Shown here piece after piece: positions 1 to 33,381 of a stretch of DNA of 33,381 nt. Source of the stretch: Planctomycetota bacterium (GTDB taxonomy: Bacteria; Planctomycetota; Planctomycetia; Isosphaerales; Isosphaeraceae). The notes beneath the pieces are model-generated. The model did no database searches, was not told the origin of the DNA, and saw only the letters and a list, made by a program, of their open reading frames with translations. Numbering within the stretch: position 1 is the first letter of the stretch; the number at the start of each line of letters is the position of its first letter. The translations under genes were made by a program, and so were the position numbers. Where the stretch lies: positions 1-33,381 of the forward strand of contig JAKBAP010000005.1 of assembly GCA_021808995.1 (NCBI GenBank), given 5' to 3'.

Positions 1-443
1 CCCTTCATCGAGCGCTGACTAGAGAGCTTGGTCGCCTCGTAGTTATAGTCGAGGATTTTCTTGTCGTCCTCGGCGGCCGGGTGGATGAAGACGCCGCAGA
101 CGATCACGATCTCGTCGGCAAGCGCGGCGGGGATCGTGCCGTCGGCCAGGCAATCGGCGACGGCCTTGGCGACGCCGTACTGGGCGGGCCCGAACATCTG
201 GACGGCCTGCTTCATCCCCTTGATGGTCACCTTGGTGATCATGACGGTGGCCGGCTTGGCGATCAGGTTGGGCGTGAGGACCGCCAGCAAGTTCGTGTGC
301 CCGGCCGATTGATTCACGAGCGCGGTCGCGAACGCGGTTCCGACGGGGCCGGTCTTCGAGCCGATCAGCAGGTCGATGTGAGCGATCTCATTGCCGTCCC
401 CAAACAACGCTTCGCCGATATTCATGACAATGTCGCTGGCCAT
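1..443 (-). CDS. fae: Formaldehyde-activating enzyme Fae (partial, C-terminus beyond window)
   Basis: Fae condenses formaldehyde with tetrahydromethanopterin to methylene-H4MPT in the cytoplasm, the entry step of the archaeal-type C1 oxidation pathway used by methylotrophs and many planctomycetes. About 147 of the usual roughly 170 residues are visible. The N-terminus carries the family signature GEALFGDGNEIAHIDLLIG, with His22 matching the proposed catalytic His, followed by GPVGTAFANALVNQSAGHTN, the hallmark MITKVTIKGMKQAVQMFGPA and, near the edge, VFIHPAAEDDKKILDYNYEA. The frame stays open to the window edge. The ATG at 441-443 is chosen because GGGAGA lies about 10 bases upstream and the family begins here. 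A promoter is visible at 545-573. The gene is divergent from the DUF262 gene, and the ATP-grasp gene about 2 kb away fits the same pathway. Identification is secure from sequence; pathway use is inferred. Confidence 0.95.
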   Translation of the reverse strand, partial: MASDIVMNIGEALFGDGNEIAHIDLLIGSKTGPVGTAFATALVNQSAGHTNLLAVLTPNLIAKPATVMITKVTIKGMKQAVQMFGPAQYGVAKAVADCLADGTIPAALADEIVIVCGVFIHPAAEDDKKILDYNYEATKLSSQRSMK

Positions 444-544
444 CGTGAAAAATCTCCCGGGTTTGTGCCGACCTGAAACGGCGAGCCGCGATCGCGCCTT
501 GGTGCATGGGCGATCGTCTCGACTCGCAACATGCGAGATCCGAG

Positions 545-573
545 ATAATAGACGCCCCCGCCCAACGCGACAA
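545..573 (-). promoter_or_regulatory. Sigma70-like promoter for fae
   Basis: On the minus strand TTGTCG (568-573) is followed by exactly 17 bases and TATTAT (545-550), a near-consensus -35/-10 pair. Transcription would start near 538, giving a leader of roughly 95 bases before the fae ATG. The position means that any plus-strand gene starting at 506 would run through this promoter. Confidence 0.65.
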
Positions 574-634
574 GACCCTGGGCCAGATCGCGAGTAACCA
601 TAAGTTCGGGGGTTGGACTGTGTCGTGTCGTCAC

Positions 635-663
635 TTGCGGTGGAGCAACCACGGCGAGAAAAT
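635..663 (+). promoter_or_regulatory. Possible promoter for the DUF262 gene
   Basis: TTGCGG (635-640), 17 bases, then GAAAAT (658-663, four of six matches to TATAAT). A start near 670 would sit about 45 bases before the ATG at 715, which has AAGGGG as ribosome binding site. It would make a divergent pair with the fae promoter. The -35 match is weak. Confidence 0.3.
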
Positions 664-714
664 CAATATTGGCCGTGTTCTGTTCAATAGAGAGTCGGCT
701 GAAGGGGCGTGCGA

Positions 715-1902
715 ATGGCGAACGTGGCTCGTAAAACCAAAACGATTGCCAGATCCGCCAACGGGGTTTCACGAGGATGAGGGTCTGGAAGCGATCGTCA
801 GCGAAGACGAGGATCGCGCTTCCTCCCCGTTTTCGTACGACATTCTCACCTATCCGGTCGACTTCACCCTGGAGGTCCTGGTTGGCAAGCTCCTGAAAGA
901 CCAACCCGATATTCGCATACCCGAGTTTCAGCGTGAATTTGCGTGGTCGCAAGCACAGGCAAGCAAGCTCATCGAGTCCTTCCTTCTCGGCTTGCCCGTG
1001 CCCCCGATTTTCCTTTACACCGACCCGGGCAACGTGCGGATGGTGGTCGATGGGCAACAGCGATTGAGGTCCATCGCCTACTATTTCGAGGGTTACTTCG
1101 GCCCCGAAAGCAACGGACGCCGTCCCGTGTTTCGCTTGTCGGGCCTGAATAAGCAAAGCCCCTACAACGAGATGACCTACCGCGATCTGGAATCCAAGGA
1201 TTCGATGACTTTCAGGAAACTCAACGACTCGGCTCTTCGCGCGTTCGTCATCAAGCAGCTCAATCCGAGGGACCACACAAGCGTCTTTCACATTTTTGAG
1301 CGGCTTAACACCGGAGGAACCTTCCTGACTGGGCAGGAGATTCGCAATTGCGTGTACGAGGGGAAATTCAACGATCTCTTGCGCGAGCTGAATCTCCTCG
1401 CGGAATGGCGCGACTTGTTCGGGAGGGGGACCAAGGACAAGCGGATGCGGGACGTTGAGTTGATTCTCCGGTTCTTCGCCCTCGCGCATGCCTCGGAGAG
1501 TTATAAGAAGTCTATGAAGGATTTTTTATCGGCCTTCATGTCCAAGCACCAAAACCCCACCCAGGCGGAGCTCACGCGGTTAAGCCACCAGTTTTCCGAG
1601 ACCGCCCGCGCCCTTCGACAAAAGCTGGGGCCCAAGCCATTCCATGTTCCACGAATCTCTATCTGGAGCTGCTCGAGACCCTTGGCGAGAGAGGCCAATC
1701 GTTCGCCAGTGGGTCTTCGGTGCTTGACGCCGTCGCCTGCCGGGTCGCGGGGCGGGGCTCGCTCCTGGAGGCGTGGGCCCATCCGCTGGCGATCGCAAGC
1801 CCGCTGTCCGTGCCGCCAGGCTGGTTCGCCCCCGATTTCGCCGTGCCGCTTGACCTGGAGCAAAGCCACCAGGCGACCCGTCGCGTTTTACGGATCGCGT
1901 AG
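715..1902 (+). pseudogene. DUF262/GmrSD N-terminal-like protein, apparently broken by two frameshifts
   Basis: DUF262 proteins have a ParB-like fold; in the GmrSD type IV restriction system they recognise and cut modified DNA, and standalone versions are common in defence loci. The body lies in one frame from about 781 to 1650, with IPEFQREFAW near 918, VVDGQQRLRS near 1042, and FERLNTGG and LTGQEIRN near 1300-1350. The best ribosome site (AAGGGG, seven bases spacing) precedes the ATG at 715, whose frame reads MANVARKTKTIARSANG and stops at 778, one frame away from the body. At about 1640-1657 the body frame turns into implausible Arg/Ser/Pro-rich sequence, while the next frame continues as NLYLELLETLGERGQ and ends at 1902. 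Codons are visibly AT-richer than in neighbours, suggesting transfer. Either a decayed gene or two assembly errors; an intact alternative would run 506-1984 but is less credible. Confidence 0.6.
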
Positions 1903-1937
1903 GGGAATCGTCCGGCCTCCGGGGGGGCGGAAAAAGG

Positions 1938-1966
1938 TTGTGGCGACCTCCGAAAAATGGTTGAAT
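1938..1966 (+). promoter_or_regulatory. Possible promoter of the small secreted protein gene
   Basis: TTGTGG (1938-1943), 17 bases, TTGAAT (1961-1966). This would give a leader of about 75 bases before the ATG at 2048. It is the best pair in the 145-base gap after the DUF262 remnant, but the match is moderate. Confidence 0.3.
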
Positions 1967-2047
1967 ATGCTCTCGACGCGCTGAAATCGTGTCTGGGAAG
2001 GCGTGCGCGAGAGTTGACCGAACGATTGAATTCATTGGAGATCGACG

Positions 2048-2395
2048 ATGCGAAAGCTGATCATGCTCACGGTCGCGGGCGTTTTGTTCTCGGCGGCGAG
2101 CCTGCTCCAGGCCGCTCCTCGTGAAGGGAAGGAAGTCACGATCGAGGGCAAGGGTCTCTGCGCGAAGTGCGCCCTCAAGGAGACCAAGACCTGCCAGAAC
2201 GTGGTCATCGTGACCAAGGACGGCAAGGAGACCAAGTATTACATGACCCCCAACGCGGTCGCCAAGAAGGCCCACGCGGCCGATGGCTTCTGCCAGGCCA
2301 CCAAGGAAGACCCGATCAAGGTCAAGGTCACCGGCGATGTCGAGGAGAAGGACGGCAAGATGCTGATCGCCGCCGAGAAGATCGAGAAAGAGTGA
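2048..2395 (+). CDS. Small secreted Cys-containing protein of unknown function
   Basis: A 115-residue protein with a clear Sec signal peptide (MRKLIMLTVAGVLF..., cleavage likely after the QAA at 21-23). The mature part has a CAKC motif (Cys38, Cys41) with Cys49 and Cys82 and His76, and alternates beta-like Val/Lys stretches with a KVKVTGDVEEKDGK segment, so it may be a small exported metal-binding or disulfide-bonded beta domain. It resembles short planctomycete proteins of a DUF6370-like type, but I recall this only loosely and do not assign a function. Start: ATG at 2048 with GGAG ten bases upstream. It is followed after 98 bases by the ATP-grasp gene on the same strand. Confidence 0.8.
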   Translation: MRKLIMLTVAGVLFSAASLLQAAPREGKEVTIEGKGLCAKCALKETKTCQNVVIVTKDGKETKYYMTPNAVAKKAHAADGFCQATKEDPIKVKVTGDVEEKDGKMLIAAEKIEKE

Positions 2396-2493
2396 TCGTA
2401 CTCGGCCTCCGAGGGCTTGATCGACGGTTTGTCCTCGATCGACCGCTCTGATCCATTGATGGCCTCGGCGGGCGAAAGAGCTCGTCGAGGCTT

Positions 2494-3624
2494 ATGCTTT
2501 TGCACCATTCCCATGCCGACGTGCTAATTCTGGGCGCGAGCACTCGGGCCGCCGCCAGTTCGGCCATTCGAGCGGGCCTTTCTCCGGCCCGGGGCGATTA
2601 CTTCGCGGATATCGATGTCGGTCCCGTGGAGCGGGTCGAACTCGGAGACATTGACGGTTCGTTTCTCGCGATCGCCCGATCCCGACCGGGCGTTCCCTGG
2701 TTTTACACCGGCGGCCTGGAAAATCGGCCGGAACTCGTCGAGCAGGTTTCCCGCGGCCGGCCGCTCTGGGGCGCGCCCGCGTCCATCATCAAGAGAGTTC
2801 GCGACCCGATCCTGGTCGCCCAGGCGTTCGAGCGCTCGGGGCTTGAGCATCCACGAGTGAGCTTAGCCGCGAGCGGCCTACCGCGCGACGGAAGCTGGCT
2901 CGCCAAGCCGCTCGATTCCGCCGGCGGTCGTGACGTCGGCCCACTGGTCGACGATCCTCCCGCGGCCAACCGCGCGTGGTATTACCAGGAACGCATCGTC
3001 GGACCCTGTTTTGGGGCGCTTTTTCTCGGATTTGGGTCCCGGTCGATCCTGGTGGGAGCGTGCCGCCAGTGGCGGGGAATTCCCGACTTGCCGTATGGCT
3101 ATCGTGGCAGCCTGGGGCCGATTCCCCTCTCCAGACGCCTCTCCGCGCGACTGGCCATGATTGGCGAGGTCTTGGCTCGCGAGTTCGCGATTCCAGGATG
3201 GTTTGGCGTCGATTACATCCTGGCCGCGGGCGTTCCCTGGCCGATCGAGATCAATCCCCGATACACGGCCTCGATCGAGGTCCACGAACGGGCGATGGGG
3301 ATTTCCCTCTTGCCGGCTCATCGCCAGGCATGCGAGCAGGGAGCGATCCCCGAGCCGGGGCGGTTTCCGATTGTTGGGCCAAGCCTCGTCGTCGCCAAGC
3401 GCATCGTGTACGCTTCACGTACGATGATCGCGCCCGTGATCGATCGCGAAGAGTATGAAAACTCGCGTCCCGAGACGATCGCCGATGTCCCAGCCGCTGG
3501 TACCGTCCTCGAGCGCGGCGACCCGGTCATGACCGTGCTGGCGAGCGGCCCGACGGCGTCGACCTGTCGCGCTCGGGTCATCGAGCTCGAGCGGGAATGG
3601 CTCGGACAAATGGAACCCGTTTAG
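2494..3624 (+). CDS. ATP-grasp ligase (COG2232-like), possible H4MPT/methanofuran-linked protein
   Basis: A 376-residue ATP-grasp enzyme, expected to activate a carboxylate as acyl phosphate and join it to an amine or similar nucleophile. Visible elements: a Rossmann-like start ADVLILGASTRAAA; WLAKPLDSAGGRDVG with ATP-binding Lys138; the adenine-contact stretch YYQERIVG (163-170); FGVDYIL (Asp240); and the metal-binding PIEINPRYTASIE (Glu252, Asn254). A C-terminal extension (about 330-376) follows the fold. Predicted ATP-dependent carboligases of this kind occur in methanogens and in bacterial H4MPT-pathway clusters, and fae lies about 2 kb away, so a role in C1-cofactor synthesis is plausible, but this is inference. 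The ribosome site GAGG is only three bases from the ATG; TTG at 2500 is a possible alternative start. Seven bases separate it from the next gene. Confidence 0.8.
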   Translation: MLLHHSHADVLILGASTRAAASSAIRAGLSPARGDYFADIDVGPVERVELGDIDGSFLAIARSRPGVPWFYTGGLENRPELVEQVSRGRPLWGAPASIIKRVRDPILVAQAFERSGLEHPRVSLAASGLPRDGSWLAKPLDSAGGRDVGPLVDDPPAANRAWYYQERIVGPCFGALFLGFGSRSILVGACRQWRGIPDLPYGYRGSLGPIPLSRRLSARLAMIGEVLAREFAIPGWFGVDYILAAGVPWPIEINPRYTASIEVHERAMGISLLPAHRQACEQGAIPEPGRFPIVGPSLVVAKRIVYASRTMIAPVIDREEYENSRPETIADVPAAGTVLERGDPVMTVLASGPTASTCRARVIELEREWLGQMEPV

Positions 3625-3631
3625 CCCAGGG

Positions 3632-4351
3632 ATGTCAAGCGCATTGATCATATTACTGAATACAATTGATTATCTTTTCTGGCTTGTCCCCGGGTTGACG
3701 CTGACCTTGTGGGCTTGGGCGCGGATCACGCGGGCTTGGGCGGCGGGCTCGCGGATTCCGAGCGCGGCCGGGGTCACGGGTGCCGAGGCGGCCGCGATCG
3801 TGATGCGTGAAGGGGGAGTGACCGGGGTCGTCATCGAGGAGGCCGCGGGAGATCTGGCGGATCATTTCGACCCCAAGGGTCGGGTTTTGCGACTCTCTCG
3901 CGCGGTTTATGCCGGCCGCTCGTTGTCCGCGGTTGGAGTCGCCGCGCACGAGGCCGGCCACGCGATTCAGGACGCGGCGGGTTACCCCATCCTGGTGGTT
4001 CGCAACCTGATCGTCCCGCTGGCGGGCCTGGGCTCGCGGGTTTTCTGGCTGATGATGACGGCGGGTTTCTTGTTGGAGATCGCTCGACTGATTCGCTGGG
4101 GGGTGATTCTGTTTCTGGTCATGGTGGCGATCCAGCTCATCGCGTTGCCCGTCGAGTTCGATGCGAGTCGCCGGGGCCGACGGCTGCTCCAATCGACGGG
4201 GATCATGGGCGACCAGGAAGACGGCGTGGTCTCGCGGGTGATGAACGCAACCGCGTGGACCTACGTGGCGGCCACGCTCACGGGCGTGATCACGATTATT
4301 GATGACCTGGTCGCGCTCGGCTCGCCGGCGCGCCGACATCGGCGTGACTGA
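3632..4351 (+). CDS. Neutral zinc metallopeptidase, YugP/Zn_peptidase_2 family, membrane-bound
   Basis: A 239-residue integral membrane protein matching the family's usual length of about 225-235. It has an N-terminal membrane segment (about 5-30), the soluble zinc motif HEAGH at 106-110 within VGVAAHEAGHAIQDAAGYP, two more hydrophobic segments (about 118-175), and the downstream PVEFDASRRG, whose Glu is the likely third zinc ligand. The stretch DHFDPKGRVLRLSRAVY upstream of HEAGH is typical. Substrate is unknown for the family. The start at 3632 is only seven bases after the ATP-grasp stop, so the two are probably co-transcribed. The stop is ten bases from the convergent cytochrome gene, with no visible terminator hairpin in between. 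Confidence 0.9.
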   Translation: MSSALIILLNTIDYLFWLVPGLTLTLWAWARITRAWAAGSRIPSAAGVTGAEAAAIVMREGGVTGVVIEEAAGDLADHFDPKGRVLRLSRAVYAGRSLSAVGVAAHEAGHAIQDAAGYPILVVRNLIVPLAGLGSRVFWLMMTAGFLLEIARLIRWGVILFLVMVAIQLIALPVEFDASRRGRRLLQSTGIMGDQEDGVVSRVMNATAWTYVAATLTGVITIIDDLVALGSPARRHRRD

Positions 4352-4361
4352 GCCGTTCGCG

Positions 4362-6221
4362 TCAGAGAGTCATCAGATAGGCGATCAGGTCGTCGAGCTC
4401 CTGCTTGGTGAGCTCGCCATGCCCGGTGACCTTGTCCGTCGAGTGGTCGCCGGCGAGGACCTCGCGGAGGGTCTTGGCCCGGCCGTCGTGCAGGTAAGGG
4501 TCCTTGTCGTAGAGCCCGCGGAGAGAGGGAGGGTTGTAGCCCTGATATCGATCCTGGGGGATCTCGAGGCCAGTCTCGTGGATCTTGCCGTCGGTGCTCT
4601 CGGGTCCGCGGTGGCAGGTGTTGCAGGCGGCCTTGGGTGATCGATAGACCTCGCGGCCACGAAGGGCGGCCGGCGACAACCCGCCGTCCTTTTCCAGATT
4701 CGGGTTGGGGGGAAAATCCAGGGTGTCCAGGTACGCGATGAGCGCATTGACCTCATCGGGCGTGGGCCGGGGGCCCTGCATGCTCTTCGTGAACGATTCG
4801 ACCATCGCGTCCTCAAGGCTGGTCTGCCATCCATGCCAGGTCCAGGGTCCGGTTCGCGTCACCCTGCGCAGGGTTGGGACCTTTTTTCGGCTCTTTTCAT
4901 GGAACGTGCTCAGGTCTTGCCAGCCGTCGTTCAGGGTGTCGAAATCGAGGCCATTGGTGTGGCCCTCGGTGTGGCAGGTATTGCAGCTATACCACTGGTT
5001 GAACGACCGCTCGGCCGCGTGAAAGAGAATCTCGCCCCGGCGAGCCAGCGAGGGCGTCCTGGGCCCGCCCAGGTGAATCGTCTCGATCAGGCGAGCCGAC
5101 TCGGCGTCGACCACCTGGATCGCGTCGGTAAGGTAGTTGGCGACGTAGAGTGTCTTGGAATCCGGTCCAAACGCGATCTCGGTCGGCCGGCCGCCCAGGA
5201 CCAGCCGCTGATAACGACCATCTTTCTTGAGCAGCTCGGGGGCGATGAGATCGCGCGAACTCTCGGATCGCCACGGGAGACGCTTCAGGTCGGTTCGAAA
5301 AAACATCACCTCGTGCGTGCCGCCGCAGGAGACCGCGATGATCCGGCCATCGTGGCTGACCGCGACCCCATGGGCGTCGGACGCCGCCCGTCCCTGAGTA
5401 TCGAGTGAGAGCGTGTCGAAAGTCTCGAGTCCAACCAGGTCGACCCGCGTCAGTCGCTGGCCGAGCACCCAACCCAGGTCGATGTTGTTACGGGTGGTGG
5501 GAAAGCGGCGGTTTTTCATGTTCGCGACAAAGGCCTGCTTTCCGTCGGGCGAGAAAGCGAGCTGGCGCAGGTTGTCGCCGTCAATGGGAATCGACTTCAC
5601 GACCCTCCAGTCCTTGACGTCGATGACCGACACCCCCTGGCCGCGAGCGTTGCCCACGACAAGCCGTGATCCCTCAGGCGCCAGCGCGATGCCGCGGGGT
5701 TCGCGCCCGACCGTGAGCCGGCCCGTGATCTTTCTCGAATCCAGATCGACCCTGACGACCTCGTTGGCAACCCCTAATGTGACGTAGGCCGTCTTGCCAT
5801 CCAGGGTCATGACGACGCCGCGGGGCTCGGCACCGACCGGGAGCCTTCCCGCGATCGCGAGCTTGCCCCCCTTGATCGTCAGGATCGCCAGGTCTCCGCC
5901 ATACCAATGAACGACCACCCCGCGCTCGCCGTTCCGTGAAACAGCCACGCCAGAGGGTTTCTCGCCAGTCTTGATCTCGTCGAGTCGCCGGGATTCCTTG
6001 GCGTCGACGAGCGACGTCGAGCCGGATGTCTGGTTGGCGATGAGCAGCCGCGTTCCATCACCCGAGAGGGCAAGCGCGATCGGCGAGCGATGCGGCTCGA
6101 CGGCGGGTTCGCCGGCGATCGTCAAGGATAGCGTGCTAACGCTCGCGAATACGGACGCCACGAGCGCGAACGCCGCAAGCTTCAAGAACAGTGGCCGGAC
6201 TCGCTTGGCGATGGACACCAT
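4362..6221 (-). CDS. Secreted YVTN beta-propeller fused to di-heme cytochrome c (MauG/CCP-like)
   Basis: A 619-residue exported protein. After a signal anchor (about 10-36), residues 45-385 form repeated YVTN-type propeller blades, e.g. KTAYVTLGVANEVVRVDL, KQAFVANMKNRR and KTLYVANYLTDAIQVVDA. Residues 395-619 are a cytochrome domain with two heme motifs, CNTCH at 413-417 and 533-537, and the YDKDPYLHDGRAKTLREVL segment typical of di-heme cytochrome c peroxidase relatives. Such fusions are abundant in planctomycetes; substrate and electron partner are unknown, and I see no proof of peroxidase activity. Start: the ATG at 6219-6221 has GAGGGTG upstream and leads directly into the signal peptide; a longer frame to 6347 would overlap argS. 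It is the last gene of the minus-strand tRNA-argS series, 97 bases after argS. Confidence 0.88.
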   Translation of the reverse strand: MVSIAKRVRPLFLKLAAFALVASVFASVSTLSLTIAGEPAVEPHRSPIALALSGDGTRLLIANQTSGSTSLVDAKESRRLDEIKTGEKPSGVAVSRNGERGVVVHWYGGDLAILTIKGGKLAIAGRLPVGAEPRGVVMTLDGKTAYVTLGVANEVVRVDLDSRKITGRLTVGREPRGIALAPEGSRLVVGNARGQGVSVIDVKDWRVVKSIPIDGDNLRQLAFSPDGKQAFVANMKNRRFPTTRNNIDLGWVLGQRLTRVDLVGLETFDTLSLDTQGRAASDAHGVAVSHDGRIIAVSCGGTHEVMFFRTDLKRLPWRSESSRDLIAPELLKKDGRYQRLVLGGRPTEIAFGPDSKTLYVANYLTDAIQVVDAESARLIETIHLGGPRTPSLARRGEILFHAAERSFNQWYSCNTCHTEGHTNGLDFDTLNDGWQDLSTFHEKSRKKVPTLRRVTRTGPWTWHGWQTSLEDAMVESFTKSMQGPRPTPDEVNALIAYLDTLDFPPNPNLEKDGGLSPAALRGREVYRSPKAACNTCHRGPESTDGKIHETGLEIPQDRYQGYNPPSLRGLYDKDPYLHDGRAKTLREVLAGDHSTDKVTGHGELTKQELDDLIAYLMTL

Positions 6222-6318
6222 CACGATATTCACCCTCGGGGAGTTTGCTCGTGGAAACCAGGCTACAAGGATGGTTCGCGGGCGTGGGGCTCGCGCGCGG
6301 GGTGAGGCGCCGCGGTCG

Positions 6319-8037
6319 TCACATGCGATCGACAACATCGATTCCAAGCATTCCGAGCCCTTTTTTCAAGGTCCGAGCGGTCAGGTCGCAAAGCGCCAGC
6401 CGGCTTTGCCTCCGCTCGGGTGAGTCGGCCTTGAGCACCGGACAGCCCTCGAAAAACGTGCTGAACGCATTGGCAAGCTCAAAAAGATGGTCGGTGAGGA
6501 TGTTTGGCTTACGCTCGTAAGCGGCCAGCTCGAGCACCTCGGGCAGTCGCAACAGCCGGATTCCCAGCCCACGCTCGGCCGGGTGGGAAAGCACGATCAC
6601 CGGCGGATGCTCTCGGAGCGGCTCGGGGCTCGTATCACCCTTGCGAAAGATGCTCTGGATGCGGGCGTAGGCGTATTGCAGATACGTGGCGGTGTTGCCG
6701 TTCATCGCCATCATCTTGTTCCAGTCAAACACGTAATCGCTGATCCGGTTCTGGGAGAGGTCGGCGTATTTGACGGCCCCGGTTCCGACCACCTCGGCGA
6801 TTCGCTCGCGCTCGGCGAGATCGAGCTCGGGGCTGTTTTCGTCGATGACCGACCGCGCCCGCGTGGTCGCCTCGTCCAGAAGCGATTCCAGCCCCACCAC
6901 GTCGCCGTCACGCGTCTTGAACGGCCGCCGATCCGGGCCCAGGATCGTGCCAAACGCGACGTGAGCCAGCTCGACGTCGCGATAACCCCATTTTCGAGCG
7001 ACCTCGAAGAGCTGCTTGAAATGGTCGCCCTGACGATGGTCCACGACATAGAGCACGTGATCCGGGGCCCATTCGGCGGCCCGATAGGCGATCGTGGCCA
7101 GGTCGGTCGTGGCGTAGGTAAAGGCACCGTCGGTTTTCCGCACGATGAAAGGTGCCTCGGTCCCCTCGACAAAGACCACGATGGCCCCCTCGCTCTCAAC
7201 GGCCAGCCCCGCCCGCGTGAGGTCGTCGACCACGCCCGCCAGGCGGTCGTCGTAAAAGCTCTCGCCAAGCTGGACGTCAAACTTCACGCCCAGGCGCTCA
7301 TAAATGGCGGCGAGGGCGTGGAGCGCATGGGGCATGAATTCGCGCCAAAGAGCACGATTCTCGGGATCACCAGCATGCAGCTTGGCGGTTTCCGAGCGCG
7401 CGGCCGTTTCCACGGCCGAGTCGCCCCCCTTGATGCGATCCTGGGCCAGCCGATACAGCCGGGCCAGCTCACTCACCGGGTCGGCGTCGTAGGCGGCTTG
7501 ATCCCGGGCCGTCTTCCAGCCCCAGAGGATCATGCCAAATTGCGAGCCCCAGTCGCCCAGGTGGTTGTCGCGAATCACTCGATGCCCAAGCGCTGTCAGG
7601 ATCCGAGCCAGGCTGTCGCCGATAATCGTCGAGCGCAAGTGCCCTACATGCATGGGCTTGGCGACATTCGGTGATGAAAAGTCGATGACGACGGTCGCGG
7701 GCTTGGCCCGGGGCTCAAGACCGAGTCGCTCGTCGCCAAGCATCTGGCTCAACTGGGCGGCGATGAAGTCATCATGCAGACGAATATTCAGGAAGCCCGG
7801 CCCCGCGGGGACGGCGGGACCGGCGAGAGGCTCAAGCTCAAGCCGCCCGGCCAACTCGGTGGCGAGCTCACGCGGCGGCCGACCGAGCGACTTCCCAAGC
7901 GCCATGCAGCCGTTCGCTTGATAATCCCCATGTCGGGCGTCGCTGGCGGGTCGGACGGCTTTTTCAAACGACGCCCGATCGGCCTCTGGAGGGGCGGCGG
8001 CTCCGACGATCGACCGCACCCGTTCGAGTACATTCAT
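6319..8037 (-). CDS. argS: Arginyl-tRNA synthetase
   Basis: A 572-residue class I synthetase that charges tRNA-Arg. The N-terminal additional domain (about 1-110) is followed by SSPNVAKPMHVGHLRST with the HIGH-type motif at 130-133, then DNHLGDWGSQFG and the catalytic domain. Instead of a KMSKS box it has the arginyl-type GTILGPDRRPFKTRDG loop, as in many family members. The C-terminal anticodon-binding domain contains NGNTATYLQYAYARI and ends LGMLGIDVVDRM, the standard terminus. Length is normal for the family. The ATG at 8035-8037 overlaps the rsfS stop in an ATGA arrangement, indicating translational coupling. Confidence 0.97.
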   Translation of the reverse strand: MNVLERVRSIVGAAAPPEADRASFEKAVRPASDARHGDYQANGCMALGKSLGRPPRELATELAGRLELEPLAGPAVPAGPGFLNIRLHDDFIAAQLSQMLGDERLGLEPRAKPATVVIDFSSPNVAKPMHVGHLRSTIIGDSLARILTALGHRVIRDNHLGDWGSQFGMILWGWKTARDQAAYDADPVSELARLYRLAQDRIKGGDSAVETAARSETAKLHAGDPENRALWREFMPHALHALAAIYERLGVKFDVQLGESFYDDRLAGVVDDLTRAGLAVESEGAIVVFVEGTEAPFIVRKTDGAFTYATTDLATIAYRAAEWAPDHVLYVVDHRQGDHFKQLFEVARKWGYRDVELAHVAFGTILGPDRRPFKTRDGDVVGLESLLDEATTRARSVIDENSPELDLAERERIAEVVGTGAVKYADLSQNRISDYVFDWNKMMAMNGNTATYLQYAYARIQSIFRKGDTSPEPLREHPPVIVLSHPAERGLGIRLLRLPEVLELAAYERKPNILTDHLFELANAFSTFFEGCPVLKADSPERRQSRLALCDLTARTLKKGLGMLGIDVVDRM

Positions 8038-8639
8038 AACGTCGCCGCATCGCCCCCAGGAGCCGTCTCGCCCGTCGCGTCGGGCCCAGCCGTGACGCGA
8101 TCGGATTCCGGCTCACGCCATTCGATCCGGGGCGAATCACCCCAGATTTCCTCAAGTGCATAGTATGCGCGATCCTCGGCCGTGAAGATGTGGACGACGA
8201 AATCGCCGTAATCGATCAAGGTCCAGCGCCCGTCCTCAAAGCCTTCCATCCCGAGCTTGGCCTCGCCGATCTTTTTCATTTCATGATCAATCTCGCTGGC
8301 CATCGACCGGCTCTGGCGGCGGGCACTCGCGGTGGCGATCACGAAAAAATCGACCAGGGGGGTCGTCTTGCGAAGGTCGAGCAAGAGCACGTCCTTGCCC
8401 CGATTGTCGGACGCCAGACGGGCACAAATCCGCGCTCGCTCAAGGGCGGTCTCTTGACGCCTTGGCTCGCGCCGATCGAGCGCGTGGCGGGGAATCTCGT
8501 CCTGTGAGATTCGCATACCCCCGGTCCGCTTCGGGCGTGGGCTAGCCTTGGCATCCGGAACCGGTTCCAGGGCGGGAGTGATCTCCGTCACGTTCTGATC
8601 CAACATTCCATCCACCCAATTGACCTGAATCGAGACCAA
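8034..8639 (-). CDS. rsfS: Ribosome silencing factor RsfS
   Basis: RsfS binds uL14 on the large subunit and blocks subunit joining when nutrients are short. The core domain spans about residues 62-172: KDVLLLDLRKTTPLVDFFVIATA, then SRSMASEIDHEM and the conserved WTLIDYGDFVVHIFTAEDRAYYALEEIW. The protein (201 residues) is longer than the usual 110-130 because of a charged, proline-rich N-terminal extension (1-60) and a short acidic C-terminal tail, which is common in planctomycetes. The listed start is TTG at 8637-8639 behind GAGGAAG; an ATG at 8606 is an alternative and would remove only eleven residues. It overlaps argS by four bases. Confidence 0.93.
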   Translation of the reverse strand: MVSIQVNWVDGMLDQNVTEITPALEPVPDAKASPRPKRTGGMRISQDEIPRHALDRREPRRQETALERARICARLASDNRGKDVLLLDLRKTTPLVDFFVIATASARRQSRSMASEIDHEMKKIGEAKLGMEGFEDGRWTLIDYGDFVVHIFTAEDRAYYALEEIWGDSPRIEWREPESDRVTAGPDATGETAPGGDAATL

Positions 8640-8811
8640 GACTTCCTCGACGCCCAGATCCAGGGAGACACAAATCCCCCCGCTCCAGGTTCACGTCCAT
8701 CCAGTCTACCGCCGATCACGCGCAAGAACCAGCGGGTTGACGGCAAGGAATGGACGAAACGAGGGGATTGCCCGATGCAGGAATGGTCCATCGACCTTCG
8801 TGAATTGTCCG

Positions 8812-9387
8812 CTAGAAGGCGAAGAAATCTCCCGAATCGCGGATTTCGCCGTGATTCTCCAGATACGCGAGCCCCTCGTTTGTCAGCATGCAGTGATGGG
8901 TCAATGCCGAGACCGCGACCCAGCCCGCGCGGACGGTCTCGGCCACTCCGGCGAGGAAATCGGCGTACTCGGGAGACGACGGATGCACTCCAAACGTCCA
9001 GCGCCGGCTGGGGTCATTCGGAAACATCTGGTGCTGATAACGACCCAAGGTGGCAAGGACTTTTTTCGCGGGCGGCGAAGGCTCTGGCGCGGGTATCTGG
9101 GCCATCACCCGGGGGGCGGGGGGCAAGGGATTCGACGTCACCCCTTGCGACCGGTCACGGCTCTCCGCGTCAACCAGGCCGGTGATCGTGAATCGCTTGA
9201 AAAACAGCGTGAGCCACGGGAGCACGGCGATCATCAGCACCACGAGTGTTCCCTGGTCAAGCGTCACTCGACCGGGCATGGCGACGTGCAATCCGAGGAT
9301 CAGGAGGGCCACGCCAGAGATCCAGAGGCCAGCCCTAAGCTGAGTAGTATTCATCCCTTGGGGAGGATCGAGGGGCGCGTCCAGCAT
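8812..9387 (-). CDS. Small membrane protein of unknown function
   Basis: About 191 residues. An N-terminal region with two hydrophobic segments (AGLWISGVALLILGLHVAM and GTLVVLMIAVLPWLTLFF) is followed by a proline-rich linker (PLPPAPRVMAQIPAPEPSPP) and a C-terminal soluble domain of about 75 residues starting LATLGRYQHQMFPNDPSRRW, predicted mostly helical with a short winged-helix-like end (GLAYLENHGEI). I do not recognise the family. ATG at 9385-9387 is chosen for GAGGA six bases upstream; an ATG at 9354 lacks proper spacing. It lies 62 bases after tRNA-Glu on the same strand and 172 bases before rsfS, so it may share the tRNA transcript. Confidence 0.6.
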   Translation of the reverse strand: MLDAPLDPPQGMNTTQLRAGLWISGVALLILGLHVAMPGRVTLDQGTLVVLMIAVLPWLTLFFKRFTITGLVDAESRDRSQGVTSNPLPPAPRVMAQIPAPEPSPPAKKVLATLGRYQHQMFPNDPSRRWTFGVHPSSPEYADFLAGVAETVRAGWVAVSALTHHCMLTNEGLAYLENHGEIRDSGDFFAF

Positions 9388-9449
9388 CGACGTCCTCGAT
9401 CCCAAGGAATCGCGCCCAGACCGCCACGGGTCGCGAAAGACCGACAAAG

Positions 9450-9522
9450 CACCCCCACGGGGACTCGAACCCCGGTCCCTTGGCTGAGAACCAAGTATCC
9501 TAGGCCGCTAGACGATGGGGGC
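9450..9522 (-). tRNA. tRNA-Glu (anticodon CUC)
   Basis: A 73-base cloverleaf on the minus strand. The acceptor stem is GCCCCCA with TGGGGGT, whose terminal pair is G1-U72; the discriminator is G. The anticodon stem CTTGG/CCAAG encloses loop TTCTCAG, giving anticodon CTC for glutamate. The T arm is CGGGG-TTCGAGT-CCCCG. The CCA end is not encoded. A strong promoter lies just upstream at 9538-9565. Confidence 0.95.
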
Positions 9523-9537
9523 GTCTTACGAGACTCT

Positions 9538-9565
9538 ATCATAAATTCGTCGGGCCATCCGTCAA
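9538..9565 (-). promoter_or_regulatory. Strong sigma70-type promoter of tRNA-Glu
   Basis: On the minus strand TTGACG (9560-9565), 16 bases, then TATGAT (9538-9543), five of six matches in each box. The predicted start near 9531 is about nine bases before the mature tRNA 5' end. It may also feed the downstream membrane protein, rsfS and argS. Confidence 0.7.
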
Positions 9566-9754
9566 GGGACCGCCGTCGCGGAAAGCGTGGCCACTCTGGG
9601 CGAGGAACCATGCGAATCGCCCGAATGGCCCTTGTCTTGAGATAGGTCTTTCCGCCATTGTGAACGTCCCGAATCGCGGTGTGGCCTTGTGGACCCTTCG
9701 CCGATTGGGCGCGATCGGCATGACCCCCATGTTTTCCCGTTCCTGACCCAATCC

Positions 9755-10576
9755 ATGCCCAAGATCGAAATTGGCGGTCGGAGCTTTTATTACGAGCCGA
9801 TCGGCGAGCACGGCGACCCGCTAGTCTTCCTGAGCGGGCTGGGGGGCGATCATCGGGCCTTTAGCCGCCCCCAGCGCCACTTCGCTGGCCGCTTCCGGAC
9901 TTTCGCGTTTGACGCCCGGGACTCAGGGCGGAGTGATCGCGATCCCCATGGATATACGACCGCCGACATGGCCGGGGACGTCGCGGGCTGGATGGACGCG
10001 ATTGGAATCGGACCCGCCCACGTCGTCGGCCAGTCGCTGGGAGGGCTGGTGGCGCAGGAACTGGTGCTTTCGCGACCCGATCTGGTGAAAAGCCTGGTCC
10101 TGGCCTCGACACATGCCGGGGCAGCACCCTGGCGGCAGGCGGTGATCGAATCCTGGATCGCCATGCGGGCGCTGCTTGACGCCGGCTCGTTCACCCGCGC
10201 CGTCCTGCCCTGGCTGGTCGCCCCGACCTATTATGAACGTGAGGGGGGGGTCCAGGGACTGATCCAGTATGCCGAGCGCAATCCCTGGCCCCAGGACGCG
10301 GACGCCTTTGCCCGGCTCGCGCGCGCGGCCATGAACCACCAGGCTCGCGACCGCTTGCACGCCATCGCGGTCCCGTGCCTGGTTCTGATCGGGGAGCTGG
10401 ACCTAGTCAACCCCCCTCGCGTCAGCGAGGAGCTTGTCCGCATGATCCCTGGCGCTCGACTGGTGGTGATCCCGGGGGCTGGCCATATGCCCCACGTCGA
10501 GGACCAATCGCGATTTCGTGGCGCGATCGAGGAATTCCTGACGCGGGATGAACGGTCGGCGACGACCACGTATTAA
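9755..10576 (+). CDS. Alpha/beta hydrolase (3-oxoadipate enol-lactonase/RsbQ-like)
   Basis: A 273-residue alpha/beta-hydrolase fold enzyme with a complete triad: the nucleophile elbow GQSLGG, the acid Asp in LIGELDLVNPP, and the His in PGAGHMPHVE near the C-terminus. FLSGLGGDHRAF supplies the oxyanion-hole loop and FDARDSGRSDR is a family-typical turn. It looks closest to the lactonase/esterase group, but substrate cannot be told from sequence. The ATG at 9755 begins MPKIEIGGRSFYYEPIG, a normal family start; an upstream GTG at 9689 would add 22 residues of poor quality. No convincing ribosome site precedes either. MalQ follows 27 bases later in the same direction. Confidence 0.88.
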   Translation: MPKIEIGGRSFYYEPIGEHGDPLVFLSGLGGDHRAFSRPQRHFAGRFRTFAFDARDSGRSDRDPHGYTTADMAGDVAGWMDAIGIGPAHVVGQSLGGLVAQELVLSRPDLVKSLVLASTHAGAAPWRQAVIESWIAMRALLDAGSFTRAVLPWLVAPTYYEREGGVQGLIQYAERNPWPQDADAFARLARAAMNHQARDRLHAIAVPCLVLIGELDLVNPPRVSEELVRMIPGARLVVIPGAGHMPHVEDQSRFRGAIEEFLTRDERSATTTY

Positions 10577-10603
10577 TCCGCGACGGCTCTTGGAGGACAG
10601 GCG

Positions 10604-12169
10604 ATGAGGCTGCCCCGCGCCAGTGGAATCTTGCTGCATCCCACCTCGCTCCCAGGTTCGCGGGGCATCGGCGAGATCGGCCGGGAAGCCCGCGCGTTCA
10701 TCGATTTCCTGGCCGCGACGGGCCAGCGATGGTGGCAGGTACTCCCGCTGGGTCCCACGGGATATGGGAATTCGCCTTACCAATCGCATTCGTCGTTCGC
10801 CGGCAATCGCCTCTTGATCGATCCCGATGACCTGATCGAGCAAGGCTGGCTCAAGCCCGAGGAATGCCCCAACGATCCCAGAACCATGACCGAGCTGGTG
10901 GATTTCGACGCTGTCGCCCCGATCAAGGACCATTGGCTCGAGCTCGCGTTTGAACGATTCGACGCCGAGGCCTCGAACCCCGCGCGCGATGATTTCCTCT
11001 CGGCCAACCTGGTCTGGATCGAGGATTACGCCCTCTATTCCGCGATCAAGGATGCCGAGCAAGGCCGCCCCTGGCACCTCTGGCCGACCGACCTGGCCAG
11101 GCGCGATCCCAAGGCCCTGGCAACCAGCCGCGACACGCTCGCCCGGCGGGTTCGCTATCACGAATTCGTTCAGCTCGTGTTTCAGGCCCAGTGGCGGAGG
11201 CTGCGAGAGCACTGCGACGAAAACGGAATCAAGCTCATCGGCGACTTGCCCATCTTCGTCGCCCACGACAGCGCTGACGTTTGGGCCAACCCCGATCTCT
11301 ACCAGCTCGACGACCGCGGCCTGCCGACCGTCGTCGCCGGCGTCCCCCCCGATTATTTCAGCGAAACCGGCCAGCTCTGGGGCAACCCGCTTTATCGCTG
11401 GGATGTCCACGCGGCCACCGATTACACCTGGTGGACAAACCGACTCAGATTCCTGCTCACTCGCGTCGATCTGGTCCGGATCGACCACTTCCGTGGGTTC
11501 GAGGCCTACTGGGAAATCCCCGCCGGGGCTCCCACGGCCGCGCCCGGGCGCTGGGTGGAAGGACCGGGGGCACCCTTTTTTGAATCCCTCAGACGCAAGC
11601 TCGGCTCGCTCCCCCTCATCGCGGAGGATCTGGGGCTTATCACGCCCGCCGTCGAGGCCCTTCGCGACCAGTTCGAGCTCCCCGGAATGCGGGTCCTGCA
11701 ATTCGGCTTTGGACCGGACTTTGGCTCGGAAAAACACCTCCCCCACAGATACCCGCCCCACTGCGTCGCCTATACCGGCACGCACGATAACGACACGACC
11801 GTGGGCTGGCTCACCTCCCACGACGTGGCGACCACTCAGTCCTCGAGCGAAATCGAGGCCGAGCGCGCGTTCGCCAGGCGTTACCTGGGGACCGGTGGGT
11901 CCGCGCACTGGGAGATGATCCGGCTCGCGTTCGCCTCGGTCGCCGACACGGCGATCGTCCCCATGCAAGATGTCCTGGGCAAGGACGGGCGGGCACGAAT
12001 GAACCTTCCCGGCCGGGCGGGGGGAAACTGGGGTTGGCGGATGCGCGCGGGGGAACTGGGCCAGGGGGATTACGACCGACTGGCGGAGCTCACCGCGGTT
12101 TTCAGCCGCTGGAACGGCCCGCCACCGGCCGCGATCGACCCCCGCCACCGCGAGCCGGCAAACCCTTGA
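10604..12169 (+). CDS. malQ: 4-alpha-glucanotransferase (amylomaltase, GH77)
   Basis: A 521-residue cytoplasmic enzyme that transfers alpha-1,4-glucan segments in maltodextrin and glycogen turnover. The start RASGILLHPTSLPG and the WWQVLPLGPTGYGNSPYQ segment are diagnostic for GH77. The three catalytic acids are visible: nucleophile Asp294 in RIDHFRGFEAYWEIP, acid/base Glu341 in LIAEDLG, and Asp395 in TGTHDND. The 250s loop (DYFSETGQLWGNPLY) is intact. Length is normal for the short bacterial form. ATG is preceded by GGAGG with good spacing. Probably co-transcribed with the alpha/beta hydrolase. Confidence 0.97.
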   Translation: MRLPRASGILLHPTSLPGSRGIGEIGREARAFIDFLAATGQRWWQVLPLGPTGYGNSPYQSHSSFAGNRLLIDPDDLIEQGWLKPEECPNDPRTMTELVDFDAVAPIKDHWLELAFERFDAEASNPARDDFLSANLVWIEDYALYSAIKDAEQGRPWHLWPTDLARRDPKALATSRDTLARRVRYHEFVQLVFQAQWRRLREHCDENGIKLIGDLPIFVAHDSADVWANPDLYQLDDRGLPTVVAGVPPDYFSETGQLWGNPLYRWDVHAATDYTWWTNRLRFLLTRVDLVRIDHFRGFEAYWEIPAGAPTAAPGRWVEGPGAPFFESLRRKLGSLPLIAEDLGLITPAVEALRDQFELPGMRVLQFGFGPDFGSEKHLPHRYPPHCVAYTGTHDNDTTVGWLTSHDVATTQSSSEIEAERAFARRYLGTGGSAHWEMIRLAFASVADTAIVPMQDVLGKDGRARMNLPGRAGGNWGWRMRAGELGQGDYDRLAELTAVFSRWNGPPPAAIDPRHREPANP

Positions 12170-12223
12170 GTCCATGCTTCCCGAACGCATTCGCTCGTGA
12201 GTATTCGAGTCACCCAATCCTGA

Positions 12224-12658
12224 TCAGACACATCCCTGAATGTAGGAGATCAAGTGCTGGTTCTCGGTATGCACCTTGTCGTAGAGAACTCGCACCACGT
12301 CTCCGACCGAGACGATGCCCACCAGGTCGTCCCCCTCGAGCACGGGGATCTTGGCGATGTTGCGCTCGCTCATCTTACCCATGACCACCTCGACCTCGTC
12401 TTCCATGCCGCAGGTGATTGGCGACCTGGTCATGACCTCGGCCACCGAGAGCCGGCCACCCCGGTCGCCGCGATTGTGAATCAATCGCAACACGTCTCGC
12501 TCACTGAGAATGCCGACCAGCCGACCCTCGTGATCGACGATCGGCAAGGAGCCGATGTTATTCTGGACCAGCTTGGCGAGTGCCTCCCCGACCGTTGCCT
12601 CGGAATCGAGAATGACAACCCGACGACCCTTGTTCTCAACGACGTCTCGAACCAACAT
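12224..12658 (-). CDS. Two-CBS-domain protein
   Basis: A 144-residue protein made almost wholly of a CBS pair (Bateman module). CBS1 covers about 8-62 (EATVGEALAKLVQNNIGSLP... GRLVGILSERDVLRLI) and CBS2 about 72-127 (SVAEVMTRSP... IAKIPVLEGDDLVGIVSVGD). Such modules bind AMP, ATP or related nucleotides and act as energy sensors, but there is no attached effector domain here. The SERDVLR and SVGDVVR ends are the typical ligand-phosphate loops. Start: ATG at 12656-12658 with GGGGAGG upstream, although the frame is open much further. It converges on malQ (54-base gap) and diverges from the glycosyltransferase. Confidence 0.92.
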   Translation of the reverse strand: MLVRDVVENKGRRVVILDSEATVGEALAKLVQNNIGSLPIVDHEGRLVGILSERDVLRLIHNRGDRGGRLSVAEVMTRSPITCGMEDEVEVVMGKMSERNIAKIPVLEGDDLVGIVSVGDVVRVLYDKVHTENQHLISYIQGCV

Positions 12659-12763
12659 GACAGCCTCCCCGGAACGGAGCGACCGCGCGATCCCGAATTG
12701 GGAAGTGACGACGGAAAGGCGCGACCTGGTATCGACATCGAGGAAATGTGACGAACTCTCAGT

Positions 12764-12792
12764 TTGACAAAGGCGTCTCGCGTTTGCAATCT
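12764..12792 (+). promoter_or_regulatory. Possible promoter for the glycosyltransferase-panB-pcd operon
   Basis: A perfect TTGACA (12764-12769) is followed by 17 bases and CAATCT (12787-12792), a poor -10. It lies 28 bases upstream of the ATG at 12820 in the divergent gap with the CBS gene. A run of eight T at 12792-12799 follows it. Confidence 0.3.
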
Positions 12793-12819
12793 TTTTTTTC
12801 TGGAACGGAATGATCGGCG

Positions 12820-14337
12820 ATGGACGGCGAAACGCCCTCACCAAACCAACCGAACGCGACGCGGCGGACTCCCGTGGCGATTCTGGTCGGATTGGCCCTG
12901 GTACTCGTGTTGGGGATTCGCGCGATTCACGCCGATCAGCCGATTGTCGAGAACTTCGTGGGCCGGCAGATCCCCACGGCCATGGTCGCGCGGAATCTGG
13001 CGAAGGGGTCCGGATTCCTCTACCCCCAGCTCGACACCGCCCCATTCCCGAACTATTTCGTGGTCGAGCCGCCGATTTACCAGTCGCTCGTGATCGCTCT
13101 CGCCACGCCGACTGGGCTCTCGATCACGATGGCCGGGCGATTCGTGTCCGCGATCGCATGGGCGATCATGACGATGAGCCTCCTCGTGATGATCAGGTCT
13201 CGAGAAGGCATCGGGGTGGCGGCTTGGGCCGCGATGGCACTCGCGGTCTTTCCTCTCGGAGTTCGATACGGCCGTGCCTTTCAGCCTGATTCCCTCGCGC
13301 TCGGGCTCGTCATGGCCGGCTTCGCATGCTGGGACCAGGCCATGCGGGTTCAGGCTCGCCGCGCGGGCCAAATCCTCATCGCCCTGGCCTGGTGCCTGCT
13401 CGCGGCGGGATTCGCCTCGAGAGCCATCCTGGTCTATCTGCTTGTTCCGATCGCGTTCGGACGACTCAGACGCGTGAATTCAATCCATCTCCCGACCCTC
13501 GCCGCGACGGTGCTGCCGGCGGTCGTCTGGTATGCCTGGGCCTTTAGCCTCTCGAATCGAGCCGGCGGCTCGCTCGCCTCAGCCGACAACCAAGCGCTCT
13601 GGTTGGGAGCGGCGGGCGCGGCGAGTCCGTTTCGCCCGGAGACGGCCCTTTTCGTGATTCGCGTGTTGTGTGTGCGAGCATTCACGCCGGTTGGAATCGT
13701 GCTCGCCGTGTGGGGCCTCGGCAAGAGAGGATCCTCGGGCGATCGGCTCTGGCTCGTCTGGGCGGGGACGACAATCTTGGCGATGGCCCTGGTCTCGGCC
13801 AAGCTGCACCATGAGTATTACTGGCTGCCAATCGCCCCCGCCGTCGCCGTTGGGGTGGGGCGATCGCTCGACCGGATCATGCGAATCCAGCCCCGACTGG
13901 GGATAGCGACCACGCTTGCGATGCTTGGTCTCTCGCTGGCTCAATCGCTGCCGACTTTCGAAACGCCCCGCGAATGGCGCTCGATCATCGCCGCGGCCCA
14001 GGCCGTCCAGGGAACGGTCCCCCGAGACGCCCTCGTGGTCGCTCCCGAGGCCCTCCTTTTCCAGGCTGATCGTCGCGGCTGCCGACTGGAATGGACACCC
14101 CCCGCCATGAGCAGGGCCACTGGCGAATGGGGCGAAAAACAGGCCATCGAAAAACCCATCGAGCTGGTCGAATTCTATCGGCTCAAGGGGGCTCGCTTTT
14201 TCGCCGATCTCGGCGACGCCGGCGACGACCCGCGGCGAAAGGACTTGCACGACGACATCCGCCGACGATACAAGGTCATGGTGGACCTCCCCTCGATTCT
14301 GGTCGCTGAACTGGCCGAGCCCGAGACCTCCCACTGA
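12820..14337 (+). CDS. GT-C membrane glycosyltransferase (GT39/ArnT-like)
   Basis: A 505-residue polytopic protein with about ten hydrophobic segments starting at 19-36 (VAILVGLALVLVLGIRAI). The first large loop carries NYFVVEPPIYQSLVIAL, in which the acidic/Pro motif matches the donor-proximal loop of GT-C enzymes that use polyprenyl-phosphate sugars. FPLGVRYGRAFQPDSLALGL is typical of the second loop. The C-terminal 130 residues (from about 375) form a soluble domain on the outer face. It probably glycosylates an envelope glycan or protein; acceptor unknown. Its TGA overlaps the panB ATG (TGATG at 14335-14339). No strong ribosome site is seen at 12820. Confidence 0.82.
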   Translation: MDGETPSPNQPNATRRTPVAILVGLALVLVLGIRAIHADQPIVENFVGRQIPTAMVARNLAKGSGFLYPQLDTAPFPNYFVVEPPIYQSLVIALATPTGLSITMAGRFVSAIAWAIMTMSLLVMIRSREGIGVAAWAAMALAVFPLGVRYGRAFQPDSLALGLVMAGFACWDQAMRVQARRAGQILIALAWCLLAAGFASRAILVYLLVPIAFGRLRRVNSIHLPTLAATVLPAVVWYAWAFSLSNRAGGSLASADNQALWLGAAGAASPFRPETALFVIRVLCVRAFTPVGIVLAVWGLGKRGSSGDRLWLVWAGTTILAMALVSAKLHHEYYWLPIAPAVAVGVGRSLDRIMRIQPRLGIATTLAMLGLSLAQSLPTFETPREWRSIIAAAQAVQGTVPRDALVVAPEALLFQADRRGCRLEWTPPAMSRATGEWGEKQAIEKPIELVEFYRLKGARFFADLGDAGDDPRRKDLHDDIRRRYKVMVDLPSILVAELAEPETSH

Positions 14338-15137
14338 TGTCAAGCGAAGCCCGGCCAGTAACCGTTCCCGAATTCGCCGCCTGGAAGGCGCGAAACCGAC
14401 GGATCAGCGTCTTGACCGCGTATGACTACCCGACCGCCCTGCTTCTCGACGCGGCCGGGGTCGACTGCCTGCTCGTCGGCGACTCGGTCGGCACGACGGT
14501 TCAGGGATGGGATTCCACGCTCAAGGTCACACTCGACCAGATCATCTATCACGCCGAGATGGTCGCCCGGGCCGCCAAGCGAGCTTTGGTGGTGGCCGAT
14601 CTGCCGTTTCTATCGTATCAGGTCTCGCGCAGGCAGGCCATTCGTTCGGCCGGCCGCGTCCTGAAGGAGACCAATTGCCAGGCGGTCAAGATCGAAGGGG
14701 GTCGGACCCAGGCCGAGACCATTCGCGGCCTGGTTGAGGTGGGGATCCCGGTGATGGGGCACGTGGGTCTCACGCCGCAATCGATCCGTCGGCTTGGGAG
14801 CTATCGGGTCGAGCGCTCGGCCGAAAAAGTGACGGCCGACGCCCTCGCCGTCGCCGAATCGGGGGCGTTCGCCGTGGTGCTCGAGTGCATTCCGACCGAT
14901 CTGGCGGCCTCGATCACGGCCAAGCTCACCATCCCGACCATCGGCATCGGCGCTGGCCCGCACTGTGACGGGCAGGTGCTCGTCTTGCACGACATGCTTG
15001 GGTTGGGTGGGGAATTCAGCCCCAAGTTCGCCCGTTGTTATGCTCCTGTTGGCGACGCGATCCAGGCCGCCGCCGAGCGCTACGTGGCCGACGTCGGAGA
15101 GGGCCGTTTCCCCGCCGAGTCCGAGAGCTATCGCTAG
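14337..15137 (+). CDS. panB: 3-methyl-2-oxobutanoate hydroxymethyltransferase
   Basis: PanB transfers a hydroxymethyl group from methylene-tetrahydrofolate to ketoisovalerate, the first committed step to pantothenate and CoA. At 266 residues it has the full family set: VLTAYDYPTALLLDAAGVD, VGDSVG (metal ligand Asp49), VADLPFLSYQ (Asp88), VKIEGG (Lys118, Glu120), GHVGLTPQS, catalytic Glu183 in VLECIP, and TIGIGAGPHCDGQVLVLHDM. It is translationally coupled to the upstream glycosyltransferase through TGATG, with no ribosome site of its own needed. No panC or panD is nearby. Identification is secure. Confidence 0.97.
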   Translation: MSSEARPVTVPEFAAWKARNRRISVLTAYDYPTALLLDAAGVDCLLVGDSVGTTVQGWDSTLKVTLDQIIYHAEMVARAAKRALVVADLPFLSYQVSRRQAIRSAGRVLKETNCQAVKIEGGRTQAETIRGLVEVGIPVMGHVGLTPQSIRRLGSYRVERSAEKVTADALAVAESGAFAVVLECIPTDLAASITAKLTIPTIGIGAGPHCDGQVLVLHDMLGLGGEFSPKFARCYAPVGDAIQAAAERYVADVGEGRFPAESESYR

Positions 15138-15167
15138 CCCGCGAAACTCACCCTGGAGCCCAAAGAC

Positions 15168-15524
15168 ATGAGCACCCACGACGAGCTCGTCCGCAAACAC
15201 TGCGTCCCCTGCGAGGGAGGAATCCCGCCACTCTCGCGATCGGAGGCCGAGGACTTGATGACGAGCGTCCCCGGCTGGTCCCTCAAGGGGACAGGGGACC
15301 GAATCAGCCGATCCTGGACCATGAAAAACTTCATGGCCGGGATCGATTTCTTCAATCGCGTCGCCGCCCTGGCCGAGGAGGAAGGGCACCACCCCGACCT
15401 CAGCCTGGAAAGCTATCGCAAGGTCGAGATCACCATCTGGACCCATGCGGTCGGCGGTCTCACCGAGAACGATTTCATCCTCGCCGCCAAGATCAACGAC
15501 CTGCCCGTCAAGCTCAAGAAGTAG
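15168..15524 (+). CDS. 4a-hydroxytetrahydrobiopterin (pterin-4a-carbinolamine) dehydratase
   Basis: A 118-residue PCD/DCoH/PhhB-family protein. It dehydrates pterin-4a-carbinolamine formed by aromatic amino acid hydroxylases, although in bacteria lacking such hydroxylases its role is unclear. The start CVPCEGGIPPLSRSEAEDLM is a common bacterial form, followed by PGWSLKG, the active-site EEEGHHPDLSLES (paired His) and the ending ITIWTHAVGGLTENDFILAAKI. Length is normal. It follows panB by 30 bases. No phenylalanine hydroxylase is visible in the window. Confidence 0.95.
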   Translation: MSTHDELVRKHCVPCEGGIPPLSRSEAEDLMTSVPGWSLKGTGDRISRSWTMKNFMAGIDFFNRVAALAEEEGHHPDLSLESYRKVEITIWTHAVGGLTENDFILAAKINDLPVKLKK

Positions 15525-15536
15525 ACGCCACCCACA

Positions 15537-16032
15537 CGGGTGCGCCAACGGATTCTGGCATTCGGTCCGCGCGGAAGGTTTTTGGCCTGTCGGCGACTCG
15601 GAGGCTTGGAGAATCGAGGGCCGACCCTTAACGGACCCGGCCCGCTCGCGTGACCACGGACGTGAGTCCGTGGTTTCAGACAGGACAAATGTCCTCCAAC
15701 CTTGGGCGTAAGCCCGATTCCTGCCCAGGATCCGCACCCACTCGCCCGCGGATCAAGTCACCGCTCGCGTGGATCACGCTCCTGGCCAAGCGCCGACTCA
15801 CGGCCCGATCGGGCTCACGCCCGAGCTTATTGGACCTACGTCCCGTTCGGACCACGGACTCACGTCCGCGGTCACGTTATGCGCCGACGTGACGCGCTTG
15901 GGTCGTCCCGTTCCAACGTTCGCTGGCCAGCGCACTCGTTGAGCCGTGTTCGGCGAAGTCGTGGTCTCGGCTTCGCCGCGGCAGGTTCGATCCCGACTTT
16001 CAAGAAACCGCCAGAACCCGTTGGCGCACCCG
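15537..16032. repeat. Nested inverted duplication of short hairpins (possible palindromic MITE/REP-like element)
   Basis: A 23-base end (15537-15559, CGGGTGCGCCAACGGATTCT...) recurs inverted at 16010-16032 with one mismatch. Inside, three hairpins on the left (15653-15674, 15682-15695, 15704-15715) are mirrored on the right in reverse order and opposite strand (15809-15824, 15832-15843, 15851-15872). Each has a 4-base loop, and spacers between neighbouring hairpins are 7-8 bases on both sides. Stems change by compensating pairs (GGAC/GTCC against GGGC/GCCC) and four of six loops read GTGA or GTAA in the outward-to-centre strand, i.e. GNRA tetraloops closed by C-G. No protein is encoded. Similar hairpins may be dispersed in related genomes; that needs a search. 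Confidence 0.75.
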
Positions 16033-16073
16033 CGCGGGACTTTGACTCGCGGGCCCCAGGCCCAAGCGAATAA

Positions 16074-16108
16074 GGGACAGGTGCCGTGCATGGCGCGGCA
16101 TCCGTCCC
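16074..16108. terminator. Long stem-loop between convergent genes, possible bidirectional terminator
   Basis: GGGACAGGTGCCG (16074-16086) pairs with CGGCATCCGTCCC (16096-16108), 13 positions with two mismatches, around a 9-base loop. There is no T run on either side, so it is not a classic intrinsic terminator; it may be a dispersed repeat instead. Confidence 0.35.
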
Positions 16109-16154
16109 CAATTCCACCCGTTGTCTTGATCAGAAGGCCCGAAAGCCCTGGGCC

Positions 16155-17438
16155 CTAGCCCACGAGCTCCTTGATGGGCGCTCCCCCGTCGACGACCTTC
16201 ATCGGCCGGCCACGCGGCGTGGTGTATTGAGTGGCGATATTGATTCCCATGCTCTGGGTAAGGGTGGCGATCAGGTCCATGACGCCGACGGGGTGGTCGA
16301 CGATATCGACGCCGTCCTTGTCCGTGGCCCCGACGACCTGGCCCCCCTTGATCGAGCCGCCACCCACCACGACCGACCAGCTCCGTGGCCAGTGGTCGCG
16401 GCCGGCGTTTTGATTGATCCGCGGGGTGCGCCCGAACTCGCCCATCCAGACGATCGAGGTGGTTTCGAGCAGGCCACGCGAGGCCAGGTCGGCGGTGAGC
16501 GCGCCCATGCCCTTGTCAAGTTCGGGCAAGAGCCTGCGTGAAAGTGCGTCGAAGTTATTGGTGTGGGTGTCCCAGCCGTCGAGCGCGACCTCGACGTAGG
16601 TCACGCCCTGCTCCACCAGCCGCCGCGCCATCAGGCAGCCCGATCCGAATGATCCCTTGCCATAGGCGTCGCGGAGGGCCGCGGGCTCCTGGTCGAGATT
16701 AAACGCCGCTTGATATTTGGAATTCATCATCCGCAAAGTCTTGGAATAGATCGCCTTATGGTCCGAGGCGGCCTGGACCTTGCGCTGGTCGACGAACTGG
16801 TTTTCAACCTGGCCGAGCATCCGCAGCCGCCGATCGAGCCGCCATCCCTCGACATCCTTGGGCGGGCGCAGGTTGGCGATCGGGGTATTGGGGTTTTGCA
16901 CCATGAACGGCGAATACGACATCCCCAGGAACCCCGCGCCAATGCCTGGAGTATTGATCGAGATGCAATGCGGCAGGTCGAAATTCTCGAGCCGTTCGCC
17001 CAGTTCCATCGCGCAGACCGATCCCCAGCCGGGATGGGTGACCGTGGGATTGGGCGAATAGCCCGTGTGCATGAGATAGCGGCCGCGATCGTGATTCCCT
17101 TCCTTCGAATCCAGCGAGCGGATGATGGAGAGGTGCTTCATCTGCTTGGCGACCAGCGGCATATGCTCGCTGATCTTGACCCCGGGGGCCGAGGTCTCGA
17201 TTGGGCGGAAGGGGCCGCCGTTTTTCTCGCTGTCGGGCTTCAAGTCCCAGATGTCGAGGTGCGAGGGCCCCCCTCCCATCCAGAGCACGATGCAGCTTTT
17301 GTTCGTCTTCTTGAGGGCCGCGGCGTTTGCCTCGAGAGACGAGAAAAACTGGACGGCTGGAATACCAAGCGCCGTCGAGGCGAGGTGCCCGAGCCAGTGC
17401 CGCCGCGTCATTCCACTGGGAAGCTCTCGATCCGACAT
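16155..17438 (-). CDS. DUF1501 protein (sulfatase/alkaline-phosphatase-like fold), Tat-exported
   Basis: A 427-residue DUF1501 protein. It begins with a twin-arginine signal (MTRRHWLGHLASTALGIPAV, Arg pair at 12-13), then SCIVLWMGGGPSHLDIWDLKP, the first metal/substrate loop. NHDRGRYLMHTGYSPNPT and HPGWGSV follow, then VTYVEVALDGWDTHTNN, WMGEFGRTPRIN and GRDHWPRSWSVVVGGG, all conserved in the family and located where alkaline-phosphatase-superfamily enzymes bind metals. Function is not established; such proteins are usually paired, as here, with a DUF1549/DUF1553 protein. Start ATG at 17436-17438 has GAGGAG upstream. It follows the partner gene by 87 bases, same strand. Confidence 0.92.
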   Translation of the reverse strand: MSDRELPSGMTRRHWLGHLASTALGIPAVQFFSSLEANAAALKKTNKSCIVLWMGGGPSHLDIWDLKPDSEKNGGPFRPIETSAPGVKISEHMPLVAKQMKHLSIIRSLDSKEGNHDRGRYLMHTGYSPNPTVTHPGWGSVCAMELGERLENFDLPHCISINTPGIGAGFLGMSYSPFMVQNPNTPIANLRPPKDVEGWRLDRRLRMLGQVENQFVDQRKVQAASDHKAIYSKTLRMMNSKYQAAFNLDQEPAALRDAYGKGSFGSGCLMARRLVEQGVTYVEVALDGWDTHTNNFDALSRRLLPELDKGMGALTADLASRGLLETTSIVWMGEFGRTPRINQNAGRDHWPRSWSVVVGGGSIKGGQVVGATDKDGVDIVDHPVGVMDLIATLTQSMGINIATQYTTPRGRPMKVVDGGAPIKELVG

Positions 17439-17525
17439 GAGCAGGGGCTCCTCATGATGCCGTTCGCCGCCTCGGTCCCCCCGCCCACGCAAGCGAGAAG
17501 AGCCTGGCCGCGGCCGGACACACTC

Positions 17526-19196
17526 TCAGTGATTCAGAATGAATTCGTTGGAATTGAGCAGCGACCAAAACAGGTCCTGCAAGACCTGCAAGTGGTCTGG
17601 GAACGACTCGAGATACTGGCGGCCCTGGTTTCGTTCCTTGGTGGTGGGATAGCGGCTCAGCGCCCCCAGATAGACCGAATCCAGCATCACGTTTTGCGGG
17701 GACCGGGATTGCCGGCTCGCCACTGTCACGACATCGTGGAGGAAGCTGCCAGGCTTGCAGGAAAGCGCGTCGTTCATGAGCTCGCCGTTCATCATCATGA
17801 GCGCCTGGGGGATGGTCCCCTGGAAATTCGTGGTCTCCTCGGCTTCGTCGTTGGCGAAGGCAAAGAGGAACTGCCGCATCCAGGCGTCTCGTTTCTTGAG
17901 GTCGGATTCGCGGGTCCCAGCCCGGTGCGACGTGGTCGCCGTGATCAGCGAATCGAAGAGCTGCTCCGGGGTCATGGGCTTGAGCTGCATGACGTTGAAG
18001 AGCCCTTCGTCCTTGGCGTTATCCTTGGTACGGACAGCGCTGAGCTGATAGGCACGGCTGGCGGTGATCCAGCGACAGAGGGCTTTCACATCGTAGCCGC
18101 TGTTTTGAAAGTCGGCGGCCATTTTGTCGAGCAGTTCGGGATGCGAGGGAGGGTTGTGCGAGCCGAAATCATCCACCGGGTTCACGAATCCGCGACCCAG
18201 GAAGTGGGCCCACATGCGATTCACGAACGCCTTGGCCATGTCGCCGTTCTTCGGATCGGCGATGAGCTTGCCAAGCTCCGAGCGCCGTACCACGTCCGTC
18301 CCCTGGCTGATCTTGCGCCCATCGAGAAACTGAGGAAACGCGATTCCCATGAGCCCATTCCTGCGCTCGAATCGCACATAGCTATCCGTGGGCTCGTCGC
18401 GAAGCTCGGTGTGGTCGTAGGCCTCAAGACCGGTCGCGTCGGCCTTGCGAACCTCCTCGGTTCGCATCCCCTTGAAAAAGGCGTTGACGCCCCAAAAATC
18501 CTTTTGCTTCCAGTCATTCGACGGGTGGTCGTGGCACTGGGTGCATTGAATCTGCTGACCCAGGAATAGCCGGGTCGTACGCGAGGTCAACGGCACGGCG
18601 TCAAACTCGAGGTGCGCCAGGACAAAGTTGACCGCCCCGTTTTCCTTATTCGAGCCGGTTCCCGAGACCAATTCGTGAACCGTCTCGCTCCAGGGGCGAT
18701 TGGCGGTGAATTGTTTACGCAGCCAACTCGTGAGCGAGCCCCGGTCAACCATCCGCTCCTGAGCATTTCGCCCGATCAACAGGATCGTCCACTGAGTGGC
18801 GAAATTCTTGGCGTAATCGGGATGCTCGAGCAGATACTCGACCAGCTTTTGCCGTTTGCCACTCTCACGAACCGCCAGGAAGGCCTTGGCCTCCTGCACG
18901 TTAGGGATTCGCCCCAGCAGATCGAGATACACCCGGCGAAGGAACTCCTCGTCGGTTGCCATTCTCGCCGGCTTGACCTTGGCCTTGGCCCACCCTTCCT
19001 CGATCAGGGCATCGATATAATCGAGCCTGACCGGGGCCTTGACCGATGACTCGTCAGGCTTGGGCTTGGACTCATCCCCGGCCAGGACCGGCCGAGCAAG
19101 CCCCGCGAGCACGACGGCGGCCAAAAGCGCCCCCGCCAGGCCCGTCACCCCAATGGCGGCAAAACGCCCCCCCACGCAAGCCCATCGCGTCGTCAT
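17526..19196 (-). CDS. DUF1549/DUF1553 secreted protein
   Basis: A 556-residue exported protein. Residues 10-40 are a signal peptide. DUF1549 spans about 58-240: VRLDYIDALIEEGW, DEEFLRRVYLDLLGRIPN, YLLEHPDYAKNFATQWTILLIG, and the CTQCHDHP motif at 218-225, which could hold a c-type heme or be structural. DUF1553 follows (about 290-550): MAKAFVNRMWAHFLGRGFVN, DDFGSHNPPSHPELLD, RAYQLSA. No function is established; with DUF1501 these are a planctomycete hallmark thought to act in extracellular polymer handling, which remains inference. ATG at 19194-19196 is chosen for GGGGAG upstream; a GTG/ATG nine codons earlier is possible. First gene of the two-gene unit. Confidence 0.92.
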   Translation of the reverse strand: MTTRWACVGGRFAAIGVTGLAGALLAAVVLAGLARPVLAGDESKPKPDESSVKAPVRLDYIDALIEEGWAKAKVKPARMATDEEFLRRVYLDLLGRIPNVQEAKAFLAVRESGKRQKLVEYLLEHPDYAKNFATQWTILLIGRNAQERMVDRGSLTSWLRKQFTANRPWSETVHELVSGTGSNKENGAVNFVLAHLEFDAVPLTSRTTRLFLGQQIQCTQCHDHPSNDWKQKDFWGVNAFFKGMRTEEVRKADATGLEAYDHTELRDEPTDSYVRFERRNGLMGIAFPQFLDGRKISQGTDVVRRSELGKLIADPKNGDMAKAFVNRMWAHFLGRGFVNPVDDFGSHNPPSHPELLDKMAADFQNSGYDVKALCRWITASRAYQLSAVRTKDNAKDEGLFNVMQLKPMTPEQLFDSLITATTSHRAGTRESDLKKRDAWMRQFLFAFANDEAEETTNFQGTIPQALMMMNGELMNDALSCKPGSFLHDVVTVASRQSRSPQNVMLDSVYLGALSRYPTTKERNQGRQYLESFPDHLQVLQDLFWSLLNSNEFILNH

Positions 19197-19724
19197 GGAC
19201 TTCTCCCCGATCACCTTGGACAAACGACAGCCGCCACACCCGATTCAACCGCCACCAAAACGTCAACCCTCACACGACCCAATCCCTGACCACCTCGAAC
19301 CCACCTACGAATCTCTCGAGTGATTGCATCTTCCTATGCGGTCTATCACTCAGTACTACGAATACAATAACAAGTCGTGACGAGCAACTTTCTGGCGTTC
19401 ACGAAAATCACCACGCCAAGACATGCACGCACTCGACGAATCGTTCGAGTCGCTGAGGTCGCCTCTTGCCCTGAGCATGTTGCACATCGACCGCGAGCAT
19501 CGGACGTTGATGGTCGCATGGTCTCTCTATTTCACATTGTTTTTGATCGGAATCAGGAAAGCAAGGGAAAAGCAATTCTCGGTTTCCCGATTTTCTTGGG
19601 GTCTGGCGTGATCGTGATGTCGGTCGGAACAAGGCTCTTGGCGCGGGAAGTGGCCTAGATTAGCATCTTCGATCGCCGGCAGGGAGGCCGGCTCCTTGAT
19701 CCTGGTGTCGGGTGTTCTTCCCGA
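19197..19724. other. Gene-poor, AT-richer intergenic region
   Basis: About 530 bases lying upstream of the DUF1549 gene. The part 19330-19610 is clearly AT-richer than the surroundings. A frame at 19423-19611 encodes a possible 62-residue peptide with one hydrophobic stretch (MVAWSLYFTLFLIGIRKAR), but it lacks a ribosome site and I do not call it. A small hairpin GCCGGC-agggag-GCCGGC lies at 19675-19692. Minus-strand promoter candidates for the DUF1549 gene (TTGCTC, 17 bases, TATTCG near 19342-19370) are weak. Confidence 0.4.
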
Positions 19725-20019
19725 TCAGCGATTGTCCTCGCCATTGATCCCATCAGGGAACGTGCTGGAATCAGGTGCCTTTCCTTTGCCCCGGCTGATG
19801 CGCTCGACCACGAGGGTGTCAGTCGACGGTTGATCGAGGCGTGCCCGTGTCGCCGCGTTGCCGCTCGATTTCGGCTTCCATTCGCGCCTGTGCTTCGTCG
19901 GGCGAGAGGGCTTTGACCTGGCCATCCTCCCGGGTGAGGATTGACCCGCCGGTCTCGCGTGCCCGGCGTATGACCTTGACCGCGGCCTGACGGAACGCGG
20001 CATCGGCGAGTTCTTTCAA
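19725..20019 (-). pseudogene. Small antitoxin-like protein, apparently frameshifted
   Basis: From a TTG at 20017-20019 the frame reads LKELADAAFRQAAVKVIRRA, then ETGGSILTREDGQVKALSPD and a helical MEAEIERQRGDT, the pattern of small DNA-binding or antitoxin-like proteins in which a helix is followed by a two-strand 'I-x-R-x-DG-x-V' hairpin. It ends in-frame at 19819. The neighbouring frame, however, continues as protein-like sequence from about 19855 (RARLDQPSTDTLVVERISRG) to a stop at 19725, suggesting one frameshift near 19850. No ATG is available, and the frame is open upstream to the last bases of the preceding small ORF. Family not recognised; the antitoxin idea rests only on size and pattern. 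Confidence 0.4.
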
Positions 20020-20047
20020 GGACCGTTGTTCAGGCTCGGGTATGGGA

Positions 20048-20269
20048 TCAGCTCTCCCACTGGTTCTGAATCATTTGATATCGCCCAGGATGATGCTCCA
20101 CGAGCTTCCCGGGGACAAACGAGTAGGCGGAATTCCTCAAATCGGTGACGGTCTTGAGATCGCCTCGCCCCGCAGGAGTCGTTTCGAATCCGAAGTCTTT
20201 CCGCGCCTCCGACAGTTCGCTGAACTCGCCTCGGGGCACGACATCGGTCGGAAATCGCGGGGGCATCAC
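20048..20269 (-). CDS. Hypothetical 73-residue protein downstream of the ABC transporter
   Basis: A short frame with coherent codon use and protein-like composition: FPTDVVPRGEFSELSEARKD, then DLRNSAYSFVPGKLVEHHPG and a final RYQMIQNQWES. The family is not recognised. It begins 15 bases after the ABC transporter stop on the same strand with GTG at 20269 or ATG at 20266 behind GAGG at short distance, and is followed 28 bases later by the frameshifted antitoxin-like ORF. The two may have been a gene pair; no toxin domain such as PIN or RelE is visible. Confidence 0.4.
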   Translation of the reverse strand: MMPPRFPTDVVPRGEFSELSEARKDFGFETTPAGRGDLKTVTDLRNSAYSFVPGKLVEHHPGRYQMIQNQWES

Positions 20270-20283
20270 CTCGGGCCGGTCGA

Positions 20284-22551
20284 TCAGTGGACCAGTCGTC
20301 CCTGGCCGGGGTCGACACGGTGGTAGTGGATCTCGTTGAGCCTGCGGTAGTGGGGGGAGCTGAGCTTGAGCTCGTGGTCGGAGCCGATGGCCTCGACGCG
20401 GCCGGCGGAGAGCAAGACGATCCGATCGACCGACTGGATGGTCGCCAGGTTGTGCGAGATCAAGAACGTCGTCCGCCCCTTGGCGAAGGCGGCGACGGCC
20501 TTGCGAATCAAGACTTCGTCCTGGATGTCGACCGCGCTCGTGGCCTCGTCCAGGATCAGGATCGCGGGGTCGCAGAGCATGGCGCGGGCGAGCGCGATTC
20601 GCTGGCGCTGGCCGCCTGAGAGACCCGCGCCGCGCTCGCCCAGAACGGTGTCGTAGCCATTGGGTAGGGCCGTGATGAATTGGTGAGCGTAGGCCCGCTC
20701 GGCCGCCTTGATGATCGTGTTTCGCCCCGCGCCGGGGTTGCCATAGGCGATGTTGGCCGCGACGGTGTCTTGAAACAGAATCGTCTCTTGCAACACGATC
20801 CCGATCTGGCGCCTGAGTCCCCGAATCTGAAGGTCGCGGATGTCGCGGCCGTCGATTCGAATCGCGCCGGCATCGACGTCCCAGAAGCGGGGCAGGAGAT
20901 TCATGAGCGTGGTCTTGCCACAGCCATTGGGACCGACCAAGGCGATGGTCTCGCCATGTTCGACGGCGAGACTGACCCCTTTCAAGACCGGCTCTCCCTT
21001 GTGATAGCCAAAGGTCACCTGGTCGAATTCGATTCGCCCCTGGTGACGAGGCGCGGCCACGACGCGCTTGCTTTCGCGAACGGTGGGACGGCGGTCCATG
21101 AGCGCCCAGATTCGGTCCGCGGCGGCCGAGGCCCGCTGGATCTTGGAGTGGACGTTGGCGAGCTTGCGAATGGGGTCCGATACCCCCGCGAGCATCGCGT
21201 AGAGCGTCAGCAAATCCTGGATCGCCATTGGGCTCGAGGCGAGCTGAAGGCGAAAGAGCCCCAGATTGAGATAGATCGTGCGATTGAGGACCAGGTACGA
21301 GCCCGCGAGCAGGGCGATCGCGACCGTGGTCAGGGTCAGCAATTCGAGCACTGGGTCCGACGAGGCGTCGATCATCGCGACCCGGACGCTCTTCTTGTAG
21401 AGATTCTTGGTCTCGCGAAAGAACCGCCGCCGCTCGACCCGCTCCATGGCGAAGGCCTTGATGACCTTCATCCCTTGGAAGCTTTCCTGGAGGATCTTAT
21501 AGATCGACGACATGCTCTCGAGCGACCGCCGGACGGCGCGTTTCATGACCTTGCCGACGCGATAGGTCGCGGCGGCCGAGATCGGCACCAGGACCAGCGT
21601 GAGACAGGTCAAGCGCCAGTTGAACCAGAGAGCGCCACAGAGGCAGACGGAGATGCGCATCGGCTCGCGGATCAGCTTGCTCATGAGCGTGCTGAGGCCC
21701 TGGCCAAACGACTCCATGTCGTTGGTGAAGCGGGCCATGAGCTCCGACGACGCCTGACTGGTGAAGCTTTCGAGGTCGAGGTTGATCGTGCGGCGAAAAA
21801 AGCGGTTGCGAATGTTGAAAAGCGTGAGCTGCATCACGTCCGCGACCAGGGACTCCTGGAAAAACACGAAGCAGCCCTTGATCGCGACGCCGACCATCAC
21901 AAGCGCGATCAAGAGCACGAGGGTCGTGAAGCTATCTTGGGGCAGATAGCGGTCGATGTAGGGTTTCGCCACTTGATAGACGCGTTTCCGCCGTGCCTGG
22001 TCGGTGATCTCTCCGTCGATGTCCACGGGGCGGCGGGCGAGGGAGGCCATCTCTCCCTTGCGAAAAAGGCTGGCGGAATCGCCGAGTTCCTTCACGCGAG
22101 TCAGGGCGACGGCGTGCTCGCGTCGCTGGCGTTCGAGTCGTTCCAGCTCGTCATCGGGGAGTGCGTCGCGGGGGTCGCGAAGGACCGTGAAGCCGATCTT
22201 GCTCTCGCGGCCACGGAGGGCCTTTTCCAGGACCTCGAGCTCGCCATGGATGCGTTGATAGCGATCCTTGAGGGCGTCGTTGCCGGCCTTGCCGTCGTGG
22301 CTCGCGTCGATGACGAATTGGGCCTCGATCTTGCGGGCGTCGAGCTGGACGATTTGTTGGTCGGCGGAGTCGATCCGTTCGTTGATCCAGCGCCTGGGGT
22401 TCTGGCTATCGAAAAGGATATGGAGCAGGGGATAAACGGCCCCGAGCTCGGTGAAAAACAAGAGCGCGACCATGGCCGCGCAGCCGATCGACATGGCGAA
22501 TCGGAGCTTGTATGGCCAGGCGAACCGGACAAGGCGCGCGAAATTCTTCAT
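20284..22551 (-). CDS. ABC exporter, MsbA/lipid-flippase-like, with large inter-TM1-TM2 insert
   Basis: A 755-residue half transporter with fused membrane and ATPase domains, working as a dimer in the inner membrane. TM1 lies at about 17-38. TM2 (207-230) comes only after a charged, largely helical insert of about 155 residues (50-205, rich in Glu/Arg/Lys/Gln, likely coiled coil), whereas typical exporters have a short loop there. The other TM helices cover about 300-460. The ATPase has Walker A GPNGCGKTT (540-548), Q-loop VLQETILF, signature LSGGQ (644-648), Walker B ILILDEATSA and H-loop His700. The membrane part resembles MsbA-type lipid or glycolipid exporters. It diverges from a glycosyltransferase and WaaP-like kinases, supporting a glycolipid substrate; this is inference. 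No strong ribosome site at the ATG. Confidence 0.9.
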   Translation of the reverse strand: MKNFARLVRFAWPYKLRFAMSIGCAAMVALLFFTELGAVYPLLHILFDSQNPRRWINERIDSADQQIVQLDARKIEAQFVIDASHDGKAGNDALKDRYQRIHGELEVLEKALRGRESKIGFTVLRDPRDALPDDELERLERQRREHAVALTRVKELGDSASLFRKGEMASLARRPVDIDGEITDQARRKRVYQVAKPYIDRYLPQDSFTTLVLLIALVMVGVAIKGCFVFFQESLVADVMQLTLFNIRNRFFRRTINLDLESFTSQASSELMARFTNDMESFGQGLSTLMSKLIREPMRISVCLCGALWFNWRLTCLTLVLVPISAAATYRVGKVMKRAVRRSLESMSSIYKILQESFQGMKVIKAFAMERVERRRFFRETKNLYKKSVRVAMIDASSDPVLELLTLTTVAIALLAGSYLVLNRTIYLNLGLFRLQLASSPMAIQDLLTLYAMLAGVSDPIRKLANVHSKIQRASAAADRIWALMDRRPTVRESKRVVAAPRHQGRIEFDQVTFGYHKGEPVLKGVSLAVEHGETIALVGPNGCGKTTLMNLLPRFWDVDAGAIRIDGRDIRDLQIRGLRRQIGIVLQETILFQDTVAANIAYGNPGAGRNTIIKAAERAYAHQFITALPNGYDTVLGERGAGLSGGQRQRIALARAMLCDPAILILDEATSAVDIQDEVLIRKAVAAFAKGRTTFLISHNLATIQSVDRIVLLSAGRVEAIGSDHELKLSSPHYRRLNEIHYHRVDPGQGRLVH

Positions 22552-22643
22552 GATCGACAGCCGTCGCCCTGAATAAGACCCGAAAAGCGTCCATGCGGCG
22601 TCCGGGCTCTTCTAAAAAAGGCCAAGACGATCGGGTTAGGGAG

Positions 22644-22672
22644 TCTTTACCAGGAACCCTTTCCCGAGGCAA
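22644..22672 (-). promoter_or_regulatory. Possible promoter for the ABC exporter
   Basis: Minus strand TTGCCT (22667-22672), 17 bases, TAAAGA (22644-22649). A start near 22637 would leave a leader of about 85 bases. The -10 match is modest. Confidence 0.3.
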
Positions 22673-22767
22673 CCCGAACTTGGCGCGTGGCTCGCTCGAG
22701 TCCCGAGGGGAACGAAACCTGTAAAGAGATCGCGTACGCGCGCCCGCGCGGGATCGTCCGATTGCCC

Positions 22768-22796
22768 TTGGAGAATCCAGGGCATGTGGTTATGAT
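22768..22796 (+). promoter_or_regulatory. Promoter for the glycosyltransferase-kinase operon
   Basis: TTGGAG (22768-22773), 17 bases, TATGAT (22791-22796; five of six). The predicted start near 22803 lies about 60 bases upstream of the ATG at 22864. Confidence 0.5.
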
Positions 22797-22863
22797 TTCG
22801 CGCGATCGAGGGTTGTCCAGGGCGATTGAGCTATCTGGGCGGCCCACCGTCACGGAGGACGGC

Positions 22864-23979
22864 ATGAAGCTGCTCGCCCTGGTTGAATCCGCCGACCATG
22901 TTTGTTGCCGCTACCGGATCAAGGCGTTCGGGTCCGCGCTTGAGCGCGCGGGCTGGGCGCTTGAATGCCATGGCTTGGAGCATACAGTGGCGGGACGGCT
23001 CTCGCGGCTCAAGTCGGCGGCCGATTTTGACTCCGTGATCCTTCAGCGCAAGCTTTTGCCGGCGTGGCAGCTTGCGTATCTTCGTGCCCGGGCGCGGTAT
23101 CTGGCGTTTGATTTCGACGATGCCGTGCTTTATCGCGACTCGTACAGCCGGCGTGGTCCCCGCGCGTTCTGGCGAGGCCGGCGGTTTGCCCGCACCGTCC
23201 AGACGGTCGACGCGGTTATTGCCGGCAACGACTTCCTCGCCGATTGCGCGCTCCGCGCGGGCGCGCGGGCCGACCGGGTCCATGTGATCCCGACCTGTGT
23301 CGAGCCTGAACGATATCCGATCGCCCGCCGCGACCTCTCGGCGTCGAGCGGTCTCGAGCTGGTCTGGATCGGCTCCTCGAGCACGCTCAAGGGGGTCGAA
23401 CAGGCGCTGCCGATCTGGAAGCGAATCGCGCGGGACCTACCCGGGACCCGAATGCGAATCATCTGCGACCGGTTCCCAGAGGATTTCCCGCTCGCCGTCG
23501 AGCGCGTGGCCTGGAGCGAGCAAGCCGAGTCTTCCGAGCTGGCACGCGGTGGCGTGGGGGTGAGCGTGATTCCCGACGACCCGTGGAGTTGGGGCAAGTG
23601 CGGGCTCAAGATCTTGCAGTACCAGGCGGCCGGCCTGGCGGTGATCGCGAGCCCGGTCGGCGTGCATCGGGACATGGTTCGCCCTGGCGAAACGGGCTTT
23701 CTGGCGACGACTCCCGACGACTGGTCACGGGCCGTGTCGCGGCTCGCGGCGGATCCCAACCTTCGTGCGTCGCTGGGCGATCACGGTCGGCGGCGGGTGG
23801 AGGCCGAGTATTCGGTGGCGGCGTGGTCGGCGGCATTCACGACCTCGGCGACCGGGGGCGAGCGGACGACGTCGGGGCGTTCCTGGGCCGTCGACCGGGC
23901 TTCCGGACCCCCTCGCGACCAACAGTGGAGACGGACTTTCGAGGCCGCGCGGTCACTCAACCGGATTGGTGATCGATGA
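22864..23979 (+). CDS. Glycosyltransferase family 4 protein
   Basis: A 371-residue GT-B glycosyltransferase, cytoplasmic or membrane-peripheral, transferring a sugar from a nucleotide donor. The N-terminal half has CCRYRIKAFGSALERAGW and AFDFDDAVLYRDS; the C-terminal half has LVWIGSSSTLKGVEQALP and the donor-binding segment WGKCGLKILQYQAAGLAVIA followed by SPVGVHRDMVRPGETGFL, typical of GT4. The last 40 residues (from about 330) are Arg/Ser/Gly-rich and probably unstructured. ATG at 22864 with GGAGG upstream starts MKLLALVESADH. Its stop overlaps the next ATG (ATGA at 23976-23979), so the two are coupled. Sugar and acceptor unknown. Confidence 0.9.
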   Translation: MKLLALVESADHVCCRYRIKAFGSALERAGWALECHGLEHTVAGRLSRLKSAADFDSVILQRKLLPAWQLAYLRARARYLAFDFDDAVLYRDSYSRRGPRAFWRGRRFARTVQTVDAVIAGNDFLADCALRAGARADRVHVIPTCVEPERYPIARRDLSASSGLELVWIGSSSTLKGVEQALPIWKRIARDLPGTRMRIICDRFPEDFPLAVERVAWSEQAESSELARGGVGVSVIPDDPWSWGKCGLKILQYQAAGLAVIASPVGVHRDMVRPGETGFLATTPDDWSRAVSRLAADPNLRASLGDHGRRRVEAEYSVAAWSAAFTTSATGGERTTSGRSWAVDRASGPPRDQQWRRTFEAARSLNRIGDR

Positions 23980-25790
23980 GCATCACCCAGCCTCGAGAAC
24001 GAGTCGCCCGCGCCGAGCTCGAATCGGCCGAGTGGCACCGTCGCGACCTTGATCTTGAGCTCAAGCGGATGTTCAAGCCTCCCGATTGGGCCTGGTCGCA
24101 AAAAAGCGACGTGGGCTGGTGGCACACGGCGGGCTGGGGAAGCGAGCTCCTGGGCGAGGAAGGGCTCGAACTCGATCGCTGGCGCTCCGAGGGGCGGCTT
24201 TCGGTGATCAAGGAGGGACCCCATCGGGTCGTCTATAAGGTCAACCTGCCGCGCGGCCCGATCTACATCAAGCATTTCCTTACCCCCGACCGCCGTTCGA
24301 TGCTCCGCCAGTGGGTTCGCCGAGGAAAGGGGCGAAACGAGGGCAGGCGCTCGCTGCATCTGGCCTCCCTGGGCCTTCCCACCATCACGCCGGTCGCCCT
24401 TGGAGAGCGCCGCGTCCGACGGTTCCTTTTCGAGAATTACCTGGTCACCCTCGCCGTCGACGACGCGACACCACTTGACGAATTCGTCGAGCGATCGCTC
24501 CCCAACTGGCCCGAGCCCGCTCGATCCCTGACCCGAAAGCGGCTCGCCGACGCCCTCGGCGTCATGACCGCCCGACTGCACGACGCCGGACTCGTGCACC
24601 AGGATTTCCACCCCGGAAATATCCTCGTCCGCTTCGGCCGCGATCAAGTCCCCGAGCTGGTCATGATCGACCTGGACGCGCTCCGCAGGCGAAAGCGCGT
24701 GACCTGGTCGCAGGCGCGCGGCAACCTCGCCCTCCTGGACCATTTTTTCTGGCTCAGGAGCAGTCGCATCGATCGCTACCGATTTGTGAAGACCTATCTG
24801 GCGGAGCGACGCGTCGGAGGGACCAAGCCCCCCCCACGCGCGTTCGCCCACGCGATCGAGACCGAGACCCGGCAGTGGGCGGAGCGGCTCTGGAGGCGCT
24901 GGGGCAGGCGCTGTCGCGGATCGAATAAGTATTTCGAGACGCTCTCGGCCGGCCCCTGCTGGGGGGCGGTGTCGCGCGATCTGGACCCGGAATGCGCGCG
25001 GGCCTTTGTCGCCGACCCCGACCACGCGTTTCTGGGAGCCGATGTCGAGACGATCAAGGATTCGCGGACGACAACCGTGGCCCTGGCGACCATGACGGTT
25101 CAAGGCCAACCCCGGCGGGTGGTGATCAAGCGGTTCAATCGCAAGAAATGGCTGGATCCGCTCCTTGCGTTGGTGCGTCCGACGCGTGCCTGGCGGTCGT
25201 GGCAGGCGGGCCAGCATCTCGCGGCTCGTGGAGTTCCGACGCCGCGGAATCTGGCGTTTGTCGCGCGTCGGCGGCGGTTTTGGCAGGCCCCGCTCACCTG
25301 GTTCTTGCCTCACGAGACGTATCTGATCACGCTCAAGCAGGGGCACGCGATCCCGCTCTCGAGCTATCTCACCGAGGTCTTGCCCGCGCTCCCGGCGGCG
25401 GAGCGCCGAACTCGCAAGGGGGCCGCGCTCGAGGCCCTCGCGCGGTTGATTCGAACCCTGCACGAGCGCTCGCTGTCTCACCGCGATCTCAAGGCATCGA
25501 ACATTCTGATCGAGCCCGACCGCGACGAGCTCTCGTTGATCGATCTGGTTGGCGTGTCGCTCAAGCACCCGCTTCCCGAGCGCAGGCGTGTCCGGGACCT
25601 GGCTCGGCTGGCGGCAAGCGCCCTTGCCGTCCCGGGGACGACCCGATCCGATTTGCTCCGGTTCCTCCGCGCCTACCGGCCCTGGGGCTTGAGCCCGCTT
25701 CACGATTGGAAGGGGCTCTGGCGGGCGATCGACCGAGGGATCGGGCGCAAGCGTGACCTGAACCAGCGGCGTGGACGACCACTCTCTTGA
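23976..25790 (+). CDS. Tandem WaaP/Kdo-kinase-like protein (two fused kinase-fold domains)
   Basis: A 604-residue protein with two kinase-like domains related to lipopolysaccharide core kinases (Kdo/WaaP family). Domain 1 (about 70-310): nucleotide Lys99 in PIYIKHF, catalytic loop HQDFHPGN (208-215) and metal motif IDLD (Asp232). Domain 2 (about 350-590): Lys385 in RVVIKRF, catalytic loop HRDLKASN (502-509) and LIDLVG (Asp523). Both keep the residues needed for catalysis by eye, so neither is obviously dead. Usual WaaP-like proteins have one such domain in about 230-270 residues. It likely phosphorylates sugars of an envelope glycolipid made with the upstream GT4. The ATG overlaps the GT4 stop by four bases. 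A regulatory protein-kinase role is the main alternative. Confidence 0.85.
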   Translation: MSITQPRERVARAELESAEWHRRDLDLELKRMFKPPDWAWSQKSDVGWWHTAGWGSELLGEEGLELDRWRSEGRLSVIKEGPHRVVYKVNLPRGPIYIKHFLTPDRRSMLRQWVRRGKGRNEGRRSLHLASLGLPTITPVALGERRVRRFLFENYLVTLAVDDATPLDEFVERSLPNWPEPARSLTRKRLADALGVMTARLHDAGLVHQDFHPGNILVRFGRDQVPELVMIDLDALRRRKRVTWSQARGNLALLDHFFWLRSSRIDRYRFVKTYLAERRVGGTKPPPRAFAHAIETETRQWAERLWRRWGRRCRGSNKYFETLSAGPCWGAVSRDLDPECARAFVADPDHAFLGADVETIKDSRTTTVALATMTVQGQPRRVVIKRFNRKKWLDPLLALVRPTRAWRSWQAGQHLAARGVPTPRNLAFVARRRRFWQAPLTWFLPHETYLITLKQGHAIPLSSYLTEVLPALPAAERRTRKGAALEALARLIRTLHERSLSHRDLKASNILIEPDRDELSLIDLVGVSLKHPLPERRRVRDLARLAASALAVPGTTRSDLLRFLRAYRPWGLSPLHDWKGLWRAIDRGIGRKRDLNQRRGRPLS

Positions 25791-25809
25791 CCCAACACGA
25801 GGGGATCTC

Positions 25810-26703
25810 TTGATTCGACCTCGCGCTTCGCTCTTGGCTCATGCCCTGTCGTTCGCCCTGGTCGGCGTGGGCCTCGCGATCGCGGGAGGGACCGGGTGCT
25901 CCATGCTCCCCGAGCGTGGTCGGCCGCTGGTGCCGACACGCCATCAGGTGCGAACGGGGCCCTTTCTCGTCTTCTCGAACTTTCCACTTGGCGAGGAGAG
26001 CGAGGCGATCCGGTCGTTGGTCGCCCTCGAGCGTGACTTCCAGGAGCGGCTAGGCCGACCCCCCTCGTCAGCGCCCCGACCCGTCGAGATCTATGTTCTC
26101 GACGATCACGAGGCATTTACTCATTTCCTCAAGTTTTATTATCCCGAATTGCCCCCCCGTCGGGCCTTCTTCCTGGCGCGGGACCAGATTCGCCTGGTCT
26201 ACACCTACTCGAGCCCCAGGCTCGAGGAAGACCTCCGACACGAGGCAACCCATGCGCTCCTGCACGGGGCCTACGGCGACCTTCCCTTATGGCTCGACGA
26301 GGGCCTGGCGGAGTATTTCGAGACCGATCTCGCCCAGCCCACCCTCGTGCGCGAGCGAGCCGTTCGTCTGCTCGACGATCTCGCGGCCGGCTGGACCCCG
26401 AGCTTGACCCGGCTCGAGACGCTCGTCGACATCCATCAAATGACCCCACGCGACTATCGCGAGGCCTGGGCCTGGGTCCATTTGTTCCTGGATGGTCCGC
26501 CAGAATCCAGGACGTTGTTCGCGAGCCTGATCGAGAGTCGGTCGCGAGCCGGCGAGCTGGCGAGCCTGGCGGATCGCCTGGCCAAGAATGGGGCGACCAA
26601 CGAGCGAATGCGCGACCATGTCCAGGCCTTGCGAACCAGCCTGGACGCCGCCGTCGCCAAGCCCGAGCCGACCTCCTGGCTGCCATCGTTCCTTCGCCGC
26701 TGA
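25810..26703 (+). CDS. Putative lipoprotein metallopeptidase (DUF1570-like gluzincin)
   Basis: About 297 residues. A signal sequence with lipobox-like IAGGTGCS suggests a lipoprotein. The peptidase core has EEDLRHEATHALLHGAYGDL, with the HExxH zinc motif, and 20-odd residues later LWLDEGLAEYFE, giving the third ligand Glu, as in gluzincins and DUF1570-type proteins. The preceding YVLDDHEAFTHFLKFYYPEL is typical of this group. Substrate unknown; a cell-wall or envelope protein is likely given location. I choose TTG at 25810 because GAGGGG sits five bases upstream and the signal peptide begins there; a GTG at 25771 would overlap the kinase gene by 20 bases. The stop abuts the convergent histidine kinase stop with no gap. 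Confidence 0.83.
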   Translation: MIRPRASLLAHALSFALVGVGLAIAGGTGCSMLPERGRPLVPTRHQVRTGPFLVFSNFPLGEESEAIRSLVALERDFQERLGRPPSSAPRPVEIYVLDDHEAFTHFLKFYYPELPPRRAFFLARDQIRLVYTYSSPRLEEDLRHEATHALLHGAYGDLPLWLDEGLAEYFETDLAQPTLVRERAVRLLDDLAAGWTPSLTRLETLVDIHQMTPRDYREAWAWVHLFLDGPPESRTLFASLIESRSRAGELASLADRLAKNGATNERMRDHVQALRTSLDAAVAKPEPTSWLPSFLRR

Positions 26704-28044
26704 TCAGTCTGGGCGTGGTTGTGTGAGCAAACGTTGGTCGGGCGTTCGCGTGATGGGGAGTTCGATCGTGACCTTGAGTCCGGGATGGGCGTTGTCGGCC
26801 CTGACCCGACCCTGGTGAAGGGTCACGGATCGCTCCACGATCGACAGCCCGAGTCCGACGCCGCCACTCGATCGACCGCGATCGTCGTCGACCCGAAAAA
26901 ACGGCTGAAAAATGGCTTGGAGCGATTCCTCCGGGACTCCGCCGCCGTGGTCGCGAATGGTGAGGGCGGCGAGCCCCTCGCGGGTTGAAAGGGTCAGCTC
27001 GATCGGCGTCCCCTCGGGGGCGTGGCGGATCGCGTTTCGCAGGACGTTCTCGACCGCGCGGCGGATCTGCTCGCGGTCTCCCTTCAGATCGACATTGGGT
27101 TCCAGGTTGAGCGCGATCCAGCAGCCCTTGGCCTCGACCTCGGGGATGCATTCCTCGACGATCGCGAGAGCCAGCTCGCCGAGCGGAACCATCTCCGCGG
27201 GCCTGGAGGCGGGATCGCGCTCGGCGGTTGTTAATTCGAGCAACTCCTCGACGAGGCTTGTGAGCCGCTCGAAATCGCGCTTGATCCGGGCGAAGGCGGT
27301 GTCGGGATCGTCGCTCATCCGGGCGAGCTCGAGATTGAAGCCCAACCTCGCCAGCGGCGAACGGAGCTCGTGAGAGACATCTTGCAACAGCCGTAATTCG
27401 GCCGAGCGGAGTGTCCCGATCTGGTCCGCCATCTGGTCGAACGCGCGAGAGAGCTCGCCGATTTCGTCGCCGCGCGTGGAGTTCGCCCGCGCGGCGAGAT
27501 CGCCTCGCCCGAATTGATCGACGACCTTCCGCAGGCTTCGCAGAGGGGCGACCAAATGAACGGCGAGGATATAACCCAGGGCGGTGATCACGAGCCCGAC
27601 CGCCCCCAGATAGGCCATCATGTTCGGCGGGCCGGTACCACGATTGAGAACGATCAGGAGCCGATAGGCCCCGCCCCCCATCGACCGTGAGAAGACGAGT
27701 CTTCCCCCCACGCGTCGGGGTGGTCCCTTGGAATCACGAAAATCCATCAGGAACGCCGAACGATCCGCGCCCGTCACCAGATCGTGCCCGGAGGCGTCGG
27801 TGAGCGAGTGCTCCGCTCCATAATAGGCATCGAGCCGCTTGAGATAAGCGGCCAGACCCGCGGGACCCTCGTCTCGATAGGCGCGAAGGGCCTCGTCCTC
27901 GATCAGGGCGAAGGTGCGGTTCAGAAAGCTGATCGGCCCCAGGTCATCCTGGCGCCCACGGTACATCCCAACCGCGAAGACCGCCAGCGAGACCGCGAAG
28001 GTCCCGAGCAACCACAGGATGATCTTGGCGTGGATCGATTTCAT
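26704..28044 (-). CDS. Sensor histidine kinase (EnvZ/CpxA-like architecture)
   Basis: A 446-residue inner-membrane sensor kinase: TM1 (about 7-27), an extracytoplasmic sensor region (28-140), TM2 (about 142-162), HAMP (163-215), dimerisation/phosphoacceptor helix with His225 in DVSHELRSPLARLGF, and the ATPase domain with N-box NVLRNAIRHAPEG (Asn337), G1 IRDHGGGVPEE (Asp365), F-box IFQPFFRVD and G2 GGVGLGLSI. All catalytic boxes are intact. ATG at 28042-28044 fits GAGGG nine bases upstream; an ATG two codons earlier is nearly as good. It follows the response regulator by 17 bases and surely forms a pair with it. The signal is unknown; sensor-domain similarity to CpxA is only loose. Confidence 0.93.
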   Translation of the reverse strand: MKSIHAKIILWLLGTFAVSLAVFAVGMYRGRQDDLGPISFLNRTFALIEDEALRAYRDEGPAGLAAYLKRLDAYYGAEHSLTDASGHDLVTGADRSAFLMDFRDSKGPPRRVGGRLVFSRSMGGGAYRLLIVLNRGTGPPNMMAYLGAVGLVITALGYILAVHLVAPLRSLRKVVDQFGRGDLAARANSTRGDEIGELSRAFDQMADQIGTLRSAELRLLQDVSHELRSPLARLGFNLELARMSDDPDTAFARIKRDFERLTSLVEELLELTTAERDPASRPAEMVPLGELALAIVEECIPEVEAKGCWIALNLEPNVDLKGDREQIRRAVENVLRNAIRHAPEGTPIELTLSTREGLAALTIRDHGGGVPEESLQAIFQPFFRVDDDRGRSSGGVGLGLSIVERSVTLHQGRVRADNAHPGLKVTIELPITRTPDQRLLTQPRPD

Positions 28045-28061
28045 GGGCATCGTCCCTCGAC

Positions 28062-28808
28062 TCAAGACTCCGGGCCCAACCGGAACAGATATCCCACGCC
28101 GCGGACCGTCAGGATTCGCGAGCCCCGGTGTCCCAGTTTTTTTCTCAGGTTGCACACATGCATATCGATGACTCTGTCAAATCGCGAGGCCCTGCGGCGA
28201 TAGAGCGCGGCCGTCAGCTCGTCTCGCGTGACCGTGCGGCCGGCAGCGCGGACGAGCCATTCCAGGATGTCGTATTCGATCGCCGTGAGCGGGATCGGCT
28301 CGTGGTCGCACCGGGCCTCGCGGGCGCTGGGAATGAGCGAGACCCCTTCGGCCTCGATCGTCTCGACTCGCTTTGATGGGTCGCCAACCCTCCTCAGCAC
28401 CGCCCGAATCCGCGCCAGCAGTTCCTCGGGGCCAAATGGCTTGGGCAGATAATCATCGGCCCCTCCATCCAGGCCTGCCACGCGGTCGACCTGCCGGGTC
28501 CGGGCCGTCAGCATGATCACGGGGACCGCGCTTTGCTTTCGCACCAGTCTCAAGACCTCGAAGCCATCGAGCCCGGGCATCATGACGTCGAGCAAGACCA
28601 GGTCGTGGTCGCCTGAAAGGGCTCGAGACAGCCCGCGCCGGGAATCGTGGGCGGCCTCGAGAGCAAGTCCACGGCGGCTGAAAAACTCTCGCATCGCCTC
28701 GCAGAGCTCCTCGTCGTCGTCGATCAGCAAGACCGACGTCGCCGCCGCGCGAGCGCCGGGGTTGGTTTTGGCTTCCATGGTTTCACGCCAAGGGAGGGTC
28801 GTCCACAT
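28062..28808 (-). CDS. OmpR-family response regulator
   Basis: A 248-residue DNA-binding regulator. The receiver domain (about 24-140) has the acidic pocket LLIDDDEE (30-32), phosphoacceptor Asp74 in LVLLDVMMPGLDGFE, switch Thr101 in IMLTAR and Lys123 in DDYLPKPF. The C-terminal winged helix (about 150-245) shows PLTAIEYDILEWLVRAAGRT and IDMHVCNLRKKLG, ending ILTVRGVGYLFRLG. ATG at 28806-28808 has GGAGGA upstream; an ATG ten codons later is possible. Gene order regulator then kinase, as in cpxRA. The target genes are not known; the adjacent envelope genes are candidates. Confidence 0.95.
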   Translation of the reverse strand: MWTTLPWRETMEAKTNPGARAAATSVLLIDDDEELCEAMREFFSRRGLALEAAHDSRRGLSRALSGDHDLVLLDVMMPGLDGFEVLRLVRKQSAVPVIMLTARTRQVDRVAGLDGGADDYLPKPFGPEELLARIRAVLRRVGDPSKRVETIEAEGVSLIPSAREARCDHEPIPLTAIEYDILEWLVRAAGRTVTRDELTAALYRRRASRFDRVIDMHVCNLRKKLGHRGSRILTVRGVGYLFRLGPES

Positions 28809-28996
28809 GGTTTCCGCGTCCTCCGACGATTATCGGCGAGGGAGCCCTAGAGTGCGAGACCCAGGGCCGAATCACCCGGAGTTGGGCCGGCCGGGATACC
28901 ACCGAACAAGCGACAACCGCCGCCAGGGCGATCAATCCATCACCAGCGGGCAAGCGAGATCGCCGGCTCGATGGGGCCAGGGGCTTGGCCGGCATC
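28809..28996. other. Intergenic region upstream of the response regulator
   Basis: 188 bases between the end of the GT2 gene and the regulator start, all reading minus. It must hold the two-component promoter, but I see no well-spaced -35/-10 pair. A GC palindrome GGCCGGCC (about 28886-28893) is present. Confidence 0.3.
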
Positions 28997-30067
28997 TCAC
29001 CGACGGAGAGTCTGGAGGCTGTCGACTTCATTGCCACCGGCGTGCTCTTCGTGCTCGTGGTCCGGGATCGGTTCAGGGTCCGCCCCGGGCGCGAGTGATC
29101 GGGTGCTGACGCGAACGCCACGCGGCGGCGGCTGGAGCAGGGGTGAGACATTGATCGCCTCGGTCACCACGTAGAGCGGCCGGCACTTGGCCTCCTCATA
29201 GATCCGGGCCACGTAGTCGCCCACCATTCCGATGGCCGCCAGGGTCGCCCCCGAGAAGATCAGTTGCAGGCAGACCAGCGAGCTCCAGCCGCGAACCGTC
29301 GAGTGAAGGACGAGGGTCTCATAGACGACATAGACCGAATAGAGGAGCCCAAGCCCCGTCAGCGCCAGCCCCGCCACCAGGCTGATCTTGAGCGGCAAGG
29401 CCGAGAATGACGATACGGCGGTCCATGCGAACCGCGCCATTTTCCAGGCGGGATATTTGGTCTCGCCAGCGGCGCGGGCGGGCCGGCGAAACGGAATGAT
29501 CGCCTCCTTGAGCCCCAGCCAGGCGACCATGCCCCGGACAAACCGATGCTGCTCCCTAAGCCCACGAAGCGCCCTCACGGCCGCCCGGCTCAACAACCGA
29601 AAATCACCGACCTGCGAAGGCAACCGCTCGTCGATCGCGCCACGCATGATCCGGTAAAAGAGCGCGGCCGTCCCCCGCTTGAAGAGTCCCTCCCCCTCGC
29701 GATGGACGCGCTGGGCCGAGACAACGTCAAAGCCCTGTTCGTAAAACGCGACCATCTCCGGCAAGAGCTCCGGGGGGTCTTGCAGATCGGCGTCCATCAC
29801 AACGACGGCGTCGCCGCTGGCGAAATCGAGCCCCGCCGTGATCGCGGCTTGATGGCCAAAGTTTCGGCTAAAACCCAGTACCTTGATCCGTCGGTCGGAC
29901 GCCGCCTCGCGCTCCAGGATCGACCGGCTCGCGTCTCGGCTGCCGTCGTCGATGAAAACGATCTCGTAATCGATCCCCATCGGTTCCAGCACGCCGCGAG
30001 CGGCCTTCAGAAAAATCTCCAGGACCTCTTGCTCGTTATAGACCGGGATCACAAGAGAGAGCCGCAT
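28997..30067 (-). CDS. GT2 polyprenyl-phosphate glycosyltransferase (GtrB/DPM1/ArnC-like)
   Basis: A 356-residue enzyme that loads a sugar onto a lipid phosphate carrier at the cytoplasmic face. The GT-A domain (1-215) shows LVIPVYNEQEVL, VFIDDGSRDAS, the metal-binding MDADLQDPPELL (Asp92-Ala-Asp94), and QVGDFRLLSR with the acceptor-side EQHRFVRGMVAWLG. Two membrane helices follow (about 225-250 and 265-285), matching GtrB topology. The final 50 residues are a polar, His/Glu-rich tail with a Pro-rich start (LLQPPPRG). ATG has AGGAG upstream. It lies 58 bases after the GT39 gene on the same strand; the pair makes a donor-and-transferase set: GT2 makes the polyprenyl-P-sugar, GT39 uses it outside. 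Confidence 0.93.
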   Translation of the reverse strand: MRLSLVIPVYNEQEVLEIFLKAARGVLEPMGIDYEIVFIDDGSRDASRSILEREAASDRRIKVLGFSRNFGHQAAITAGLDFASGDAVVVMDADLQDPPELLPEMVAFYEQGFDVVSAQRVHREGEGLFKRGTAALFYRIMRGAIDERLPSQVGDFRLLSRAAVRALRGLREQHRFVRGMVAWLGLKEAIIPFRRPARAAGETKYPAWKMARFAWTAVSSFSALPLKISLVAGLALTGLGLLYSVYVVYETLVLHSTVRGWSSLVCLQLIFSGATLAAIGMVGDYVARIYEEAKCRPLYVVTEAINVSPLLQPPPRGVRVSTRSLAPGADPEPIPDHEHEEHAGGNEVDSLQTLRR

Positions 30068-30125
30068 GGTGGTGTCTCCTTTCCTCGGAATGGGGTTCGC
30101 GATTGGAAACCACTCTCTGAAAGAC

Positions 30126-32441
30126 TCATTGAGCGTCCACTCCGATCAGTCCAAGCTTGGGGTTGCAGTCATAAAGAACCCCCATTCGCCCGAAGCCAAA
30201 ACGACCAAATCCACCGGGTCCGCCGGGCTGGCCAGGACCGAGAGAGCCTGCCGGCTCGCCCCCCGCGTTCTCATGGGTGGGGGGTTTGGGCTCTTCCGAT
30301 TTCCAGAGCTTGGCATCCACCCTTTTGCCGTTTTTCCGTACCCAGTCCATCAGTTCGCGATTGCCCGCGCCCGGCGGACCGCCACCGGGAGGACCGAATC
30401 CGGGGGGGCCGAATCCTCCTGGGCCGCCGCGACGCCCGCGCATACCAGGCGGGCCGGCTCCCCCAGGACCGCCGCCGATCATCACGAACCGCACCCGCCC
30501 CTCCTCGACCATCGTCGCGAATTCATCCTTGGTGACGACCTGATCGGCCCCCATGAAGCCTCCAAGCGACACGAGCGGCAGACCGGTCTCGGAGATAATT
30601 GAACTGATCTCCATGCTCTCCGGGGCCGCCATCATGATCCGTTCGCCATGGTGATTGGCCTTGAGAAAGGCAATCAGTTTCTTGCTCCGAGCGGGATCCA
30701 GGTCAAACGGGGGCATCATCGGCATGCCACCCCCACCCGGTCCCCCCATGAGGCCGGGGCCGGCGGTCGGGAGCATCGAATTTCCCTTGGCCAGCACGGG
30801 TGTCAGCGACCAGACCCCGGGAGCGATCAAGATGGCCATCAGTCCCAGGGTGAGGGCCGCCTGGTCCCAGGGGATTCTTGCCCACCGAGCGGTAAGCCGG
30901 CGCTCGATGATGAGCCCCACCACGGCGACACCCACGCCTCCCGCAACGGCCGGCAGGATGAAGCGGCTCCAGGAGGGATACCGCGAGAGCACGAAACCTT
31001 GCCACGCGGCGGTGAGGACCAGGGCCAGCGGTAACGAGATTCCGCGCCGGCCGCCGGCTCGCGATTCGTTCCAGAGCGCGACCGCCCCGATCCCGGCCAT
31101 GGCGGCGGTCGCCGGGGCCATGATGTACGTATAATAATCATGAAAGATCCCTTGCGCGAAGCTAAAGACCACCCAGTGGGTCGTAAACCAGCCGGTCCAG
31201 AGCAGGATCGCGGCCTGCCCGCCGGAGATCGGCAAGCGCCTCGGGGCGCGCCACGCGGCGACGGCCGTTCCGACGATCGCAAGGGGAAAGAGCCAGGTGA
31301 TCAGCCCAGCCATGGAAGGGTTCGCGAATCGCGAAATGCCGGCCGGCCCGCCAAACCCCGGCATCCCACGAGGGCCACCCGGGCCAAAACCGGGAGGGCC
31401 GCCTGGACCACCTCCAGGGGGAGGAAACGGGGGAAGCTCGTCCTCGTCGTCTTCGGGAACGGACGGCTTGGGTTTTGGCTCGGCGTTTTTTCCCGGTGGT
31501 GTGCTCTGGGTGGGATCGGCGGCCGGGTCGGCGGCGGTTAGAGGGCCTGGCGGCCCCATGCCGAGGCCTCCAAGGGAGCCCATCCCCATGACCCGGGCGA
31601 GACCGTTATAGCCAAGCGCTAACTCCAGGGCCGAGTTCGTGCGCGAACCGCCGATGTAAGGCCGTCGATCCTTGGGAATGAGCTCAACGGCCAGGGGCCA
31701 GGCAAGCGCCACCGCCGCGAGCGCCACGGTCGCCACCGCGAGCTGAACCAGCTTCGTTTTCCACGCGGCCGGCGAACCCAGGAAATAGACCAGGTAAAAC
31801 GTGGGTGCCACGACGAACGCGGCGAGCATCTTGATCTCGAATCCCAGCCCAATCAGCGCCGTCGCCACCATCAGCGGTAACAATCGACCCGTCTCGATCG
31901 CGCGAGTGAGGGCCCAGGCACCGAGTAAAAGCACGAACATGAGGGCGGGGTCGGGCAGGTTGTCGCGGTCCATGGCGACTCCGATGGGCGTGATCGCCAT
32001 CACCAGCGCGGCCAGGCTGGCCGCCGCCGCGCCAAAGGTCCGTCTCACCAGCAGATACATCACCCACACCGAGCCTACCCCCATGAGCGCCTGGGGGAGG
32101 AGAAGGCTGAACCCGCCATAGCCCAGGATTCGCGCGCTGGTGGCCTGGATCCAGAGCGCGACGGGGGGCTTATCGACCGTGACCAGCCCGACGGGATCGA
32201 ATGCCCCAAAGAAAAAATTGGCGAAGCTCGCGAGCATGCTTCGGGCGGCGGCCGAGTAATAGGTGTTTCCGTATCCGTTTTGATCGAGCCTGGTCAGCCT
32301 CAGCCCGGCCGCGAGCAGCAAGATCAGGACCAAGGCCGCTCGCTCGAGAGTCTGATCGCGTGGGCGATCCGGCCGCGCTTCGCTTGCCGTGTCTGGAATC
32401 GCCCCGTCGCCGAACGTCGCCAATTCGTGAGCCGTCGCCAT
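30126..32441 (-). CDS. GT39-type membrane glycosyltransferase with Gly/Pro-rich inserts
   Basis: A 771-residue GT-C enzyme (ArnT/YkcB type). Residues 35-55 start the first TM; the first outer loop carries the acidic motif and DPVGLVTVDKPPVALWIQA, typical of the family, followed by MDRDNLPDPALMFVLLLG. About ten TM segments follow, and an extracytoplasmic C-terminal domain (about 600-771). Three low-complexity stretches are unusual: about 285-368 (PPGPL... then Pro/Asp/Glu and Gly-Pro-Phe repeats), 656-693 and 726-754. Some actinobacterial homologues also have Gly-rich inserts here, as I recall. ATG at 32439-32441 has GGGAG just upstream; a longer frame to 32519 has no support. First gene of a two-gene operon with the GT2. 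Confidence 0.9.
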   Translation of the reverse strand: MATAHELATFGDGAIPDTASEARPDRPRDQTLERAALVLILLLAAGLRLTRLDQNGYGNTYYSAAARSMLASFANFFFGAFDPVGLVTVDKPPVALWIQATSARILGYGGFSLLLPQALMGVGSVWVMYLLVRRTFGAAAASLAALVMAITPIGVAMDRDNLPDPALMFVLLLGAWALTRAIETGRLLPLMVATALIGLGFEIKMLAAFVVAPTFYLVYFLGSPAAWKTKLVQLAVATVALAAVALAWPLAVELIPKDRRPYIGGSRTNSALELALGYNGLARVMGMGSLGGLGMGPPGPLTAADPAADPTQSTPPGKNAEPKPKPSVPEDDEDELPPFPPPGGGPGGPPGFGPGGPRGMPGFGGPAGISRFANPSMAGLITWLFPLAIVGTAVAAWRAPRRLPISGGQAAILLWTGWFTTHWVVFSFAQGIFHDYYTYIMAPATAAMAGIGAVALWNESRAGGRRGISLPLALVLTAAWQGFVLSRYPSWSRFILPAVAGGVGVAVVGLIIERRLTARWARIPWDQAALTLGLMAILIAPGVWSLTPVLAKGNSMLPTAGPGLMGGPGGGGMPMMPPFDLDPARSKKLIAFLKANHHGERIMMAAPESMEISSIISETGLPLVSLGGFMGADQVVTKDEFATMVEEGRVRFVMIGGGPGGAGPPGMRGRRGGPGGFGPPGFGPPGGGPPGAGNRELMDWVRKNGKRVDAKLWKSEEPKPPTHENAGGEPAGSLGPGQPGGPGGFGRFGFGRMGVLYDCNPKLGLIGVDAQ

Positions 32442-32518
32442 GGCTCCCTTGCCTTTCGAATCGCCGGCGGAATGGCCAAAAGAGCCCCACTTCGCCGCGC
32501 TTTGAGGTGCGATCGTCA

Positions 32519-32539
32519 ACCACCACGTTGTGATGGTAC
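32519..32539. promoter_or_regulatory. Palindrome upstream of the GT39 gene, possible operator
   Basis: ACCACCAC-GTT-GTGATGGT (within 32519-32539) forms 8-base arms with one G-T mismatch around three bases. It lies about 85 bases upstream of the GT39 ATG in the 162-base gap to the right-edge gene, where no well-spaced promoter pair was found. Could be a repressor site or chance. Confidence 0.25.
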
Positions 32540-32603
32540 AAGCGACCTCGCGGGTGATCCGTAAAGGAGTGTCAATGACACGGAGCGTGGCTTCGAGGGT
32601 CGG

Positions 32604-33381
32604 TTAGCCCCGCGCCCTCCTCCAGGCGAGCGCCGACCACGAGGCGACGGCGGCCAGGGCAAAAGGTCCGGCCGACCAGCCAGCGACCGCCAGGGCCAGA
32701 CCCAGCGCCATTCGACCGCGGAGTGGGCGCTGACTGGGCCCAGGCGAGAGGATCAGGATCATGCCCATCGCCACGATCGGCGGCAAGAGCCATGCGAGAC
32801 CCATGAGCGCCGGCTCGAAACCGATCGGACGTGGTTCCAGCGAAAGCGGGCGGCTGTTCGCGGGCTGGTCGAGGCCCGAAAGCGACCCGGTGAGCGTGGT
32901 CGGCCGGCCCAGGGTCGGAATGCGTTCGGCCGGGCTTTGCTCGGGGGCGGCGATTCGTGGTTGGACCGTTCCTTGGGGCGTCAGGCCCAGATACGACCGA
33001 GCCGCCGCGAGATCAGCGCTCAGTCCTAGCCCGCGGGTCGTCTCGGCCCACTCGCCGCGCGCGAGCTTCACGCTCTCGGATTCCCGAATCGTGCGAGGCC
33101 CCTCGGGAGAGGGCTCGAAAAGCGGGCCCAGGGTCACGGACCGGTCGGCCTCGCGAAGGATCATTTCTTGATTGATCAGCATCGAGACGAGCTTTTCGTG
33201 GTCGCGGGCGCTTGAGCGATCGAGCCTGGGCAGGAACTCGCGTGTCGATCGAGCGAGCGCGTCGGCGCGGGCGAGGTCGTAGCGTGCCAGCGAGACCCGT
33301 TCGAGCGACTCCGCGCCCAGGTCGATCGCGACCTCGGCGGGCGCGTAAACGGCGATGACGGCGGGGGTTGGTCCGCCGACG
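32604..33381 (-). CDS. C-terminal part of an unrecognised membrane protein (5' end outside window)
   Basis: The frame is open from the right edge to a stop at 32604, about 258 residues, so the start lies outside the window. An internal ATG at 33182 is not a true start because the preceding sequence (RSSARDHEKLVS and SLERVSLARYDLARADAL) is equally protein-like. The visible part is polar and helical up to about residue 190, with a stretch ESVKLARGEWAETTRGLGLS, then a Pro/Ser-rich linker, then two or three hydrophobic segments (GLAWLLPPIVAMGMILIL and LGLALAVAGWSAGPFALAAV) and a short basic tail. No family recognised. Confidence 0.7.
   Translation of the reverse strand, partial: VGGPTPAVIAVYAPAEVAIDLGAESLERVSLARYDLARADALARSTREFLPRLDRSSARDHEKLVSMLINQEMILREADRSVTLGPLFEPSPEGPRTIRESESVKLARGEWAETTRGLGLSADLAAARSYLGLTPQGTVQPRIAAPEQSPAERIPTLGRPTTLTGSLSGLDQPANSRPLSLEPRPIGFEPALMGLAWLLPPIVAMGMILILSPGPSQRPLRGRMALGLALAVAGWSAGPFALAAVASWSALAWRRARG

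Follow-up and report, generated by a model that had tools for sequence, protein, structure and literature searches.

A palindromic intergenic locus in an Isosphaeraceae genome as a probable MITE carrying a REP-like pair of three-hairpin units

In the window (the whole 33,381-nt stretch of planctomycete DNA analysed here), the genes for a pterin-4a-carbinolamine dehydratase (Pterin_4a, + strand, ending at 15524) and a DUF1501 protein (- strand, ending at 16155) converge on an intergenic palindrome, which raises the question of what kind of element this palindrome is. An earlier note, made from the sequence alone, had described mirrored sets of GNRA-loop hairpins and had offered three guesses, i.e., a palindromic MITE, a REP-like family or a structured RNA made from both strands. 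The best reading is that the locus is repeated mobile DNA and not a structured RNA; with a probability of roughly three in four, it combines two non-autonomous mobile elements, namely a MITE around a REP/BIME-like pair that was formerly spread by a Y1 transposase of the Y---Q--HH type. Two of the three guesses are right at once, because the outer part is MITE-like and the inner part is REP-like. While these are ordinary mobile repeats, the triple-hairpin REP-like unit, the link to a Y---Q--HH TnpA and the repeated capture by MITEs are unusual. The sole tRNA gene in the window, tRNA-Glu(CTC), is found at 9449-9522 on the - strand.

The locus is bounded by a 23-nt terminal inverted repeat (TIR) with one mismatch (left, 15537-15559, + strand; right, 16010-16032, - strand), as the earlier note had stated, and the copy of the outer element spans 494 bp (15538-16031; TIR GGGTGCGCCAACGGATTCTGGC). 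A left arm (15560-15649; about 78-98%) and a right arm (15876-16009), both kept in other copies, enclose a head-to-head pair of three-hairpin units (15650-15875) that begins with GTGACC and closes with GGTCAC. Each inner unit has about 70 nt and consists of a foot, with the consensus GTGA, followed by hairpins H1, H2 and H3. Unit 1 (15648-15717, + strand; 84 bits with the covariance model R1) comprises the foot GTGA (15650-15653), H1 (15654-15673, loop GTGA), H2 (15682-15695, loop AAAT) and H3 (15704-15715, loop GTAA). Unit 2 (15809-15877, - strand; 87 bits with R1) comprises H3' (15809-15824), H2' (15832-15843), H1' (15852-15871) and the foot complement TCAC (15872-15875), and a spacer (15718-15808) separates the two units.

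The two mirrored sets of three hairpins were found again by alignment, with inverted arms at 15649-15674/15851-15876 (96%) and 15680-15718/15808-15846 (74%), and by single-strand DNA folding, which gave exactly three hairpins in each 70-nt half (z -3.7 and -4.7). RNA folding of the whole element (511 bp) gave z -9.8 / -12.3, and none of 100 shuffles was equally stable. The two finer claims, that the loops are GNRA and that the stems vary by compensating changes, were borne out in the window only in part: four of the six loops are GNRA and the H2 loops are AAAT and GTAG, while compensating changes are few (A-T to G-T between H1 and H1', and one T-G to C-G in H3).

A search of the window genome (G000, a fragmented MAG of 5.17 Mb in 586 contigs with a completeness of 90%) with the 511 bp yielded 5 near-full copies (75-100%) and about 30 shorter ones. 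The outer element is thus present at about 35 places, in sizes of 101-494 bp (mostly 240-495 bp), some copies stopping at contig ends. Outer copies are bounded by a TIR of 22-23 bp (GGGYGCGCCAACGGATTCTGGC), and 18 complete own copies show both ends. When the 8 bases outside both ends were compared, 8 of these 18 copies showed a target duplication with at least 7/8 identity, e.g., GGCTTGAA, CCGCCGGT, GCCGGCCC, GGCCGGAC and ATGGGCTT, compared to 0.7% of control pairings in which ends of different copies were paired; over the MITE sets tested, control rates were 0-1.3%. No duplication could be recognised at the window copy or at 7 other own copies. Two of the duplication-flanked copies (L004 and L005) carry the full inner pair, indicating that outer and inner part moved together. 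Each of the 21 own copies examined lies between genes, and none is covered by an ORF. The outer element is therefore a non-coding intergenic MITE that makes 8-bp target duplications, in agreement with the first of the three guesses. Shorter elements with the same outer TIR and other interiors were found in two further Isosphaeraceae genera (g8 and g18), with 8-bp duplications in 3 of 7. Gene orientation around the own copies is mixed (12 ++/--, 5 -+ and 2 +-), and they show no preference for convergent intergenic regions.

No autonomous IS with the outer TIR was found among the TIR sites of G000, itself a fragmented genome, and of three other genomes (G059, G040 and G041). One candidate in G059 (L073, contig C47; 1590-2371, 782 bp) has inverted outer TIRs, but was rejected since it has no transposase ORF; a six-frame ORF in this locus holds the string PHPNPLPEGEG, which has the look of a chance translation of a repeat. 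Contig C438 of the window genome ends (G000:C438:13408-13731; L006, L016) in a second version of the window's left flank and left arm, at 98%, which connects by way of H1 with another right arm and right flank. As the left half thus recurs with another right half, the window copy may have recombined; possible sources of the arrangement are recombination of two copies, variation among strains and a chimeric join in the MAG.

The inner part has a distribution of its own. In a search of relatives, the part of the 511-bp query that recurred outside the window genome was mainly 69 nt (120-189). The covariance model R1, built from an alignment (A1) of 18 units, was run over 45 family genomes and matched 34 times in the window genome, where some matches are collapsed single H1 hairpins, 6 times in a congener (G001), 67 times in the Isosphaeraceae MAG Centralia_MAG_412 (G006), 29 times in Aquisphaera insulae JC669 (G041), 113 times in another Aquisphaera genome (G040; 123 by direct search) and once, weakly, in G008. 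This amounts to about 250 inner repeats across six Isosphaeraceae genomes, and a class-wide R1 search of 398 genomes gave strong matches nowhere beyond these six. Most units form head-to-head pairs of about 143-226 bp that start with GTGACC and close with GGTCAC, mostly without the window's outer element. The ends of the pairs are sharp at these hexamers, and in G006 the flanks mostly differ; pairs in this genome typically combine a long unit with a short one that is missing H2 stem bases, i.e., they are heterodimers. The inner unit thus constitutes a separate interspersed repeat family within the Isosphaeraceae, and the guess of a REP-like family holds for the inner part, with R1 matches in six genomes, pairing and the covariation described below. 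At one G040 locus (L103; G040:C1:5504560-5504954), two inner pairs were seen side by side within 400 bp, a clustering as in BIMEs.

The search of the own genome and of relatives that the earlier note had proposed hence found many copies rather than a single one, which also decides the most trivial explanation, i.e., that the hairpins arose by assembly error or as palindromes that occur by chance in intergenic DNA rich in G+C. The fragmented state of the window genome, a MAG, and the several copies that reach contig ends would speak for it, but the same unit is present in other genomes, including a near-complete chromosome of 10.4 Mb, and neither the fold z-scores nor the covariation were matched by shuffles. 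This explanation is already refuted by the multiple copies and the cross-genome matches, and its probability is negligible.

Covariation was assessed on 142 units (129 distinct) in an alignment fitted to the model, which favours covariation, and the independent alignment A1 gave the same picture. Among the distinct units, 95.9% of the pair cells hold standard pairs. Double-change cells numbered 385, as compared to 145.5 in shuffles, and none of 500 shuffles reached the observed value; the covariation score was 0.402, as against 0.111 after shuffling and no more than 0.057 in slid controls. The compensating stem changes which are scarce inside the window are thus strong across the family, and the covariance check suggested at the outset turned out positive. 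The loops follow a different rule than the one first proposed. A C-G pair closes the H1 and H3 loops in 247 of 255 cases and the loops are GNNA in 109/127 (H1) and 112/128 (H3), but GNRA accounts for only 66/127 and 39/128, because GTCA is common, so that GNRA is ruled out as the kept loop feature and the kept form is c(GTNA)g, often with GTCA. The unit is therefore maintained through base pairing and c(GTNA)g loops, and a loop with its closing pair, c(GNNA)g, that is kept while the stem covaries represents a testable structural code. In DNA, the motif d(cGNNAg) is known to form stable tetraloops; the kept loop would therefore suit DNA hairpins better than RNA GNRA loops.

These data also bear on the third guess, according to which the locus is a structured RNA, be it an sRNA or a terminator-type element acting in both directions, and keeps its hairpins for a function in transcripts of either strand. 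Strong covariation and the intergenic position, with the window copy lying between convergent genes, would be expected of such an RNA, and REPs can act as RNA elements (PMC3733652). However, no Rfam match above noise was found, GTCA loops are as common as GNRA loops, copy number ranges from 0 to 123 between related genomes, gene orientation around the own copies is mixed and the unit is found inside two MITEs. A structured RNA is therefore improbable, and the copies are distributed in the manner of mobile DNA.

The second of these MITEs was identified in the Aquisphaera genome G040, where many inner pairs form the centre of a 322-bp element that has a different TIR (GGGATCGTCCCAAATG). Eight-bp duplications flank 10 of 13 copies of this element (rows of 256-274 bp starting at the inner match set aside), and all 44 TIR sites in G040 adjoin an inner pair; no autonomous IS was found at these 44 sites, all of which belong to pair-bearing copies. 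The same inner pair is thus shared by two MITEs with unrelated TIRs. Earlier work placed REP dimers within longer palindromes, namely GTAG-15 of Anabaena variabilis and CGTC-1 of H. neapolitanus (Di Nocera et al., PMC3733652), and MITE capture would offer a concrete explanation for these reports.

A hint as to which single-strand-DNA transposase spread the inner repeats comes from other family members. No Y1 transposase (PF01797) was found in the window genome, a fragmented MAG with 90% completeness, while 4 to 10 matches each were found in the congener G001 and in the five further family genomes searched; without a Y1 transposase there is no local driver in the window genome, and its 34 unit matches are orphans there. 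Of the Y1 matches in the seven genomes searched, the best one is in A. insulae and is bracketed exactly by two inverted units. The bracketed element (L204:1278-2103) starts with GTGACCACG, ends with GTGGTCAC and holds one gene, P0001, of about 187 aa, the stop codon of which is about 30 nt from the unit. P0001 is an IS200/IS605 TnpA (NF033573, 101.8 bits with a cut-off of 55, NCBIfam; Pfam Y1_Tnp, 97.5 bits) and not a RAYT (NF047646, 30.4 bits, below the cut-off of 80). It carries the motifs HVH and YIGKQDDHH (Y---Q--HH), and its C-terminus reads unlike those of other Y---Q--HH proteins in this set (L205/L216). P0001 is single copy, is absent from the other unit-bearing genomes, including the unit-rich G040 and G006, and, across 298 class genomes, has no relative that exceeds 37% identity over most of its length; its locus is the only one known with a TnpA between true units of the inner family. 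Another inner pair (L204:1084-1251) abuts this TnpA element, again a clustering as in BIMEs. Two observations on this locus were set aside: the A. insulae pairs as internal deletions of the TnpA element, for which alignment scores at the pair centre barely beat shuffles, and PDB matches of P0001 to designed 'SAKe' chains, where no stretch passed on its own.

With the A. insulae discovery locus left out, and with Y1 loci chosen solely on protein or family similarity, cGNNAg hairpins (stem of at least 7, within about 480 bp) were found at 6 of 14 Y---Q--HH TnpA loci and at none of 34 other Y1 loci (p = 2e-4), and at the Y---Q--HH loci 11 hairpins were nearby as opposed to 1 farther off (p = 3e-5). 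This association supports, indirectly, a link between the Y---Q--HH transposase type and the cGNNAg hairpin type.

The same data have to be weighed against an explanation without this transposase, namely that the inner pair is a mere conserved MITE core, spread by the MITEs alone, and that the A. insulae TnpA landed in a pair by chance. IS elements are known to insert into REPs, ISPpu9 being an instance (PMC8450116), and the TnpA-bearing locus is known just once; in addition, every outer-TIR site in G040 flanks a pair, and the H1 hairpin is present in nearly all outer copies of the window genome. However, sharp GTGACC...GGTCAC pairs were found that lack the outer TIRs seen in other places (67 units in G006, with several more in G001 and G040), the same pair is carried by two MITE families with unrelated TIRs, the single-copy P0001 gene nearly abuts a unit, and cGNNAg hairpins flank other Y---Q--HH TnpAs as well. 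A mere MITE core is thus unlikely, although clearly less so than a structured RNA, and a composite with a REP/BIME-like pair is preferred.

By comparison with known systems, the inner family shares most features with REP/BIME elements and their RAYT/TnpA-REP proteins (PMC3733652, PMC6006769, PMC2817692). It is a high-copy intergenic palindromic unit found mostly as inverted dimers, with a conserved 5' tetranucleotide, interspersed hairpins, heterodimers, compensatory stem changes, double-foot remnants, a flanked Y1 transposase gene and dimers nested in longer palindromes, and it probably works like a REP dimer. In contrast, REP units have one hairpin of 20-40 nt and are linked to RAYTs, whereas the inner unit has three hairpins, is linked to an IS200-type Y---Q--HH protein and is nested in MITEs with demonstrated 8-bp duplications. 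It was assigned to neither REP superfamily because their tags are missing: its foot is GTGA rather than the GT[AG]G of the GTAG superfamily, whose flanked gene is a RAYT, and the CGTC superfamily has a CGTC tag at one end, a single stem of 8-9 bp and no transposase. Among TnpA proteins, subclass 1.2 has the signature Y---Q--HH, generally lacks typical terminal IS200 structures and is found mostly in Cyanobacteria and Bacteroidetes (Quentin et al. 2018, PMC6006769). P0001 shares its signature, low copy number and IS200-like core, but the planctomycete Y---Q--HH members, unlike the subclass as described, are flanked by cGNNAg hairpins. Class 3 TnpA-Y1, with atypical secondary structures, is known from Planctomycetes and Acidobacteria (PMC6006769) and resembles the present system in phylum, in several hairpins per flank and in high-copy genomic relatives; its foot is CnGA and its motif Y----Q, whereas P0001 has three residues between Y and Q and the foot here is GTGA. 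The outer element is short, non-coding, TIR-bounded and multicopy like other bacterial MITEs with 8-bp duplications, from which it differs by a foreign-type hairpin pair as its centre and by the autonomous IS not found in the genomes searched. REPs with their transposases are known best from Proteobacteria; the present family represents a planctomycete case with a larger unit and another transposase class.

We infer a likely order of events. A Y---Q--HH HUH single-strand (Y1) transposase would recognise the unit hairpins as folded single-stranded DNA, with GTGA serving as its foot or guide, and would move or copy the inner pair as single-stranded DNA; the A. insulae locus could be a surviving 'REPtron'. 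MITEs with a putative DDE-type transposase would then have twice taken the pair into their centre and multiplied it passively. In the window genome, where the inner family may now be decaying, most pairs would have lost their inside through a deletion that runs from one palindromic H1 hairpin to the other, with GTGA-H1-TCAC as the remnant. Consistent with this last step, many short own copies have query positions 1-145 of the 511 bp joined directly to 321-502 or 405-504, the spacer and H2/H3 being missing. The join falls at H1, which is retained as a single extended palindrome (GTGACCACGGACGTGAGTCCGTGGTCAC), and in most copies of the window genome the pair is reduced to one double-foot hairpin GTGA-H1-TCAC. 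An inverted REP dimer that loses its centre by deletion can become a double-foot REP (PMC6006769), and the short own copies have exactly the form described there, so that a collapse suggested from other genomes is shown here in many copies of one family.

A broader proposal, for which the odds appear even, is that Planctomycetes harbour an undescribed class of multi-hairpin REPs in which Y---Q--HH Y1 transposases recognise arrays of c(GNNA)g hairpins, with the three-hairpin family of the Isosphaeraceae captured twice independently as a MITE core. Outside the Isosphaeraceae, planctomycete Y---Q--HH TnpA genes were seen flanked by hairpins like GTAG-CCAGGGGCGCAAGCCCCTGG with cGNNAg loops, at 1410 and 1985 in L244 (G182), at 1324, 1409, 2022 and 2096 in L249 (G039), and in L247, L248, L240 and L252, which could possibly represent a wider REP-like system.
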